Origin: Gemmata massiliana
Lineage (GTDB): Bacteria; Planctomycetota; Planctomycetia; Gemmatales; Gemmataceae
DNA length: 64,000 nt
Assembly: GCF_901538265.1 (NCBI RefSeq)
Contig: NZ_LR593886.1
Coordinates: forward strand, 3,208,843 to 3,272,842
Direction of reading: 5' to 3'
Shown: positions 1 to 64,000 of the stretch, one piece after another
Numbering within the stretch: the stretch's first letter is position 1
Layout: each line of letters begins with the position of its first letter
Made by a program: the position numbers and the translations under genes
Notes under the pieces: generated by a model
The model's input: only the letters and a program-made list of their open reading frames with translations
Database searches by the model: none
Told to the model about the DNA's origin: nothing

Positions 1-256
1 GGAGCAGCATGAGATCTGCGCCGGGGTCCATGAACACCGGGTTGGAGATCTCGGGCCAGTTGGTGCCCACCTTGTCGCCGTTCCGCCGCGCGCGAACGTA
101 GACGATGTCGTAATCGAGTTTCACCGTCTTGTCGGACGCGACCGGTTTGGGCTCGACGTTGATAGGCCCGCTCACGTCCGGCGGTTGCGGTTGCGCCTCG
201 GCGAGCGACACGACGACCAACGATAACGCGACTAGAAGGGGAACTCGAAACGACAT
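1..256 (-). CDS. Secreted protein, N-terminal part only (cut by window edge)
   Basis: An open frame starts at the ATG complementary to 254-256 and runs off the left edge, so only about 85 residues are visible. The first 22 or so residues form a signal peptide (MSFRVPLLVALSLVVVSLAE), so the product is exported. The mature start contains KLDYDIVYVRARR and, further on, a PGADLMLL segment. This pattern resembles large planctomycete exported proteins annotated as hydrazine synthase alpha-subunit middle-domain related (WD40/PQQ-like propellers with heme motifs). That assignment is an inference from a short stretch; the diagnostic domains lie outside the window. The gene faces away from the next one and is separated from it by palindromic repeats. 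Confidence 0.6.
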   Translation of the reverse strand, partial: MSFRVPLLVALSLVVVSLAEAQPQPPDVSGPINVEPKPVASDKTVKLDYDIVYVRARRNGDKVGTNWPEISNPVFMDPGADLMLL

Positions 257-360
257 GAGGGGAACCTGTGCGAAGGGCTCGTGTGCGGTCCGAGCATGGT
301 ACCGCGCCGCACGCGAGTGGTCGAGAGCGGGGCGTTTAACGGTGCCAACGCCACAAAGCA

Positions 361-388
361 CCAGGGGTTGAACCCCCTGGCTATTTCC
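361..388. repeat. Palindromic repeat unit, first copy
   Basis: A short unit ccaggggttgaaccccctgg followed by ctatttccgg. It is an imperfect copy of the unit that forms both arms of the larger inverted repeat at 434-555. It lies between the outward-reading gene at the left edge and the convergent 3' end of the thioredoxin-like gene. No coding content is credible here. Confidence 0.75.
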
Positions 389-433
389 GGTTCGAGCAAC
401 GATTCCCGAGAACCGCGTGCTCGGATAACGGCA

Positions 434-555
434 CCAGGGGTTGAAACCCCTGGCTATTACCGGTGACCCCTTCGGGGTCCAGAAGGCAGACACACCGATG
501 TGTGTTTGCGGCCCCAACGGGGCCACCGGTAATAGCCAGGGGTTTCAACCCCTGG
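434..555. repeat. 122-bp element: 32-bp perfect inverted repeat with nested hairpins
   Basis: Positions 434-465 and 524-555 are perfect reverse complements over 32 bases. Each arm is itself a palindrome (ccaggggtt/aacccctgg). The 58-base interior carries three more small hairpins: accccttcggggt near 466-478, acacaccgatgtgtgt near 491-506, and gccccaacggggc near 511-523. The element lies just downstream of the thioredoxin-like gene, so as RNA it would fold into a large cruciform-like structure and could end transcription. It looks like a dispersed intergenic palindromic element rather than a gene. Confidence 0.85.
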
Positions 556-578
556 CTTCTTCATGGCGGATGAAGTGC

Positions 579-1130
579 TTACTTCACGGCTTCGGTCGCG
601 GCGGCGGCGATTTCCTTGGCCTTCTCAGCGGCTTCCTTCGTCGTCTTGAACGCGAAGTTCTTGGTGACTTCGCCGCCCTGCTTGTAGACGAGCACGGTCA
701 CGGCGGCGGCCTTGTTCAGCTCGTACTTGGCCGGGCCGTCCTTGTCTTCGGCGATGGTCAGCGGCGTGGTCAGCTTGTGGGTGGTTTGGATCTTCTCGAA
801 GTCGGCGGCTTCGACGCCGCTGACGCCCACAACTACGGTGCCGAGCTTTTCGTTGGCCTTTTGGACCTCATCGACCGCCTTGACGACCGTGACGAGGTTG
901 TCGTCGGCCTTCTGGGTGAAGATCATCACCACGGCCGGGCGCTTTTGGGCGCTGTACTGGCAGTAGTAGCACAGGGACTTGCCGGCCTTTTCACCGGTGA
1001 TCGCCTTCACGTCGAACGGACCGCCGACTTTCTTGGTCGAGCCCGACTTCACGTCTTCGCCGACGGCGACGGAGACGCCGAACCCGAGGACCAGAACGAG
1101 CGCCAGGCCGAGGAAACGGATCGCGCGCAT
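579..1130 (-). CDS. Exported thioredoxin-fold protein
   Basis: A 183-residue protein with a signal peptide (residues 1-24, ending near SVAVGE) and a thioredoxin-like redox motif C54-Y-Y-C57 followed by a beta strand (RPAVVMIF), the usual order for this fold. The rest (VVVGVSGVEAADFEKIQ, then a strand with TVLVYKQGG) fits a thioredoxin or peroxiredoxin-like domain, and the tail is Ala/Lys rich. It probably acts outside the cytoplasmic membrane in thiol exchange or as a redox-linked binding protein; the partner is unknown. The start is supported by AGGAG six bases upstream of the ATG. It is monocistronic, with a repeat element downstream and a long shared intergenic region upstream. Confidence 0.8.
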   Translation of the reverse strand: MRAIRFLGLALVLVLGFGVSVAVGEDVKSGSTKKVGGPFDVKAITGEKAGKSLCYYCQYSAQKRPAVVMIFTQKADDNLVTVVKAVDEVQKANEKLGTVVVGVSGVEAADFEKIQTTHKLTTPLTIAEDKDGPAKYELNKAAAVTVLVYKQGGEVTKNFAFKTTKEAAEKAKEIAAAATEAVK

Positions 1131-1495
1131 GATGCACTCCTACTGTTAAGCCGTGCCCGGAACCGTACCGGGTTCGGCGGAAAGGCCGAAGAGATCGTAA
1201 TCGCGTCCCGCGAGAAGACAAGACCCTATTTCAGATTCCGTCGGGGCGAGTTCGACGGGCCGAATCACGGGACCGAACGTGGAGACGCTACCCGCGCAGC
1301 GATTATTCGACCACTTCAAAAAATGTTGCCCCTGTGCCTTTTTTGGCCACATCTCGGCACCAATTGATCGCTCACTTGCCTTATTCCCAACACTTTGCTG
1401 TTTAGCTTTTCGGGGTACCAACATTCTGTTGTCGGCCGGCGCGTATAAGGTGCATTTGTGGGCGACCTGCTTCTCTCCTTAGAGTGGGGATTGCT
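1131..1495. other. Divergent intergenic region, no gene seen
   Basis: This 365-base gap separates the thioredoxin-fold gene (leftward) from the next gene (rightward) and must hold both promoters. A TATAAG at 1444-1449, about 47 bases before the rightward start codon, could be a -10 element, but no convincing -35 box is visible. No structured RNA or repeat was recognised. Confidence 0.4.
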
Positions 1496-2761
1496 ATGCG
1501 AACTCTCCTTGTTGCGGCGGTCGCGTGCGGCGCGGTCGCGGCCGGGTATCTTGCGGTTCCCGATACCGCTGCCAGCCCGGTCGAGCCTCGCGCCGGCGCG
1601 CCGGTCCCGCCCCCCGTTCCGCCGGCGCGCCTCGCGGCGCACGAGTGGGGCACGTTCACCAGTTTCTCCGGGTCCGACGGCGAACCGATGGGCTTCCGGC
1701 CGAACAACACCGACCTCCCGCAGTTCGTCTACTACCAGGGAGACGAGAACTCGAAGGCCGGGCGCCTGTTCCGCAACGGCCTCGTGAGCATGGAGACGCC
1801 GGTCATCTACTTCTACACGGACAAGGAAACGCGGGTGTCGGTGAAGGTGGACTTCCCGAAGGGGTGGATCACCGAGTGGTACCCGTTCGCGAGCGGCACG
1901 CCGATCCGCACCGCACAGAACGATAGAAATGGTGGCCAGAGCATCCGGTGGGACGTGAAGCTCCTGCCGAACGAAACGGTCACACTCCCGCGTGATCACC
2001 CGAGCCGCGCCACGGATGGGAATCACTATTTCCACGCGCGGGCGACCGATGCCGTGCCGCTCCAAGCGGCTGTTGCGAAGCGCGGGACACGCGAGGACGA
2101 ACAAGACGACTACCGACTGCGTGGCGGCACCGTCATGCAGCACGAGAAATTCTTGTTCTACCGTGGGGTGGGCACGTTCCCGCCGCCAGTTACGGTGCAG
2201 GCGCTCGGCGGGGACAAGGTCCGCGTGCGGAACCACTCCGGTGGGCGCGCGGACGGGCTGGTGCTGGTCACTGTTCGCGGTGGCAAGCTCGGGTTCCGCC
2301 CGGTTGGGGTACTCGATTCCGGCGCGGAAACCGTCGCGAACCTGCCCGAAGTGAATTCCGATCGTGACGGCCTTGCGGAATTCCTTGTTAAAGAGCTGAC
2401 CGGGACGGGGCTGTACGAGAAGGAAGCGAAGGCGATGGTAAAGACGTGGGACAGCGCGTGGTTCGGCGAAGAAGGTTCGCGGTTGCTATACCTCGTTCCC
2501 CGTGCGAAAACGGACGAACTGCTCCCGCTCACGATGGACCCGAAGCCGACGGAACTGGTCCGCGTGCTCGTCGGCCGGCACGACTTCCTCACTCCGGAGC
2601 AGGAAGCGACCGCTGAGCAACAAGTGAAACGCGCCCGGGCAGCCGAAGCGGAACTGAACGCGGCCCAGCGCGAATTATCCAAGCTCGGGCGGTTCCGCGT
2701 CGAGGCCGAGCAAAGCGCCGCGAAGCGCATCGACGCAAAATCGACCGCGGCGCAAAAGTGA
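1496..2761 (+). CDS. Exported protein of unknown function
   Basis: The 421-residue product starts with a signal peptide (MRTLLVAAVACGAVAAGYLA). ATG 1496 is preferred to an in-frame GTG at 1484 because AGTGGGGA lies at the right distance before it. A Pro-rich linker follows, then a block AAHEWGTFTSFSGSDGEPMG that opens the folded part; similar openings occur in planctomycete proteins of unknown role. The middle is beta rich (VSVKVDFPKGW, ETVTLPRDHPS). The last 60 residues (from about EQEATAEQQVKRARAAEAEL) are charged and helical, likely a coiled coil. I recognise no enzyme motif. A hairpin terminator follows, so it is probably a single-gene unit. Confidence 0.75.
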   Translation: MRTLLVAAVACGAVAAGYLAVPDTAASPVEPRAGAPVPPPVPPARLAAHEWGTFTSFSGSDGEPMGFRPNNTDLPQFVYYQGDENSKAGRLFRNGLVSMETPVIYFYTDKETRVSVKVDFPKGWITEWYPFASGTPIRTAQNDRNGGQSIRWDVKLLPNETVTLPRDHPSRATDGNHYFHARATDAVPLQAAVAKRGTREDEQDDYRLRGGTVMQHEKFLFYRGVGTFPPPVTVQALGGDKVRVRNHSGGRADGLVLVTVRGGKLGFRPVGVLDSGAETVANLPEVNSDRDGLAEFLVKELTGTGLYEKEAKAMVKTWDSAWFGEEGSRLLYLVPRAKTDELLPLTMDPKPTELVRVLVGRHDFLTPEQEATAEQQVKRARAAEAELNAAQRELSKLGRFRVEAEQSAAKRIDAKSTAAQK

Positions 2762-2783
2762 AGTAACGGGTGGTTGAACGCAG

Positions 2784-2830
2784 CGACGCGGGCCGGGAGC
2801 GATTCCCGGCTCGTGTCGTTTTGGTTTTTC
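2784..2830 (+). terminator. Rho-independent terminator
   Basis: A 15-bp stem (2784-2798 with 2804-2818, two G:T pairs) closes a 5-base loop and is followed by ttttggttttt. It sits 22 bases after the stop of the exported orphan gene and before the pyrimidine salvage operon, so it separates the two units. Confidence 0.8.
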
Positions 2831-2917
2831 CGCGCATCTGAGCGCGATGCGTTGGCTCACCCATACGAAAGGGGTATGCTTGACCTCGCTGTGTGGAACC
2901 GCTGAGAGGAGCCGCCA

Positions 2918-4231
2918 ATGCGACCCGGCGACGTGATTCAAACGAAGCGCGACGGCGGGCGGCTGTCACCGGAGCAGATCGACGCATTTGTCGGGGCGGC
3001 CGCGCGTCTCGAAGGGAGTGGGTGGGAGAAGTACCACCTCACCGCGCTCCTGATGGCGATTTACCTGAACGACATGGCGCCTGATGAAGCGGCGCACCTC
3101 ACGCGCGCGATGGCCGATTCGGGCACGCGGCTCGACCTGTTCGATATTGAAGGGCCGAAGGTTGATAAGCACAGTACGGGCGGGGTCGGGGACAAAACGT
3201 CCCTGATCCTCGGCCCGCTCGCGGCGGCGTGCGGGGTGGTCGTGCCGATGATGTCCGGGCGCGGGTTGGGGCACTCCGGCGGCACGCTCGACAAGCTCGA
3301 AGCGATCCCCGGGTTCAACGTTCACCTGAGCGAAGCAGAGTTCCGTGCGGCTCTCAGGAACGTGGGGCTGGGCATGATCGGACAGACCGCGGATATCGCT
3401 CCGGCAGACAAAACGCTGTACGCGCTGCGCGACGTGACCGCGACCGTCGAGAGCATTCCGCTCATCACCGCGTCTATTTTGAGTAAGAAGCTGTCTGAGG
3501 GTATTTCGGGCCTAGTGATGGACGTGAAAAGTGGTCGCGGGGCGTTTATGAAGACGCGCGACCGCTCACGGGCGCTGGCGCAATCGATCGTGAAAGTTGG
3601 CACTGCGAACGGGCTGAACGTGAGCGCCTTCATTACCGCAATGGACGCTCCGTTAGGGCGGTTCGTGGGTAACGCACTCGAAGTAGTCGAATCCATCGAA
3701 ACGCTGAAGGGCAACGGTCCGAAAGACCTGACCGAACTCTCGGTGAAGCTCGCTGCGCGCATGGTTCGTATCGCATCCGGCGCCCCCGACGACACGAAGT
3801 CCGAAGCTCTGATACGTGAAGCACTCGCTAGCGGCGCGGGACTCGAAGTGTTCCGCAAGTGCATTGAGCAGCAGGGCGGTGATCCGCGGGTGATCGATGA
3901 TTATTCGCGACTCCCCACCACCCGCACAACCACGCGCGTGAACGCAGACCGGACCGGTTTCGTTGCGACTATCGACGCCGAGAAAGTCGGGATCGCGGCC
4001 CGCGTACTCGGTGGCGGACGCAGTCGAGCGGAGGATGCCATCGACCCGGCCGTTGGGGTCATCGTGCGGGCAAAATCGGGCGAGCGCGTTACCACCGGGG
4101 ATGCTGTGTTCGAGGTACATTATCGCGACGACGCGAAACTCGCTTCCGCACTGCCGATTCTGACCGGAGCGTTCCAAGTAACCGATGCGCCACCGGCAGA
4201 AGCCCCTCTCATCCTGGAGGAACTCGCGTGA
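2918..4231 (+). CDS. deoA: Pyrimidine-nucleoside (thymidine) phosphorylase
   Basis: This 437-residue enzyme phosphorolyses thymidine, deoxyuridine or uridine to free base and (deoxy)ribose 1-phosphate. It shows the glycosyltransferase family 3 phosphate-binding segment K84-HSTGGVGDKTS and the family signature SGRGLGHSGGTLDKLE at about 113-128. Length and C-terminal pyrimidine nucleoside phosphorylase domain (AARVLGGGRSRAEDAIDPAV) match full-length enzymes. GAGGAG lies eight bases before the ATG. It opens an operon: its TGA overlaps the GTG of the cytidine deaminase gene (GTGA), which is followed closely by uracil phosphoribosyltransferase. Together they convert cytidine and uridine to UMP. 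Whether thymidine or uridine is preferred cannot be told here, so the symbol is a family-level choice. Confidence 0.95.
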   Translation: MRPGDVIQTKRDGGRLSPEQIDAFVGAAARLEGSGWEKYHLTALLMAIYLNDMAPDEAAHLTRAMADSGTRLDLFDIEGPKVDKHSTGGVGDKTSLILGPLAAACGVVVPMMSGRGLGHSGGTLDKLEAIPGFNVHLSEAEFRAALRNVGLGMIGQTADIAPADKTLYALRDVTATVESIPLITASILSKKLSEGISGLVMDVKSGRGAFMKTRDRSRALAQSIVKVGTANGLNVSAFITAMDAPLGRFVGNALEVVESIETLKGNGPKDLTELSVKLAARMVRIASGAPDDTKSEALIREALASGAGLEVFRKCIEQQGGDPRVIDDYSRLPTTRTTTRVNADRTGFVATIDAEKVGIAARVLGGGRSRAEDAIDPAVGVIVRAKSGERVTTGDAVFEVHYRDDAKLASALPILTGAFQVTDAPPAEAPLILEELA

Positions 4232-4629
4232 CAGATCCGCTGGTCGCGGCCGCGACTTCGGCACGAGAGCGGGCGTTCGCGCCGTTCTCGAAATTCCAGG
4301 TGGGGGCTGCACTCGAAGCGCTGGACGGTACGATCGTTCCCGGGTGCAACGTCGAGAGCGCGAGTTATGGGCTCACGATGTGCGCAGAACGCGTCGCGAT
4401 CTTCCGCGGGGTGGCTGACGGCTTTCAGCGGTTCACTCGCGTGGCCGTCGTCACCGATACCGCGACTCCAACGCCTCCGTGTGGAGCGTGCCGCCAACTG
4501 CTCTGGGAGTTCGCACCCGAGGCCGAGGTGCTGCTCGCCAATCTCAAGGGCGATGTGGTGAAGTGGACCGTGCGCGACCTGATCCCCGGCGCGTTTGATG
4601 CGAACCAACTCGGCGAACCCGGAGTTTGA
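4228..4629 (+). CDS. cdd: Cytidine deaminase
   Basis: The 133-residue protein is a homotetramer-type cytidine deaminase, converting (deoxy)cytidine to (deoxy)uridine and ammonia. Zinc ligands and the proton shuttle are present: C52-A53-E54 and P84-C85-G-A-C88. N41-V-E43 matches the ribose-binding NxE of the family. It starts with GTG inside the stop of deoA (four-base overlap), a sign of translational coupling, and ends nine bases before upp. It supplies uridine for the phosphorylase upstream. Confidence 0.95.
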   Translation: MTDPLVAAATSARERAFAPFSKFQVGAALEALDGTIVPGCNVESASYGLTMCAERVAIFRGVADGFQRFTRVAVVTDTATPTPPCGACRQLLWEFAPEAEVLLANLKGDVVKWTVRDLIPGAFDANQLGEPGV

Positions 4630-4638
4630 GGCGATCTG

Positions 4639-5268
4639 ATGCCCGCACCCGTTACTGTTTCGACGCACCCACTGGTTCAGCACAAGCTCGCGCGCCTGCG
4701 GGCCACAGAGACGCGCCCGCCGGAGTTCCGCGAACTGGTCGCGGGGATCTCTCGCGCGCTGTTCTTTGAGGCGGCCCGGGAGTTGCGCCTCGAACCGGTT
4801 CGAGTACAAACACCACTCACGGAAACGACGTGCCACCGGATCGCGGACCGTGTGGGCCTCGTGCCGGTGCTCCGTGCCGGGCTGGGAATGGCGGACGCGC
4901 TGCTCGACGCGCTCCCGGAAGCGGCCGTATGGCACCTCGGGTTGTACCGCGATCATGCGACGCTCAAGCCGGTGACGTACTACAACAAGCTGCCGCCGAA
5001 GCCGGACATGGATGTGGGAATCGTTCTCGACCCGATGCTCGCGACCGGCGGGAGCGCGATCGCGGCTCTCGACATTCTGAAGAAGACCGGCACCCCGCGT
5101 CTGATGTTTGTAGGGTTGATTGCTGCCCCCGAGGGCGTGGCGGCGTTACAAGCCGCGCACCCCGAAGTGCCTATTTTCCTCGCCGCACTCGACGCCAAAC
5201 TGAACGAAGTGGGCTACATCGTGCCCGGCCTCGGCGACGCGGGCGATCGACAGTTCGGGACGTCCTGA
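4639..5268 (+). CDS. upp: Uracil phosphoribosyltransferase
   Basis: A 209-residue type I phosphoribosyltransferase that makes UMP from uracil and PRPP. The PRPP loop VLDPMLATGGSA is at 129-140, VPVLRAGLGM at about 75-84 is the conserved flexible region, and the C-terminal GYIVPGLGDAGDRQFGT is the uracil-binding hood. GAGG lies about eight bases upstream of the ATG. It is the last gene of deoA-cdd-upp. The neighbouring treZ is convergent and only 18 bases away, so no room is left for a long terminator. Confidence 0.97.
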   Translation: MPAPVTVSTHPLVQHKLARLRATETRPPEFRELVAGISRALFFEAARELRLEPVRVQTPLTETTCHRIADRVGLVPVLRAGLGMADALLDALPEAAVWHLGLYRDHATLKPVTYYNKLPPKPDMDVGIVLDPMLATGGSAIAALDILKKTGTPRLMFVGLIAAPEGVAALQAAHPEVPIFLAALDAKLNEVGYIVPGLGDAGDRQFGTS

Positions 5269-5286
5269 ATTACTGTTGCTGCCACG

Positions 5287-7164
5287 TCATTTGATGTCCA
5301 TTTCGCGCGGCCGGGCCGCGAGCACGACCGCGGCCTCGCCCGGAACCCACCAGTTGTCGTCGGTGTCGAGCGGGGCCGTGCCGTGGCCGCCGTACTTCGG
5401 GTCTTCGCTCGACCAGATCGGGTACCAGTGCGAGTGCGCCTCCGGCGGCGCGAGTAGTGGTTCCGGGGCCGGGTCCAGGTGCAAATCGCGCCCGAGGTTT
5501 ACGACCAGGAGTCGGTCCTGGTCGCCCGGTACGAAGAACCGCAGCACGAACGCTTCCGGGCCGAGAATTGCACCGTCCATGACCTTCGTGCGGAACGCGG
5601 GATCGATCTTGCGCAGCGCGAGTAGGTCGTGGTGCAGTGCGAGCCACTCCGGGCGCGAGTCGCGCTCGGCTCGGTCCAACTTGGACCGCTCGAACGTTTT
5701 CATATCGGCCGGGTCCGGGACCAAGCTCATGCCTTCCACACCGGACTGGCTCCGGAACCGGCGCATGCTGTCGCGGCGCCCGTTGAAGACGGCGGCGGCG
5801 AGTTCCGGATGATGGTCAGCAAAGAACAAGAACGGTTTGGTGCTGGCATACTCCTGCCCCTGGAATAACAGTGGCGTGGCCGGGATGAGCAGCAGGTACG
5901 CGGTCATCGCGCGGAACCGGGCCGGGCTGGTCATCTGGTTCACGCGGAACCCGCGCCCGGAGTTCGCCACCTGATCGTGGTTCTCCAGGAACGCGACGAA
6001 CCGGTGGCGCGGGATGTCGAACGCCGGGCGCCCGCGGCGCCGGTTGTGCCACCGGTACTGCTGCCCCTGGTACAAGAACCCCCACTTCGCCGCACTCACG
6101 AACTCCTGCGGCGTACCGCGGTAGTCCATGAAGTACCCCTCGTTCTTGCCGCTGAGGGCCACGCGCGCGGAGTGGTGCAGGTCGTCGTTCCAGATCGCGT
6201 CCAGCCCGCACCCGCCGTTCTCGCACCCGCGGACGAGGTTCGCGTCCTGCGGCTCGTTCTCGCCCATCAGGAAAGTCGCTCGCCCGCGGGCCGCTTCCCG
6301 CACGCGGCGCGCGATCTCGGTGAGGATGTGCGTCGGCGAGTCGTCGAAAATCGCTTGCGTCGCGTCCAGCCGCAATCCGTCGATGTGAAACTCTTCGATC
6401 CAGTACGCGGCGTTCGCGATGAAGAACTCGCGCACGGGGCCGGAGTCCGGGCCGTCGAAGTTGAACGGCTCGCCCCACTCCGTTTTGTGGACCGTGCTGA
6501 GGAACGACGGTGCGAACTCGCGGATGTAGTTCCCGTCCGGGCCAAAGTGGTTGTAGACGACGTCGAGAATGACCCCGATGCCGTTCGCGTGCGCCGCGTT
6601 CACGAACCGGCGGAAGTCGTCCGGAGTTCCGTAGAGTCGTGTGGGGGAGAAAAGACAGGTGCCGTCGTACCCCCACCCGAACCGACCGGGGAAGTCGGCG
6701 ACCGGCATTACTTCGATGGCCGTGATGCCGAGCTGCGCGAGTTCGGGCAAGTGCGCTGCGGCCGCCGCGAACGTGCCCTCGGGCGTGTACGTGCCGACAT
6801 GCATCTCGTAGAGCACCTGGCCCTCGGCTTTGAGTCCGGGCCAGTGAACATCATCCCACCCGAACCGCGCCGGGTCGACCACTTGTGACGGCCCGTGGGG
6901 ACCGTGCGGTTGGAAGCGCGCGGCCGGGTCGGGGTAGAGCGACTGCCCGCCGTCGAGCCGGAACCGGTAGCGTGCGCCGTCACCCATCCCGGGCGCGAAC
7001 CCGGAGAAGTACCCGCCGCCCTCGGCCACGAGTTCCAGGTTCGGCCCGCCTTCGAGAACCACTTCCACGCGCGAGCGGATCGGCGCCCAGACGCGAAAAT
7101 GCGTCCCTCCGCGCGTAACTTCCGCACCAATCGGGTACCGCCGAACGTAGTCGGATGACGACAT
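5287..7164 (-). CDS. treZ: Malto-oligosyltrehalose trehalohydrolase
   Basis: A GH13 enzyme of 625 residues that releases trehalose from maltooligosyl trehalose. An N-terminal CBM48-like beta domain (GTHFRVWAPIRSRVEVVLEG) is followed by the TIM barrel with VILDVVYNHFG, the nucleophile region DGLRLDAT (Asp near 267), the acid/base region FLMGENEPQ (Glu near 302) and ENHDQVAN. The start at 7164 (MSSSDYV) is preferred to the GTG four codons upstream because GAGGGA lies six bases before it. The gene directly follows treY, whose TGA lies just upstream, so the two are co-transcribed and probably coupled. No treX or glycogen gene is in the window. Confidence 0.95.
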   Translation of the reverse strand: MSSSDYVRRYPIGAEVTRGGTHFRVWAPIRSRVEVVLEGGPNLELVAEGGGYFSGFAPGMGDGARYRFRLDGGQSLYPDPAARFQPHGPHGPSQVVDPARFGWDDVHWPGLKAEGQVLYEMHVGTYTPEGTFAAAAAHLPELAQLGITAIEVMPVADFPGRFGWGYDGTCLFSPTRLYGTPDDFRRFVNAAHANGIGVILDVVYNHFGPDGNYIREFAPSFLSTVHKTEWGEPFNFDGPDSGPVREFFIANAAYWIEEFHIDGLRLDATQAIFDDSPTHILTEIARRVREAARGRATFLMGENEPQDANLVRGCENGGCGLDAIWNDDLHHSARVALSGKNEGYFMDYRGTPQEFVSAAKWGFLYQGQQYRWHNRRRGRPAFDIPRHRFVAFLENHDQVANSGRGFRVNQMTSPARFRAMTAYLLLIPATPLLFQGQEYASTKPFLFFADHHPELAAAVFNGRRDSMRRFRSQSGVEGMSLVPDPADMKTFERSKLDRAERDSRPEWLALHHDLLALRKIDPAFRTKVMDGAILGPEAFVLRFFVPGDQDRLLVVNLGRDLHLDPAPEPLLAPPEAHSHWYPIWSSEDPKYGGHGTAPLDTDDNWWVPGEAAVVLAARPREMDIK

Positions 7165-7176
7165 TATTTCCCTCAC

Positions 7177-10095
7177 TCACACAGTTCGGAGCAGTGCTAC
7201 CGGGAACGCTCCCAGGACCGCGCCCACCGGCAGGGAACCGCCGCTCGGTTCCACCGCTGCTCCCGTAAACACATTCTCCCAACGCGCCGCCGTGAACTCT
7301 TCGGGGAGCGGTAATGCGGTGTCGCCCCACGCACTGTGACGGGCCGGCAGGCGCGGAACGATGACCGCGGCAGCCCGTGACCCGTCCGTGCGGAGGAACG
7401 CGAACACGCGATCCGTCTGATCGCCAATTGCCGCGAGCGGCACGTATTTGCCGCGGGCGAACACGTCCGGCCACTCGCGCCGGGCGCGCAGTGCGAGAGC
7501 GGTCACGAACAGTTTCGTGCGCGGGTCGGAGAGGCTCGCGGCGAGCTCGCGCGCGAGGCGATTCCGACCGTCGCTCGTGGCACTTCGGGCATCAATATCG
7601 CGCAACCACTCCGCACGCGAATCGTAATCGACCGGCCGGCGGTTGTCCGGATCCACGAGCGAGAAATCCCACGATTCTGTGCCCTGGTACGTATCCGGAA
7701 CTCCGGGGGCCGCACAGCGGATCAGCGTTTGTGCCAGCGAGTTGATGCGCCCGAACCCCGCCACGCGCTCGGCGAACGCCCCCAGATCGCGGAGGAACGC
7801 GCCGGAGACGTCCGCGTCCAGCACGCGGTCAATAAACGTCGCGATTGCGGCTTCGTACTCCGGGTTCGGGTTGATCCAGCTCGTGTGAACTTTCGCCTCG
7901 GCCAGTGCCTTCCGCATGTACTCGCGGATGCGCGGGGTAAAATCTGAGGGGGTGAAGGGGTGAGCGGGTGAAGGGGAGATAAAGACCTCAGCGCCCTCTA
8001 TCTTTTTCACCCCTTCACCCGCTCCCCCCTTCACCCCCTCACCAAGGAAGGGCCACGCACCGACGAGCGTTTGGTACAGAAGGTACTCTTCGTTCGCGCC
8101 CGGAGCGAGCGTGCCGTCGACTTCGGTTCTGTGCGCGTGGTTCAGCCCGGACCAGTGCGTGACGCGCTCGGCCCATTCTTCGGGGATCTCCGACAGCACG
8201 CTGATTCGCGCCCGCACGTCTTCACCGCGCTTGGTGTCGTGTGTCGAGAGCGGTGATAACCCGCCGGGCATTGTGATACGGGCGGCGAGAAAGGCGTGAA
8301 CCGCGTCCGGCTTCCATCCAAACTTTCCCGGCTCCCCGCCCACTTCGTTGAGCGAGGTGAGCCGGTTGTACACGTAGAACGCAGTGTCTTCCACGCCCTT
8401 GGCCGCCACCGGCGATGTGACCTGCTGGAACTTGCCGGCGAAGCTCCGCTGGAGGGCGCGGTATTCGGACGACGCCGGGCCGCTCGGCGAATCTTTCAGG
8501 AGTACAGTATCGCGGATGAAATCGAACACCGTCTTGCCTAGCAGCGGGTTCCGCCGGTACGCCCAGCGCGTCGCTTTCCCAATGACGGCCTTATCGGTGT
8601 CGGTTACGGTGTCGGTAACGTAGGACCGGTACACCGGGAAACACGCGACCACCTCGCGCAGTGCTTTCCGGATACCGTTGAGCGTGAAGTCGCGGCTGCG
8701 CCGGTCGCGGCGTGCGATGCGGTCGAGTTGGTGCGCGAGCGCGTTTAGTTCGCTCGCGAGCGACGACTGCGACACCTGGCGCTTCCCGCGGTACACCACT
8801 TCGGGCCACGGATCGTCTAGCCCGGTGAACTGCTGGTAGAACGCGGTGAGCGGGCCTTCGCCTGAACGATCGACGAATAGACCGTTGACTGCGTGAATGA
8901 ACTCGTAACCCGTTGTCCCGGCACACGCCCAATCGGGGGGCAGTGTTTCGCCGTCGCCGAGGATCTTCTCCACCACGACGTAGAGCGGTTTCTCGCCCCC
9001 GCACGCGGACTGGAGCCGGTCGAGGTACTCTTTGGGATCGAACAGGCCGTCCGGGTGGTCGATGCGCAGCCCATCGGCGATCCCCGCACGCACCCAGCGG
9101 AACCAGGTCGCGTGGACCGCGTCGAACACCTCTGCGTGCTCGGTACTGAGCGCGGCGAGGTCGTTCACGTCGAAGAACCGGCGGTAGTTGATCTCGTCCG
9201 AAGCGACGCGCCAGAAACACGGGCGGTACGCTTGCGCTTCGAGGAGTTCGTCGAGCGCGGCGAAGCTCGCTGGATCGCCCGCTTTCCCCGCGATGGTGAC
9301 CAGGGCCGCGCTTATCGCGTCGGCCGCTTCGGGGAACCGCTCGGCGAGTTCTGTGAGCCGGCGACAAATTGCAATTACCTCCACGCGCATTTCCGCAACG
9401 CGCGCTGCGTCCGTCTCTGTTCGTGGCGGAAGATTTTTGACCGCGTGGAGAACGCTCGCCAATTCGATCACCGACGGGTGCTCGGGGCCGAACTTCTCGC
9501 GCACGAGGATCGCGGCCGGTGCGAGAATACGGTCGTAGGTGCGCGGATCGAGCGGGAGCTGGTTGTCGTGGACGCGGACGGCGAACCCGCCGTTCTCGAA
9601 CGCGGGCACGAATTGCCCGGATTCGAGAACGGCCCCATACTGGTCACCCAGTACGGGGAGCAGCAACCGGCCGTGCATCTGCGGGCGCGGCGAATCGTTC
9701 CATGCGATGTCGAAGTGCCCGGCGAACCGCGACGCTTGACCGTGTTCGAGCAGGTCCGCCCACCACGAGTTCCCGGTTCCCACACACATGTGGTTCGGCA
9801 CCGCGTCCAAAAGTAACCCCATGCCGCGCTCGCGCAGGTCCGCGCCGAGTGCGGCGAGATCGTCTTCCGTTCCCACTTCGGGGTTCAGCGCGGAGTGGTC
9901 GATTACGTCGTAACCGTGTGTGCTCCCTGGGCGCGCTTTTAAGATGGGAGAGGCATAGAGGTGCGTAACACCGAGCGCGTGCAAGTAAGGCACGACCGCA
10001 CGGGCATCGCGAAGTCTGAAACCGGCGTGAAACTGGAGCCGGTACGTCGCCCCGGGAACGTGCGCCGCACGCACCGGGGTGTAGGAGGAACTCAT
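7177..10095 (-). CDS. treY: Malto-oligosyltrehalose synthase with in-frame repeat insertion
   Basis: A GH13 enzyme of 972 residues that isomerises the reducing-end alpha-1,4 bond of maltodextrins to alpha,alpha-1,1. Seen: ATYRLQFHAGFRL at the N-terminus, LLDAVPNHM, GLRIDHPDGLFDP at about 342-354 (catalytic Asp), VVVEKIL (acid/base Glu near 376) and the C-terminal FSLVDPDNRRPVDY block. The start is taken at MSSSYTP (10095), where family similarity begins, rather than 22 codons upstream. It is longer than usual partly because a 95-bp palindromic element at 7946-8040 adds about 31 Gly/Pro/Lys-rich residues (near 686-717) between VGAWPF and the conserved AKVHTSWINPN. The reading frame is intact, so the enzyme is probably active with a loop insertion. 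Confidence 0.95.
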   Translation of the reverse strand: MSSSYTPVRAAHVPGATYRLQFHAGFRLRDARAVVPYLHALGVTHLYASPILKARPGSTHGYDVIDHSALNPEVGTEDDLAALGADLRERGMGLLLDAVPNHMCVGTGNSWWADLLEHGQASRFAGHFDIAWNDSPRPQMHGRLLLPVLGDQYGAVLESGQFVPAFENGGFAVRVHDNQLPLDPRTYDRILAPAAILVREKFGPEHPSVIELASVLHAVKNLPPRTETDAARVAEMRVEVIAICRRLTELAERFPEAADAISAALVTIAGKAGDPASFAALDELLEAQAYRPCFWRVASDEINYRRFFDVNDLAALSTEHAEVFDAVHATWFRWVRAGIADGLRIDHPDGLFDPKEYLDRLQSACGGEKPLYVVVEKILGDGETLPPDWACAGTTGYEFIHAVNGLFVDRSGEGPLTAFYQQFTGLDDPWPEVVYRGKRQVSQSSLASELNALAHQLDRIARRDRRSRDFTLNGIRKALREVVACFPVYRSYVTDTVTDTDKAVIGKATRWAYRRNPLLGKTVFDFIRDTVLLKDSPSGPASSEYRALQRSFAGKFQQVTSPVAAKGVEDTAFYVYNRLTSLNEVGGEPGKFGWKPDAVHAFLAARITMPGGLSPLSTHDTKRGEDVRARISVLSEIPEEWAERVTHWSGLNHAHRTEVDGTLAPGANEEYLLYQTLVGAWPFLGEGVKGGAGEGVKKIEGAEVFISPSPAHPFTPSDFTPRIREYMRKALAEAKVHTSWINPNPEYEAAIATFIDRVLDADVSGAFLRDLGAFAERVAGFGRINSLAQTLIRCAAPGVPDTYQGTESWDFSLVDPDNRRPVDYDSRAEWLRDIDARSATSDGRNRLARELAASLSDPRTKLFVTALALRARREWPDVFARGKYVPLAAIGDQTDRVFAFLRTDGSRAAAVIVPRLPARHSAWGDTALPLPEEFTAARWENVFTGAAVEPSGGSLPVGAVLGAFPVALLRTV
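7946..8040. repeat. Palindromic element inserted in frame in treY
   Basis: Arms of 31 bases at 7946-7976 and 8010-8040 are reverse complements with one mismatch and enclose a 33-base centre. Each arm is built from repeats of gtgaagggg or ccccttcac. A looser relative lies at 20578-20672. Its length keeps the treY frame open in the direction used. Confidence 0.9.
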
Positions 10096-10434
10096 TGAGC
10101 CGTTTCGTTTTAAATCAGCGGTCGCGGTTCCGGACCCGACCTCGCCGGCACACGTCTGCATTCAAACCGTGGCGAGTAGGAAGATGCAAGTTTCGCGCCT
10201 ACTCCGGGGCAGAGGCAGTGTGGTGGGGTGTTGTGTGCTGTCGAATGAACCAGAGCGGATCGGAAGAGGTAAAGAATTTGCAGCGGATTAACGCGAATGA
10301 ACGTGGATTTGGAAAATGAGATTCGAGTGCCAAGAATGGGATACCGGAGTTTTTCCAATCTGCGTTTATCTGCGTTATCCGCGGTTCTGGTTCTCTTCTG
10401 TTGGATATTTGTGAACAGAAGTGCGCAAACGAAA
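10096..10434. other. Intergenic region upstream of treY, no gene seen
   Basis: The gap is less GC-rich than its surroundings. It contains phrases such as gcggattaacgcgaatgaac (10275-10294) and ctgcgtttatctgcgttatc (10361-10380), which look like degenerate dispersed repeats; similar wording recurs at 14205-14250 and 42250-42290. The treY promoter should lie here but no clear -10/-35 pair was picked out. Confidence 0.4.
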
Positions 10435-10475
10435 CAGCGCCTCGCCGCTCGAAACCTCCGAGCGGCGAGGCGCTG
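10435..10475 (-). terminator. Hairpin terminator of the HEAT/heme-motif gene
   Basis: A perfect 17-bp stem (10435-10451 with 10459-10475) closes a 7-base loop eight bases after the stop codon of the leftward gene that ends at 10484. The following bases on the minus strand are TTTCGTTTGC, only a weak T tract. Confidence 0.75.
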
Positions 10476-10483
10476 GGTTCATG

Positions 10484-12154
10484 TTATTCGGACTTGCCGG
10501 TGTGCCCGAGCAGCTTTCGCCATGCGTCTGCGGTCGGGGCCGTGTCCTTTCCGGTGAGGTCGCGGAGTGCGGTCAGCGCGGCTTTGTGATAGGGCGACAG
10601 TACGCCGGTTTCCTTCGGCGTGAGTTGGGCGCGATAGGTTTCAGCTTCCTCGTCGGTCAGCTTGCGCGCGCGGACGAAGAAATCGAACCGTTGCATCTCC
10701 GGCCACGGGTGCGCGTCCTTGACCGGTAGCAACGCGGAGAAGTCCTGCCGCAAGTAGGTCACGTCGAGGCGGATCAACAGTTCCGGTACGGACTGCCGGT
10801 AACCCTCGGCCGGTGTCGGGAGCGGTTGTCCCTGAATCGCGACCTCGGCCGAGATCGCGTTGGCGTTCGGAGCCCCCGAACCGGTCGGCGCGTGGCACAT
10901 GAGACAGTTGCGGTGGTGGTTCACCTTCACCATTTCGAGTGCTACCGTACTCGCCTTCCCGCCCACCTCTTTCGTCACCGGCATCCGCGGGTCGGCCACG
11001 TCGAGAACCGCGAGCAAGTTGGGAATGAGATCCGTGCGTTCGAGTTTCGTGATCGCTTCCGCCGCGCGCTTGGCTACCGCGGGCCACGGGTACCGCAGCC
11101 CCTTCACCAGTACGTCGGTGTAGTCTTTTTCGCGGCGCACTTTGAGGGCAGCGATCGCGGCCGCGCGCACGTCGTCTTCGGCCGAGAACAGAACCATGCG
11201 GGCCAGCGCCTTGGACGACTCGACGTGGGACACGCCCGCGAGGTACTTCACCAACCCCAAACGGATCTCGGCTGTTTCGGGCGCGAGCATCTGCGTGAGC
11301 GCGGCCATGCGTGCGAGCGTGATATGTTCGATCGCTTCTTTGTCGGCGCGGCCACGTGCGGCGTCCTCTTGATCGCAAAGTGTGCCGTACTGCTGCCAGA
11401 ACGATTGTGGCGCCCGAAACGCTTGCTGCGGCAGCCCGGGAGAATTCACCACCGGTTGAAGCGCTTGCGCGGGCACGAAGTTCGTGTCGATGAAGCCCTG
11501 CCCACCTGCCTGTCCACCAAAGGATCGCACGGTTGTGACCGGGAACTGACCAGAGCCGAGTGCTTGGCGCACGGTGTTCACGGCTTGCGTGAAGTATTTG
11601 GCGCGCTCGCCGTCGACGCGGCAATCGTCGCCCATTGCAAACGGCATCCCGGCCAGATCCGACCGGCTCTCTAGCAGCGCGGACATAAACGCATCGGTTT
11701 TCTTCGCGTTCATGTGGTTGATCTTCGCGATCTGGTGCGCGGTCCGTTCGGCGAGATTCGCCTCCGGGGACACCTTTTCCGGCTTCGCCTGGAACTCGAC
11801 CTCGACTACTTTCTTCAGATCGTCGGTGAGAACCGGGCCGCTAATCGGGGCGACCTTCGGCGCCACCGGGAGCAAATTCTTAACCGGTGTTTTCGGGTCG
11901 ATCTGGAACACGAACCGTTGAGCGGGCGGGGTGCTCGGTACACCGAGCGGGGGAATCGACGGCGGGGTCGGTGTGGGGCTGGGAGGGAGCGCGAGTGGTT
12001 GGTTCGCGGGCGCAGGGGGTGTGGGCGCTGGTAACAGCGTTCCCGGCTCCGCGCTCGGGGGTGTTGATGGGGAACCCGGTGGTTGAGCCGCACTTAAGAG
12101 CGCGACCGCGAGTGTCCCGACTACACACTGAATCGACTTCCGACAGCCGGTCAT
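10484..12154 (-). CDS. Exported HEAT-repeat protein with one CxxCH heme motif
   Basis: A 556-residue protein. The start at 12154 is fixed by GGAGGGG seven bases upstream. A hydrophobic signal segment (CVVGTLAVALLSAA) is followed by about 60 residues of Pro-rich linker, then a helical region with HEAT-like repeats (for example DDVRAAAIAALKVRREKDY and PWPAVAKRAAEAITKLER, about 325-385). C417-L-M-C420-H421 is a cytochrome c-type heme attachment motif, so the protein may bind one heme outside the membrane. Similar HEAT plus CxxCH proteins are common in planctomycetes and often form part of large exported redox proteins; the function here is unknown. A stem-loop follows the stop. Confidence 0.75.
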   Translation of the reverse strand: MTGCRKSIQCVVGTLAVALLSAAQPPGSPSTPPSAEPGTLLPAPTPPAPANQPLALPPSPTPTPPSIPPLGVPSTPPAQRFVFQIDPKTPVKNLLPVAPKVAPISGPVLTDDLKKVVEVEFQAKPEKVSPEANLAERTAHQIAKINHMNAKKTDAFMSALLESRSDLAGMPFAMGDDCRVDGERAKYFTQAVNTVRQALGSGQFPVTTVRSFGGQAGGQGFIDTNFVPAQALQPVVNSPGLPQQAFRAPQSFWQQYGTLCDQEDAARGRADKEAIEHITLARMAALTQMLAPETAEIRLGLVKYLAGVSHVESSKALARMVLFSAEDDVRAAAIAALKVRREKDYTDVLVKGLRYPWPAVAKRAAEAITKLERTDLIPNLLAVLDVADPRMPVTKEVGGKASTVALEMVKVNHHRNCLMCHAPTGSGAPNANAISAEVAIQGQPLPTPAEGYRQSVPELLIRLDVTYLRQDFSALLPVKDAHPWPEMQRFDFFVRARKLTDEEAETYRAQLTPKETGVLSPYHKAALTALRDLTGKDTAPTADAWRKLLGHTGKSE

Positions 12155-12380
12155 AACGTGCCCCTCCTGGAGTGGTAGATAACCGGCTCCGCTCCCCAAT
12201 CGGGGCGAAGCGGATACGATGCTACCTCAAATTGAGGTGTGTCCACAAGGTGTCTGAAGGATTTCAAGTAAGGTGTGACGAATAAGAGACTTCGATACGT
12301 TTGGAATGAAACGGGCGCCGGGGTTCCGTCCGGTTGGTGCGCGCTGTTATCATTGAGGACCGCGCCATATTGGAGTTGAG

Positions 12381-14156
12381 ATGCGCCTTCGACTCTTCGC
12401 CCCGCTCGTCGTTTTGCTAGTGACGTCGCTCCCGGCTCGCGCGGCGGTGATTGTGATCGGAAACTATACCGACGCGGACATCGCGTTCACCATCGCCGAA
12501 CCGGACGAAAAAGCCCGGTCCTACAAGGTACTCTCCAACACGGTTGTTCCCGTATTCGTCACCGGTCCGGCCGACATCGTATTTACCACGAAGGGGCGCG
12601 AGACGAAGTTGCGCCTCGACATGTACAGCGCCTATCTTTTTCTACCCGACCCGACAGCGGATCTCCGCCTGGAGGGACTGGAGTTGCCCGGGAACGCTCT
12701 GGATCGCGATTCGCGCCCGGAAGTGAACCCGGTCCCGCGCGACCCGCCCGTGAAGATTCCCGTAACGATGCTCGTAGACGACGTGGACCCGCGTGCGGAC
12801 GAACTCTGGCAGAAGGAGTTGCGGAAGCGCTTCGACGAAGCCGCGGATGTGATCGAGAAAGCGGCGGGGGTTCGGTTCACGCTGGCGGGGTTCGACACCT
12901 GGAAGTCCGACCCGACCGCGAAGAACACGAGCGACTTGCTCGACGGACTCGAAAAAGCGGTGAAGGCGAAAGAAGGAGCGCTCGTTCTCGGGTATTCGAG
13001 CCGCAAGATCGATGAAAAGGTCGATCCCGCGTTTGGGGCGGCGCGCGGGCTGAGTGGGCGGCATATCCTCATTCGCGAATGGAGACCGCGGAGCGAACTC
13101 GAGCGCGGAGAGGTGCTGGTTCATTTCCTCGCGCAGGCGATTGGCGGCGTGGGTTCGCCCGATCCGGGTTCCGCGCTCCGGGCGAAACTCGGCGACCGGT
13201 ACGCGCACCGGCCCGGGGCAGTGGTCCGGCTCGACCCGCTCAACGCGCTCTTACTCAACTTGTGGGCCGACGAGCGCCGGCGTGAACCTGGGGTCACGTT
13301 CGACTCGTTGACCGCCTCGAATCGTGTGCGGATGACGCGGATTTACAAGGCGCTCCTGAAGGCCGCGCCGGGAGATCCGCTCGCAATCGCTTACCTTAAC
13401 GAACTCGATCGCGACGTCGCGAAGAACCCGGACCCGCCTTTGAAAAGACCCGATCCGCCGGCCAAATCGACCAAACGCGACGAGATCATGCGGAAGGTGG
13501 TCAAAGCGGTGACCGCCCGCGCGAAGCTCAATTCCGAGGCGGGTGCGAGTGCCCTGGTGGGCGACGAACTTACAGCCGCTTACATCCGCACGGCAGCGGA
13601 AACCGCGGTTCGTTTGCGCGGGCCGGAGATGGTGTCCGCGGTTCTGATCGCGCTCGGTATCGCGCTGGACGAAACTGGTACACTTGCTGACGATGCGACA
13701 ACTGCCGGGGCCGTCAAGGACATCGAAACGACCGAAGAACGTGCGGAGCGGCTCGCGGTATTGGGGAACCCCACACTCGGTGGGCGCCGCGACCTGTGCC
13801 GCCGGTTCTTTATCGGCTGTGCGATCGGCGAACTGCTCCGGGACGCGGCCGAAGACGCCGCGGTCGGTCGGGCTCTGCTCGATCTTCACAAGCCCGCGAA
13901 CTTGCGTGTGCCCGTGCTCGCGGCCGAGCTTGCCGGAATCACGTTTGGTCGCGCCATGCAGCAGGACGTGGAGCTACTCCACGACGCACACCGCAAATTC
14001 ACGGCAACCGACTACCTGCCGCCCATGAAGGGGCTGCGCGACTGTCTTTCGGCGGAGAAATTCGGGGAACTGTATGGCGACTCCAGCGATGCGCGATTCC
14101 TCGCCGTGCTCGCTGACATCCGCAAACGTCTTAAAGAGATGAAAGCGTACAAGTGA
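12381..14156 (+). CDS. Exported protein of unknown function (591 residues)
   Basis: The ATG is preceded by GGAG at five bases. A signal peptide (MRLRLFAPLVVLLVTSLPARA) leads into a beta-rich N-terminal part (VIVIGNYTDADIAFTIAEPD, DIVFTTKGRETKLRL). A middle section (FDEAADVIEKAAGVRFTLAG, ILIREWRPRSELERGEVLVH) is alpha/beta. The layout of an HFLAQAIGG motif inside a segment about 230 residues in faintly recalls a metallopeptidase helix but lacks HExxH, so no activity is claimed. The C-terminal 200 residues are helical, with a Cys-containing stretch DLCRRFFIGCAIG. It is a single gene, convergent with the lipoprotein gene across a bidirectional hairpin. Confidence 0.7.
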   Translation: MRLRLFAPLVVLLVTSLPARAAVIVIGNYTDADIAFTIAEPDEKARSYKVLSNTVVPVFVTGPADIVFTTKGRETKLRLDMYSAYLFLPDPTADLRLEGLELPGNALDRDSRPEVNPVPRDPPVKIPVTMLVDDVDPRADELWQKELRKRFDEAADVIEKAAGVRFTLAGFDTWKSDPTAKNTSDLLDGLEKAVKAKEGALVLGYSSRKIDEKVDPAFGAARGLSGRHILIREWRPRSELERGEVLVHFLAQAIGGVGSPDPGSALRAKLGDRYAHRPGAVVRLDPLNALLLNLWADERRREPGVTFDSLTASNRVRMTRIYKALLKAAPGDPLAIAYLNELDRDVAKNPDPPLKRPDPPAKSTKRDEIMRKVVKAVTARAKLNSEAGASALVGDELTAAYIRTAAETAVRLRGPEMVSAVLIALGIALDETGTLADDATTAGAVKDIETTEERAERLAVLGNPTLGGRRDLCRRFFIGCAIGELLRDAAEDAAVGRALLDLHKPANLRVPVLAAELAGITFGRAMQQDVELLHDAHRKFTATDYLPPMKGLRDCLSAEKFGELYGDSSDARFLAVLADIRKRLKEMKAYK

Positions 14157-14294
14157 GTGGCGTCCGCCGCTTTGTGCGGTCGTAGTATGCGGCTACAAAG
14201 CGTCCATTGTCCGATCCGCGCTATCGGCGTTATCCGGGGTTCTTCTTTTTGCTTCTACGCTACGACGATCCGAAACCGAACCCACCATCGCAAA

Positions 14295-14326
14295 ACGCCC
14301 GCGGTCCCAGAAAGGATCGCGGGCGT
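14295..14326. terminator. Bidirectional hairpin between convergent genes
   Basis: Arms acgcccgcggtcc (14295-14307) and ggatcgcgggcgt (14314-14326) pair over 13 bases with one G:T. The hairpin has a run of A on its left flank (caaaa) and tttact after cggcg on its right. It lies between the stop at 14156 and the stop at 14359 of the facing gene. Confidence 0.65.
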
Positions 14327-14358
14327 CGGCGTTTACTATTATGGCTCACGTCTTACGG

Positions 14359-14838
14359 TCAGTCCAACTTTAGTTCGAGCGGTGTCGTTGGTGAGACGAT
14401 ATCGGCCGTGAGCCCGGACGTTAGCGGGTCTGCGTACTTCTGGGGGATCTTGAACCACTGGCCCTTCGGGGGCTTCGGCGGAGGCTCGACCCCCGATTCC
14501 TTTCGCGCCTGTTCCATCTGGAGCTTGACCGATTGCGGGACCGGTAGCTCGTAGTACGGGTCCGGGCTGTAGACGCCGACCCGCGCCGGTCCCACCGGGA
14601 CGCGCGGAACGGTGAACGTCCCGTCCGGTTGAATGTGACCGTAGTACGTCATCTGGTCCGCCCCGATGACGCTTACGGTGCCGTACACGACCGGGCGCCC
14701 GTGGTACGAAACCGACCCGCTCACGTCCGCGTGCGACTTCCCGCACCCCGTGACCGCGAACACCGCGACGAGTGCGATCCAGCCCGCGCGCGCGGTGAAC
14801 CGGCGCGCCCCTTCGAGTTGGTGTGTGAATGCGTTCAT
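14359..14838 (-). CDS. Lipoprotein with carboxypeptidase-regulatory-like beta domain
   Basis: A 159-residue protein with an N-terminal helix ending in a lipobox (AVFAVTGC, Cys near 32), so it should be lipidated and held at a membrane. The mature part [20 protein letters not shown] then [21 protein letters not shown] is the repeated-strand pattern of carboxypeptidase regulatory-like domains, which planctomycetes pair with DUF1559 proteins. Its ATG overlaps the TGA of the upstream DUF1559 gene by four bases, so the two are translated together. A binding or assembly role is likely; a catalytic one is not suggested. Confidence 0.8.
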
Positions 14839-15860
14839 TCGGGGACCACCTCACTGCCGGCAATGGTCACCATCGCGGGCAGCACGCCGGTGCCCGCGGT
14901 GTACGCGAACAACCGCACGCTGCCGTCGGCCAGGAGCCAGTTCCCGCCGGCCGTGTGCGGGCTGTTGTACCGGTCCTGGCTGCACGAATCGGACGCCACG
15001 AACGGCGCGTAGCGCCCGGGCAGCGACCCCGGGCACGCCGTCAGCGTGATCGCCCCGTTCGGGCCGACGCCGCCGAACGAGTTCTGGTTGGGGAACGCGA
15101 GCAGAGTGTGGTAGTCGGCCCCGGCCCAGGTCGTTCCGCGCAGCGTCACGTGGCGCTCGCCGACCGCGACCGTGTTGCTCAACCCGTCCATGATGCTCGT
15201 CATTTGCACGCGCGGGCGGATGCTCATGTCCGGTCCGAACGGGGTCTTCACGGGGAACATGCCGTTGCTCGCGTTCATCCCGAGCGGTCCCGTCGCCGGG
15301 TCGGTGTTCTCGTCGCTCCCGGTAACGCCCGCGTAGCTGGCCCACGCGGGGAGCGGCGTCGGGTTGGTTCCCGCCGTCGGCGCCACGGCCGACGGGCACA
15401 CGTAGACCGAGACCGATACGGCGCTCATCGCGGAGAACCCGGAGGAGATGTCCGATGCCGACGACTTGCCCGCGGTCAGGCGCTGCACCGCGTCCTGTTC
15501 GACGTAAGGCAGCACCCGCATCATCCAGCCGCCGATTTCTTCCGGCGAGATCGCGGCCGAGGTTCCGGGCTGGTACGCCAGGAACGCGGGCATCTGTGCC
15601 CCGCCCAGGCTCGAACTCAGGCTTGCTGGGAAGACCGGGCGGCCCGTGGGGAACCGCTGGTTCGCGTCGTGGTAGTTGTGAAGCGCCAGGCCGATTTGCT
15701 TCAGGTTGTTCTGACACTTGAGGCGCGCCGCGGCCTCGCGCACCTTTTGCACCGCGGGCAAGAGTAACCCGATGAGGATCGCGATAATGGCGATCACCAC
15801 CAACAATTCAATGAGCGTGAACGCGGTTCGGCGGCCGATCGAACGGGGGACAGTGGGCAT
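14835..15860 (-). CDS. DUF1559 pseudopilin-like protein
   Basis: A 341-residue protein. [20 protein letters not shown] at the N-terminus is a type IV pilin-like prepilin peptidase site (AFTLIE) followed by a membrane helix; [13 protein letters not shown] begins the DUF1559 domain. Near the end [12 protein letters not shown] is the H-x9-DG motif typical of these planctomycete proteins. The start at 15860 has GGAG nine bases upstream; a longer frame begins 43 codons earlier without support. These proteins are expanded to dozens of copies in planctomycetes and are thought to be surface or secretion-associated. It is followed, with ATGA overlap, by a lipoprotein. Confidence 0.93.
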
Positions 15861-15957
15861 AATTCGGCTCTCCACAAGGTGGAACGAGTGGACCCGACTC
15901 GTTGCCCGTTTCGTAGGGCACGAGCGAGGGAAAAAAGATGCGGCCACGGCCGGGCCG

Positions 15958-17868
15958 TCAGCGGCGGAGCGAGCGGTGCCACTCTTCACCGAGCTCGCGG
16001 AGAGATTTCCCGGTCAGTGACACCCACAGGTCGTCCGTGTAGCGCCCTTCTCGTAGGGCCGCATTGAGTCGACGGACAATAGTGGGGTCGTAGGAATCAA
16101 CGAGGTAGGCCAGGAACGCGGCGGTCTCCTTCGAGTCGCCGTCGTACCGGGCGGTATCCGGATCGGGCGGCCCGATCGCGCCCGGTTCAAATTTAAAGAA
16201 CCGAATGTAGTCCGCGACGCCCTGCACGAGCCAGTCCGGGGTCGCGCGCCCGTGGTACGCCTGGACGATGTAAGAGGTCGCGTGGACCACGGCCCCGACG
16301 TCGTGCGGGTTCGCATCAAAATACCCCGCGGATACGATCAGCCGACCGCGCGACGCGGCCACCAGTGCCGCCGGGTCGCGGCGCACGATGAACGGGACCA
16401 GCGTCGGCGGGCGGAACCCGTCGGCCGCGAGTTCGTCGACGACCGTCGGGTAGAACCGCTCGCACACCCGTGTTGTGTGTTCGGCCCATTTCGCCATTTC
16501 CGGGACCGCGGTCGTGTCCACCGCGAACTCGATCGGGTGCCGGAACCGGGCCAGCGCCGGTTCGGAGTCGATCGCGATCTCGCTAATCATGAGCGGGTGC
16601 TGCTGGGCGACCGGGCACACTCGGACCGCGATCACCTTTCGCCCGCCTGCGTCCCCGCGCGCCGTTCCTCCGGTAAATTGGGCGAGCGGCTCGAAAACCG
16701 CACCGTCCGCGGACGCTTCCAACCGTCCGCCCGTCAGCCCCCACCCGCCGTTTACACCGCCGGTGCGCACGTCTACACTTCGCACCGCGACCGCGCGATC
16801 GAACACGAGCGTGAAGTGGTCCGCTGGGCCGGGGTTCGTGGCCGACGCGAACGCCGTTGTGGGGTCGCCGTCGAACACGAACTGGCGGATCTGCCCGGCG
16901 TTCGTTCGGAGGCTCGTCTCGACAGTTACCGGGATCGAAGGCTTGGCCGGTTTAGAGGCGGCGGTTACGGACGCTTCGCCCGGTGCGCGAATTTCTTCGT
17001 TAACTAGTTTTCCGCTGGTCGCGTTCCACTTCCCCGAGACAACCGCGATCGCGCACAAGCCACCAAAAACGAGCAGCCCGATCGCGATTTTCACTTTGGT
17101 CGAAACGGTCGGAACCAGTCGGCGCATCAGTGAAACGGCAGCGGGCGAAACGAGTCCCGGAGTAAGAGGCACGCCCGCGTTGCACAACACGGCGGCCTGT
17201 GTCGTCATGGTGGCGAGCTCCGCGGGGACGCTCGCCGCAGCGATTCCGCCCGTCAGGAGCGTGGTCAGCCCCGCGACCGACAGTGCGATTCCGCGCCGCG
17301 CGAGTCGGGCCTGGAGCAACTCGCGCCCCTGGCGGAGCCGCCGTTTCAGTGTGCTGGGCGAGCACCCGAGGTGATCGGCCGCTTCGTCGCCACTCATTCC
17401 TTCCAGGCAGCACAGCAACAGCGGCGCACGGCACTCTTCGGGCAACCCGGCCATCTCGTCATCGAGGATGGTCAGTAGTTCGCGGCTGCTGACTTCGGTG
17501 AGCGCATCGCTGCTCTCGCGGGGGGGCCGGTTCGCCTCGCGCACCTGACGCCGCGCGCGCCTCCGGCGCACGTCCCGGGCGAGTCGGTTGGCCGCTTCGT
17601 GGAGCCAGGTACCGACCGATTCGCGCCAGGTCACAGTGCCGGCTTTGCGCGCGAGCACCAAGAACGTCGCTTGGAACACGTCCTCGGCGTCTTCTGTGCG
17701 ATCGAGCACGCGGCGGCACGCGCGCAGAACCATCGGGCCGTGTCGCTGGAGCACCGCGGCGAACGCGGCTTCGTCGTTGCGTGCCTGGAACCGCTGGAGC
17801 AGCTCGCGGTCGGACAGCTTGCTGTCGGCCGCCGGCACCTCGGGTTCGTTGAGTCGATTGACCGACAT
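15958..17868 (-). CDS. ECF sigma factor fused to membrane-anchored discoidin and basic-secretory-protein-like domains
   Basis: A protein of 636 residues from [10 protein letters not shown]. An alternative ATG at 17898 would add ten residues; neither has a clear ribosome site. Residues 19-80 are sigma region 2 ([20 protein letters not shown], then [15 protein letters not shown]). Residues 141-195 are sigma region 4 ([20 protein letters not shown], then [15 protein letters not shown]). A single membrane helix lies at about 258-278. The rest would be outside the cytoplasm: a discoidin-like beta domain at about 315-435 and a basic secretory protein (PF04450-like) domain at about 445-636. The latter keeps [14 protein letters not shown] but reads H529-A-T-S-Y where metalloproteases have HExxH. 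It therefore looks like a transmembrane sigma factor with an inactive sensor. No separate anti-sigma gene is adjacent. Confidence 0.85.
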
Positions 17869-18154
17869 CAGCAGTCTCGTTTGTGGCGGGAGAGACATCC
17901 GGGTAAACACCGATCCCGACACGCGGAGCCGCAACGCGGGCGCCCAAAACAGTCGACCACCTAGTGAATGGTCGCCGACGGGAAATGGGGTCAAAATTCT
18001 CGCGACTTACTCGTGAGAATTACGGCGTTTTGGGATAAATCTTTGAGAGATAGGGATTTAAGCGAAGTCGCGATTTTGGTTCAGAGAGGAAAGAACATCA
18101 CACCCGCTGTCCCAAATACCACTTCCGTAACCTGAATCTGCGTTCCGGGAAGAA

Positions 18155-18194
18155 CCTGCTCGTTGCCCTCACCGCTGCGAGGGCAACGAGCAGG
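18155..18194 (-). terminator. Hairpin after the DUF6159 gene
   Basis: A perfect 16-bp stem (18155-18170 with 18179-18194) with an 8-base loop lies nine bases after the stop of the leftward gene ending at 18204. The downstream side on the minus strand starts TTCTTCC, so the T tract is weak. Confidence 0.7.
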
Positions 18195-18203
18195 CGATCA
18201 GCA

Positions 18204-19061
18204 TTACCCGTGCGCGAAAGCCGATTCGATCGCGTGGCGGTCGAACCCTTCGGGGATGCGGTTATCGGCCGCGTACTGGTACAGCGCAGCGAGGAAGATC
18301 GTGTGCAGCGCCGAGCTGATCGCCATGTGCAGCAGGAACGCGATCCCGGCGGCCACCAGCATCGCGGCTCCCGGCACGGTCGAGCCTTGAATCAAGAGAA
18401 AAATCCCGACCACGAATAGCAGGATCACCGGCAAGAAGAGCAGGAACAGAATGAAGTTCAGGCCCATGTTGCCGACGAGCGCTTCGCCCCACGTCTTGCG
18501 CAGGAGCGACACCGACCGGCCCACCGCGGCGACCGGCCCGGTCTTCTCCACCACCAGCACCGGCACGACGAAGAACGTCATGATCGACCACGCACTACCC
18601 AGCAGCCACGCGACGATTTCGCCGGCTTTCTCGTGCGCGTTCTCGATCACCTTCAGCAGCACGCCCACAGTGGCCGACACCACAGCCCACGCGAAGATTT
18701 GCGGGAGCCGGGCGAACGCCATGCGGAACCCGTCGCCGAGGCTCGGGGTTTCACCGTTGAACCGGAGCATCGCGCAACTAATAAGGGCCGAGTTGCAGAA
18801 GATGATGACGAAGTACGTGCAGAAGTAGAACGCGAACGAAACCGCGTACACCCAGACCGGCGGCCGGTTGTTGTTCTTCTGGAGCTGCGCCTGGAACTGG
18901 TTCCAATCGACTAGCGTGGCCAGCGGCACCGCGAAACTGAGCATCACGAGCAGGAACAGGAACCCGCTTACGAGCGGGAAGAACAGCAGGTGCTTGTCCC
19001 GCACGAGGACGCGCCAGGTGCTCCCGGCGAGGGAAAAACCGTTCGAGATGCGGTCGAACAT
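18204..19061 (-). CDS. DUF6159-type integral membrane protein
   Basis: A 285-residue protein. MFDRISNGFSLAGSTWRVLV, then RDKHLLFFPLVSGFLFLL, is the usual opening of DUF6159 proteins. About six hydrophobic segments are visible (around 25-50, 75-100, 130-155, 165-190, 210-240, 245-275 by reading). The start at 19061 is chosen because GGAG lies six bases before it; an in-frame ATG seven codons upstream has no such site. Function is unknown. It stands alone between a terminator hairpin and an intergenic gap. Confidence 0.8.
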   Translation of the reverse strand: MFDRISNGFSLAGSTWRVLVRDKHLLFFPLVSGFLFLLVMLSFAVPLATLVDWNQFQAQLQKNNNRPPVWVYAVSFAFYFCTYFVIIFCNSALISCAMLRFNGETPSLGDGFRMAFARLPQIFAWAVVSATVGVLLKVIENAHEKAGEIVAWLLGSAWSIMTFFVVPVLVVEKTGPVAAVGRSVSLLRKTWGEALVGNMGLNFILFLLFLPVILLFVVGIFLLIQGSTVPGAAMLVAAGIAFLLHMAISSALHTIFLAALYQYAADNRIPEGFDRHAIESAFAHG

Positions 19062-19352
19062 GGACGACTCCGTTATTGACACGTGAACAGCGATCTGAGT
19101 TTACCACAAGAGCGCGCGGCCGCCACCGCGGAGGTGCGCCTTTCGGAGCTATTCGTTGCTCGGCCGTCGAGGTTAGCGAGAATTCGTCGGAACTGTTGTG
19201 TGATCTGCGTGAATTTGCTTCGTGTTGTCGGAATGCGTTACTTCAATTATCGCGACGGATAGGATTAGACATGCCGCGCACCCGTTCTGCGGCTTGGGAC
19301 ATCACTTCCCCGTGAAGCGAGCCGTAGTTCGGGTGCGCGATCCATTGCTCTG

Positions 19353-20531
19353 TCACGCAGAGTAGGCGAGTTCGGCGGCGGCGACGCCGCTCCCCGGTGT
19401 CACCTTCACGCCCGCTCCGCGGAGCACGTGCTCTAGCGCAGCGAGGACCGACAGCACGCAGATCGAGCGGCTGTTGTAGCCCATGATCCCGATGCGCCAC
19501 GCCTTGCCCTTGAAGTCGCCCAACCCGCCGCCGATCTCGATGCCGAACTCGTTGAGCAGGTGCTTGCGGCCCGCGACGTCGTCGACGCCCGCGGGGATCT
19601 TGACCGCGTTCACCTGTGGGAGTCGGCACGATTCCGCCGCGATGTACTCCAATCCGAGCGCTTCCAGACCGGCCCTGAGCGCCGCGTGGTTGCGCAAGTG
19701 CCGAGCGTACCGGGCCTCCAGACCCTCTTCGAGTACCAACCGTAGCCCCTCGCGTAGCGCGTACACCATCGTGATGGGGGCCGTGTGGTGGTACGCTCGG
19801 TCCCCGCTCCAGTAGCTCTGGATCGAAGTGAGATCGAGGTACCAGCTCTGGACCTTCGTCTTGCGGCTCTTGAGCGCGTCCACCGCGCGCGGGCTGAAGC
19901 TGATGGGCGACATCCCGGGCGGGCAGCTCAGACCCTTCTGGGAGCAACTGAACGCAGCGTCCACTTCCCACTCGTCGAGCTTCACCGGCGTGCAGCCGAG
20001 CGTGGTCACGCAGTCGGTGATGAGCAGCGTACCGAACTCGTGGCACAGCTTGCCGACCTGCGAGATGTCCTGGAGCGCGCCCGTGGATGTTTCGGCGTGA
20101 ACCAGTCCGAGCACCTTCGGGCGCGTTTCCTTCAGGATGTCGCGCAGCTCGTTGAGGTCGAAGACCTGGCCCCACGGCTTCTCTTTGACCGTGAGTTTCG
20201 CGCCCGTGCGCCCGGCCACGTCAATCATGCGCGTGCCGAAGTACCCGATGCTGCACACCACGACCGGGTCGCCCGGTTCGATCAGGTTCACGAAGCACGT
20301 TTCCATGCCGGCCATGCCGGTCGCGGACACCGGGAACGTGAGCTGGTTCTTCGTCTGGTACACCTCGCGCAGCATCGTCTGCGTTTCGGTCATGATCTCC
20401 AGGAACTGCGGGTCCAAGTGCCCGAGCAGCGGCGTGGACATGACCGAGAGGACGCGCGGGTGGGCGTCACTCGGACCGGGGCCGAGGAGCAGGCGCGGGG
20501 TGGGGTTGAGCTGACCGGGGAGGGTTGTCAT
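19353..20531 (-). CDS. Class V aminotransferase (alanine/serine-glyoxylate type)
   Basis: A 392-residue PLP enzyme. It opens with LLLGPGPSDAHPRVLSVM, typical of the alanine-glyoxylate and serine-glyoxylate group, and shows TGMAGMETCFVNLIEPGD (cofactor phosphate region), LLITDCVTTLGC (Asp binding the pyridine N) and the Schiff-base Lys199 in SCSQKGLSCPPG. C-terminal RIGIMGYNSR completes the fold. The expected reaction is transfer of an amino group to glyoxylate, in photorespiration-like or serine-cycle chemistry. It cannot be told from sequence alone whether alanine, serine or another donor is used. A palindromic element lies just upstream. Confidence 0.92.
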   Translation of the reverse strand: MTTLPGQLNPTPRLLLGPGPSDAHPRVLSVMSTPLLGHLDPQFLEIMTETQTMLREVYQTKNQLTFPVSATGMAGMETCFVNLIEPGDPVVVCSIGYFGTRMIDVAGRTGAKLTVKEKPWGQVFDLNELRDILKETRPKVLGLVHAETSTGALQDISQVGKLCHEFGTLLITDCVTTLGCTPVKLDEWEVDAAFSCSQKGLSCPPGMSPISFSPRAVDALKSRKTKVQSWYLDLTSIQSYWSGDRAYHHTAPITMVYALREGLRLVLEEGLEARYARHLRNHAALRAGLEALGLEYIAAESCRLPQVNAVKIPAGVDDVAGRKHLLNEFGIEIGGGLGDFKGKAWRIGIMGYNSRSICVLSVLAALEHVLRGAGVKVTPGSGVAAAELAYSA

Positions 20532-20577
20532 GGTGTGGCTCGCGTTGGGACCGATGAACTCGTTCTGCTCTCATGAA

Positions 20578-20672
20578 AGGGTGAAGGGGCGCGTGGGTGA
20601 AGGGGGGAAATGACAAAAGTGTAGGGCTTTTGCCTTTTTTTACCCTTACCCTTCGACCCTTCGCTTCACCAA
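20578..20672. repeat. Second, looser copy of the treY-type palindromic element
   Basis: The left half (gggtgaaggggcgcgtgggt then gaagggggg) and the right half (tacccttacccttcgaccct then tcgcttcacc) flank an A/T-containing centre ending in ccttttttt, the same plan as the element in treY. The right half codes for the last residues (KRRVEG) and stop codon of the leftward gene ending at 20646. Confidence 0.7.
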
Positions 20673-21212
20673 TTCACTGACGGCTTTGAACTGTGGGTGG
20701 GTCGCGTCGGTCAGCCACTCGAACGCGACCGCTGCGACGGTGGTCGGGACCGCACCGGCCTGTTCGAGCCGGCGGAGCGCCGTGGAGTGATCGAGGTCGT
20801 ATCGCGCCCCGAGCGCGTCCACCGGGAGGAACACGTGCAACCCGGCGCGGAGCAGGTCCAGGGCGGTCTGAGCAACGCACACGTGCGTTTCCATGCCGAC
20901 AAGCACCACGTCCGGGCGCCGGAGCATTTCGAGTTCTTCGAGGAACGTCCCGGCCCCGCAGCAACTGAACGCGGTCTTCGCGGGCAGGTTGGCCGGGAGC
21001 CGGAGCGCGATTTCCGGGGCGGTGGGGCCGAGCCCCTTGGGGTACTGCTCGGTGGCGCGCGCGGGCACTTCCAGTAGCGCCGCGACGTCGAGCACGAAGC
21101 CCGTGTTCCGCAGGAGCGCCGGGGCGCTCGGGATCTTCGCCAGCAGTTTGTCCTGGATGTCGATCACGACGACGACCGACGTCTCCGCGCGCAGGCGCTT
21201 CACGGTGCTCAT
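20646..21212 (-). CDS. Isochorismatase-family hydrolase
   Basis: A 188-residue cysteine hydrolase-fold protein. The triad residues can be placed at D18 (VVVVIDIQD), K79 (PAKTAFSC) and C112 (VGMETHVCVAQTAL); the last includes the family's cis-peptide region. The substrate is unknown; relatives hydrolyse isochorismate, nicotinamide or other amides. It starts three bases after the transglutaminase gene ends, so it is the fourth gene of the moxR unit, an unusual partner. The final residues KRRVEG are encoded by one arm of a palindromic repeat, suggesting that the original C-terminus was replaced. Confidence 0.85.
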   Translation of the reverse strand: MSTVKRLRAETSVVVVIDIQDKLLAKIPSAPALLRNTGFVLDVAALLEVPARATEQYPKGLGPTAPEIALRLPANLPAKTAFSCCGAGTFLEELEMLRRPDVVLVGMETHVCVAQTALDLLRAGLHVFLPVDALGARYDLDHSTALRRLEQAGAVPTTVAAVAFEWLTDATHPQFKAVSELVKRRVEG

Positions 21213-21215
21213 TCG

Positions 21216-23513
21216 TTACACTCGCGGTTCGAGGGCGCGCCGGAGCTGTTCCAAATCCTGGTCCAGTTCCGCGAGCCGGGCGTCCGACGGGGGGACCCCG
21301 CCGAACCGGTCTTGATAATACGCTCCCGCCCAGGCGATTGGAACCTCCGCGACGTCGGCGCACCCGGGGCGGGCGCGGAGCGCGTCGGCCGCGGTGACCG
21401 CGAACTCCATCGGAGTGTCCCCGGCCCCCGGTTCGATCCCGTGCGCAGCGAGCACCGCGACCAGCTCCCCGAACCACCGGGCCGGGGGCGGGGGAGCAGG
21501 TGGGGTCGATGCCCGCACGCGGCGCCACCGGAGCACGGCCCGCACGCTGAACACGAGCACGATCACGTTGACGAGCGCGAGGAGCGTGTTGACCCGGGTG
21601 AGCCAGTTCGCGAACCCCGCGAGTTCCTTGCGGCGCTGCTCCGGGGTGTAATCGGTCACGTAGTGCTGGAACTGCGTATCGACCCAGGCATTCGCCTTGT
21701 TCCACCAATCGTTGTCCGCATCGGTACTCGCGTCGCCGCCGGGCGTGGGGTCGAGGCTCCGCCAGTGGAAGAGGTGGGCCGGCCCGTCGGGGTGCCGGTT
21801 GGCTTCCGGGACGGGAACCGACACGAACGCTTCGGCCCAGGCGTGCGCGTGCTCCTGTTTCACGATGTATTTGCCGTCGCCCGCGTACTCGTGCCCCTTG
21901 AAACCGAGAACGAACACCGTGGGGATGCCCTGGGATCGCAACATGAGAACCAGCGCCGTAGCGAACCGCTCACAATGCCCCGCCTTGGAGTGGAAGAGGA
22001 AGTCCTCAATGGGGTCGATTTTAGCGTTCCCGCGCTTCAGGTCGGTGGTGTACCGCAGGGTCGGTGTGGTCGCGAGGTGCGCGGAGAACGCGCGGGCGAT
22101 GAGGTCGTGGTGCTCGGGGCGCGGGAGGCGCCGTTTGGGATCGCGGAGCTTGGCCGGGTCGCGCCACTCGGCCGGGAGCTTGCCCCCTTCGATTAGCTCG
22201 ACGAGGAGCTTGTCCGCGTACTCCTTCACGCGCTCCACGGGATTGGTGCGGAGTAGGTCGAGCGAGTCGTCGAGCCGGGAGTCGACGATCTGGAACGCCG
22301 GCCCGAGATCCGGGTCGGGGCGCGGCGCATACTCTTGGCGGTACTTGAGCGGGCGGGTGCGCTGGCGCGCGCCCGGATCCCAGTAGAAGGTACCGTCGGG
22401 ACTGGGCATCCACCCCTGTTCGCCGTCTTCGGTCACGCCGACGAGCGGGGGCGGCTGGTTCGGGAGCCAGAGGATCGGGTCGGCAGCGAAATGTGCCTTC
22501 GATTTCGGGGGCAACTCAAACGCGAGCGTGAACTGGCCCGGGCCGAGGTCCGGGGCGGTCCACGGGTTTGATTGGCGCGCGGTCCGGACGAGGTTCGGTG
22601 AGCGCTTTGGTTCCATGTTCCACGCGCCGCCGGTGTACTGCTGGTGCGTGCGCCCGCGCCACCGCTGGTCGGGGCTGACGTCCGCCTTCGGCGACCCGTT
22701 GGGGTAGGTCGCGGTGACCTCGAACGCGGTTTCGGAGTTCGTTTTGAGCGCCCCGGTTCGGTTGAGGTCCACCATCTGGTCCGCGGCGTACCCGATCTCG
22801 ACGCGGGGTTTTCCGAAGTCCGCTTTGGGGGCCGACGAGCGCGGGGTGAGCAGATAGATGGGGACCGCGACGACCCCTGCGCAAACGGCCCACACGAGGG
22901 CCGCGGGGAACCCTGTTCGCGTGCCGCGCGGGTCGCCGGACGCGGCCGCCGCGTGCGGAACCACTTTATTCGGGTCGGGGACCGGCGGGACGGCCCCGCT
23001 CGCGCACCCGAGGTAGAACAGCGAGAGGCTCCACACAGCCGCGACGAGGTACAGCCCGACGAGTACGAAGCACAGCGGCTCCTCGGCGAACGCAGCGGCC
23101 AGCCCGACGCCCGCCAGCGCCAGCCCGTGGAGCGACCAGTAGTCGCCCGCGTGCTTCTCGTCGCGGGCCACTTTCGCGGCCAGGAGCATCATCACCAGCG
23201 GGCCGAACATCGCGACCATGAGCACGTGCCAGCCCATGTGCGCGAACTCGCCCGTGTCGATCTCCCGCTTGACCCGGTACGCGACCCACAGGCAGAAGCA
23301 CGCGCCGACCGCGCCCCCGAGCCGGTTCGCGGCGGGGATCGAGAGCAGTGTGAACCGCGTTTCAATGAAGTAAAGTGCGCCGAGTGCGAGTACGGCCAGC
23401 ACCGCGAACCCCGCGACTTCCGGGAGCATGGGAGCTTGCGCGTACCCCAGAGTCACGCACGCCAGCGCGAGCGTCAGATACGTGCTGAACCGGAAGGTCG
23501 CTTCGGTCGGCAT
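21216..23513 (-). CDS. Membrane transglutaminase-like protein (TgpA-like, DUF4129)
   Basis: A 765-residue protein. The first 225 residues hold about seven membrane helices. A periplasmic-type region follows and then a transglutaminase core with Cys514 (SKAGHCERFATALVLMLRS), His557 (QEHAHAWAE) and Asp588 (WRSLDPTPGG). Another helix near 640-660 (LLALVNVIVLVFSVRAVL) precedes a DUF4129-like C-terminus (DTPMEFAVTAADALRARPG). This order matches TgpA/TglA-type proteins that accompany MoxR ATPases and DUF58 proteins. The role is unproven, perhaps protein modification or proteolysis at the cell surface. It lies 42 bases after the DUF58 gene. Confidence 0.9.
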   Translation of the reverse strand: MPTEATFRFSTYLTLALACVTLGYAQAPMLPEVAGFAVLAVLALGALYFIETRFTLLSIPAANRLGGAVGACFCLWVAYRVKREIDTGEFAHMGWHVLMVAMFGPLVMMLLAAKVARDEKHAGDYWSLHGLALAGVGLAAAFAEEPLCFVLVGLYLVAAVWSLSLFYLGCASGAVPPVPDPNKVVPHAAAASGDPRGTRTGFPAALVWAVCAGVVAVPIYLLTPRSSAPKADFGKPRVEIGYAADQMVDLNRTGALKTNSETAFEVTATYPNGSPKADVSPDQRWRGRTHQQYTGGAWNMEPKRSPNLVRTARQSNPWTAPDLGPGQFTLAFELPPKSKAHFAADPILWLPNQPPPLVGVTEDGEQGWMPSPDGTFYWDPGARQRTRPLKYRQEYAPRPDPDLGPAFQIVDSRLDDSLDLLRTNPVERVKEYADKLLVELIEGGKLPAEWRDPAKLRDPKRRLPRPEHHDLIARAFSAHLATTPTLRYTTDLKRGNAKIDPIEDFLFHSKAGHCERFATALVLMLRSQGIPTVFVLGFKGHEYAGDGKYIVKQEHAHAWAEAFVSVPVPEANRHPDGPAHLFHWRSLDPTPGGDASTDADNDWWNKANAWVDTQFQHYVTDYTPEQRRKELAGFANWLTRVNTLLALVNVIVLVFSVRAVLRWRRVRASTPPAPPPPARWFGELVAVLAAHGIEPGAGDTPMEFAVTAADALRARPGCADVAEVPIAWAGAYYQDRFGGVPPSDARLAELDQDLEQLRRALEPRV

Positions 23514-23555
23514 CGGGTGCCCCGTGGTGTGGCTCTTGTGGGTGTCGGTCGCGGG

Positions 23556-24692
23556 CTACGCGGTTTTGGGTGGTTGGTACCACGGGAGTCGGTCGGTGGG
23601 GCAAACGGTCGCGAACGGCTTGCCCGTGGACCGCGCCAGTGCGCCGGCGAACGGCGAATTCGACCGGCTACTCACGACGACTCGTGCCCCGCGTGCGAGG
23701 TGCCCCGCAAACACGGTCGCGCTCGGCGCTTCGACTTCTGGTCCGCCGGTTACGTCCGCGAGCGGGGCGAGCGCGGCCCGCATGTGCTCCTCGGAGTGCG
23801 CTGTCCCGGCTCCGTGCCCGGGCACCACAACGGTGATCGGGCTGTCGAACGCGCGCCGCCACGTCACCGCGATCGTGGCCGCGAGACTCAGCGCGGCTTC
23901 GAGCCGGTCGCGGTCCGCGGGCGTTGGGGTCGGAGGGAGCCAAGCTTCGACCACCAGCACTAGTTCCGGGGACGGGGCCGTGTCGTACTCGCGCACCATC
24001 GGTTCGCCGCGGCGGGCGGTCGTGCGCCAGTGGATGTCGCGGATCGGGTCACCGGTCCGGTACCCGCGCACCCCGCGCACTTCGGCCCGGTCCGTGGTCA
24101 CGCGGCGGAGCACCTTGCGCGAGCGACCGTCGCCCCCCGCTTGTCGAATCACCCAGCGGCGCAGACCGTCCGGTTCGGCGACACCCGGAGCGGGGAGCAC
24201 GATAACCTCGTCCGTCGCGTCGCCGGGGAGTTGACACGTCACGAACCCGAACGGGTAGCTCGACACGAGCACGACCGGTCCGCCGAACCGCCCGCGCATC
24301 GGGAACGCCCGCGACGCGGTGCAGTCCAGTGTCTTGGCCCCACGGACGCGGTACGCCAGAAAGTTCGTCGTGCCCGCGCGGGATCGGTCCTCGACCGCAA
24401 CCGTTACCGCGCGGCGCCCGAGGTTCGTGACGCGCACGCCGTACTCGGACCGCTCGCCCGCGAACAGCGGCCCCACCGCGAGGCGCCTGGCGCTCGCGCG
24501 GCGCACGTTGATGCGCGCCAGGACGCCGTTCAGCACGACCAGTGCGATCATCACGTACACGATGAGAAGCACCAGGTTGATGCTCTTGTACCACGCGATC
24601 GCGCCGACCACCAGCGCCACGCCGAGCCACGCGACGCCGGCCGGCGTGAACTGCATCTGGGGGCCGTCGATCACGCCCTCGGAGCGCTTCAT
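23556..24692 (-). CDS. DUF58 domain protein
   Basis: A 378-residue protein with two N-terminal hydrophobic helices (AWLGVALVVGAIAW and INLVLLIVYVMIALVVLNGV). The DUF58 core sequence GVRGYRTGDPIRDIHWRTTA followed by RRGEPMVREYD is about 215-245. DUF58 proteins contain a vWA-like fold and act with MoxR AAA ATPases. Its ATG overlaps the TGA of moxR by four bases (ATGA), and the transglutaminase gene follows. Confidence 0.92.
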   Translation of the reverse strand: MKRSEGVIDGPQMQFTPAGVAWLGVALVVGAIAWYKSINLVLLIVYVMIALVVLNGVLARINVRRASARRLAVGPLFAGERSEYGVRVTNLGRRAVTVAVEDRSRAGTTNFLAYRVRGAKTLDCTASRAFPMRGRFGGPVVLVSSYPFGFVTCQLPGDATDEVIVLPAPGVAEPDGLRRWVIRQAGGDGRSRKVLRRVTTDRAEVRGVRGYRTGDPIRDIHWRTTARRGEPMVREYDTAPSPELVLVVEAWLPPTPTPADRDRLEAALSLAATIAVTWRRAFDSPITVVVPGHGAGTAHSEEHMRAALAPLADVTGGPEVEAPSATVFAGHLARGARVVVSSRSNSPFAGALARSTGKPFATVCPTDRLPWYQPPKTA

Positions 24693-25657
24693 GCCGGCAC
24701 CTTGAGTTTCGCGAGGATCTCGCGCACCACGGGGCCGGCGTCCGGGTGCCCGCCCGCGGCCCAGCTCCGCGTCACGAGGCGGTGCGCCAGGACCGGTTCG
24801 GCGAGCGCCTTTACGTCGTCGGGGACCGCGAAGTCGCGCCCGGCGGTGACCGCGAACGCCTGGACCGCGCGGTACATCGCGAGCGCGGCGCGGGTGCTCG
24901 CGCCCAGCGCGAGTTCCGGGTGCGTGCGGGTTCCGCCGATCAGGTCGAGGATGTATTCGGCAATGGACGGATCGACTCGCACCGTGCGCACGTGGGTTTG
25001 CAGTGCGATGACGTCAGCGGGCTGGAGGACCGGCTCGAGGGCCTCGACCGGTTCGCCGGCGCGGTGCTGCGTGAGGATCGCGCGCTCAGCCTCGCGGTCC
25101 GGGTACCCGACCTTCACGCGCAACATGAACCGGTCGAGTTGGCTCTCGGGCAGCGGGTACGTGCCCTCGAACTCGTGCGGGTTCTGGGTCGCGACGACGA
25201 GGAACGGCGGACCGAGCGGCCGCGTGTTGCCGTCCACGGTCACCTGCCGCTCCTGCATCGCTTCGAGCAGCGCGGACTGCGTGCGCGGGGTGGCGCGGTT
25301 GATTTCGTCGGCCAGAACCACTTCCGCGAACACGGGACCGGGCTGGAAGAGGAATTCGCTGGTCTGTGCCCGATAGATCGTGACCCCGAGCAAGTCGCCG
25401 GGGAGCAGGTCGGGCGTGAATTGGATGCGGTTGAATTTGCACGCGAGGCTGCGGGCGAGCGCCTTCGCGAGGAGCGTTTTGCCGACCCCCGGCACGTCGT
25501 CGAGCAGCAGGTGCCCGTCGGCGAGCAGTGCGACGGCGGCGAACCGCACGATATCGGGTTTACCCAGGAACACGCGCCCGACGTTCTTTTGCAGCGCGTC
25601 GAGGAGCGCGGCGAGTTCACGCGGGGAACGTGCGTTTGATGGTCCGTCGACTGGCAT
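24689..25657 (-). CDS. MoxR-family AAA ATPase
   Basis: A 322-residue AAA+ ATPase. Walker A is GVPGVGKTLLAKALA at about 52-66, Walker B is VVLADEINRATPRTQSALLEAM, and the AAA_3 plus lid domain follows. The start is taken at MPVDGPSNARSPREL (25657) since the upstream 37 codons are low complexity. MoxR ATPases act as chaperone-like remodelers for DUF58/vWA partners, and the immediate overlap with a DUF58 gene supports this. It is the first gene of moxR-DUF58-transglutaminase-isochorismatase hydrolase. Confidence 0.93.
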   Translation of the reverse strand: MPVDGPSNARSPRELAALLDALQKNVGRVFLGKPDIVRFAAVALLADGHLLLDDVPGVGKTLLAKALARSLACKFNRIQFTPDLLPGDLLGVTIYRAQTSEFLFQPGPVFAEVVLADEINRATPRTQSALLEAMQERQVTVDGNTRPLGPPFLVVATQNPHEFEGTYPLPESQLDRFMLRVKVGYPDREAERAILTQHRAGEPVEALEPVLQPADVIALQTHVRTVRVDPSIAEYILDLIGGTRTHPELALGASTRAALAMYRAVQAFAVTAGRDFAVPDDVKALAEPVLAHRLVTRSWAAGGHPDAGPVVREILAKLKVPA

Positions 25658-25721
25658 ACGCGCGGTCTCACACAGGAGGAACGACCGCGGTAATATACGG
25701 TTACACTGATGAAATGGTTCT

Positions 25722-25852
25722 GTGAACCCTGCGCGCAAGAGCGGCAAACGAGTGAACCCCGCCCGCAAGGGCGGCGGGTGGCGTTGTGCAGGCGCTACCA
25801 GTTACGGTGAGCCGCTACACCGGCACCCGCCGCCCTTGCGGGCGGGGTTCAC
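25722..25852. repeat. Large inverted repeat with an extra degenerate copy
   Basis: Positions 25752-25780 and 25824-25852 are perfect reverse complements over 29 bases with a 43-base interior. Directly before the left arm, 25722-25750 is a degenerate direct copy of the same unit (gtgaaccctgcgcgcaagag). The array starts nine bases after the stop of the leftward S1 gene, so on the minus strand it could act as its terminator. It looks like an intergenic palindromic element. Confidence 0.85.
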
Positions 25853-25860
25853 CTGTCGAA

Positions 25861-27414
25861 TTACTGCTTGTCGAACTTGATCGTGCTGCCGATGCCGCCG
25901 CGCAGGTTCGGGTTCACCGGGCGGTTGGCCATCGCCTCTTCCGCGGCCTTGAGGTCCGCTTCGTGCTCGGCTTGTTCCGCCGCTTCCGCCGCCGCCTCTT
26001 CCTCGCTCGCGATCTTCTTGAGGCTCAGAGCGATGCGCCGGGTGGCCGCGTCCATGCTCAGCACCTCGACGATGACCGTTTGGCCCTCTTCGATCACGTC
26101 GCGCACGCGGCGCACGCGCTGGGTGGAGAGTTCCGAGACGTGGATCAGCCCCTCGACGCCCGGGGTCAGTTCCACGAACGCACCGAAGTCCGCGATGCGG
26201 GTGACTTTGCCCGTAATCCGGGCGCCGGCCTGCACCTGCTTCGTGTACTCCTCGAACGGGCTGACGGTGAGCTGTTTCATGCTCAGCCCGATCTTCCGCG
26301 CGTCGAAGTCGATGCGGTTGATCTTCACTTCGACCTGCTGACCGATTTTCACGAACTCGGACAGGTCGTTGACCCGCTGCCAGGAGAACTCCGACGCGGG
26401 GATCAGCCCGTCCGCGCCGCCGAGGTCGACGAACGCGCCGAACGGCTTGATGCTGCGCACGATGCCCTTGAGCACTTGGCCTTCCGCGACGTTCTTCCAG
26501 AATTCCTCGGCCTTCGCCTGCTTTTCCTTCTCCTGAACCGCGCGGCGGCTCACGATCAGGTTCCGTTCTTCCGGGTTGACTTCCGCAACCATCACCTTGA
26601 TGCGCTGGTTCACGAACTGTTCGATGTTCTCGACGCGGTACAGATCGAGCTGGCTCGCGGGGAGGAACCCCTTGATCCCAGCAACTTCGACTGTGAGGCC
26701 AGTCTTGTTCTTGTTCGTACCGGTGACGCGGGCCTCGACGATCATGCCGTAGGTGACCTGTGACCAGTCGTGAACGACCTGCGTGGACCCCTCGCGCGTG
26801 AGGATGAGCAGCCCGTCGGCGGAGTCGTAGTGGTCGATGTCGAACTCGACCGCTTCACCGACCGCGGGCTTGCGGCCCTCGAACTGTTGGAGCGGGAGCA
26901 CGCCCTGGCTGCGCCCGCCGGGCACCTCGACGAACACGTCGTTGCCGTGAACGCCGACGATCACACCGGTCTTCTTCCCGCCGCCTACGGTCCCGGCCGC
27001 GCGGGGCTTTTGCACCGTTTCCACGGCCGCGACGGTCTTGGACACGTCGAAATCGCCCATCGCTTGCGCGAGTTCGTCTTCGATGAGCTTGTCGAGTTCG
27101 CGGGCGTTGGGCTTCGTGCTGCCGACGTAGAGTTGCTGCGGCGCACCGCCCGGGTTGTACGGCTTGTCGCTGCGGTTCGGGCGATCGCCCCCGCGATTCG
27201 GTCCCCCGCGGTTCGGGCCGCCGGGGCCACCCGGGCGCGGGCCACCCGGTCGGGGCGGACCTTTACCCGCGTAGGGCGCTGGTCCACCCGGCTTCGGCGC
27301 GTTCGCACCCGGGGCGGGCGGTGTCGCGGCGCTGGCGGGCGTTACGGGCGCAGCGGGTGTCGCGACCGGCGGGGTCGGTTGATCGGGCGTCGGGGAGGTA
27401 TTTTCGGTGCTCAT
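25861..27414 (-). CDS. S1-domain RNA-binding protein (ribosomal protein S1 homolog)
   Basis: A 517-residue protein. The second of two adjacent ATGs (27414) fits best, since GAGGAA is about seven bases before it and abuts the first. Residues 1-75 are Pro/Ala rich, then Gly/Pro/Arg rich with RGG-like repeats (GPNRGGPNRGGDRPNRSD). Four S1 domains follow at about 130-185 (TGVIVGVHGNDVFVEVPGG), 205-275 (GMIVEARVTGTNKNKTGLTV), 290-365 (GQVLKGIVRSIKPFGAFVDL) and 380-450 (GARITGKVTRIADFGAFVEL), with a charged C-terminal coiled region. It likely binds mRNA during translation. It has fewer S1 repeats than the six of E. coli S1. Confidence 0.9.
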   Translation of the reverse strand: MSTENTSPTPDQPTPPVATPAAPVTPASAATPPAPGANAPKPGGPAPYAGKGPPRPGGPRPGGPGGPNRGGPNRGGDRPNRSDKPYNPGGAPQQLYVGSTKPNARELDKLIEDELAQAMGDFDVSKTVAAVETVQKPRAAGTVGGGKKTGVIVGVHGNDVFVEVPGGRSQGVLPLQQFEGRKPAVGEAVEFDIDHYDSADGLLILTREGSTQVVHDWSQVTYGMIVEARVTGTNKNKTGLTVEVAGIKGFLPASQLDLYRVENIEQFVNQRIKVMVAEVNPEERNLIVSRRAVQEKEKQAKAEEFWKNVAEGQVLKGIVRSIKPFGAFVDLGGADGLIPASEFSWQRVNDLSEFVKIGQQVEVKINRIDFDARKIGLSMKQLTVSPFEEYTKQVQAGARITGKVTRIADFGAFVELTPGVEGLIHVSELSTQRVRRVRDVIEEGQTVIVEVLSMDAATRRIALSLKKIASEEEAAAEAAEQAEHEADLKAAEEAMANRPVNPNLRGGIGSTIKFDKQ

Positions 27415-27517
27415 CTGCATTTCCTCACTTCTAACGGTTGAACCTATCAGACCGGTTCCAGCGCGACAATGTGAAGGTGAGTGACCGGACCCCGTTGCGC
27501 CTCGTAGAATCCGGTTC

Positions 27518-28540
27518 ATGTCCAACGGCAAGCACAGGAAGCTTCGGCTCGCGATCGAGACCGTGGTCGCGATCGTGATCGTGATCGCGGTGGGGTGGAG
27601 TTTCCACAATACCCTGAAGGGGATCGAACCCGGGACGCTCCCGATCCGCGTGCGGGTGGAGCTGCTAATTCCGGCCGGCGTGTTGTACCTGCTCGCGCAC
27701 CTGTGCTGGTCCACGTTCTGGGTGCGATTGCTGCACAGTCAGGGCGTTCGGGTGTCGTGGTGGGTCGGGTTGCGAGCGTACTACATCAGTCAGTTCGGGA
27801 AGTACATCCCGGGCAAACTGGCCGTGTTGGTGATGCGCGTCACGATGTTACGGCTCCACGGAGGGCGCCCGGTGTCGGTCGCCGTGACCGCGACCTACGA
27901 GACGCTCACGAGCATGGCCGCCGGGGCGCTTTTGGGCGTACTGTTTTTGCCCACGTTGGGGGTGCTGCCGCCCGAAATTTCGGGCCGCACGACGCTCTTG
28001 CTTGCGGTCGCCGCCCTCCCGTTGGGGCTGGCGGTTCTGAACAAACTCGCGGTCCGAATCGCGGAGAAGCGGCGCCCACCAGACTCGCCGCCGTTGCCGT
28101 CGCCGTCCGTTCTGCTTCTGGCACAGGGACTCGTTCACGGTGCGTGTGGATACTGTTTGTTGGCACTTAGCTTGGGTTTGACTGTTCACGGGCTGCTGCC
28201 GGACGCGCCGGGGTGGGGCGCCAAAGCGTTTACGATGGACCTGGCCGCGGTCGCGCTGTGCTACGTCGCGGGGTTCGTGATCGTGGTCGCGCCCGGCGGA
28301 CTCGGTGCCCGTGAGTTCGTGTTGCGGTGGGCGCTGGCCCCGCAGTTCGTGTCCGCACTGGGTACGGAGCACGCGGGGCAGGTAGCCATTGTGGTGGCCC
28401 TCGCACTCCGCTTGACGTGGACCATTGCGGAAGTCGTGGTCGGTCTTTTACTCTACGCGAAGAAGCCCGCTCTCCCCCCACCAGTTCGTCACGACGAAAC
28501 GATCCCGATTCACCACGAGAAGTCGCATGCCAAGCCGTGA
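27518..28540 (+). CDS. YbhN/UPF0104-type membrane protein (lysylphosphatidylglycerol synthase TM family)
   Basis: A 340-residue protein with about eight membrane helices. Conserved family pieces are SQFGKYIPGKLAVLVMRVTM near 90-109 and VVAPGGLGAREFVLRWAL near 250-267. Relatives flip or transport lipids or lipid-linked intermediates, or are the membrane half of MprF. Here there is no aminoacyl transferase domain. Its stop lies 14 bases inside the next gene (GT2), and the third gene overlaps in turn, so the three are co-translated. A role in envelope lipid or glycolipid assembly is inferred. Confidence 0.88.
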   Translation: MSNGKHRKLRLAIETVVAIVIVIAVGWSFHNTLKGIEPGTLPIRVRVELLIPAGVLYLLAHLCWSTFWVRLLHSQGVRVSWWVGLRAYYISQFGKYIPGKLAVLVMRVTMLRLHGGRPVSVAVTATYETLTSMAAGALLGVLFLPTLGVLPPEISGRTTLLLAVAALPLGLAVLNKLAVRIAEKRRPPDSPPLPSPSVLLLAQGLVHGACGYCLLALSLGLTVHGLLPDAPGWGAKAFTMDLAAVALCYVAGFVIVVAPGGLGAREFVLRWALAPQFVSALGTEHAGQVAIVVALALRLTWTIAEVVVGLLLYAKKPALPPPVRHDETIPIHHEKSHAKP

Positions 28541-29717
28541 CGGACACGAAGACCAACCTACCCCCCCGTCCCCCCTCCCTGAAGGGAAGGGGGAAAGCCA
28601 AAGTCAACCTAACCCCCTAACCCCCTTCCCTAGGAAGGAAGGGGGAACGGAACCAAAAACAGGAATCGACACGCCGCGAGCGCCGGTTTTAAGCCCCTCT
28701 CCTTTTGGGGGAGGGATTGGGGAGGGGTTGCAGCCACAACCTACCCCCGATCTCCTCTCGTTGGTGATTCCCGTTTTCAACGAGCGGGAGAGCCTCGTCG
28801 CGCTGCACGCGGAGATCACCGAAGTCGCGCAGAAACTCACCGAGCGCGTCGAGATGATCTTCGTCGACGACGGCAGTAAGGACGGCTCCTGGGGCATCGT
28901 GTGTGATTTGGCTACCAAGGACGACCGCGTGCGCGGGATCAAGTTTCGGCGCAACTTCGGTAAGGCTGCCGCGCTCGCTGCGGGGTTCTCGGCGGCGCGC
29001 GGGAGTGTCGTCATCACGATGGACGCGGACCTGCAAGACGATCCGCACGAGATCCCGCACTTTTTGGACGCGCTGCGGGGCGGGTTGGACGTCGTGAGCG
29101 GCTGGAAAAAGGTTCGACACGACCCCTGGCACAAGGTGTTCCCGAGTCGCGTGTTCAACAAATTCCTGAGCGTGCTGACCGGCGTTCACCTTCACGACCA
29201 CAACTGTGGGATGAAGGCGTACCGCGCGGAATCGCTCCGGGAGGTTTATCTGTACGGGGAGCTTCACCGGTTCGTGCCGGTCCTCGCGACCGCACGCGGG
29301 TTCAAGGTGGGCGAACTCGTCATCCAGCACCGCGCGCGAAAATTTGGCAGTTCCAAGTACGGCTGGAAACGCTTTATCAAGGGTGCGCTCGACGTGACCA
29401 CCGTGCGGCTGCTCACCGGCTTCGGGCGCCGTCCGAACCACTTCCTCGGTGCGTGGGGGCTGACGTTCGGGAGCGGTGCGGTGTTCGGCCTGCTCCTGTT
29501 GCTAGCGAACCTGTTCCTGCGGCTGATCGACGGCACCCTCGGTGCCGGTCCGTTCACGCAAATGGTCGTGTTGATTCTGTCGGTGGGTTGTGGTCTGCTC
29601 GGTGCCCAGTGCTTGCTGGCGGGTTTGGTGACGGAAATGACCGTCGCACGGAAGTGGCTCGACAACGACCCGTACAGCGTCGCGGAGCACACACCAACCA
29701 AGCAGGAAGCTCGCTGA
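28527..29717 (+). CDS. Family 2 glycosyltransferase, DPM1-like, with two C-terminal membrane helices
   Basis: A 396-residue protein if the ATG at 28527 is used. The catalytic domain begins about residue 74: LLSLVIPVFNERESL, then MIFVDDGSKDGSW, MDADLQDDP (the DxD-type metal site) and a KYGWKRFIKGALD motif. Two hydrophobic segments near 300-330 and 345-370 anchor it. Related enzymes move a sugar from a nucleotide donor to a polyprenyl phosphate. The first 73 residues are low complexity and are encoded by three palindromic repeats (PPSPLPEGKGE, NPLTPFPRKEGGT, VLSPSPFGGGIGEG). A non-ATG start nearer the domain cannot be excluded; no ATG lies between the repeats and the domain. Confidence 0.9.
   Translation: MPSRDGHEDQPTPPSPLPEGKGESQSQPNPLTPFPRKEGGTEPKTGIDTPRAPVLSPSPFGGGIGEGLQPQPTPDLLSLVIPVFNERESLVALHAEITEVAQKLTERVEMIFVDDGSKDGSWGIVCDLATKDDRVRGIKFRRNFGKAAALAAGFSAARGSVVITMDADLQDDPHEIPHFLDALRGGLDVVSGWKKVRHDPWHKVFPSRVFNKFLSVLTGVHLHDHNCGMKAYRAESLREVYLYGELHRFVPVLATARGFKVGELVIQHRARKFGSSKYGWKRFIKGALDVTTVRLLTGFGRRPNHFLGAWGLTFGSGAVFGLLLLLANLFLRLIDGTLGAGPFTQMVVLILSVGCGLLGAQCLLAGLVTEMTVARKWLDNDPYSVAEHTPTKQEAR
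28571..28727. repeat. Three palindromic repeats at the 5' end of the GT2 gene
   Basis: Imperfect palindromes lie at 28571-28593 (ccccctccctgaagggaagg), 28621-28645 (cccccttccctaggaaggaa) and 28694-28727 (cccctctccttttgggggag). They share the C-rich/G-rich arm composition and are separated by about 27 and 48 bases. All three are inside the open reading frame of the glycosyltransferase. Confidence 0.85.
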
Positions 29718-31222
29718 TGGCCGCTGAACCGTCCGACATGCGCCGTTCGGCGTTCCTGCTCCTGGCGGCCGCGGCCGTGGCGATCGCCGCCGCGAAGACC
29801 GTTGGCGCGGAGAACGTGGTCGAGCCGAGCCGGTACAAGGCCGCGGAGAAGGGCGGGTACGGCGCTGAACCGGACCGCAAGTGGCCGGACACGCGGCCGG
29901 ACCCGATACCCACGTTCAGTTCCAACGACAAGTCGCGCTGGGCCACCGTTCGCGCGCTCGTTCACGGCCGCACGTTCGTGATCGGCAAGCGCACCTATCC
30001 CGACCCGAAAGACCCCACGAAGTACAAGGACGAGGGCATCGTCGCGGAACCGGCCTACAAGAGCCTGGACATCGTGATGAACCCCGAAACGAAGGAGTTC
30101 TATTCGAGCAAGCCGCCGCTCATGTCGGTGCTGGTCGCGTGCGAATACTGGCTGCTCAACCAGGGGTTCGGGTGGGACATCGGGAAGGACCGCTGGCTCG
30201 TGATCCCCGTGATCGTGCTCACGTGGAACGTGCTTCCCTTCCTGGTGTACTTGCTGCTGATCGGGAAGCTGCTCGATGTGACGGGTAAGACCGACTTCGG
30301 GAAGCTGCTCGCGTTCGCGGTCGCGTCCGTGGGAACATTCCTGCTCACGTTCACGGGTACGCTAAACAATCACCTGCCCGCGGCGTACTGCGTCCTGTTC
30401 GCGAGTTACCCGTTGTTGCGCGCGGTCGCCGAGAACCGCGATATGACGCCCGCGGGCTACTGTGGGTGCGGGTTCTTCTCGGCAACCGCGGCCACGTTCG
30501 AGTTGCCGGCGCTCGCATTTTTCGCGGCGCTCTTCCTGACGCTGTTCATCGCCCGGCCGCGAAGTACCATCCTGTTCTTCGTCCCCTGTGCGGCGTTACC
30601 GTTCGCGGCGCTGTTCGCAGCCAACTACGCGGCGCTGGGGAAGCTCCTACCAGCCTACAGCGAGTTTGGTGGCCCCTGGTATAATTTCGAGGGCAGCCAC
30701 TGGGCGAAACGCGGCACGCCGGCCGCAAAGGGCATCGATTTTAACGACGAGCCGACAACGGTTTATGCGTTCCATCTCACACTCGGGCACCACGGGTGGT
30801 TCAGCCTGACGCCGGTGTGGTTGATCGCGTTCGTCGGGTTGCTGGTCATGGGAATCAAGAGCGCCCCCGCGGTGCAGAAGCTCTTTACCAACAAGAAGGG
30901 CACGGGCTGGACGCCGGAACTGTTCGCGGCGATGACGCTGGTGGTGTCGGGGACGGTGTTCGCGTTCTATTTGACGCGCGTTCAGAGCTACAACTACGGT
31001 GGAAACACGAGCGGCCCGCGATGGCTGTTCTGGCTGATTCCCCTGTGGGTACTCGCGATTCCCTCCGCCGCCGATCGGCTCGGGCGCAGCGAGGCCGGGC
31101 GCCTATTGTGCGCAGCGCTGCTGGGTTTCGGTGTGCTGAGCGTGTTCTACCCCGCGTGGAACCCGTGGCGCAGCCCGTGGATACTGCAAATGATGGAGTA
31201 CAACGGCTGGGTGCGGTACTAA
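29717..31222 (+). CDS. Polytopic membrane protein, unknown function
   Basis: A 501-residue protein starting at an ATG that overlaps the stop of the glycosyltransferase gene (TGATG). It opens with a hydrophobic signal or helix (SAFLLLAAAAVAIAAAKTVG), then a soluble stretch of about 120 residues including YSSKPPLMSVLVACEYWLL. About nine membrane helices follow from residue 150. The motif SSKPP plus the helix pattern recalls GT-C type glycosyltransferases, where a related loop binds the polyprenyl donor, but I see no DD/DE metal site that would settle this. It is the third gene of the YbhN-GT2 operon, so a role in glycolipid or surface polymer synthesis is inferred. Confidence 0.8.
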   Translation: MAAEPSDMRRSAFLLLAAAAVAIAAAKTVGAENVVEPSRYKAAEKGGYGAEPDRKWPDTRPDPIPTFSSNDKSRWATVRALVHGRTFVIGKRTYPDPKDPTKYKDEGIVAEPAYKSLDIVMNPETKEFYSSKPPLMSVLVACEYWLLNQGFGWDIGKDRWLVIPVIVLTWNVLPFLVYLLLIGKLLDVTGKTDFGKLLAFAVASVGTFLLTFTGTLNNHLPAAYCVLFASYPLLRAVAENRDMTPAGYCGCGFFSATAATFELPALAFFAALFLTLFIARPRSTILFFVPCAALPFAALFAANYAALGKLLPAYSEFGGPWYNFEGSHWAKRGTPAAKGIDFNDEPTTVYAFHLTLGHHGWFSLTPVWLIAFVGLLVMGIKSAPAVQKLFTNKKGTGWTPELFAAMTLVVSGTVFAFYLTRVQSYNYGGNTSGPRWLFWLIPLWVLAIPSAADRLGRSEAGRLLCAALLGFGVLSVFYPAWNPWRSPWILQMMEYNGWVRY

Positions 31223-31248
31223 AAGTTGTGCGGGGAGCGTTGTAGTAA

Positions 31249-31315
31249 CGTCGGGCACAGCCCGACCTACCGAAAACTATGTGGGGATGTGTTGTAGGTC
31301 GGGCTGTGCCCGACG
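31249..31315. repeat. Inverted repeat with 22-bp perfect arms
   Basis: Positions 31249-31270 and 31294-31315 are perfect reverse complements (core gtaggtcgggctgtgcccga) around a 23-base loop. Each arm also has an internal palindrome (tcgggcacagcccga). The element starts 26 bases after the stop of the membrane protein gene and may end the operon. Confidence 0.85.
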
Positions 31316-31457
31316 CACCTTTTGGCGGTTTCTCGCGCTTTGCCAGATTCCGGCCGGTTGAAGTGGCCGGTCCGGAATTATTAGCGGATGTTAGTAACAG
31401 GCCGTGATTTATTCGCGGGCGCGGTTCGCGCTCGTGCCGGGGTGAAGAACCGCGCCC

Positions 31458-32588
31458 ATGAGTGAACTAGCCAACGATCCGCCGCTGGTCACGCGACCCG
31501 AACCGGAAGTCGCCCCTCTCGTCGTGCGCCGGCCCCCGAAACCGGGGTTCATCGAAGCGGTTCTGTGGTGCGTGATCTTCATTGCGACGCAGATGCTCGG
31601 CGCGATTGTGGCCGTTACGGTCGCGTTCACGGCTTACGCGCTTGCGGCGCCGGACCCGAAGGCGTTTGTGGACGAGCAGTTTACCGCGTTCGGGAAATCG
31701 GTCGACCTGAAGGCCGAGGGGGAGCGCCCGCCGATTCCCTTCGAGTTCGGGCAGTCGCTCGCGTGGGGGATGCTTGCCGCGCAGGTCGTCTCACTCGGTC
31801 TGATTCTGCTCGTAGTCCCACGCCGGATCGGGCCGGGCTGGAAGCAGCAAATCGGTGTGCGCCGACCGTACTGGCTCCACATCGCGCTCGTGCTGCTGCT
31901 CGTGCCGGGCTTCATCGTTATGTCGGACTTGATTCAGACCGTGTTCCTCACGCTCACCGGGATGAAGCCGCCCGCGGCGATGAAGACGCTCAACGGCGTG
32001 TTCGGTCAGTTCCCGTGGCCGCTTACGGTTCTGGCGGTCGCGATTGGGCCGGGCCTGGTCGAAGAACTTTGGTGCCGCGGGTTCCTGGGGCGCGGGTTGT
32101 GTGCCCGTAACGGTGTGGTTGTGGGGGTGTTACTCACGTCCGCGCTGTTCTCGGCCATGCACCTCGACCCATCCCAACTGGTCGTGATCGCTGCGATGGG
32201 CGCGTACCTCCACTTCGTGTACCTCGTCACGCGCTCCATTTGGGCGCCGATCCTGCTTCACGCGATGAATAACGGTCTCGCGATCTTCCTCGCCCTCGCC
32301 ATGAAACCGGGGAACGAGCAGGGGGAAATCGTGGTACCGGCGATCGTTCATATCGCGGCTTTCGGGTTGATGGTGTTCGGGAGTGTGGCGCTGTGGACGA
32401 GTCGCGCGGTGCCTGAACCCGATTCGCCTGCCGAGGAGGGGGGCGAACCGGACGCGCCGGATATTTACGTGCCGCCCGCTCCAGCGGGCGCGCGGTTCGG
32501 ATACGCGGAGGTCAGTCCGGCCGCGCTGATGTTCACGGTCGTGTCGTTTAGCACGCTGATGTACCTCGGGTATCACTTTTCGCGCTAA
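31458..32588 (+). CDS. CPBP-family intramembrane glutamic protease
   Basis: A 376-residue protein with about eight helices. The abortive infection/CAAX-type motifs are intact: E202-E203-x3-R207 (GLVEELWCRGFLGRG), H235 (FSAMHLDP) and H268 (ILLHAMNN). These residues form the active site in Rce1-like enzymes. Substrates in bacteria are mostly unknown; some members mature bacteriocins or process signals. A cytoplasmic N-terminal tail of about 30 residues and a C-terminal soluble linker plus one extra helix are present. It is followed after 100 bases by the sigma54 activator; no shared operon is evident. Confidence 0.9.
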   Translation: MSELANDPPLVTRPEPEVAPLVVRRPPKPGFIEAVLWCVIFIATQMLGAIVAVTVAFTAYALAAPDPKAFVDEQFTAFGKSVDLKAEGERPPIPFEFGQSLAWGMLAAQVVSLGLILLVVPRRIGPGWKQQIGVRRPYWLHIALVLLLVPGFIVMSDLIQTVFLTLTGMKPPAAMKTLNGVFGQFPWPLTVLAVAIGPGLVEELWCRGFLGRGLCARNGVVVGVLLTSALFSAMHLDPSQLVVIAAMGAYLHFVYLVTRSIWAPILLHAMNNGLAIFLALAMKPGNEQGEIVVPAIVHIAAFGLMVFGSVALWTSRAVPEPDSPAEEGGEPDAPDIYVPPAPAGARFGYAEVSPAALMFTVVSFSTLMYLGYHFSR

Positions 32589-32689
32589 AATCGCCCCGGT
32601 TGGGGGTGCTCGGGGCGGCAAAGGGCCGGTTCTGGCTTGCACCTTCTTGTCTTTGTCTTCTATGGTGAAGGAAGTCGCCTCCCCAACCC

Positions 32690-34633
32690 ATGCCAATGGC
32701 TCAACCTCCCAGTGCGTTCCTCGTCGCGCGCCGCGACGACGGTTTCGGTGACGTGTTCCCTTTGCACGAGGGGACGCGGTACAAGCTCGGCCGCGCGCCG
32801 ACGAACCGCGTCGTTCTGCGCGACGACCTGTGTAGCCGCGAGCACGCCGAGGTCTTCGCGGCCGAGGGCGGGTGGTTCGTGCGCGACTTGGGGAGCCTCA
32901 ACGGGACACACCTGAACGGCGAAACGCTCCGCACGGACCGCGCGCTGCGGCCCCTGGACGAGGTGCGGGTCGGTCGCACGCGGCTCCTCTTTATCGAAGA
33001 GATGAGCCAGTTGCCCGACCTGCCCAAGTCCGCGATCAAGCCCGTGGAGAAGGTGGACGGCCTCGAGATCCGCAAGCGCCTGAGCCAAACGCGGTATCAG
33101 CAAACCGGCGCGACCAACGTGCCCGAGCCCGAGACGGTGCGGGTGGACGCGCGCGTGGCCCCGCCACAAGCGATCGGCGTGCTGTACCGGCTCGCGCTCG
33201 ACATGGCCGCCGCCGCGGACACGGGTGAACTGTGCGCGCTTGCGGTGGACTCGGTGTTCCGCGCGACCCCGGCCGAGGTCGTGGCCGTGCTCGCACTGAA
33301 GGAGCCGAAGGAACTGGAACTGTTGACCCACCGCGTGCGCGGGGGCGGGCCGGCCACGTACCACAAGGTGTCGCAGTTCGTCAGCAGCGAGGTGCTGTCC
33401 GGCAAGCAGGCTGTGCTCGCCGAGAACGTGGCCGCGAACCGGATGCTCGCGGACCGCGACAGCATCGCGGAACTGAAGGTCGCGAGCCTGATCTGTGCAC
33501 CGATCGTCTTCGACGACAAGGTGCTCGGGCTGTTGCACTTGTACCGCACGCTGGGGCACTCGCCGCTCAACACGGACGACCTCGAGTTCACGCTCGCGGT
33601 GGCGCGGCAACTCGGTACCGCGTGGCACAAACTCACGCGGCAAGTGAACCTCTCGGCCGAGAACCGCAGCCTGCGCACCCAGCTCCGGATCGAGAGCGAA
33701 ATCGTCGGCGGGAGCGAGCCGCTACGGAAGATCGAGGGGCAGATCGCTCGCGTGGGCGAAACCCGGGCCACTGTGTTGATCCGCGGGGAGAGCGGGTCCG
33801 GCAAGGAACTCGTCGCCCGCGCGATCCACCAGAACAGCCCGCGGCACGAGGGCGCGTTCATCTGCTTGAACTGCGCCGCACTCACCGAAACACTGCTCGA
33901 GAGCGAGCTGTTCGGCCACGAAAAGGGCGCGTTCACGGGCGCGACCGAGCGCATGGTCGGGAAGTTCGAGGCCGCCGACAACGGCACCATCTTCCTCGAC
34001 GAAATCGGCGAGATGGCGCTCACCACGCAGGCCAAGTTCCTGCGCGTGCTGGAGGGGCACCCGTTCGAGCGCGTCGGCGGGAACGTGGCCATCAAGGTCG
34101 ACGTGCGCGTGGTCGCCGCGACCAACCGGCCGCTCGAAGAGGCCGTGCGTGCGGGTACGTTCCGGCGCGACCTGTTCTACCGGCTTCAGGTGGTGCAGCT
34201 TGACGTACCGCCACTGCGCGAGCGCCTGGACGACGTACCGCTCCTGGCCGAGCACTTCCTCAAGAAGTTCGTCCGCGAAACCGGGCGGAAGATCAAGAGC
34301 TTCACCCCCGCGGCGCTGGACAAGCTCCGGACGTACCGCTGGCCCGGGAACGTCCGCGAACTGCGCAACGTGATCGAGCGCGCAGTGGCGCTCGGGATCG
34401 GTCCGCACCTCGACACCGCAGACATCTGGCTGTCCGAACTCGACGTTGGCGCGCCCGTCGTGGGCGTAGCCGCTTTTGCGTACCGGCCGGAGCCGCTCGA
34501 CGATGTCGAGAAGCGGCACATTCTGGAAACGCTCAAACACACCGACTGGAACAAATCAAAGGCCGCGACCATTCTCGGGATCGAGCGCTCTACCCTGGAC
34601 CGGAAGATCGAGAAGTTCGGGCTGGTGAAGTAA
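32690..34633 (+). CDS. FHA-GAF sigma54-dependent transcription activator
   Basis: A 647-residue regulator. Residues 25-100 are an FHA domain (KLGRAPTNRVVLRDDLCSRE, then GSLNGTHLNG), which reads phosphothreonine. Residues about 160-320 are a GAF domain. From 335 the AAA+ domain has Walker A GESGSGKE (366-373), the sigma54 contact loop GAFTGA (413-418), Walker B GTIFLDEIGE and a sensor-II arginine region. The C-terminal helix-turn-helix is WNKSKAATILGIERSTLDRK. There is no receiver domain, so input is probably a Ser/Thr kinase through the FHA domain, plus a small ligand or redox signal at GAF. Target promoters are not identified here. Confidence 0.93.
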   Translation: MPMAQPPSAFLVARRDDGFGDVFPLHEGTRYKLGRAPTNRVVLRDDLCSREHAEVFAAEGGWFVRDLGSLNGTHLNGETLRTDRALRPLDEVRVGRTRLLFIEEMSQLPDLPKSAIKPVEKVDGLEIRKRLSQTRYQQTGATNVPEPETVRVDARVAPPQAIGVLYRLALDMAAAADTGELCALAVDSVFRATPAEVVAVLALKEPKELELLTHRVRGGGPATYHKVSQFVSSEVLSGKQAVLAENVAANRMLADRDSIAELKVASLICAPIVFDDKVLGLLHLYRTLGHSPLNTDDLEFTLAVARQLGTAWHKLTRQVNLSAENRSLRTQLRIESEIVGGSEPLRKIEGQIARVGETRATVLIRGESGSGKELVARAIHQNSPRHEGAFICLNCAALTETLLESELFGHEKGAFTGATERMVGKFEAADNGTIFLDEIGEMALTTQAKFLRVLEGHPFERVGGNVAIKVDVRVVAATNRPLEEAVRAGTFRRDLFYRLQVVQLDVPPLRERLDDVPLLAEHFLKKFVRETGRKIKSFTPAALDKLRTYRWPGNVRELRNVIERAVALGIGPHLDTADIWLSELDVGAPVVGVAAFAYRPEPLDDVEKRHILETLKHTDWNKSKAATILGIERSTLDRKIEKFGLVK

Positions 34634-34666
34634 CTCGTGCTCGGGGCACGCTTTGCTCGAAGTGGC

Positions 34667-35182
34667 TCAGCCTGTAGGTTCCCCGATGACGATCGACTTG
34701 GTCCCGCGATCCTGTCCGGGCTTCCCGAACGCGATCGGGAGGTGGGCCAGCACCACCGCCCGTACCTCAACTACGACCACCTCTAAGTCGGTCCAAGGGG
34801 TACCCGCTTTTCCCCTTCCGCCGTAGGTCCGGTTCCACGGACGGAGGGCCGCGAGGTGCGCACGCAGGTCTTCGAGCCGCCGCCAGCTCTTGCCCTTCGT
34901 GGACCAGCGGTAGACGATATCGATCCCCGTCCCGCGACTCTGCTCGCGCCCCTCCGAGAACAGCCCGTCCGACTTCCGGCGCAGTTTGTAGTAGACCTCG
35001 GAGAGGCCCGCAGCGTCTCGTTGTTTGGCGGCGTCCAGTGGCCGGTCGTGTTCGTCGAGCCAGTCCGCAAGAGCGGCACGAGCAGTCGTGTCGTCGGGGT
35101 TCGCCTGAACGAACGCGACGAGTCCGGCTTCGTCCGGTGACATCGGGGCCGCGGCGCGTGCTTTTGCCTTTCTTTTGGCCAC
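34667..35182 (-). CDS. TIGR02996-domain small protein
   Basis: A 171-residue protein. GTG 35182 is chosen because GAGGAG lies six bases upstream. A Lys/Ala-rich start leads to MSPDEAGLVAFVQANPDDTT, then ALADWLDEHDRP, the TIGR02996 repeat-companion domain that is amplified in Gemmata-type genomes. The remaining 110 residues (VYRWSTKGKSWRRLEDLRAH) form a domain I do not recognise. Function unknown. It lies 35 bases downstream of the RluA gene on the same strand and may be co-transcribed. Confidence 0.8.
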   Translation of the reverse strand: MAKRKAKARAAAPMSPDEAGLVAFVQANPDDTTARAALADWLDEHDRPLDAAKQRDAAGLSEVYYKLRRKSDGLFSEGREQSRGTGIDIVYRWSTKGKSWRRLEDLRAHLAALRPWNRTYGGRGKAGTPWTDLEVVVVEVRAVVLAHLPIAFGKPGQDRGTKSIVIGEPTG

Positions 35183-35217
35183 TCTCGCTCCTCTGCCAAG
35201 CAGCGCGACCGGCACAA

Positions 35218-36189
35218 CTACGCTTTGCCCCTCAACTTCTCAACGAACTTCTGCAAGTCGCCGGGGAGCGGCATCGACCAGTGCAGGTGCTCGTTGGTGG
35301 CGGGGTGCTCGAAACCCAGTTCCGTGGCGTGGAGCGCGAGGCGCGGGGCTTCGCTCTTGTCGTCGAACACCTCGCCGTTGGGCCTCTTCACGTACACCTT
35401 GTCGCCGCACACCGGGTGCCCGGCTTCCGAGAGGTGGATGCGGATCTGGTGCGTGCGGCCCGTTTCGAGCCGGCACGAGAGCAGCGTGTAACCCGGGAGC
35501 CGCTCTTCCAGCGCGATGTGCGTGACGGCTTCTTTACCCACGCCGGTGAGCTTCGTGCTTCCGCGTCGGCCGTCGCCGCGGTCCTCCACCAGGCGCGAGC
35601 GGATCGTTTGTGCGCTTAGAATGCCGGGCACTACGGTGAGGTAGCGCCGGACGACGGTGTGCTTGCGGAACTGGAGCCCGAGTTCGCGCTCCGCGAGCAC
35701 GGAGCGCGCGAACACCACCAGTCCGCTCGTTTCCTTGTCGAGCCGGTGGACGATCCGCAGCCCGTTCAGGTCGCGCGGCGCACGGTTGAGTTGGTGGGCG
35801 ATGGCCCACTGCGCGAGGTCCTGGAGCGTGGGGTCGAGTTCGCGGCGCTGTTCGGACCACTCCAGTTCCGCGGGGTGCCGGACGGTGTTCACGCCCGCGG
35901 GCTTCTCGACCACGACCACGTGTTCGTCGAGGTGCCGGACGACGAGCCGCTCCGGGTGCGCGGCGCGCGGGAGCGGTTTGGGGTGCTCCAGGAGTACCAC
36001 GACCTCGTCTTCCTTCACGCGGCGCGCCTCGTCCGAGCAGATCGCGTCGCCGACCTTCACGCGGCGCGCGGCGATGAGCTTGCGCACGTCGGTCCACGAC
36101 GGCCCGCCGAGCCGCGACCGCAGCACCTTCGCGAGCGTGAACCCGGCTTCCTGCGGGGCAACGGTGAATGGGGGGAGTGCGAACGACAT
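35218..36189 (-). CDS. RluA-family pseudouridine synthase
   Basis: A 323-residue enzyme that isomerises uridine to pseudouridine in rRNA or tRNA. An N-terminal S4-like RNA-binding segment (VRKLIAARRVKVGDAI) precedes the catalytic motif IVHRLDKETSGLVVFAR, with the catalytic Asp in HRLD, and the LETGRTHQIRIHL and HPVCGDKVY motifs. Which RluA-type site it modifies cannot be decided. It is preceded on the same strand by a zinc ribbon protein whose stop is two bases upstream. Confidence 0.93.
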   Translation of the reverse strand: MSFALPPFTVAPQEAGFTLAKVLRSRLGGPSWTDVRKLIAARRVKVGDAICSDEARRVKEDEVVVLLEHPKPLPRAAHPERLVVRHLDEHVVVVEKPAGVNTVRHPAELEWSEQRRELDPTLQDLAQWAIAHQLNRAPRDLNGLRIVHRLDKETSGLVVFARSVLAERELGLQFRKHTVVRRYLTVVPGILSAQTIRSRLVEDRGDGRRGSTKLTGVGKEAVTHIALEERLPGYTLLSCRLETGRTHQIRIHLSEAGHPVCGDKVYVKRPNGEVFDDKSEAPRLALHATELGFEHPATNEHLHWSMPLPGDLQKFVEKLRGKA

Positions 36190-36191
36190 CG

Positions 36192-36668
36192 CTATTCCTC
36201 GGGCTCCTCATCGTCTTCGGGGGTGCCGACATCCATATCGGACCAGTCCTCGTCCGGATCAGGGATGTCCATGAACCCGCCGCAGTGCGGGCAGTTTTCG
36301 GTCGTTCCCATCTTCTGCGCGGGCCAATCGGACGACTTGCCGCAATCCTCGCACACCGCGGTGACCGTTCCGGTGCGACTCGCGCGTTTGTCCTGGATGG
36401 CCTTGAACGCGGCCACCGACTGCGCCGCGCCGAGTAACTCCAGTGCATCCTTGATCTTGGAGGGATCGGTCACCACGACCGGGAACTCTTCGATCGGCGC
36501 CTCGTCGCTCATTCCGGTGAGCGCAGAAACCGGCGCCGGGGGTGGCAACTCGATCTCGGCCGCGATGTCCTTCGACGCGAGTACCCGGATTACTGCTTCC
36601 GCCACCTGCGAGTTCGGGGCAACGAACACCTTCCGTGATTCGGGTTCATCGGGAGCGGGATCAGCCAT
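36192..36668 (-). CDS. DUF2007-like protein with C-terminal zinc ribbon
   Basis: A 158-residue protein. GGAG lies seven bases before the ATG. N-terminal VFVAPNSQVAEAVIRVLASK resembles the DUF2007 (putative signal-transducing) fold. A C-terminal zinc ribbon has two CxxC pairs (VCEDCGKSSDW and ENCPHCGGFMD), then a very acidic tail (DEDWSDMDVGTPEDDEEPEE). It is probably cytoplasmic; function unknown. It is the first gene of a small unit with the RluA gene, and three AAATGTTAGC-type sites lie 250-340 bases upstream. Confidence 0.78.
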   Translation of the reverse strand: MADPAPDEPESRKVFVAPNSQVAEAVIRVLASKDIAAEIELPPPAPVSALTGMSDEAPIEEFPVVVTDPSKIKDALELLGAAQSVAAFKAIQDKRASRTGTVTAVCEDCGKSSDWPAQKMGTTENCPHCGGFMDIPDPDEDWSDMDVGTPEDDEEPEE

Positions 36669-37148
36669 CGTGCGTCTCCAGCGATTGCGGCGGTTGCAGC
36701 TCGTGTCCTGGTTCACTCGTGAACGGGGAACCGGGTTTGGTGAAGCACCGACGCCTCCACCGCAACTCCCGCGTTCTCCGACCACGCGACCGGACCAAGA
36801 GTTACTATACCTCCCCGGTGAGAAGCGACTTCCAATTTGGTCAACGACGTTCGTGAACCGAATGCGGCGCGGCCCCACTTTCCAACTCCAGATTCCGCGC
36901 CGACGCCTCTTTGTGTGGCTAACAATTGCTAACATCTCGGGAAACGGGCCGCCAGAATCGCACTTTCCCTCGCGAAAAATGACATATCTCGTTCGCGACG
37001 GCTAACATTTCCACCGCGTCATCCCAGTCGTTGAGGGATCGCACATGAACGCCGCATCCAACCGGACATTTCGCTATGATTGGTATTTTACACCACATCG
37101 ATTTGTGGAACAAAGTTTATTTGTGGAAATAAGATCAGTAATTGAGCG
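36669..37148. other. Intergenic region with repeats and an AT-rich stretch
   Basis: No credible gene. It holds three copies of gctaacattt-type sequence (36918-36927, 36928-36937, 37001-37010). It also holds an AT-rich stretch at about 37070-37140 with a direct repeat atttgtggaa at 37101-37110 and 37119-37128. The stretch borders the transposase remnant and may be its relic flank. Confidence 0.5.
36918..37010 (-). repeat. Three AAATGTTAGC-like sites upstream of the zinc ribbon gene
   Basis: Read on the minus strand the sites are AATTGTTAGC (36918-36927), AGATGTTAGC (36928-36937, directly abutting) and AAATGTTAGC (37001-37010). The same 10-base word occurs as a perfect triple tandem before the GTPase gene at 60592-60621. 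In both places the word reads in the direction of the downstream gene. Confidence 0.7.
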
Positions 37149-37289
37149 GAGCGGTTCTGGAACAAGATCAAGCAATACCGGCGCGTGGCCACTCGGTGCG
37201 ACAAGTTGGACACCTGCTACTTGGCGTTCATCCACTTGGCCGCCGTACTCGTGGTGTTAAAGCAACTCGGGACTGCCCAAACGCCCTAG
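37149..37289 (+). pseudogene. Transposase C-terminal remnant (IS5-type)
   Basis: Forty-six codons remain open from GAG 37149 to TAG 37287-37289 and read ERFWNKIKQYRRVATRCDKL, then DTCYLAFIHLAAVLVVLK. This is the conserved C-terminal end of IS5-family DDE transposases (the E of the DDE triad with the following K/R residues and helix). No start codon or upstream domain remains, and no clear terminal inverted repeats were found. It is the only insertion-sequence trace seen in the window. Confidence 0.8.
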
Positions 37290-37363
37290 TTCGGGTCGAA
37301 CCCTTGCGGGGCGCTAGCGTTGCGGGGTATTCTCTTTCCATCGTTTCCCCCTACGAGTCCGTC

Positions 37364-37972
37364 ATGACCCGTTACCTGACCTTCGTCGCTCTTCTTACTG
37401 CCGCCGCGCCGCTCGCCGCTGAGGACAAGGACGCGCTCTATTTCCCGACCAAGCAAGGAACGAAGCTCGTTTATGAAGTCAGACGCACGGCCCCATCGGG
37501 AGGCGAATCGACAGGGGCTCTCACAGACACGATTGTCACGGTCGAAACGAAGGGCGATGCTTTCCGCGTGCTGATCGTCCACTCAAGCGGTCCCGGGAAA
37601 TCCGGGAATTCGCTGTGGGAGGTTTCCAGCAAGGGGCTCTTCGCCGTACCCGCGAAAGAGGGCGACCCAAAGGCGGCGGAGCTGAAGCTGCCCGCCAAGG
37701 ATGGGGACACGTGGACCACGGAATCAAAGGGTGCGGAGGGCAAGACGCGGACAACCACTTACAAAGTCGGGAAGGAAGTGGTTGTCGAGGTTCCGGCGGG
37801 CAAGTTCAAGACGATTCCCGTCGAGACTGTTGTCCGTGATGGTGATGACGTGGTTAGGACGACCATGAACTGGTACGCGCCCGGTGTCGGACTCGTGAAG
37901 CGGAGTAACAAAGTGAACAAACTCAACACCGAAAGTGTAATGGTGCTGAAGGAGATCAAGCCGGGTAAGTAA
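37364..37972 (+). CDS. Exported protein of unknown function
   Basis: A 202-residue protein with a signal peptide (MTRYLTFVALLTAAAPLAAE). The mature part is beta-strand rich (YFPTKQGTKLVYEVRRTAPS, TYKVGKEVVVEVPAGKFKTI). It resembles the lipoprotein-like fold in which a single beta-barrel holds a ligand, seen in many planctomycete exported proteins with GTKLVYE openings. No catalytic residues are suggested. The start at 37364 places the signal peptide at the N-terminus; a longer frame upstream runs over the transposase remnant and is not used. Confidence 0.72.
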   Translation: MTRYLTFVALLTAAAPLAAEDKDALYFPTKQGTKLVYEVRRTAPSGGESTGALTDTIVTVETKGDAFRVLIVHSSGPGKSGNSLWEVSSKGLFAVPAKEGDPKAAELKLPAKDGDTWTTESKGAEGKTRTTTYKVGKEVVVEVPAGKFKTIPVETVVRDGDDVVRTTMNWYAPGVGLVKRSNKVNKLNTESVMVLKEIKPGK

Positions 37973-37979
37973 GAAGTAG

Positions 37980-38334
37980 CGCGGACCGGACCCGATATAG
38001 CGTGCATGTATATCTGCATCCTGAACAGATCGTACTCAAGCCCTTTGCTGGTTGCGATCTCTAGTCCTGTTGCGCGGGTATCGGACCATATCTCTTCCGC
38101 TGCCATAGAAGCAGTGGAAGAGGCTTGCTCTAAATCTTCCGCGGTTATTATCCCCTCGGCGTATTGTTCAGAGGCGAGTAAGGCCGCAGGCCCTCGCGCA
38201 TCTGTGAGAAGTGACTGAACGCGCTCACAGCAAGCACACGCAAATATTCATAATTTGCGGCTATTGGCCTCACCTCCAAGAAATTTTAGTAGGGGCAGTG
38301 GGTTCTCACACGTAAGTCATTCCGCTTCGGTCAT
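37980..38334 (-). pseudogene. Decayed fourth copy of the CxCC paralog family
   Basis: Translation from ATG 38334 reads MTEAE, TGA, LTCENPLPLLKFLGGEANSR, KL, TGA, IFACACCERVQSLLTDAR, and continues open with Ala/Glu-rich helices. MTEAEW and RKLRLFACACC are the hallmarks of the three intact genes upstream, so the two TGA codons (38317-38319 and 38248-38250) replace Trp and Arg, each a single transition. The conserved C-terminus (ADALQDAGCDN and HVRGCWVVDLVL) is missing. It lies 19 bases after the stop of the third intact copy, and the remaining reading frame is otherwise unbroken, so the decay is recent. Confidence 0.82.
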
Positions 38335-38353
38335 CGGCTGCTCCCGTTCGCCG

Positions 38354-39076
38354 CTATTTCTTGCCGAGCACCAAATCGACGACCCAGCACCCACGCACGT
38401 GCGGCCCTGGACCGCGACAGTGGCTCAGCACATCTTCGTTGTTGCACCCGGCATCCTGAAGGGCGTCGGCCAGAATCGGCATCGCGCTGAAGTCACGCGA
38501 CTCATACATCTGGGATGCAAGCGCAACGGTGGTTGACGTATGCCACAAAGGGGAGGGCGTGACGGGGCGGAACGGGTTCCCGAAGATGCACCGGAGCCAG
38601 GTCGCTTGGATACCGTTTTCACGAAGCTCAACCGAGGCGCGTGCGTTGTAGTCAGGGATCGTATCCTCTGAGTATGTCTGAATTTCTGTGAGAGAGGTCG
38701 CGGTGACGGTGTGGTAGGATGCGATGGAAGCATGCCTTTGTGCATTTTGCGGTGCTTCGTAGTCAAGTAGAGTCACTTGTGCAGCCTGCGCAGCTTCAAG
38801 GCCCGCATCAAAGCGAGATGGAGCCGCCACTTCTGAATACACCGCAGCGGCGGCGTTATATCTTTCGAGTGCCTGTAAATCAGTTACAAAACCATCCGCA
38901 AGAGCCTCTGCAGTTTCCACTCCCTGGCGATTGCGGCTATCTGACAGCAAGTGCCAAACACTACGGCAGCAGGCACAAGCAAAGAGCCTGAATTTTCTCC
39001 CGCTCCGCTTGGCTTTGAGCAGAGCATACAGCATGTCTTTCGGTTTTTGGCATGTAGGCCACTCGGCCTTCTTCAT
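38354..39076 (-). CDS. Gemmata-type CxCC paralog, copy 3
   Basis: A 240-residue protein. The ATG at 39076 has AGGAG seven bases upstream. Near residue 30 is RKFRLFACACCRSVWHLL (C-x-C-C, perhaps a metal site). The middle is helical, and the C-terminus is the conserved block MPILADALQDAGCNNEDVLS, then HCRGPGPHVRGCWVVDLVLG. Cys and His are conserved in that block, which suggests a second metal-binding or structural site. No known function. It is the third of three intact tandem copies and is followed by a decayed fourth. Confidence 0.8.
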   Translation of the reverse strand: MKKAEWPTCQKPKDMLYALLKAKRSGRKFRLFACACCRSVWHLLSDSRNRQGVETAEALADGFVTDLQALERYNAAAAVYSEVAAPSRFDAGLEAAQAAQVTLLDYEAPQNAQRHASIASYHTVTATSLTEIQTYSEDTIPDYNARASVELRENGIQATWLRCIFGNPFRPVTPSPLWHTSTTVALASQMYESRDFSAMPILADALQDAGCNNEDVLSHCRGPGPHVRGCWVVDLVLGKK

Positions 39077-39156
39077 CAATTATCTCCTGTTCACCCAAGT
39101 GGAATTGGTCGGCCATGATTTTTAATCTGACATCGAGTGACGCGACGAGAGTGGCG

Positions 39157-39798
39157 TCATTTCTTTTCCAGAACCAAATCGACGACCCAGCACCCGTGCA
39201 CGTGGACGCCCGGCGTGCGGCAGTGGTTCAGGATGTCGTCGTTGTCGCACCCAGCGTCCTGAAGGGCGTCGGCCAGAATTGGCATCCGGTCGAACGCGCG
39301 CTGCGCATAAATATCACGGGCCAGGGCGGTCACGGTCGAGGTTCCCCATGCCGGGTCGAAGGGGATGGGGCGAAATGGAAGCGGCCCAAAGAGATCGCGG
39401 AGGAACCCCGGTTGGGCGCCTCGGGTTTCCAGGGTACCGGTTGCCTGGTGCGCGGTGATCCCGACCCGGCGGGCTGCGTCCAGTGCCGTCGTGTGATTGG
39501 CTTTCCACTCTAACAGGTCGGCAACGGCTTGATAGAGGTACATCTTCATGGGCGTCGCCTCGACGACAACTTTGACAGCGGCCGTAACCGCTTCGAGTTC
39601 GTCCGCGGGGCCGTCGCCGTCCGCGCATCGCTCGGCGCACTCGACTCCCCGTCGGATGGTTTCGTCGTCGATGTAGTCCCAGACCGACCGGCAGCACGCG
39701 CAGCCGAACAAACGGAGCTTCCTCGGCCCGAACCGGCGCCGCACAAACGCCACCAGCTTCTCGACGTCGTTCGATTTGTTCCAGTCCGCCTCGGTCAT
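39157..39798 (-). CDS. Gemmata-type CxCC paralog, copy 2
   Basis: A 213-residue protein beginning MTEADWNKSNDVEKLVAFVR. RKLRLFGCACCRSVWDYIDD is near residues 26-45 and the C-terminal block MPILADALQDAGCDNDDILN, then HCRTPGVHVHGCWVVDLVLE, closes it. It differs enough from the neighbours in the middle to indicate an old duplication. AAGGAG lies about eight bases before the ATG inside the end of copy 1, whose stop is three bases upstream, so copies 1 and 2 are coupled. Function unknown. Confidence 0.8.
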   Translation of the reverse strand: MTEADWNKSNDVEKLVAFVRRRFGPRKLRLFGCACCRSVWDYIDDETIRRGVECAERCADGDGPADELEAVTAAVKVVVEATPMKMYLYQAVADLLEWKANHTTALDAARRVGITAHQATGTLETRGAQPGFLRDLFGPLPFRPIPFDPAWGTSTVTALARDIYAQRAFDRMPILADALQDAGCDNDDILNHCRTPGVHVHGCWVVDLVLEKK

Positions 39799-39801
39799 AA
39801 A

Positions 39802-40494
39802 TCACTCCTTGCTGAGCAACAGATCAACAACCCAGCACCCCCGAACGTGCGGCCCCGGTCCGCGGCAGTGGTCCAAAATTCGGTCGTCGTTGCACCCGGC
39901 GTCCTGGAGTGCATCGGCCAGGATCGGCATCGCACTAAAGTCACGCGACTCATACATCTGGGATGCAAGTGTGACAGCGGTATCGGTGTGCCAGTTGGGG
40001 GAGAACACGACGGGGCTGAACGGGTTCCCGAAGATGTCGCGCAGAATCGCGATTTGTTGCCCGTCGATGGGTATTGAAGCACCGGAAGGTATTGATGTAC
40101 CGGACCGATTTGCTCTGTGCCGGATCCCTGAAGCGATCGTCTGAGCGGCCGCAACCGCGGCCACAAAGACGTTCGAGTTAGCGACCATCCGGGCGGCGTG
40201 GAACTCGAAAAAGCGGAACCCGAGTTCGGGGCCTCCCGTGGAGGGTAGGGCTGCTTCGAGACGCGCGAGCGATTGCCGGGAACTGCTTGCGTCCGCAAAC
40301 CGTTCTGCTTCAGATATCAACTCCGCGCACTTGGGGTCAGGTGCGAACAAGGGCCAAACGAGCCGGCAACAGGCGCAACCGAATAACCGCATTCGCCGCC
40401 GTCCGGATTTGGTCCGGTTCACGCGGTGATCTGTGCGAAGGAACTGCGCCAGCAAGTACAGATCACTCGTCGCGAGCCACTGCGCTTCGGTCAT
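39802..40494 (-). CDS. Gemmata-type CxCC paralog, copy 1
   Basis: A 230-residue protein beginning MTEAQWLATSDLYLLAQFLR. A somewhat longer basic stretch (RTKSGRRRMRLFGCACCRLV) precedes the CxCC motif. It ends in MPILADALQDAGCNDDRILD, then HCRGPGPHVRGCWVVDLLLS. It is the first gene of the tandem array. The kinase-PAS gene lies 44 bases upstream on the same strand, so the array may be downstream of, or co-transcribed with, a signalling gene. Confidence 0.8.
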   Translation of the reverse strand: MTEAQWLATSDLYLLAQFLRTDHRVNRTKSGRRRMRLFGCACCRLVWPLFAPDPKCAELISEAERFADASSSRQSLARLEAALPSTGGPELGFRFFEFHAARMVANSNVFVAAVAAAQTIASGIRHRANRSGTSIPSGASIPIDGQQIAILRDIFGNPFSPVVFSPNWHTDTAVTLASQMYESRDFSAMPILADALQDAGCNDDRILDHCRGPGPHVRGCWVVDLLLSKE

Positions 40495-40538
40495 CGGGCG
40501 GTTCTCGCTGAGATGGTGGGATCATACAGTTCGTAGCG

Positions 40539-42233
40539 TTAACTTGACTCGCGCGCGGACACGTCCCGCACGGACGCCGCGACCAACTTCGTCGATTCCA
40601 GGGTGAGCGCGCTGAGCGAGATTTCGACCGCGAACTCGCGACCGTCCTTCCGCAACCCGCGGAGCGCCAGACCCGATCCCATCGGCCGGAAGCTCGACGC
40701 CGCGAAGAACTTCGCCACGTGTGACGGGTGCTTCTCGCGGAACCGGTGCGGGATGAGTAGTTCGATCGGCTGCCCCAACAGTTCCTCCCGCGTGTACCCG
40801 AACACGTTCTCTGCTTGACGGTTCGCGAGTGTAATGCGGCCCTCCGCGTTGATGAGCACGAGGGCATCGGGCGCGGATTGCAGCACACCCTCGAACAACT
40901 GCTGCGAGCGCTTCAAATCGGTGATGTCGCGCCCGACGAGGTAGAGTGAACGCTCCCGCGCGATCGGCGTGAGGTTCCAGGAAACCCACCGCGTGGTACC
41001 GTCCGCGTGTACGGCCCGGGACTCGAACGCGGCGGGTTGCTGATCCGTCCGGGCAGCTTCGAGGTTGTTGCCCACGGCGGGGCGGTCGTCTTCGTGGATG
41101 CGTTCGAGGAACGGGTGGCCGAGGAGCGCGTCGCGTGCGCAACCGAGGAGCGACGCCCACGCCGGGCCGACTTGCACGAGCCGCCCGTCCGCGTCGATGA
41201 TGGCGAGGAGGTCGAGCGAGAGCGCGAAGAACCGCTCGCGTTCTTCCTCCGCTTGCCGCCGCTCGGCGAGGTCACTCACCCACGCTCGGACGGCCCGGGC
41301 GAGGTGCTCGGCGGAGGCGTGCCGTTCCGACGGGACTTTCGCCAGCCCCTTCAGGCAAATCTCCTCCAGGGCGGTCGGGACATTTGGCGTGATTTCGCTC
41401 GGGGGCAAGGGCGCGCTCGACCGCACCTGTTTCAGTACCTCGACCGTGTTCGCGCCGGTGAACGGCGGTCGGCCGCACAGGATCTCGTAGAGCATCGCGC
41501 TCAGGCCGTAAACGTCGGCCGGCGGGCCGACCGCGTCGCTCTCCCCGGCCGCCTGTTCGGGGGACATGTACGCCGGCGTCCCCAAAATCTGCCCGGCGAC
41601 CGTCTCGTTTTGTGGGACCGCGTCCAGGTTCACTGCCTCCGCGGTCACTTCCGCCCGCCCGAACTGCTTCGCGAGCCCCCAATCGATCACGATCACCTCG
41701 CCGTAGTCCCCGAGGAGCACGTTGCCGGGTTTGATGTCGCGGTGAATGATGCCCCTGGAGTGCGCGTAGGCCACGGTGTTGCAGATGATGTCGAACGCAT
41801 TGAGGAGGCCGACGAGCGACTTCAGGTGCGATCCGCGTGCGTCGCGTGTGCGGTGGTGCTCGCGCACGGCTTCGGACAGCGTTCGCCCGCGGAGGAAGCG
41901 CATCGAGTAGTACGGCAGCCCGGTCACCTCGTCACAGCAAATCTCGTAGACCGGCACCACCCCCGGGTGGTCGAGCTGACCGGTGATGCGGGCCTCTCGC
42001 AGGAACCGCAGTTTCGCGAGTTCCGTGGGGGCGCGGTGGGTCTGGAGCTTCTTGACCGCGACGTCGCGGTCGAGGTTCAGGTCACGGGCCAGCCAGACCT
42101 CGCCGATGCCGCCGGCCGCGTGGAGGTCGCCGAGGACGTAACGGGGGCCGCTCTCACGAATCCGGAACGCGCCGGGATCAGCGCCCTCGTACCCCATCGT
42201 CCGCGCGAGTGGCGCCGTGCTCTCGGGATTCAT
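40539..42233 (-). CDS. Ser/Thr protein kinase with two C-terminal PAS domains
   Basis: A 564-residue protein from MNPESTAPLA. The kinase domain spans about 35-315: glycine loop GDLHAAGGIGEVWLARD, VAVKK (Lys61), HRDIKPGN (catalytic Asp166) and DWG at 184-186 in place of DFG, a common planctomycete variant, plus GTPAYMSPEQ. Two PAS domains follow, at about 335-440 (LDLLAIIDADGRLVQVGPAW) and 445-560 (PDALVLINAEGRITLANRQA). There is no histidine kinase or other output domain after them, so PAS sensing presumably controls the kinase. No membrane helix was seen, unlike most bacterial Ser/Thr kinases with exported sensors. Confidence 0.92.
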   Translation of the reverse strand: MNPESTAPLARTMGYEGADPGAFRIRESGPRYVLGDLHAAGGIGEVWLARDLNLDRDVAVKKLQTHRAPTELAKLRFLREARITGQLDHPGVVPVYEICCDEVTGLPYYSMRFLRGRTLSEAVREHHRTRDARGSHLKSLVGLLNAFDIICNTVAYAHSRGIIHRDIKPGNVLLGDYGEVIVIDWGLAKQFGRAEVTAEAVNLDAVPQNETVAGQILGTPAYMSPEQAAGESDAVGPPADVYGLSAMLYEILCGRPPFTGANTVEVLKQVRSSAPLPPSEITPNVPTALEEICLKGLAKVPSERHASAEHLARAVRAWVSDLAERRQAEEERERFFALSLDLLAIIDADGRLVQVGPAWASLLGCARDALLGHPFLERIHEDDRPAVGNNLEAARTDQQPAAFESRAVHADGTTRWVSWNLTPIARERSLYLVGRDITDLKRSQQLFEGVLQSAPDALVLINAEGRITLANRQAENVFGYTREELLGQPIELLIPHRFREKHPSHVAKFFAASSFRPMGSGLALRGLRKDGREFAVEISLSALTLESTKLVAASVRDVSARESS

Positions 42234-42295
42234 AGAGGTGACCACCGTTATCGGGCGAAAAGGAAGAGCCGCGGATAACGCGGATCAGACAGCAC

Positions 42296-43360
42296 TCATT
42301 TCCCTTTGGGCGGGGCCAAGAACTTGAACGGCTCGGCCTTCTCGAAGTTGGCCGTTTGGTCCCCGTCCACGTCTTTACCGACGAGAGTCAGTTTGCGCAC
42401 GCCCGATCCGTCCTTGAAATCGACCTTGTTCAACTTCACCCACAGCAGGCTGGGGCTCGCGGTGTCCTCGAAGTAGTAGACCCGGTTCTTGTGGTCGGAG
42501 ACGGTGCGCCAGATCGTGGACGAGATGTTCGGCTGTGCCTTCGTGCCGATGCCGCGGGGCACGCTCACGTTCCGCATGACGCTGAACACGCTGGCCACGG
42601 CCTCGCGCGGGTCCGCCGATTGCCGGCACGCATTGATGTAAAACGACGCCCGCGCGAACCGGTCCGCGGCGCGGTTGGTACCGGGCAGCATGACGGTCCC
42701 GCCGATCTGCTCCCAGTATTTGTTCAGCGCGAGTTGTTCGTCGTACACCGGCGAGTTCGTCATGACCTGGAATTTCTTGCCGTGGTGGACCACCAGTTTG
42801 CCCTTCAGGTACTCGAAGATGGCCGAGTCGCCGGTGGCGTCCGAGATCGAGAGGTGAACGGTCCCTTTGGCCCCGTTCGGCGCGTCCGTCGGCACGATCC
42901 GGAACTTCTCCTGCTTCAGCTCCGCGACGGCCTCTTCCACGGTGGCGAAGTTGTCGAGCACGTATTGCGTCCAGGCCGCGACGACCATCGGCGGCCGCTT
43001 GTCGTCGGCGGGCGGGTACTCGGATTCCGCCAGGTAGAGCAAGTTCGCGACCAGCCCCTTCTCGTTCATCCCGTCGGCGGCCCCGGCCTCGTACACGGAG
43101 GTGCCCACGCTGCCGTACTTGCTCGTCCACTCCACCGAACCCGGCCCGAGCGCGCCGTCCCGCCGCATGCCGCGCGGGAAGATCCACAAGTTCGACTGCA
43201 TGTCCTCGATCCAGTCCATCGAGCGGCCCGTCACCACTTGGCTCTCTTTGCCGAAGTAGACGGCCCGCGTACACGCATCGGCGCGCGGGTGCATCGCCAC
43301 CGCGAGGGCGGCGATCAGAAGAGCAACCACTCCGAATCGGGTTCGCGTCGCGTGCGGCAT
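42296..43360 (-). CDS. Exported choloylglycine hydrolase/penicillin V acylase-family Ntn hydrolase
   Basis: A 354-residue protein. AAGGAG lies seven bases before ATG 43360. The signal peptide ends ...MHPRADA and is followed directly by Cys30 (ACTRAVYFGKESQVVTGRSM), so cleavage would create the N-terminal nucleophile. SMDW at about 47-50, the Asn/Tyr segment MTNSPVYDEQLALNKYWEQI and a late Arg region fit linear amide C-N hydrolases (PF02275). The substrate is unknown: bile acid amides are unlikely in this organism; N-acyl homoserine lactones or other amides are possible. It is a single gene. Confidence 0.88.
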   Translation of the reverse strand: MPHATRTRFGVVALLIAALAVAMHPRADACTRAVYFGKESQVVTGRSMDWIEDMQSNLWIFPRGMRRDGALGPGSVEWTSKYGSVGTSVYEAGAADGMNEKGLVANLLYLAESEYPPADDKRPPMVVAAWTQYVLDNFATVEEAVAELKQEKFRIVPTDAPNGAKGTVHLSISDATGDSAIFEYLKGKLVVHHGKKFQVMTNSPVYDEQLALNKYWEQIGGTVMLPGTNRAADRFARASFYINACRQSADPREAVASVFSVMRNVSVPRGIGTKAQPNISSTIWRTVSDHKNRVYYFEDTASPSLLWVKLNKVDFKDGSGVRKLTLVGKDVDGDQTANFEKAEPFKFLAPPKGK

Positions 43361-43726
43361 CGTGAATCTCCTTGGGGTGTAGGCATTGTCCGCAATTACA
43401 AGAGAGTGCAAGGCCCTTTGCCGCTTTTTCGCCGACCTCGGTGAGTGCTCGCGTAACTCGAACTCGTTATCTTGTGGTCGGTGAAGTTCTTGGCGGTGTG
43501 GGCTCCGGGCTCGCCGAAGTACACGTTGCGATGCCAAGCGGTCGGAGGGGAACCGGCAAAGAAGACGGGCAAATCCCGGAGGCGTGCCACGGGCGCGTTC
43601 AGGGTAACTCGGCCGGGTACCGCGGCATTGGGCAACTTGTCGGAGACAGTATTTCGCTACAGTTGCAAGAGCGAACGATTCAGGCGCACGGCTCGAACGA
43701 TGGGCAACACCGGGGAAGAGAAGATC

Positions 43727-44254
43727 ATGGTAACCATTCGGATCGCCGACGCGGGTGACGCGGGCGCGTTGGCGGAGTTGGGCCGGCGGACGTTTCACGA
43801 CACGTTCGCGGTCTACAACCGCCCGGAAGATATGGACGCCTATATGAACGAGGCGTTCAACGCCGAGCGGATCAGCGCGGAGATCCTGGAGCCGGGTGCC
43901 GTCTACCTTGTGGCCGGGGAGCCCCCGAAGGTGATCGGCTTCGCGCGGGTCGTTTCAGTTGCTCCGCCCGCGTGTATCACGGGGCCGGCCCCGGTGCGGT
44001 TGGCCAAGCTGTACGTTTCCACGGATGCCATTGGTTCGGGCGTCGGGGCGGCACTGATGCGGGCCAGCATCGAGTGGGCGAGCAACGCAGGTCACAAGAC
44101 CCTGTGGTTGGGCGTGTGGGAGCACAACCACCGCGCCAAAGCGTTTTACGCGCGCTGGGGATTCGTGCCGGTAGGGGTCGAAACGTTTCGCCTCGGGAGC
44201 GACGACCAGTCCGACGTGTTGATGCAACTCATATTGAGCGAGAGGGCCGGATGA
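43727..44254 (+). CDS. GNAT-family N-acetyltransferase
   Basis: A 175-residue protein from MVTIRIADAGDAGALAELGR. RLAKLYVSTDAIGSGVGAAL, then MRASIEWAS, is the acetyl-CoA-binding motif A, and NHRAKAFYARWGFVPVG is motif B. Substrate unknown; the group includes acetylators of proteins, polyamines and antibiotics. The nearer of two in-frame ATGs is used, with GAAGAGAAG upstream. Its TGA overlaps the ATG of the next gene (ATGA), so both are expressed together. Confidence 0.87.
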   Translation: MVTIRIADAGDAGALAELGRRTFHDTFAVYNRPEDMDAYMNEAFNAERISAEILEPGAVYLVAGEPPKVIGFARVVSVAPPACITGPAPVRLAKLYVSTDAIGSGVGAALMRASIEWASNAGHKTLWLGVWEHNHRAKAFYARWGFVPVGVETFRLGSDDQSDVLMQLILSERAG

Positions 44255-44676
44255 CGAAGTTCCAACTGGTGTCGATGGGCCTGGCGGTGGTCGGGGCGGT
44301 GTCGTATCACCTGTCGCAGAAGTCCGTGCCGAAGGACGCCAGCCCGTTGGTCGTCCTTTTTCATGCGTACCTGATCGCTTCGGCCTTATGTTTGGTCATT
44401 GTGCTGCTCACCGGAGGCGCGCAAGAGCGAGCGGAGTTGCTGCGTCCGCGCCCGGTATCGCTCGCACTCGGTGTGTGCGTGCTGGCAATCGAAGTGGGTG
44501 TATTGCTCGTCTACCGAAGCGGCTGGCCGGTGGGCCGTGCCGCGCTGATTAGCACGCTCGCAGCGACCGCGGTTCTGCTCCCGGTCGGGTACTGGTTTTT
44601 CGACGAATCCCTTCCGCTGCTCAAGGTCGCGGGGCTGCTGGTGTGTTTGGTGGGTACCGTTCTACTGTGCTGGTAA
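44251..44676 (+). CDS. EamA-like half transporter
   Basis: A 141-residue membrane protein with about five helices (FQLVSMGLAVVGAVSYHLS, LVVLFHAYLIASALCLVIVL, PVSLALGVCVLAIEVGVLLV, ALISTLAATAVLLPVGYWFF, LPLLKVAGLLVCLVGTVLL). GYWFFDESLPLLKVAGLLVC is typical of the second half of an EamA unit of drug/metabolite transporters, and the length matches one five-helix unit. Such halves work as dimers. It starts within the stop codon of the GNAT gene, which suggests they handle a common compound. The direction of transport is unknown. Confidence 0.8.
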   Translation: MTKFQLVSMGLAVVGAVSYHLSQKSVPKDASPLVVLFHAYLIASALCLVIVLLTGGAQERAELLRPRPVSLALGVCVLAIEVGVLLVYRSGWPVGRAALISTLAATAVLLPVGYWFFDESLPLLKVAGLLVCLVGTVLLCW

Positions 44677-44679
44677 CGG

Positions 44680-44762
44680 CTGAGTTCGGCGCGCCCGACC
44701 TCGATGAGGGCCGCGCGCACCTCGAAATGGTTCCGGTATTCAACGCCGTCCGGTTCGCGCAG
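44680..44762 (-). pseudogene. Fragment resembling the 3' coding end of ygiQ (copy a)
   Basis: On the minus strand it reads REPDGVEYRNHFEVRAALIE, then VGRAELSRY. The ygiQ gene at 50902-52947 reads KPENYFEVREALIKAGRAEL at its end. No start codon or rest of the gene is present. It sits between the EamA-like and YebC genes. It also resembles the short repeated intergenic families annotated as DUF1589 in planctomycetes, from memory. Confidence 0.6.
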
Positions 44763-44797
44763 CCCACAACGCATCACTCACGGAACCCACCGAACGT

Positions 44798-45517
44798 TCA
44801 CGAAAGGGAGACGTTGTGGTAAACGTCCTGCACGTCATCGCAATCGTTTAGCATGCCCAGGAATTTCTCGAACAGGGCCAGTTCATCCCCGCTGAGCTGT
44901 TTTGTTTCCTTCGGAAGGAACGTGATTTCTTGGACTTCAAACTCGAGGCCCGGGAACGCTTCGTGCAACGCGGTTTTGGCTTTGTAGAACTCGGCGGGAG
45001 GAGCGAAGACCGTAACGGTGCCGTCCTTGCTTTCGATCTCTTCGACGGCGACGTCCGCCGCGAACATGGCTTCCAGCACTTTCTCTTCGTTGCTACCAGC
45101 GAAGGAAATTACGGCCAAATGATCGAACAGCATCACCACAGACCCGCTGGCCGACAGTTTGGAACCGGTCTTGGTGAAGCAACTGCGAACGTCGGAGATC
45201 GTGCGCGTATTGTTGTCGGTCAAGCAGTCGATGATGACGAGCGAGCCGCCGGGACCGAAGCCCTCGTAACGCGCCGTCTGGTAGCTCTCCCCCCCCGCGC
45301 CCGCGGCTTTCTGAATCGCCTTTTCAATCACGTGGCTCGGCACGTTGTCGCGCTTGGCTCGGTCAATGATGCTGCGCAGAACCGGATTGGCGTGCGGGTC
45401 GGGCACGCCGTTCTTGGCCGCCACGTACAGTTGTTTGCTGTACTTGGAATAGACCTTCGAGTTTTGTGCGGCGGTCTTGAAGATCGAGTATTTGCGCTTC
45501 TCGAAAATTCGTCCCAT
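44798..45517 (-). CDS. YebC/PmpR-family protein
   Basis: A 239-residue protein from MGRIFEKRKYSIFKTAAQNS. The ATG at 45517 has GGGAG about seven bases upstream. Family blocks include NPVLRSIIDRAKRDNVPSHV, YEGFGPGGSLVIIDCLTDNN (the central acidic-pocket domain) and SGSVVMLFDHLAVIS. YebC proteins bind DNA or RNA; recent work links the family to translation of proline-rich or difficult sequences, while PmpR acts as a transcription regulator. The N-terminal KYSIFKTAAQNSKVY is closer to the YeeN type than to E. coli YebC. Confidence 0.92.
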   Translation of the reverse strand: MGRIFEKRKYSIFKTAAQNSKVYSKYSKQLYVAAKNGVPDPHANPVLRSIIDRAKRDNVPSHVIEKAIQKAAGAGGESYQTARYEGFGPGGSLVIIDCLTDNNTRTISDVRSCFTKTGSKLSASGSVVMLFDHLAVISFAGSNEEKVLEAMFAADVAVEEIESKDGTVTVFAPPAEFYKAKTALHEAFPGLEFEVQEITFLPKETKQLSGDELALFEKFLGMLNDCDDVQDVYHNVSLS

Positions 45518-45648
45518 ATGAAGTCTCCCTCTCCACGTTTTCAAGGAGCCGGTTCGCGGGGCGCTCGGGTGGTGGTGCTCGTTGCTGTCGGCCGCGTTCG
45601 CTCGCTTGCGACTGCTTCCTTCGCTGAATGGTGCGGTATCGATCCCTC

Positions 45649-45930
45649 TCAGTCGCCGATCAAATCCGTTTGCTTTGCCTGAATCAATGCTTGCCGCACC
45701 GCAAAGTAGTTCCCGGGTTTAAAATACCGAATCACGAGCCTTTTTCCCCTGCCGTTGCTGCGGTTTGCGTCCGGGCCGGTAGCCCTGTTTTTGACCGGCA
45801 GCGGGCTGGGGCGCTCGCCGGCGAGTTCACCCCTGCGGTGTTGGCGGGGATCAGCCCGTTGCACCCGCCCGCGGTCCGCTCTGGTGGGTGCCTCGCGTAC
45901 CTCGAAATAGTTCCGACTGCTTTGATGGTT
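45649..45930 (-). pseudogene. Two joined fragments resembling the 3' end of ygiQ (copies b and c)
   Basis: About 45742-45930 matches the tail of ygiQ (50905-51170), for example ggggcgctcgccggcg, cccgttgcacccgcc and cctcgaaatagttc in the same order. Relative to ygiQ it has an internal deletion of about 85 bases and frameshifts. Immediately after it on the minus strand, 45649-45741 reads IRYFKPGNYFAVRQALIQAK, then QTDLIGD and stop, another ygiQ-like end. The AraC gene stops inside the first fragment. Confidence 0.72.
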
Positions 45931-46816
45931 GAGGCTTGGCTTTGAGGGCGGCCACATCTCGCCGGGGTGATTCACCGAACAGCCGGCGGTACTCGCGGCT
46001 GAACTGGGACGGGCTCTCGTATCCGACCCGAAGTGCCGCCCCCGCTGCGTCCAGTCCCTCGCCGAGCATTAGTCGCCGCGCTTCCTGTAGGCGCAACTGC
46101 TTCTGGTACTGAAGCGGACTCAAGCCCGTCACCGCTTTGAAGTGCTGGTGGAACCCCGACAGGCTCATCTGTGCTTGCCGGGCCAGTGCTTCGCCGGGGA
46201 GCGGGTCCGCGAAGTGGTCCCGCAGCCACCGGATTGCGCGGGCGATCTGCTGGGCCGGTGCCCCGGTTGTGGCGATCTGCCTCAGTCGCGCCCCTTGCGG
46301 GCCGATGAGCACTCGAAAAGTGATTTCCCGGAGCACGAGCGGGGCCAGCGGCCCAAGGGTGTGCGGCGAATCGAGGAGGGACACGAGCCGGCCGACTGCG
46401 TCCAGAAGCTGCGGCTCGACCGGACTCACTTCGACCCCTCGTGCGGGCGGACCGGGGGACCGGGCGTCCGGACATTCGGCTAGCAGTTCGCCGACCACCG
46501 ACGGGTCGAGTGAGAGACGCACCGCCAGGCACGGCCGGGTGGGTGTTGCTTCGACCACTCGCGCGGAGATCGGCAGGTCGACCGACACGAGCAGCGCGTG
46601 GGCGGGGTCGTAGCGGTACACCTCGCCCGCGAGGAACACCTCTTTCGCGCCCTGCGCAACGATGCACAGTGAGGGATCGACCACGAGGGCGTTGGGGACA
46701 GTCGGTTCCGGGAGCCGGGCAATAATCAACCCGGGTATGGCCGTGCGGCACACGCCGTCTGATGGTGCGTGCCGCTCGATCGCGGCCACCAGTCTGGCCA
46801 ACTCGTCCGTTGCCAT
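45851..46816 (-). CDS. AraC-family transcription regulator
   Basis: A 321-residue protein. The N-terminal part (VDPSLCIVAQGAKEVFLAGE, then VYRYDPAHALLVSVDLPISA) is the AraC_N-type cupin domain. Two helix-turn-helix units at about 205-295 include LARQAQMSLSGFHQHFKAVT and ALRVGYESPSQFSREYRRLF. The start at 46816 is the first Met of the family-like sequence. The last 25 or so residues (SKQSELFRGTRGTHQSGPRA) do not belong to the family and are read from a ygiQ-like remnant. It is divergent from the propeller gene, a possible target. Confidence 0.88.
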   Translation of the reverse strand: MATDELARLVAAIERHAPSDGVCRTAIPGLIIARLPEPTVPNALVVDPSLCIVAQGAKEVFLAGEVYRYDPAHALLVSVDLPISARVVEATPTRPCLAVRLSLDPSVVGELLAECPDARSPGPPARGVEVSPVEPQLLDAVGRLVSLLDSPHTLGPLAPLVLREITFRVLIGPQGARLRQIATTGAPAQQIARAIRWLRDHFADPLPGEALARQAQMSLSGFHQHFKAVTGLSPLQYQKQLRLQEARRLMLGEGLDAAGAALRVGYESPSQFSREYRRLFGESPRRDVAALKAKPQPSKQSELFRGTRGTHQSGPRAGATG

Positions 46817-47094
46817 GTCCGCCCTCCCGACCGATGGCCCGTTCACTCACAGTCTACCCGCAACGAACGTTCACACTCACGGGCACCTCCAAAGTTTTTG
46901 GAAGATTAGGCAAGAACTTTAGACGAACCGGTTACCGGCCTCTTGAGGGGCCGGATTACCATTCTTTGTCTTTGGTGGGTTTGGTTTCCGGAAACCGCTC
47001 GGCTTCCCGTTCGGGAGAGTGGTCGATCTCGGTGTTCCGATGCGCCCGCAGGTACGGGGCGAGCTTTTCAGACGGTCACTCGGGGAACTCATTT

Positions 47095-48426
47095 ATGACG
47101 TTTCGTCTTGCACTCTTCGCCTCGGCACTGTTCAGCGGCACGGCGGCGACGGCCGCCGACTGGCCCGGGTTCCGAGGTCCGAACCGCGACGGCGTGTGTA
47201 CCGAAACCGGGTTGCTCAAAGCCTGGCCCGAGGGTGGCCCCAAGCAGCTCTGGACCGCGAAGAACCTGGGCCTTGGTTGGGGTACGCCGTCGTTCGCCGA
47301 CGGGGTCATCTACGGCGTCGGATCGAAGGACGGTAAGGACGGCGTTTGGGCGCTGAAGGAGGCGGACGGCTCCGAGCTGTGGTTCCGCCCGTTCGCGCCC
47401 TCGGCCAGCGGCCTGTTCCCGCAATCGAACGGCCCCGCCAGCACGCCCACCGTTCACAACGGCAAATTGTACACCGTGAGCGCCGACGGTACGGTGTCGT
47501 GCCTGAGTGCGAAGGACGGCAAGGAACTGTGGTCGAAGAGCTACGTGAAGGACTTCGGCGGGTCGGTCGGCAGCAAGGACGGTGTCGCTTGGGGGTACAG
47601 CGACTCGGTGCTGGCCGACGGGGACAAGATCATTTGCACCCCGGCGGCGAAGGGGGCGGCGCTGGTCGCGCTCAAGGCCGACACCGGCGAGACCGTGTGG
47701 AAGGCCGACGCGGGTCCGATCGGGGCTCCCAACAGTCGGGGGTTCATGCCCGGTCAGGGGTACTCGTCGCCGGTCAAGGCGACGATTGGCGGGGTGGCCC
47801 AGTACCTCGTTCTCCTCGGCAACGGCTCCGGGCTCGTCGGGGTCCACACCGATAGCGGGAAGGTGCTGTGGCAGTATAAGGGGACCGCGGCCACCGGTGG
47901 GATCGCGCAGATCCCGATGCCGGTCGTCAAGGACGACCGCGTGTGGGTGTCGTGCAGTTACGCCGGCGGCGCGGCCCTGCTTCAAATCGCGTCGAAGGGG
48001 AAGGACGAGTTCGAGGTCAAGGAGATCAAGACGTACAAGAAACCGCAGCTCAACAACCACCACGGCGGTATGGTGCTGGTCGACGGGCACGTCTACTTCG
48101 GGCACGACCAGAACGGCGGGAGCCCGGTGTGCGTCGACTTCAACACGGGCGAGATCAAGTGGGGGCCGGAGAAATCGCCGGGCGGCGGGCAGAAGTCCGC
48201 GGCCGTGCTCTTCGCCGACGGGCGCCTGTACTTCCGGTACGAGAACGGCGTCTTGGTGCTCATCGAGGCGGACCCGAAGGAGCTGAAGGTGGTGTCGTCG
48301 TTCAAGCTCCCCGCGGCCGACCAGCGGTCGCACTCGCAGAGTTGGCCGCACCCGGTCGTCGTCAACGGCAAGCTCTACATCCGCGACCAGACCGTAATGT
48401 ACTGCTACGACGTGAAGGCGAAGTAG
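47095..48426 (+). CDS. Exported PQQ-type beta-propeller protein
   Basis: A 443-residue protein with a signal peptide (MTFRLALFASALFSGTAATA). DWPGFRGPNRDGVCTETGLL is the stock opening of planctomycete outer-membrane BamB/PQQ-like propellers. Repeats of the form DGKELW and DSGKVLWQYK recur about every 45-60 residues, with ALKADTGETVWKADAG, so a PQQ-like eight-bladed propeller is likely. These proteins mostly serve as binding scaffolds; a quinoprotein dehydrogenase active site is not evident. GGGGAA is upstream of the ATG. The AraC gene is divergent, about 280 bases away. Confidence 0.88.
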   Translation: MTFRLALFASALFSGTAATAADWPGFRGPNRDGVCTETGLLKAWPEGGPKQLWTAKNLGLGWGTPSFADGVIYGVGSKDGKDGVWALKEADGSELWFRPFAPSASGLFPQSNGPASTPTVHNGKLYTVSADGTVSCLSAKDGKELWSKSYVKDFGGSVGSKDGVAWGYSDSVLADGDKIICTPAAKGAALVALKADTGETVWKADAGPIGAPNSRGFMPGQGYSSPVKATIGGVAQYLVLLGNGSGLVGVHTDSGKVLWQYKGTAATGGIAQIPMPVVKDDRVWVSCSYAGGAALLQIASKGKDEFEVKEIKTYKKPQLNNHHGGMVLVDGHVYFGHDQNGGSPVCVDFNTGEIKWGPEKSPGGGQKSAAVLFADGRLYFRYENGVLVLIEADPKELKVVSSFKLPAADQRSHSQSWPHPVVVNGKLYIRDQTVMYCYDVKAK

Positions 48427-48496
48427 CCCCCATTAGGGCCGTTCACTGCGCCGACCGGGTCCGCAACGTGGCCACAGTGGACCGGGTTCGCTCCTG

Positions 48497-48532
48497 ACGG
48501 TGTGGCGGGCATGAGCCCGTTGTACCCGCCGA
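48497..48532 (-). repeat. Short fragment resembling ygiQ 3' sequence (copy d)
   Basis: The text tgtggcgggcatgagcccgt then tgtacccgccgag is close to gtgttggcggggatcagccc then gttgcacccgcc in copy c and to tgcggggatgagtccgttgc in ygiQ. It lies between the propeller gene and a leftward orphan gene. The match is short and weaker than the others. Confidence 0.5.
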
Positions 48533-48550
48533 GCGAACTCCAAGGGTTTC

Positions 48551-49057
48551 TCACCACCCGATGCTTCCGAAGCCCCAGCCGTCGCCGGATACCGCATCGG
48601 CCGGCACCGGCTCGCGGCCGTGCTTCGCCACGAACGCCTTCCGCTGCTTCTCCGCCTCGGCGTACACGCGGGCGAGGGTGGTGTGGTCCTTGCCGTCCTT
48701 CACTCCGCGGTGTTCGTACAGTGCGTAGTCGATCTCCGGCAGCACGTCGAACGTCGCGTACACCAAGTCACACATGCGGTCGAAGGTGATGGCTCCGGTG
48801 ATCCGCACCGCGCCCGACGGGCGGGGCGGCGCGAACGGCGGCGGTCTGCCGACGAAGAACCGGCCGACTTTCGCGAACACGTCCGCCGGGGCGGTCGCCG
48901 CTTCTTTGTACGAGCGCCCCTCGTGGTAGTAGCCGGGCAGGTTCTTCCAAAATGTGAGCGTCAGCCCGGGCCACGCGGCCGCGACCGCAGCCCGGGCCTC
49001 GGCGTGGGTCATGCCCGGGCGCAACACGACGGCCTTCCTCGGTTTTGCGGCACCCAT
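48551..49057 (-). CDS. Orphan protein, 168 residues
   Basis: A basic N-terminus (MGAAKPRKAVVLRPGMTHAE) leads to a compact alpha/beta protein with FWKNLPGYYHEGRSYKEAAT, a DRMCDLVYATFDVLPEIDYA segment and a C-terminal YAEAEKQRKAFVAKHGREPV. GGAGG is well placed before the ATG. I do not recognise the family. It is 13 bases downstream of another small leftward gene, so the two form a unit. Confidence 0.62.
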   Translation of the reverse strand: MGAAKPRKAVVLRPGMTHAEARAAVAAAWPGLTLTFWKNLPGYYHEGRSYKEAATAPADVFAKVGRFFVGRPPPFAPPRPSGAVRITGAITFDRMCDLVYATFDVLPEIDYALYEHRGVKDGKDHTTLARVYAEAEKQRKAFVAKHGREPVPADAVSGDGWGFGSIGW

Positions 49058-49070
49058 GTTCCCTCCATAG

Positions 49071-49310
49071 TCAGGTCGGCGGTACCCTCGCCTGCACCAC
49101 CCTCGTGACTTCCGCCACCACCTCGGCCGGCACGCCGTCCACCCACGGGCCGCGAGCGAGAAAGTCGTCGAACGACTGGTCGCACGCGGCTCCGCTGGCG
49201 AATCGTGCCGCCCCTTCTTTCTCGAACCACGTCAGGTGGGCGGCGTGGACCTGGACCCCCTGGTCGTCCCACTCCCAGAGCCGGTCCTTCAAAACGCAGC
49301 GGACGATCAT
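49071..49310 (-). CDS. Orphan protein, 79 residues
   Basis: MIVRCVLKDRLWEWDDQGVQ, then VHAAHLTWFEKEGAARFASG, and an acidic helix before a VAEVTRVVQAR end. The start at 49310 is the first Met of the compact part, with GAGGGC upstream. Small and soluble; function unknown. The orphan gene of 168 residues follows after 13 bases. It is divergent from the gene pair at 49400-50544. Confidence 0.55.
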   Translation of the reverse strand: MIVRCVLKDRLWEWDDQGVQVHAAHLTWFEKEGAARFASGAACDQSFDDFLARGPWVDGVPAEVVAEVTRVVQARVPPT

Positions 49311-49399
49311 GATGGCCCTCGCGTGGGAGTCGGAAATTGTTAGAGTGATGGTACCCGCCCACCGGAGAACGTCGACCGCGGCGGGCCGGGACGCCTGGC

Positions 49400-49756
49400 A
49401 TGGAACTCGTTCGAGTTTTCTGGAAGCTCTTGAAGGCAATCGTGGTCGAGGTGTTCGACACGCCCCGCCGGGACCGGGTCTACACGCACCTCGATTGGTA
49501 CGAGTGCCTCACGGTACCGGCGGACGACCGCGGACTGTCCGAGTGGCTGGGCCGCCTGCCTGGTATTGGCGGCGTCACCGTCCGTCGCGAGACGGGGGAC
49601 GGAGATTACGCGACGCCCGGCCTGTGGCTGGTCGTCGCCTACACGAACCGCGGGGACGCCGACGTGCCTTTCGGGGCGCTCACGGGCGAACTGACCCGCC
49701 TCGGGTACGTCCGGGGAAACCGATTCTCCCTCACGAGCGAGCGAGTGAAGGCATGA
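49400..49756 (+). CDS. Orphan protein, 118 residues
   Basis: MELVRVFWKLLKAIVVEVFD, then HLDWYECLTVPADDRGLSEW and a beta-rich second half (GLWLVVAYTNRGDADVPFGA). No motif is recognised; the N-terminal helix is amphipathic or weakly membrane-seeking. Its TGA overlaps the ATG of the next gene (ATGA), so they are translated together. Base composition matches the neighbours. Confidence 0.6.
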   Translation: MELVRVFWKLLKAIVVEVFDTPRRDRVYTHLDWYECLTVPADDRGLSEWLGRLPGIGGVTVRRETGDGDYATPGLWLVVAYTNRGDADVPFGALTGELTRLGYVRGNRFSLTSERVKA

Positions 49757-50544
49757 CGAACGACTCCGTTCCGCCCGCCCTCGTGCCGCTGCTCGGTCGG
49801 ACGTTCACCATGTTCGTCCCGTGCTGGAGCACTGGCTACCCCGGCATTTTCAGGTACCGGGCGTCGTTGACCCTCAGCGACGTCGCGGGCGTCATGGTCG
49901 CCGACATCCGCGCGACGTTCGAGCTGGAACGGACGGGCGAGGAGTCGGAGCGGGTCGAGACGCCGGCGACGTACACCGGCGTCGGCCGCGACGGCACCCT
50001 GCGGCTGATGCTGAAGCACGAGATGCCGTGGGGGCCGAAGGCGATCAAGATCGACCCGGCGGCGGGCGCGTTCGACACGGCCGGGGTGATCAGCACGTTC
50101 GGCGAATCCCGCACCGTTGCCGTGCTGGTGGGCGACTACGCCGGGTTCGATGCGGCGGCCCTCGACTGTCTGCGGGCGATCTGCCAGAACTGGGAGCCGG
50201 GGTTCAAAATCCCGGCCACCCGCGCCATCCGCACGGACGTGCCCCTCAAGCCCGGCCAGTCGAGCCGCGCGGGGTTCATCGAAGGCGACCGGGATCGCTA
50301 CGTCGCGACCGACTTCTGGCACTCGCAGGAGACACAACTCGACGGAACGGTCAAGCAGTGCGCGGTGCGGGAGTTCGTCGTCCGCGGGTTACGGCCGCCT
50401 GCGGATCTGCGGGTGACGCTCGTGCAACTGCGGAAGGGCGACGCACCGTGGTCGTCGAGCGTGTCTCTTGGTGACAGCCACGACCTCGACTACGTGCCCG
50501 AGGCGGTCCAAATCTTCGACCGCTACTTTCCGCGGCCGGCCTGA
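49753..50544 (+). CDS. Orphan protein, 263 residues
   Basis: A soluble, beta-rich protein (FTMFVPCWSTGYPGIFRYRA, LRLMLKHEMPWGPKAIKIDP) with a C-terminal SVSLGDSHDLDYVPEAVQIF, then DRYFPRPA. It has no signal peptide and no known catalytic motif. It starts inside the stop codon of the 118-residue gene. A 106-residue leftward gene converges on it six bases away. Function unknown. Confidence 0.62.
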   Translation: MTNDSVPPALVPLLGRTFTMFVPCWSTGYPGIFRYRASLTLSDVAGVMVADIRATFELERTGEESERVETPATYTGVGRDGTLRLMLKHEMPWGPKAIKIDPAAGAFDTAGVISTFGESRTVAVLVGDYAGFDAAALDCLRAICQNWEPGFKIPATRAIRTDVPLKPGQSSRAGFIEGDRDRYVATDFWHSQETQLDGTVKQCAVREFVVRGLRPPADLRVTLVQLRKGDAPWSSSVSLGDSHDLDYVPEAVQIFDRYFPRPA

Positions 50545-50549
50545 GCCGC

Positions 50550-50870
50550 TCACGGCTCTTCGACCTCACGGACCTCGTACTCGTCGAAGACTTCATCAAC
50601 GTGCGCACCGCGCGGCTCGTTCTGCCGCTCGGCCCGGACGCGGCGAATCTCGGCCTCCGCCGCCTCTCGTGATTCAAACCGCCCGAGGACGGTCGTGCCG
50701 CGGGTTACGTCGAAGTCCAACGGGTTGCCACCCGGGCGCCCGTACTGCTGCCAGTGGCAGAGCAATTCGTATGTAGGCTTCACGAGAGCCATCTCAGATG
50801 AGAATCGCACGTAGTGCTGCGATAGATCATCATATTGCAAAACGATGATTGTTCGTTTCACCCAGAACAT
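50550..50870 (-). CDS. Orphan protein, 106 residues
   Basis: MFWVKRTIIVLQYDDLSQHY, then PLDFDVTRGTTVLGRFESRE and an acidic C-terminus (HVDEVFDEYEVREVEEP). FESREAAEAEIRRVRAERQN is a predicted helix with the rhythm of small SPOR- or DUF-type domains, but I do not assign one. It is 31 bases downstream of ygiQ on the same strand and might be its operon partner. Confidence 0.55.
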   Translation of the reverse strand: MFWVKRTIIVLQYDDLSQHYVRFSSEMALVKPTYELLCHWQQYGRPGGNPLDFDVTRGTTVLGRFESREAAEAEIRRVRAERQNEPRGAHVDEVFDEYEVREVEEP

Positions 50871-50901
50871 TCGAGATTCTCTACCTGTCGTTCCTTGTAC
50901 C

Positions 50902-52947
50902 CTATCGCCTCTTCTGTGACTTCCGCCCCGGTCGGTAGCCCTTGTTCTTGACCAGCGGCGGGGTGGGGCGCTCGCCGGCGGGTTCGCCTTTGGCGGTGTT
51001 GGCGACGGAGTGGTAGTGGTCGTTGCGCGCGGCGGTGTTGGCTTGCTTGCGGCGCGCTTCGATGGCTTCTTTGGGTGGCTGTGCGGGGATGAGTCCGTTG
51101 CACCCGCCGATGAGTTCGGCGCGCCCGGCTTTGATGAGCGCCTCGCGCACCTCGAAATAGTTCTCGGGCTTGAAGAACTGCATGAGTGCGCGCTGCATCT
51201 TGCGGTCGTTGAGGTTCTTGGCGGTGTTGACGGGCTTCTTGGTGAACGGGTCCAGGCCCGCGTAATACATGCACGTCGCAATATCAAAAGGGGCCGGGAT
51301 GAAGTCCTGGATCTGGTCCGGACGGTAGCCGTTCTGCTTCAGGTAGAGCGCGAGGTCGATCATCTCCGCGAGGTCGCTCCCCGGGTGGCTCGCGATGAAG
51401 TACGGGATGATCTGCTGCTTCGGCTTGCCCGCGTCCGCGCTCGCCTGGCGGAACTGGTCCGCGAAGACGCCGAAGTTGTCGATGCTCGGCTTCTTCATCA
51501 GCTCCAGAACCTTGGGGCTGGTGTGTTCCGGCGCCACCTTCAGGCGCCCGCCCGTGTGGTGTTCGGCGAGTTCCCGCACGTACTCGGGCGAGAGTTGCGC
51601 GAGGTCCATGCGGATGCCCGACGACACCAGCACCTTGCGCACGCCGTCGACGTTGCGCACCTCGCGCATCAGATCGATGAGCGGCCCGTGGTCGGTGCCG
51701 AGGAGCTTGCACACCCCGGGGTGGACGCACGAGAGGCGCTTGCACTTCGCTTCGACCTCCGGGCGCGAGCACCGCATCGTGTACATGTTCGCGGTCGCGC
51801 CGCCGATATCTGAGATAATTCCCTTGAAGTCTGGGTCGGACGCGAGTTTCTGAACTTCCTTCATCACGCTCTCGGACGACCGGCTCTGGATGATACGGCC
51901 CTGGTGCGCCGTGATCGAGCAGAACGTGCAGCCGCCGAAGCACCCACGCAGGATCGTCACGGAGTCTTTGATCATTTCATGCGCGGGCACCGATTCCGTG
52001 TAACTCGGGTGCGGGCGTCGGTTGTACGGCAGATCGTAGACTGCGTCGATTTCCTGCTGCGAGAGCGGTAACGCGGGCGGATTCTGCACCACCGCCTGCC
52101 GGTCGTGGAACTGCACCAGCGTCGCCGCGTTGAACGGGTTCGTGTTCGTGTGGATGAGCCGCGTCGCTTCGGCGAAGGCCCATTTGTCGTCCCGCACCTG
52201 CTCGAAAGACGGGATGATGCTGAGGGCCGAACGGTCCGCAGCGTCGGCGGCCTGCTGTTGGGCCATCCACGCCTCGGACTCCTTCGCGCCCATCGCGTAG
52301 GCAACGCCGCGCATCGCCCGGAGGTCGCGCAGCGTCCCGCCCACTTTCAGCTTCTGCGCAATGGTGAGAATGCTCTGCTCGCCCATGCCGTACACGACGA
52401 GGTCGGCCTTCGAGTCGAGCAGGATCGAGCGCTTCACCGAATCGGACCAGTAGTCGTAGTGCGCGAGGCGCCGGAGCGACGCCTCCACGCCGCCCGCGAT
52501 CACCGGCACGCCCGGGAACGCTTCGCGTGCGCGCTGGCAGTAGGGCAGCGTGGCGCGGTCCGGGCGCAGCCCGATCTTGCCGCCCGGCGAATATGCGTCG
52601 TCGTTGCGGACCTTCTTGTTTGCGGTGTAGTGGTTGATGAGCGAATCCATGTTCCCCGCGCTGATCGCGAAGAACAGGCGCGGGCGCCCGAACTGGCGCC
52701 ACGGCTCGCACGTCTTCCACTCGGGCTGGCTCAGGATCGCGACGCGGAACCCCGCCCGTTCCAGCACGCGGTGCAGGATCGCCATCGCGAAACTGGGGTG
52801 ATCGACGTAGGCGTCCCCCGTGACGAACACGACGTCCACGAAGTCCCACCCGCGTGCGGCCATTTCCGCGGCCGTGGTCGGCGCGAACGGCGCGGCGAAC
52901 CGCTCTTGCCAGACGGGAAGGGAGATGCGACTCTGGGTGCCGGACAT
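50902..52947 (-). CDS. ygiQ: YgiQ-family radical SAM protein
   Basis: A 681-residue protein of the UPF0313 family. The N-terminal cobalamin-binding-like part (DFVDVVFVTGDAYVDHPSFA) is followed by the radical SAM cluster C-x3-C-x2-C in LRGCFGGCTFCSITAHQGR (near 330), and by the family C-terminus with FFKPENYFEVREALIKAGRA and PPKEAIEARRKQANTA. E. coli YgiQ has a corresponding tail, which suggests the tail is native here and that the fragments at 44.7-48.5 kb derive from such genes. Substrate and reaction are unknown for the family. The ATG at 52947 is used; upstream in-frame TTGs are not. Confidence 0.93.
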   Translation of the reverse strand: MSGTQSRISLPVWQERFAAPFAPTTAAEMAARGWDFVDVVFVTGDAYVDHPSFAMAILHRVLERAGFRVAILSQPEWKTCEPWRQFGRPRLFFAISAGNMDSLINHYTANKKVRNDDAYSPGGKIGLRPDRATLPYCQRAREAFPGVPVIAGGVEASLRRLAHYDYWSDSVKRSILLDSKADLVVYGMGEQSILTIAQKLKVGGTLRDLRAMRGVAYAMGAKESEAWMAQQQAADAADRSALSIIPSFEQVRDDKWAFAEATRLIHTNTNPFNAATLVQFHDRQAVVQNPPALPLSQQEIDAVYDLPYNRRPHPSYTESVPAHEMIKDSVTILRGCFGGCTFCSITAHQGRIIQSRSSESVMKEVQKLASDPDFKGIISDIGGATANMYTMRCSRPEVEAKCKRLSCVHPGVCKLLGTDHGPLIDLMREVRNVDGVRKVLVSSGIRMDLAQLSPEYVRELAEHHTGGRLKVAPEHTSPKVLELMKKPSIDNFGVFADQFRQASADAGKPKQQIIPYFIASHPGSDLAEMIDLALYLKQNGYRPDQIQDFIPAPFDIATCMYYAGLDPFTKKPVNTAKNLNDRKMQRALMQFFKPENYFEVREALIKAGRAELIGGCNGLIPAQPPKEAIEARRKQANTAARNDHYHSVANTAKGEPAGERPTPPLVKNKGYRPGRKSQKRR

Positions 52948-53256
52948 CAATTGCAACTCGGAATAATAAGGACGATCCCGCGATTATAGCAGGTGCGAGG
53001 CACCCGTGGGGCGGTGCGCGCCGACGCGAATTTCAGGTTTTGCCATAGATCGAGTAATGCGAACCCTGAACAGCGCAGAGGCATTGAGCCGAAACAACCC
53101 CTCTAGTTCGCGCCGCCGTTCAATTCACTACAGCCCGTGTTCTTTCCCCTAAGATCGATCTTTTAACCCGTGACCGGTCCGGGTATCGTCTCATATGGGG
53201 CGTCCCGACTGTTCCGTCGTTTCTGGTCCGGGCGCCCGTGCTGGAGATCGTCCGTC
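52948..53256. other. Divergent intergenic region, no gene seen
   Basis: It separates leftward ygiQ and the rightward surface protein gene and should contain both promoters. No repeat, hairpin or small gene stands out; no clear promoter boxes were recognised. Confidence 0.4.
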
Positions 53257-54408
53257 ATGCCCCGCACCCTGGTTCGCCCCGGGTTGGTCGCCCTGCTCGC
53301 GGCCCTTCCGCTGACGCTGGTTCTGCAAACGCCGGTTCGCGCTCAGGAACCCGCGCTCGAGGTGTTCTACACCAAACTCGAACCGAGCGAGTCGTTCAAA
53401 TACAAGTGGAAGGGCAAAGAAGGCGCGTGTTCCGCCGGCGTGTTCCGCTGGGAGGTTCCGCAAACCGAGTTCGGCACCAACGGGCTCGACCGGAATTTCA
53501 CCGGGTATTGCGCCGAGGTGCTCGTTCCGATCACCAAGAACAAGCTCTACCGCTACCGCGTGAACAACCTCTACGCCCCCGAAAACTACAACATCGACGG
53601 GGTCGATAAGGACAAGGTGAACGAGGTCGCGAATCGGCGCGCCAAGCTCGTCACTGAGTTGTTCGGGCGCTACTTCCGCGACCCAACCACGAAGGCCGTC
53701 AATCCCGACGACGCGGTCGCGTTCCAGATCGCTCTCTGGGAAATCATCCAGGAAACCGAGCCGGCCACGGGCGATCTCAAACTGGACCTGTTCGCAGGCG
53801 ACTTCCAGGCGGACTACCCGAAGGCCGATGCACCGATCTATGTTCAACGGGCACAGACGTTCCTCGACTCGCTGACCGGCCGCGACGACGGGCTGTTCTA
53901 CGAGAACCCCGATCTCCGCGGGCGCGAGCTGATCCGGCTCCAGGGCATCGAGAACGCGGACAAGGTCGTAGCCCAATCGCAGTTCGCGCTGCGGTTTAAG
54001 AGCGGCGGCACCCCCGGTACCGGCGGAGCGTTTGCTCGCGCGCTGACGGCCGGAGGAACCGGCGCGGGCGGCGGTTCCGGTGGCGGTGCGGGAATGGGCG
54101 GCGGCGGGAGCGGACTGGGTTATCCGGGTGGTGGCGGTGGCGGGATCTTCACCGGAACGGGCGGCGGTGGGTCAACGGTCCCGGTCGGTGGGGGCAGTAC
54201 CACGACCCCGCCGAGCACAACGCCCCCGACGACCACCACGCCGACGGTTCCCGTGGGCGGGCCGGATGATCCCACAGATCCCGGTGATCCAGGGAACCCC
54301 GGCAACCCGAACCCGGTCCCCGCGCCCGCGGGGCTGCTGCTCGGGGCGATCGCGCTCGGGACCGTCGGGACGTGGCGCGTCGGCGCCCGGCTGTTGAGCG
54401 CGAAGTAA
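53257..54408 (+). CDS. Exported surface protein with predicted thioester domain and PEP-CTERM-like tail
   Basis: A 383-residue protein with a signal peptide (residues 1-29, ending PVRAQ). The folded domain at about 30-250 has GYC85AEV, matching the [YFL]C-hydrophobic-[DE] motif, and AFQ157IALWEI, matching the QxA(I/V/L)W motif of thioester domains (PF08341). In those adhesins the Cys and Gln form an internal thioester. A Gly/Ser/Thr/Pro-rich stalk of about 110 residues follows, then PVPAPAGLLLGAIALGTVGT, then WRVGARLLSAK, a PEP-CTERM-like sorting tail with a helix and basic end. No exosortase gene is in the window. GGAG lies before the ATG and a strong terminator follows. Confidence 0.8.
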   Translation: MPRTLVRPGLVALLAALPLTLVLQTPVRAQEPALEVFYTKLEPSESFKYKWKGKEGACSAGVFRWEVPQTEFGTNGLDRNFTGYCAEVLVPITKNKLYRYRVNNLYAPENYNIDGVDKDKVNEVANRRAKLVTELFGRYFRDPTTKAVNPDDAVAFQIALWEIIQETEPATGDLKLDLFAGDFQADYPKADAPIYVQRAQTFLDSLTGRDDGLFYENPDLRGRELIRLQGIENADKVVAQSQFALRFKSGGTPGTGGAFARALTAGGTGAGGGSGGGAGMGGGGSGLGYPGGGGGGIFTGTGGGGSTVPVGGGSTTTPPSTTPPTTTTPTVPVGGPDDPTDPGDPGNPGNPNPVPAPAGLLLGAIALGTVGTWRVGARLLSAK

Positions 54409-54426
54409 CGCGAGACGATACCCTCC

Positions 54427-54467
54427 GAACGGTCGGCATGGTACCATGCCGACCGTTCTTTGTTTTC
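54427..54467 (+). terminator. Strong Rho-independent terminator
   Basis: A perfect 14-bp stem (gaacggtcggcatg paired with catgccgaccgttc, 54427-54440 and 54445-54458) with a GTAC loop is followed by tttgtttt. It lies 18 bases after the stop of the surface protein gene and 37 bases before the next start codon. Confidence 0.92.
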
Positions 54468-54494
54468 CTTCTCCCTTCGAGCGAGGTTTGTGGC

Positions 54495-55418
54495 GTGGAA
54501 GTGATCGAATACCGCGGTTGGAAGAACAACCTGCTCCTCAGCAACGGGCACGTCGAACTCGTGGTGACGCTCGACGTCGGGCCGCGCGTCATCGCGTACC
54601 GGCTCCCGGGCGGGTTCAACGTGATGAAGAACTACGATTCCATGATGGGCGGCACCGGTGAGGCCGAGTGGCAGATCCGCGGCGGGCACCGGTTCTGGCT
54701 CTCCCCGGAAGACCTCACGCGGACGTACTTCGCGGACAACCGACCGGTAAAGTGGGAGCAGATCGGCCCGCACGCGGCTCGCATCACCGCGCCGCCGGAA
54801 ACCGAGTACGGCGTGCAGAAAGTGATGGAACTCCGCTTGGGCGCGAGCGGCACCAAAGTAGACGTAACGCTGCGGGTCACGAACGTCGGGAGCACCCCGA
54901 CCGATCTCGCCCCGTGGGGGCCGACTGTGATGGCCCCCGGCGGCGTGGAGATCATCCCGTTGCCGGCCAAGAAGAACCACCCGCTCCACCCGAAGAACGC
55001 CAAGTCGCCGGCCGACTTCGCGCCGAACCAGGAGCTGATTCTGTGGCCGTATTTCGACTTCGCCGACACGCGCTGGGCGTTCGGGAAGAAGTACGCGCTG
55101 CTCCGCCAGGACGTGAACAAGGGGCCGACCAAGATCGGCCTCGCTCACCGCGAGGGGTGGGTCGCGTACCTGAACTCCGGGGTGCTGTTCGTGAAGCGGT
55201 TCGACTACCGCGAGGGGGCCGTGTACCCGGACCGCGGCACGCGGTACCAGACGTTCTCGAACGAGGACATGTTGGAAATGGAAACGGTCGGCGAACTGGT
55301 CACGCTCGCGCCGGGCGCGTCCGCGGAACTGACCGAGTCGTGGGAACTGCACGGCGGCGTGTCGCCTGTGAAGACCGAGGCAGACATTGACCGCGTGGTC
55401 CTGCCGCTGGTGAAGTGA
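54495..55418 (+). CDS. Galactose mutarotase-like protein (DUF4380-type)
   Basis: A 307-residue protein starting at GTG 54495 (VEVIEYRGWKNNLLLSNGHV), with GAGG upstream; the longer frame runs through the terminator and is not used. It has a beta-sandwich pattern typical of aldose epimerase-like folds: ELVVTLDVGPRVIAYRLPGG, then GGHRFWLSPEDL, DLAPWGPTVMAPGGVEIIPL, YLNSGVLFVKRFDYREGAVY. It likely binds or isomerises a sugar, but the catalytic His/Glu pair was not placed with confidence. It is a single gene bounded by a terminator. Confidence 0.75.
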   Translation: MEVIEYRGWKNNLLLSNGHVELVVTLDVGPRVIAYRLPGGFNVMKNYDSMMGGTGEAEWQIRGGHRFWLSPEDLTRTYFADNRPVKWEQIGPHAARITAPPETEYGVQKVMELRLGASGTKVDVTLRVTNVGSTPTDLAPWGPTVMAPGGVEIIPLPAKKNHPLHPKNAKSPADFAPNQELILWPYFDFADTRWAFGKKYALLRQDVNKGPTKIGLAHREGWVAYLNSGVLFVKRFDYREGAVYPDRGTRYQTFSNEDMLEMETVGELVTLAPGASAELTESWELHGGVSPVKTEADIDRVVLPLVK

Positions 55419-55473
55419 GGTCTGTGTGTTTGGGTGCGCCGGCTCCTGTGGGGCCGGCGAGAGACCGGGCGCG

Positions 55474-58119
55474 TTACACACCGATGGTGGCGAGCGCGGC
55501 CTGGAGGTCGCCGCGTGCGTAGGGCTTTTGCAGGAACCCGGTGGCCGAGTCGTTCGTGAGCGTTTCGGGCACCGCTTCGGCGGTGTAGCCGCTACACAAA
55601 ATCACCGGGACCGTCGAACGGTCCCGGATCGCGACGAGGGCCTCGGTCCCGTCCATCACCGGCATCATCAAATCGAGCAGCACCACGCGCACGAGATCGG
55701 CGTGGGCCACAAAGAGCGCGACCGCTTCCGCACCGTTGCTCGCGGTGAGCACGTCGTACCCCATCTGCTTCAGCATCAGCTCGCCGACCTGACGCACGAT
55801 CGGTTCGTCGTCCGCGACGAGAGCCAGCCCGCGCTTCTCGGCTTTTGCGACGGGCGCGGGGCGCGGGGCCGGTACGGGAGCGGGTGCCGGCGCCGGGGGC
55901 TGCCCGGACCGTTGCGGGGGGCGCGGAATCGTCTCGGTCCGCCGGGCGCGGCGCTGGCGCGGCGGCGATTCGAGCGGCGTCCGGAGCAGTGAGTCCAGCG
56001 GCGCGGGCGTTTCTACGGCTTCGGGGAGCACTTCGGTCGTGACCGGGAGCAGAACCGTGAACCGGGTGCCGAACCCCACGCGGCTGTCCACGCGGATGCC
56101 GCCACCGTGTCCGCGGATGATCCCCAGGACCGCGGACATGCCGAGCCCGCGTCCGGTGAACTTCGTGGTGAAGAACGGGTCAAACAGGCGCGCTTTCGTC
56201 GCGTCGTCCATCCCGCACCCGGTGTCCGACACGATCAGCTCAATGAACTGGCCCGGTGCGGCCGGGCTGTACACGCCCCCGCTTACCGCTTCGAGCGCGA
56301 GGTCGTGCGTCGTCGTGGTGACGGTGACGCTCCCGGCCCGGTCGCCGATGGCTTCGCCGGCGTTGATGAGCAGGTTCATCAGAACCTGGCGGAGTTGTCC
56401 GTCGTCGCCGGTGATGAGCGGGAGCGTGGGCGACAGGTGCAGGTTCAGTTGCACCTTCTTGGGCAGGGTCACCCGGAGCAGGTCGGTCGTCTGGCCGATG
56501 AGTTCGTTCAGGTCGATCGTGCGGAGCAGGAACCGGCCCTTACCGGAGTACGCGAGCAATTGCCGCGTCAGCCCGCCCGCCTGGGCGACGCCGTTCTGCA
56601 CCGTCGCGAGGTGCTCGCGCGCCGGGTGCCCTTCCGGGAGCGAACTGGCCGCCAGTTCCGCGTGCCCGAGTACGCCCGCGAGCAGGTTGTTGAAGTCGTG
56701 CGCGACGCCCCCGGCCAGCACCCCGAGCGCCTCGAGGCGCTGGGCGTCCTGCATCTTGCGCTCGAACGTGGTGCGCTCGGCTTCGGCCTGTCGGCGCTCG
56801 GTGAGGTCGATGCCCACCGCCTGGAATTCGCTCCGTCCGTCGCCGGTGGTGATGTGCCGGGCTGTCCACCGGTACCAGAGGCACGAGCCGTCCGGCTTGC
56901 GGATCATCCCGGACGCGCCCGACGCGGGGCCGGAGATCTGGTGCGGCACCGGTAAGTCGGCAACCGCTTCCGTGCGAGGCATCTCGGGGATGAAGTCCAT
57001 CACCGATTGCCCGATCAGCAGTTCGCGCGGGTAGCCGAGCAGCCGGCAGAGTGTTTCGTTGACAAAAGTGAGCTTGCCCTCGGGCGTGTACCGCACGATG
57101 GCCGCGGGCGTGCTGTCCACGAGGTTCTGGTACTCGCGCGCCGCGGTGGTGAGGGCCGCTTCCGCGCGCTCTCGCTCGGCGAGCGTGGTCGTCATCGCGA
57201 GGGTGATGAGCGCCGCGGTGACCACGAGCGCCCAGACGAACAGTATTTTGGTCATCGGGGACAAGTGCCCGAACGCGCCGACCCCTTCGGACGTGCCCGC
57301 GACCGCAAAAGCCGTCATGATCAGCACGTGCAGCGACCCGACGCGGAGCCGCTCGTTCATCCCCACCCAGATGAGCAGCATGAACGGCGGGAACACCATC
57401 AAACTGCGGGTCGGGGGCGAGGTCACGTTCGTGAACGCGATCGCGCACAGGATCGTTGTGAGGAATAGTATGAGTGCCGGCCGGATCGCGCCGCGGTGGA
57501 TCCGAGGGCGAACGGCCGTGAGGAGCGGCGGCGCGACGATGAGCAACCCGGCCGTGTCGCCGAGCCACCAGACGAGCCACGCGGGTACGACTTCGATTGG
57601 GGGAAGGCCGCCGACCATGCGCCACAGGGCGCCGTTGGAGGCCGTTGCTGTCATCCCCACGAGGCCCGCGAAGAGGAAGGCGTATAAGTCCCGGCGCCCG
57701 GCGGACATCGGGTTGAACCGGAACCGGCGGAGGATTTCGACGGCTATCAGGGGGCCGAGTGTGTTACCGACAGAAACGCCCAGCGCAACCCACCAGGGGA
57801 AAACCTGGAACTCGCACGCGAGGGCACCGAGGAAGACCCCGGGTAAGAACTTTCGGCCCGCGCGGAACAGCGCAGCAACGGCGATCCCGGTCGGCGGCCA
57901 GATGAACGCGACGTGCGTGTCTAAGACCGTGAACAGTAGCCCGACCCGGGCCGTCGCGTAGTACGCGATCGCCACTCCGAGTACACCCGCTAAATACCGT
58001 CCGACGGTACCGCGCGGTTCAGTGACTAGTGGTGCTGAAGATCGCGTCACGGAACGGGATGGTAAGGGCTGGGCAAGGATTTCTGCCCAAGCGTAGTTCG
58101 CTTCTGACCACTTCGCCAT
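55474..58119 (-). CDS. MASE1-PAS hybrid histidine kinase with receiver domain
   Basis: An 881-residue membrane kinase. Residues about 40-320 are a MASE1 sensor with eight or so helices (LDTHVAFIWPPTGIAVAALF is the typical segment). A PAS domain lies at about 335-450. HisKA follows with GVAHDFNNLLAGVLGHAELA (His in AHD), then the HATPase with DNGG-type boxes (LIVSDTGCGMDD, GRGLGMSAVLGIIRGHGGGI). A Pro-rich linker of about 50 residues precedes a receiver domain (LVADDEPIVRQVGELMLKQM, phosphoacceptor Asp in VVLLDLMMPVMDG). No response regulator is adjacent. It starts 16 bases after the purine nucleoside phosphorylase gene on the same strand. Confidence 0.93.
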   Translation of the reverse strand: MAKWSEANYAWAEILAQPLPSRSVTRSSAPLVTEPRGTVGRYLAGVLGVAIAYYATARVGLLFTVLDTHVAFIWPPTGIAVAALFRAGRKFLPGVFLGALACEFQVFPWWVALGVSVGNTLGPLIAVEILRRFRFNPMSAGRRDLYAFLFAGLVGMTATASNGALWRMVGGLPPIEVVPAWLVWWLGDTAGLLIVAPPLLTAVRPRIHRGAIRPALILFLTTILCAIAFTNVTSPPTRSLMVFPPFMLLIWVGMNERLRVGSLHVLIMTAFAVAGTSEGVGAFGHLSPMTKILFVWALVVTAALITLAMTTTLAERERAEAALTTAAREYQNLVDSTPAAIVRYTPEGKLTFVNETLCRLLGYPRELLIGQSVMDFIPEMPRTEAVADLPVPHQISGPASGASGMIRKPDGSCLWYRWTARHITTGDGRSEFQAVGIDLTERRQAEAERTTFERKMQDAQRLEALGVLAGGVAHDFNNLLAGVLGHAELAASSLPEGHPAREHLATVQNGVAQAGGLTRQLLAYSGKGRFLLRTIDLNELIGQTTDLLRVTLPKKVQLNLHLSPTLPLITGDDGQLRQVLMNLLINAGEAIGDRAGSVTVTTTTHDLALEAVSGGVYSPAAPGQFIELIVSDTGCGMDDATKARLFDPFFTTKFTGRGLGMSAVLGIIRGHGGGIRVDSRVGFGTRFTVLLPVTTEVLPEAVETPAPLDSLLRTPLESPPRQRRARRTETIPRPPQRSGQPPAPAPAPVPAPRPAPVAKAEKRGLALVADDEPIVRQVGELMLKQMGYDVLTASNGAEAVALFVAHADLVRVVLLDLMMPVMDGTEALVAIRDRSTVPVILCSGYTAEAVPETLTNDSATGFLQKPYARGDLQAALATIGV

Positions 58120-58135
58120 GAACTCGCGCCACTTC

Positions 58136-58960
58136 TTAAATTTCTGCCACGACGCGACGGATTATGACACGCAGTTTCTTCTCCGCCTCGTTTGCGGTCG
58201 CAATTATCTCTGGAAGGCTTACGGGCTCCAGGGAGTCTGGAAGGCATACATCGGTTATGACGGATATGCCGAATGTGCGCATTTTGGAGTGAGCCGCGAC
58301 GATCACCTCGGGAACCGTAGACATCCCTACCACGTCCGCGCCGATGGCCCGGAGGAACCGGTATTCGGCCCGCGTTTCGAGATTCGGCCCGCTTACCGCG
58401 ACGAACACACCCTGGTGGCACACGATCTGTTCTTCGAGCGCGACCCGGCGGCCGATCTTCAGCAACTCGCGGTCGTAGGGGTAGCACATGTCCGGGAACC
58501 GGTCGCCGAGCCGCTCGTCGTTCGGCCCGATCAGGGGGTTGTCGCCGAGCAGGTTGATGTGGTCCTCGATGAGCATGATGTCCCCGCGGCCCCACTGCGG
58601 GTTCATCCCGCCGCAGGCGTTGCTCACGACGAGTGCGCCGGCCCCGAGCGCCTTCATCACGCGCACCGGGAACGTGACCTGTTGGAGCGACCACCCCTCG
58701 TAGAAGTGGAACCGCCCCTCCATCACCACGACCTTCTTGCCGGCGAGGGTGCCGCACACGAGTTGCCCTTTGTGGGTGGGCGCGGTCGAGCGCGGGAAGT
58801 GCGGGATCTCCTCGTAGGGAATCACGACGTCCGTCTCCACATCCTCGGCGAACTTGCCCAACCCCGTACCGAGGATGATGCCCGCAGTCGGCGCGTGCTT
58901 CCACTTCGTGTGAACGAACGCGGCGGCTTCCTGAATCTGGTCGTACAGTGCGGTGGACAT
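58136..58960 (-). CDS. Purine nucleoside phosphorylase (PNP family, Asp at the purine-selecting site)
   Basis: A 274-residue class of the trimeric PNP/MTAP family. GGAG is six bases before ATG 58960. Motifs: GIILGTGLG (phosphate loop, 27-35), THKGQLVCG, MEGRFHFYEG, VSNACGGMNP and GPNLETRAEY with MSTVPEV (191-218). Glu199 matches human Glu201. The residue matching human Asn243 is Asp237 (SVITDVCLP), which in related enzymes favours 6-aminopurines. It therefore may use adenosine or methylthioadenosine rather than only inosine/guanosine. The hybrid kinase gene follows after 16 bases. Confidence 0.9.
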   Translation of the reverse strand: MSTALYDQIQEAAAFVHTKWKHAPTAGIILGTGLGKFAEDVETDVVIPYEEIPHFPRSTAPTHKGQLVCGTLAGKKVVVMEGRFHFYEGWSLQQVTFPVRVMKALGAGALVVSNACGGMNPQWGRGDIMLIEDHINLLGDNPLIGPNDERLGDRFPDMCYPYDRELLKIGRRVALEEQIVCHQGVFVAVSGPNLETRAEYRFLRAIGADVVGMSTVPEVIVAAHSKMRTFGISVITDVCLPDSLEPVSLPEIIATANEAEKKLRVIIRRVVAEI

Positions 58961-59216
58961 GGGTGCTCCGGATGAGTGAGATCGGGTGTTGTTGTACGAT
59001 CCCCCGCGCGCTTCTCGCAACCCGCTAAAGGTGCGTGCTTCAGCGCGATGAATTTCGGGCGCGAATTGGGTGTAAAGATATTGTTCGCGTGTTCAGTATA
59101 TGGTATTGTGCCGAGAAGTTGTTTGCCACCGCGAACGAGTGGGAGATGAGGCGGGTCCGTTGTTCGGCTAAACCCGCGATTGTTGCGGGAGCATCTTTGA
59201 ACGTGCGGAGCCACCC

Positions 59217-60014
59217 ATGAGTTCTTTGACCCGCGTCCGCGTCGTTGCTCGGTGGAGAGAGGGGCGCGCTTCTCACGAAGAAGTATTAGCCCTGCGTCGG
59301 TTCTTGCCGGACGTCCGGGACCGACCGCTCGTTGAAGTGCTGCGAGAAGTGCAAGCGGTCCCGGATTGGGTGTTGGCAGTGTGCCATCCACTTGAAGCAC
59401 GACGTGTGTGCGAACTCGCCCAGCGCGCGGGCCTGATCGCAATTGTGGAAGACATTCCTGTGGACGGGCTCGGACCGGTGTTCAATGAACAACTGGCAAG
59501 ACACTTGAACCTTACGGCGCTTAGCGTTGGTTCGGGTCGCCAGGGAGCGGTTGGGGAACCCGGTGCATCGTGCGTTTTGGCGTGGTGGACCGTAAGCGTA
59601 TTACCGAGTTTCCATCCGGCTTGGGTCGTCGGAGCCGTTCACGAAGAGGAGCGGAGGAGTGGTCTCAGCCTGGACCGAGTTACGACCCGCGGGTTTATTG
59701 CCGACGAAAACGGCGCCGACATTGCAGTACTCGAAACCGATGAGGTGTCAGACACTTTCGGGACACTGAACCTGTTTCAAGTCACTCCCGAGTATATGGC
59801 CGCACTCGACGGGCTTGGTTACCGATTTCAGTGGAGCAATTGGGCTACCGAGGGCACATTTAGATTCTCGAACCCAAGAGGCGACTGGCTCGTTGAGCTC
59901 GAGCGCGTCTTGTTTCGGTTCGCCCGGCAGATTGCTTCAACTGCCAAATCGGACCGTTTCGCTGACCAACTTCGGTGTTGGGGCGGGTACCGAGAGGCGA
60001 TTACCGAGGAGTAA
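59217..60014 (+). CDS. Orphan protein, 265 residues
   Basis: A soluble protein (MSSLTRVRVVARWREGRASH) with a first alpha/beta half (ALRRFLPDVRDRPLVEVLRE, AVCHPLEARRVCELAQRAGL) and a second half rich in Trp and Phe (VLAWWTVSVLPSFHPAWVVG, YRFQWSNWATEGTFRFSNPR). I recognise no family. AGC and CGGAG lie upstream of the ATG. It has the GC and codon pattern of its neighbours. Confidence 0.6.
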   Translation: MSSLTRVRVVARWREGRASHEEVLALRRFLPDVRDRPLVEVLREVQAVPDWVLAVCHPLEARRVCELAQRAGLIAIVEDIPVDGLGPVFNEQLARHLNLTALSVGSGRQGAVGEPGASCVLAWWTVSVLPSFHPAWVVGAVHEEERRSGLSLDRVTTRGFIADENGADIAVLETDEVSDTFGTLNLFQVTPEYMAALDGLGYRFQWSNWATEGTFRFSNPRGDWLVELERVLFRFARQIASTAKSDRFADQLRCWGGYREAITEE

Positions 60015-60057
60015 CAAGGGCTTTCAGATCGGCCGATTACCGTCTTTGGGATTAAAG

Positions 60058-60438
60058 ATGAAACACCGCCGGCCGGTGGAGGACTTCCGGGTTTCGAGCG
60101 TGGACTGGCAACTGGACAGCGTCGCCCGGCACGTTCAGGGCGGGTTCGATCCGGTTCCGCGGTCGGAGGTTCTGCGCCGGTTCTTTGTGTTCATCGAGTT
60201 CCTCCAACACCACCACATGACGACGCGAACCATCGCGAACAGCGTCGACGACGTGACCGACACCACCGAGTTCCGGAACTCGGATCTCACCGACGACGGG
60301 TTCGAGTTCGTGGCCAAGTACCACGGCAAGTGGTTGAACCGGCTCTGGAAGAGTCGCGGAACGGAAGACGATCGGGCAGTGCTCAACAAGTGGCTTAAGG
60401 CGCACCTCGAACCGCGAGAACCGAAACCAAAGAAATGA
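60058..60438 (+). CDS. Orphan protein, 126 residues
   Basis: MKHRRPVEDFRVSSVDWQLD, then RRFFVFIEFLQHHHMTTRTI, and a basic C-terminus (LKAHLEPREPKPKK). Its mixed charge and length suggest a small helical protein. No motif is recognised. It lies 43 bases after the previous gene and before the repeat region. Confidence 0.55.
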   Translation: MKHRRPVEDFRVSSVDWQLDSVARHVQGGFDPVPRSEVLRRFFVFIEFLQHHHMTTRTIANSVDDVTDTTEFRNSDLTDDGFEFVAKYHGKWLNRLWKSRGTEDDRAVLNKWLKAHLEPREPKPKK

Positions 60439-60511
60439 GCGGAAATAGAGGACTATTCCGCGGGTCGAACCAAGTGAGGAACGGCGATGAACCGCATGCA
60501 ACTCCGGTTCA

Positions 60512-60621
60512 AAATGTTAGCTGAATTGTGGAGCCGTAACAGTTTAACAGGTGGCGGCTTGCGTCGATTTATTGGCTTCGGGCGATCCCGGAAATGTTAG
60601 CAAATGTTAGCAAATGTTAGC
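60512..60621 (+). repeat. AAATGTTAGC: one copy plus a perfect triple tandem
   Basis: Single copy at 60512-60521; three abutting perfect copies at 60592-60601, 60602-60611 and 60612-60621. The single and first tandem copies are exactly 80 bases apart. With a 10-base unit all sites lie on nearly the same face of the DNA. The array is about 100 bases upstream of the GTPase start codon. The same word occurs before the zinc ribbon gene at 36918-37010. An operator array is a plausible reading but not proven. Confidence 0.85.
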
Positions 60622-60718
60622 CGCGCCTGAACCGGTTGATGGGACCGGGCACCCGCATTTCGGCTGGCTCGTACACTGATCTCACATCGCCACCGCGAGA
60701 TTAGGGATCGGAGTAATC

Positions 60719-61714
60719 ATGGCAGTCAATTTGCCGCCGCACTATCACGACGCCGAAGCCCGGTACAAGAAGGCGCAGACACCCGAAGACAAGCTCCTCG
60801 CGCTCAAAGAGATGTGGGTGCTCCTGCCCAAACACAAGGCGAGCGAGAAGGTTCAGGCCGAACTCAAGACCAAGATTTCCGAACTCACGGACCAGATCGA
60901 ACAGTCCAAGTTGGGGCCGAAGAAGGCCGCGCCGGGCACGTTCAAGTTCCCGCGCCAGGGGGCCGGACAGGTGGTGTTGCTCGGCCCGCCGAACGCGGGT
61001 AAGTCGCAACTAATTACGAAGCTCACGAAGGCGACGCCGGCGGTGGCCCCGTACCCGTTCACGACGCGCGAACCGGCGCCGGGGATGATGGATTACGAGG
61101 ACGTCCGCGTGCAGTTGATCGACCTGCCGCCGATCACCGCGGACCATTACGAGACCTTCGTCACGGACATCACGCGCGCCGCGGACGCCGCGCTGTTGTT
61201 CCTCGACCTCGCGGACGACGACGGCCCGGCCGCGACACGAGCCGCCATCGATCGACTGAAACTCGCGCGCCGCGAACTCGTGCCCCCGGGCAGCCCGCCG
61301 ATCGATGACCCCGCGGTCTACGCGATCCCGACGCTCCTGGTCGCGAACAAGGGCGACGACGAGGCCGCCGACATTCGACTGGAGATCGCGCGCGAGGAGT
61401 TCGGCACACAGTTCCCGCTTTTGGTCGTTTCGAGCGAGCGCGGCGACGGTTTGGAAGAACTCCGCAAGGCGATTTACGACGCGCTCGGTGTGATGCGGAT
61501 TTATACGAAGCAACCGGGCAAGCCGGCGGACATGACCAGTCCGTTCACGCCGCCCATTGGCTCAACGGTCGCGGAACTGGCTGGCAAGGTCCACCGCGAC
61601 CTCGAAGACACGGTGAAGTCGGCCCGCGTGTGGGGCACCGCGGTCCACGACGGCCAGACCGTTGGTCGCGACCACGTGCTGCACGACAAGGACGTGGTCG
61701 AGCTGCACACGTGA
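60719..61714 (+). CDS. OBG/DRG-like GTPase with TGS domain
   Basis: A 331-residue GTPase. A helical N-terminal region of about 75 residues (AEARYKKAQTPEDKLLALKE) precedes the G domain: G1 GPPNAGKS at 89-96, switch-region PYPFTTREPAPG, G3 IDLPP in place of DxxG (as in many OBG/DRG relatives, DLPG changed), G4 NKGD and G5 VVSSERG. A C-terminal TGS domain is at about 255-331 (GTAVHDGQTVGRDHVLHDKD). Such proteins act in ribosome or stress functions. It is preceded by the AAATGTTAGC array and is followed after 12 bases by an orphan gene. Confidence 0.9.
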   Translation: MAVNLPPHYHDAEARYKKAQTPEDKLLALKEMWVLLPKHKASEKVQAELKTKISELTDQIEQSKLGPKKAAPGTFKFPRQGAGQVVLLGPPNAGKSQLITKLTKATPAVAPYPFTTREPAPGMMDYEDVRVQLIDLPPITADHYETFVTDITRAADAALLFLDLADDDGPAATRAAIDRLKLARRELVPPGSPPIDDPAVYAIPTLLVANKGDDEAADIRLEIAREEFGTQFPLLVVSSERGDGLEELRKAIYDALGVMRIYTKQPGKPADMTSPFTPPIGSTVAELAGKVHRDLEDTVKSARVWGTAVHDGQTVGRDHVLHDKDVVELHT

Positions 61715-61726
61715 GGTGAGACGCGC

Positions 61727-62305
61727 ATGGAAACGATCGATCGCGATCACATTTTGGAGGCGACCCGGTCTCATGGGGCTGGGATGTTCAATCGACTCGT
61801 TCGTTCGGCTTCGGAGCTTGATCGGCCACAACGGTTGCGGTACTGGGAAGAACAGTTTTTTCTCCGGTTGGCTGAACAAGCGTGTGTGGAGGGGATGGAT
61901 TTTCTCGAGTTCGTCGCGATCTTTGCTCGGGCTGAGTTAATGCCAGAAGTGGCGCCGCAGAAACAGGTTCCAGAAGTTGAAGAGCTGTTTCGGTATCTCG
62001 AACGGAGACGCACGCAGCTTTCTAATGGACTCATCACGTCGGTTGAATGGGCGAATCTGTTGTTCATGCACTGTTGCGTTTATCCCCCGCGCATTGAGCT
62101 TACAGTGCAAATTGTGGAGCCGCTAACAGTAGTAGCCCGACGCGCACTTCACGACGCCATTGAAGAGCGGCTGCTACCCGAGTATCGAGCTTTTCCTGTA
62201 AACAGTGTTTGTCGAACCCCGGTGGAATGGAGCGCGGCAGCCGAGCGCGAGACTGCGATGAACCGCGCATGGGCCGAACTGTTCAGGCGCGCGTTGGCGG
62301 AATGA
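61727..62305 (+). CDS. Orphan protein, 192 residues
   Basis: A mostly helical soluble protein (METIDRDHILEATRSHGAGM, FLRLAEQACVEGMDFLEFVA, VEELFRYLERRRTQLSNGLI). Cysteines occur in FMHCCVYPPRIEL. No family recognised. It follows the GTPase gene closely and is followed after 50 bases by the PSP1 gene, so it may belong to one operon. Confidence 0.62.
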   Translation: METIDRDHILEATRSHGAGMFNRLVRSASELDRPQRLRYWEEQFFLRLAEQACVEGMDFLEFVAIFARAELMPEVAPQKQVPEVEELFRYLERRRTQLSNGLITSVEWANLLFMHCCVYPPRIELTVQIVEPLTVVARRALHDAIEERLLPEYRAFPVNSVCRTPVEWSAAAERETAMNRAWAELFRRALAE

Positions 62306-62355
62306 GGGGAGACGGCCGAGTTGCATCTTTGAGTGATTCCTACGAAGATATCTTC

Positions 62356-63180
62356 ATGACTCCAACCACTGCACCGCCGACACCTTACCTCGTGCGGCAC
62401 GGGTCGATGCGGTTCGTCGGCGCGTTCACCGCACCCGAGAGCGCGACCGTGCGCCGCGGGGACGTGGCCATTCTGCGCACCGAGCGCGGGCTGGAGAGCG
62501 GCGAGGTGCTGTGTCCGGCTACACCGCAGGCGCTCGCCGCGATCCCCGAACCGACCCGCGGGGAACTCGTCCGCGTGGCCACGGTCGAGGACCGCGCGAA
62601 GATCGCGCACATTGCGCAGTTGCAAAAGCAGCAGTACGAGACCGGCACGAAGCTCGTGACCCAGCACCGGCTCGTGATGCAGATCGTGGACGTGGAGTAC
62701 ATTTTCGGCGGCGAGCGGCTCGTGTTCTATTTTCTCGCCGAGGGGCGCGTGGACTTCCGCGAACTCGTGAAGAGCATGGCGCGCGAGTTCCATACCCGCA
62801 TCGAGCTCCGCCAGATCGGGGTGCGCGACGAGGCGAAGTTGCTCGCGGACTACGGCGATTGCGGCAAACCAGTGTGCTGCAACACGCACATGGTGGTGAT
62901 GCCGCCGGTCAGCATGCGGATGGCGAAACTGCAAAAGTCCACGCTCGACCCGACGAAGATTTCCGGGCGGTGCGGGCGGCTGAAGTGCTGTCTGCGGTTC
63001 GAGCAGGACGTGTACGAAGAGTTCCAGAAAGAGCTGCCGCCGATCGGGGCGCGCGTGGTCACCGAGAAAGGGCAGGGGAAGGTGCTGGCGCAGGAGATCC
63101 TCGCGCGCCGGCTGCTCGTCGAGTTCGAGGACGGGCGCCGACTGCCCATTGCCGCCGACGAGGTGCTGACAAGGTTGTAA
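62356..63180 (+). CDS. PSP1/RicT-type protein
   Basis: A 274-residue protein of the PSP1 family (YaaT/RicT). The start at 62356 (MTPTTAPPTPYLVRHGSMRF) is preferred to an upstream in-frame start lying in the previous gene. The domain shows EVLCPATPQA, VEYIFGGERLVFYFLAEGRV, DFRELVKSMAREFHTRIELR and the Cys-rich CGKPVCCNTHM and CGRLKCCLRFEQDVYEEFQK, which in RicT relatives bind Fe-S clusters with partner proteins. In Bacillus RicT works with RicA and RicF in RNA maturation; no partner gene is visible here. Confidence 0.9.
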   Translation: MTPTTAPPTPYLVRHGSMRFVGAFTAPESATVRRGDVAILRTERGLESGEVLCPATPQALAAIPEPTRGELVRVATVEDRAKIAHIAQLQKQQYETGTKLVTQHRLVMQIVDVEYIFGGERLVFYFLAEGRVDFRELVKSMAREFHTRIELRQIGVRDEAKLLADYGDCGKPVCCNTHMVVMPPVSMRMAKLQKSTLDPTKISGRCGRLKCCLRFEQDVYEEFQKELPPIGARVVTEKGQGKVLAQEILARRLLVEFEDGRRLPIAADEVLTRL

Positions 63181-63256
63181 GATGGTTTCGCCGGTGAGGA
63201 CCGCGCCCAGCGGGGCTCGCCCCGATTTCATCGGCCGTTAGCCAGCAGGAGAAGCT

Positions 63257-63670
63257 GTGGACCCTCGGATTCTTGAGTTGTGTCGCGAAGACCCGCGGTT
63301 CGCATACGAAGCCTACGAGTTCGTCTGCGACGCGGTCACGTTCACGCAGGACCGGCTCGGCCGCGCCGCGGTGGAGCACGAGGAGGAGAGCGACGACCGG
63401 CACGTGAGCGGCGGGGAACTGCTCAACGGCACGTGCGCGCTCGCGATCCGCGAGTTCGGCATGATGGCCCCGGTCGTGTTCAAGCAGTGGGGCATCCGGA
63501 CCACCGACCACGTCGGCGAGATCGTGTTCAAGCTCATCAAGGTGCAGCGCCTCAGCAAGTCCGACCGCGACGACCCGGACGACTTCCGCGACCTGTTCGA
63601 CCTCGCCCAGGCGCTCCGCGACGGGTTCGAGATCACGCTCGGCGACACGGCCAAGCGCGGGGACCGGTAA
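63257..63670 (+). CDS. Minf_1886-type protein of unknown function
   Basis: A 137-residue protein with GTG start at 63257, preceded by CAGGAG at the proper distance. DPRFAYEAYEFVCDAVTFTQ, then HVSGGELLNGTCALAIREFG and FKQWGIRTTDHVGEIVFKLI, is the conserved pattern of the Minf_1886 family found in planctomycetes and verrucomicrobia. Function unknown; it is an acidic, soluble protein and often single copy. It is on the same strand as the PSP1 and GTPase genes. Confidence 0.88.
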   Translation: MDPRILELCREDPRFAYEAYEFVCDAVTFTQDRLGRAAVEHEEESDDRHVSGGELLNGTCALAIREFGMMAPVVFKQWGIRTTDHVGEIVFKLIKVQRLSKSDRDDPDDFRDLFDLAQALRDGFEITLGDTAKRGDR

Positions 63671-63719
63671 GGAACGCGGCGGGGTTTCGTTTTCCTCTGG
63701 CGAGTTTGTGGCGGGCATT

Positions 63720-64000
63720 ATGGGCAAACGGATTCGACTGATCGTCGCCGCGGTTCTCTTCGTCGGCTGGCTCGGGTGGCTGGGGGCCACAGCGCTCACG
63801 AAGAGCCACGCCCCGGTGGTTTCGCGCGTTCAAGCGGCCAACGCGACCGTGGCGGTCGTGGCCGAGCTGACGAACGGGGAAGACGGACGTGCGGTTCACC
63901 TGATTCGGCAGATACCGCAACTGGGGCCGCAGCCGGTGGCTCTGAACGAAAAGGCCGACCGACCGGCGATCATGGTGAAGGTGGTCGAGTCGCTTAAGGG
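63720..64000 (+). CDS. Membrane-anchored protein, N-terminal part (cut by window edge)
   Basis: Ninety-three residues are visible: MGKRIRLIVAAVLFVGWLGW, LGATAL as one membrane helix or signal, then a soluble stretch (TVAVVAELTNGEDGRAVHLI). No family recognised from this fragment. It begins 49 bases after the Minf_1886-type gene. Confidence 0.6.
   Translation, partial: MGKRIRLIVAAVLFVGWLGWLGATALTKSHAPVVSRVQAANATVAVVAELTNGEDGRAVHLIRQIPQLGPQPVALNEKADRPAIMVKVVESLK

Follow-up and report, generated by a model that had tools for sequence, protein, structure and literature searches.

An octamer-based palindromic repeat family lies in frame within treY and other genes of Gemmataceae

Introduction

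In-frame palindromes of Rickettsia have been linked to weak selection in small, decaying genomes. The treY gene of Gemmata massiliana raises the question of how a palindrome comes to sit inside a protein-coding gene of a much larger genome and what becomes of it there. The gene lies in a stretch of 64,000 nucleotides (here called the window), which is C1:3208843-3272842 of a 10.1-Mb single-contig genome (the own genome, or G000). From the sequence of the window, the original prediction described a palindromic repeat that interrupts treY in frame. We compared this repeat with the remainder of the own genome and with relatives from the family and the phylum.

Results

An in-frame palindrome in treY

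We found that treY is an uninterrupted ORF of 994 aa (positions 7177 to 10161 of the window, minus strand). It was assigned as the gene for malto-oligosyltrehalose synthase (MTSase) from the ORF, from solved MTSases, and from TIGR02401, against which the product scored 935 bits (cut-off, 499). As predicted, the palindrome lies in frame within an otherwise normal gene. Positions 1 to 95 of a covariance model of the family (R1) matched the element at 7943 to 8043, with no strand assigned (79.5 bits). Judged by codon boundaries and by its absence in relatives, the inserted coding segment comprises TreY residues 706 to 740, LGEGVKGGAGEGVKKIEGAEVFISPSPAHPFTPSD (7942 to 8046, minus strand).

By inverted-repeat search and codon positions, the arms lie at 7945 to 7985 (the 3' arm in the treY sense) and at 8001 to 8041 (the 5' arm, with GGGTGARS-type octamers). 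Each arm is 41 nt long, the two are 93% complementary, and 15 nt lie between them. The 31-nt arms first described, with their single mismatch (8025 against 7961), are contained in these longer arms. This mismatch is the site of a missing in-frame TGA: the codon at 8023 to 8025 (minus strand) is GGA, as it is in G009, and the opposite arm and the family consensus have TGA.

We searched the window for GGGTGAAGGGGTGA, allowing up to two mismatches, and found eight matches, six in the treY element and two at 20579 to 20608. Shuffled windows contained a mean of 0.45 matches, and 0 of 100 shuffles reached eight. With one mismatch, the own genome gave 20 + 20 matches, versus 3 + 2 for the reversed control. 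The window has further inverted repeats at 434 to 555, 25752 to 25852, and 31249 to 31315, with arms of 44, 36, and 22 nt that are 93 to 100% complementary; all three lie outside called genes.

Variation of the TreY loop

We sought TreY in 95 genomes of the family, obtained any match in 71, fetched the best 30 loci, and read 27 loops. From a set of 22 loci, we read 6 TreY loops and used the Gemmata rows alone. The segment was present in 3 of the 27 loops (G000, G009, and G014) and absent from 24, including those of G010, G011, and G018. Close relatives without the segment thus exist, as an insertion would predict: the TreY protein of G011 is 88% identical to that of G000, has 39 residues between QTL and TSW against 66 in G000, and has no segment. 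The TreY protein of G009, which is 96% identical to that of G000, carries it. The QTL-to-TSW spacing is 38 to 39 residues in the nearest relatives without the insert. An in-frame addition of about 31 residues had been proposed; the addition stands, and the net gain over these relatives is 27 to 28 residues. The alignment with 6lcv, the best solved MTSase, extends to residue 673 of the TreY fragment and resumes at residue 709; the 6lcv chain residues on the two sides, 531 and 532, are adjacent.

Long loops of a different composition occur in four of the 24 insert-free proteins (G017, G041, G002, and G003), and the TreY loop is therefore generally tolerant. This variation in length is also what speaks for a native TreY loop that is palindromic by chance. 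We consider that explanation barely credible, because the element is found at 15 further places in the own genome, and in relatives it lies within four more genes.

Between G000 and G009, 18 of the 105 bases of the treY insert differ (9 nonsynonymous and 3 synonymous codons, with no indel and no stop), compared with 150 of 2,877 bases in the remainder of the gene (35 nonsynonymous and 108 synonymous codons). The nonsynonymous/synonymous ratio differs between insert and remainder (Fisher P = 0.0007). The stem is weaker in G009 (-54.4 kcal/mol, versus -82.2 kcal/mol in G000). In an AlphaFold2 model of TreY built with 19 sequences (mean pLDDT, 78.1), fragment residues 671 to 701 have pLDDT values below 50 and form the lowest blocks, between helices 654-667 and 703-720; the model is low elsewhere too, e.g., at 375 to 395 and 564 to 608. 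These data suggest that the insert is probably a fast-changing, disordered, tolerated loop.

The labels for the treY insert, and likewise those for the pyc insert described below, require at least two changes each on trees built without the loop (for TreY, 19 of the 27 proteins), and supported branches force this. The history of the treY insert thus comprises at least two changes, either two gains or one gain and two losses; for pyc, the reading is two gains. We found no base-exact empty site in the relatives compared, in which the native loops are hypervariable.

Distribution of the element

A BLAST search with the treY element found 16 places in the own genome at an E value of ≤0.001. We built R1 from 28 copies and found matches to it in 48 of 95 family genomes (E ≤0.001). 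Their distribution is patchy, with 0 to at least 44 per genome, on both strands; G014, G087, and G051 are high-copy genomes, and G021 and G023 are no-copy genomes. Outside the family, matches were present in at least 8 of 391 genomes sampled across the phylum (E ≤1e-6, with fewer candidates). All of these genome counts are lower bounds, with 44 (family) and 10 (phylum) candidates scored per genome. Together with the gene placement described below, BLAST and R1 establish that this DNA element is found repeatedly and in different settings, as an inserted repeat should be.

The copies used are mostly 85 to 110 nt long (extremes, 60 and 146 nt). In this size and in their dispersal within one genome, they are like the Rickettsia palindromic elements of about 100 to 150 bp. 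Many copies have the outer ends GAAGAGAA in common, and the inner part is variable. The octamers of the arm consist of GGGTGA plus AG, GC, AC, or GG. An exact GAAGGGGTGA occurs 104 + 114 times in G014, versus 1 + 2 times for the reversed control.

Units related to the treY repeat had been suspected at 20578 and 28571. The first is a degenerate copy of the octamer family at 20580 to 20665 (R1, 28.0 bits and E = 0.0025; BLAST, E = 4.9e-4), inside which the called gene at 20646 to 21212 (minus strand) terminates (gap, -20). The second belongs to a different palindrome family, with units at 28555 to 28593 and 28681 to 28731, downstream of the called gene at 27518 to 28540.

Single-arm copies of the octamer family occur at L010, L011, and L016. 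In the own genome, about ten GGGTGAAG octamers also form a purely tandem array with no second arm (L008; G000:C1:8269976-8270062). At L145 of G009 (contig C11), positions 1965 to 1998 hold a 34-base string where an element arm would be expected; we take this string to be loxP, possibly from a sequencing linker that was retained during assembly.

Stop codons at gene ends

We placed 101 copies from seven genomes relative to genes with a purpose-written codon-usage gene caller. These are the best-scoring copies rather than a random sample; 15 came from a peptide search, and the rest came from R1. The placement omits L227, L228, L229, and L231 (genomes with few loci), L232 (a duplicate of L169), single-arm places with no R1 match, and eight R1 matches (L118, L129, L143, L150, L162, L180 twice, and L188); some of these eight represent another palindrome family.

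Six of the 101 copies lie inside genes. Among the 95 copies outside genes, 76 have a called stop from -25 to +12 nt of the element edge, whereas randomly chosen positions outside genes of the same loci gave a fraction of 0.186 (93 copies). The gene-end location suggested for the family therefore holds: these 76 copies abut the 3' end of a gene. The stop lies within the element in 35 of the 95, and 25 of these 35 are at gaps of -5, -13, or -21, which are octamer steps. We rejected L226 as an in-gene copy, which lies between two gene starts despite its open frame, and also L227, L228, L229, and L230, which have open frames and are located at gene ends.

Stops near or inside the element, together with strong stems, would also be expected of functional hairpins at gene ends (terminators or stabilizers of mRNA 3' ends) of which the in-gene copies are accidents. 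This idea is compatible with mobile palindromes, and we hold it to be possible but doubtful. Purging of harmful insertions would yield an equal gene-end bias, and, by eye, no T-run follows the inspected stems. An Rfam search of six loci gave no match at the gathering score, and we set aside a known RNA family for these six.

Direct repeats of at least 5 nt flank 7 of the 101 copies, versus 6.75% by chance, and repeats of at least 7 nt flank 2 of the 101, versus 0.4% by chance. Among these copies, we found nothing clear as a target-site duplication. The family is palindromic and dispersed, lies at gene ends, and supplies stop codons, as is described for GTAG REPs (PMC3733652). It might be a REP/REPIN family mobilized by a RAYT, or it might be a classical MITE derived from an insertion sequence. 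We consider either origin quite improbable, since target duplication is not clear, the consensus of 28 copies contains neither GTAG nor CGTC, and the own genome has no match to Y1_Tnp (PF01797, RAYT) at an E value of ≤0.001. With the same domain, 5 of 14 control genomes matched. We rejected a RAYT/REPIN origin for the own genome because the genome lacks PF01797 and the consensus lacks the tag. By eye, no autonomous relative with the same ends was seen among the 100 places listed of 218, all in G014.

In-gene copies and the missing TGA

Using a peptide profile and gene calls, we found eight gene-lineage cases of in-frame copies in five genes. These are treY (G000/G009 and G014), pyc (pyruvate carboxylase; G014 and G087, with a decayed copy in G089), nuoL (octamer copies in G009 and G022), moeA (G014), and the gene for a YdiJ-like FAD/4Fe-4S dehydrogenase (G014). 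Four of the eight cases come from G014, which is probably a metagenome assembly. Pyc and NuoL pass the NCBIfam cut-offs; MoeA and the dehydrogenase fall below theirs, with Pfam domains above cut-off. In the own genome, treY is the sole strong in-gene match of the octamer family. Weak partial matches lie in long frames, e.g., at G009:C1:1268597, G009:C5:216258, and G000:C1:3274879.

All in-gene copies use one frame, which reads GEGVKGG.GEGV...TPSP.HPFTPS or nearly so. In this coding frame, the consensus has a TGA, in the third octamer, and we found that this TGA is absent from every in-gene copy. The site reads GGA in G000/G009 treY and in G009 nuoL; CGA in G087 pyc; AGA in G014 moeA, G022 nuoL, and the shortened G089 pyc arm; and GGT in three genes of G014, namely, pyc, treY, and the dehydrogenase gene. 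A stable hairpin within a coding sequence could also mean that the protein lacks the segment, either through its excision from the RNA or through ribosomal skipping. This is very improbable: in every in-gene copy, the reading frame is intact and the consensus TGA is missing, and skipping would need neither.

Among the copies outside genes, any of the six frames was open in 18 of 95. The corresponding count was 1 of 36 in G014 and 6 of 8 in the own genome, where the copies are degenerate and some are open in the coding frame via TGC or TGG. Because of this difference, freedom from stops is telling in G014 and weak evidence in the own genome. Exact matches to a 22-nt stop-free arm variant, GGGGGTGGGGGTGAAGGGGTGA, occur at 4 of 295 loci, of which three represent the G014 pyc locus and one is its dehydrogenase locus. 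The treY gene of G014 has this variant with one additional change.

For pyc, we fetched 30 loci, left out four, and skipped four others (G092, G020, G010, and G016), which gave a tree of 22. In the relatives, the linkers are similar in length, have unrelated sequences, and contain no element. We therefore dropped pyc as a clean empty site. The pyc linker of G011 appears to resemble a decayed copy. The octamer element of nuoL is present in G009 and G022 and absent in G011, G012, G018, and others. That the insert is missing from orthologs thus holds for treY and nuoL.

Evolution of the arms and of the nuoL loop

Across 28 copies, 94.4% of arm cells pair, versus 87.9% in shuffled arms, and sliding the partner arm by 1 to 3 columns lowers pairing to 49 to 58%. 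Changes on both sides were found in 19 of 40 arm pairs (9.3 when shuffled). Counted by arm cell, 65 are changed on both sides (20.1 when shuffled) and 13 on one side. Complementarity extends at least 8 nt past R1 in 4 of the 101 copies, versus 0.2% by chance, and in one of the four (L236), it continues through element-like sequence. Template switching between arms would keep them alike (PMC8794818; PMC6649704). Because template switching gives the same pattern, covariation of the arms is no proof of RNA function; the excess of double over one-sided changes favors homogenization at the DNA level over selected hairpins. Most likely, arm identity would be kept by replication template switching, as the double changes and the arms running into the flanks suggest.

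These same observations bear on the possibility that nothing transposes: slippage would generate tandem GGGTGAAG octamers, which replication template switching would then turn into palindromes, with independent origins at many places. The pure octamer array and the single-arm copies, the arms that change mostly on both sides, the complementarity beyond the model, and the want of a clear target duplication are all in keeping with it. We nevertheless judge it unlikely. Outer and inner ends are common to many copies, length is near constant in G014, and the 22-nt stop-free variant in pyc and the dehydrogenase gene of G014, one change off in treY, looks like copying.

In the own genome, nuoL holds an in-frame palindrome of the second family (L277; G000:C1, ~6192842) that is 92% identical to the window units at 28555 to 28593 and 28681 to 28731; the second family is also found at own locus L049. 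The nuoL palindromes of G016, G024, and G026 match the second-family repeats of the window at 98, 85, and 90%, respectively. A third family (GGCGAGCCGGGAGCGTGAGC...) occupies the nuoL loop of G014 (L285) and is 90 to 95% identical to repeats at L123, L128, and L129. The nuoL palindromes of all three families are in frame. Since octamer, second-family, and third-family palindromes are all found there, three dispersed families have used the nuoL loop. The nuoL loops of G012 (L286) and G025 (L293) hold local palindromes that are 75% identical to each other and match neither the window nor the G014 loci.

Discussion

We conclude that the treY palindrome very probably belongs to a family of short, nonautonomous mobile palindromes that are dispersed in Gemmataceae and are sometimes read through as protein segments. 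Copies lie mostly at gene 3' ends, where the TGA of the octamer arm can serve as the stop codon. When read in the coding frame, the arm of the CACCCCTT type is free of stops and the GGGTGARS-type arm has one TGA. A copy that lacks this TGA could be read through into about 26 to 39 residues, and stop-free copies would persist in tolerant loops. The TreY segment is thus most likely translated into a loop that is disordered and near neutral. Some enzyme would presumably move the elements in trans.

A broader model is more tentative. Several unrelated palindrome families may keep landing in the same loops (nuoL, treY, and pyc), a stop-free octamer lineage may copy itself from gene to gene, and mobile palindromes may steadily supply new protein segments to bacteria with large genomes. 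Behavior like that of the Rickettsia palindromic elements (RPEs) now appears in 7- to 10-Mb genomes of another phylum, where one loop is shared by more than one family. Genes such as treY and nuoL, with and without the insert, are natural replicates for the neutrality of such segments, and the single TGA of the arm offers a clear test of how a repeat's stop codon decides where the repeat can live. Annotated Gemmataceae proteins can contain repeat-derived segments.

Wolbachia coding palindromes are reportedly in-frame fusions of small repeats with genes. A 107-bp MITE of Neisseria also forms in-frame gene fusions, and a target duplication is tabled for it (PMC2229807). In-frame fusion is common to these systems and the Gemmataceae family, likened here by description; the hosts differ, and unlike the Neisseria MITE, the Gemmataceae family has no clear target duplication. 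Long inverted repeats also lie in genes of nematomorph mitochondria, where template switching was proposed to keep the arms alike (PMC6649704). Both arms of the nematomorph palindromes encode conserved native residues, whereas the Gemmataceae arms are added sequence.

GTAG/CGTC REPs are described (PMC3733652) as located at gene ends and as providing stop codons, with some intra-ORF copies coding for 20 to 30 aa; REPs also occur at about the same recB site in two Xanthomonas species. The Gemmataceae family resembles these REPs and REPINs in its gene-end location, repeat-supplied stops, and copies inside ORFs. It differs in having neither a tag nor, in the own genome, a Y1 transposase, and its single arms are not palindromic alone. 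Among the matches listed, with subscription papers outside the scope, titles and abstract openings gave no report of such elements in Gemmata or planctomycetes. A protein-coding palindrome family with no RAYT in its own genome is, as far as the literature searched goes, new; its movement we infer.

The original prediction likened the treY repeat to RPEs. The likeness holds for behavior (in frame, in unrelated genes, in one frame). In-gene palindromic repeats are described beyond Rickettsia, including in a verrucomicrobium (PMC3733652), and intragenic REPs have been reported from several phyla. RPEs are described as palindromic, about 100 to 150 bp long, dispersed, and in frame in unrelated genes, many of them conserved genes (PMC10969869, PMC2229807, PMC3733652), with several families per genome and tolerance in at least one tested protein (PMC10969869, PMC2229807). 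The Gemmataceae repeats are likewise palindromic, dispersed, in frame in unrelated genes, and of several families per genome. They differ in belonging to another phylum and to GC-rich 7- to 10-Mb genomes, in arms built of 8-nt units, in their location mostly at gene ends, and in a coding frame that lacks one consensus TGA. The octamer family of Gemmataceae thus behaves like RPEs, and the likeness drawn here is one of kind.
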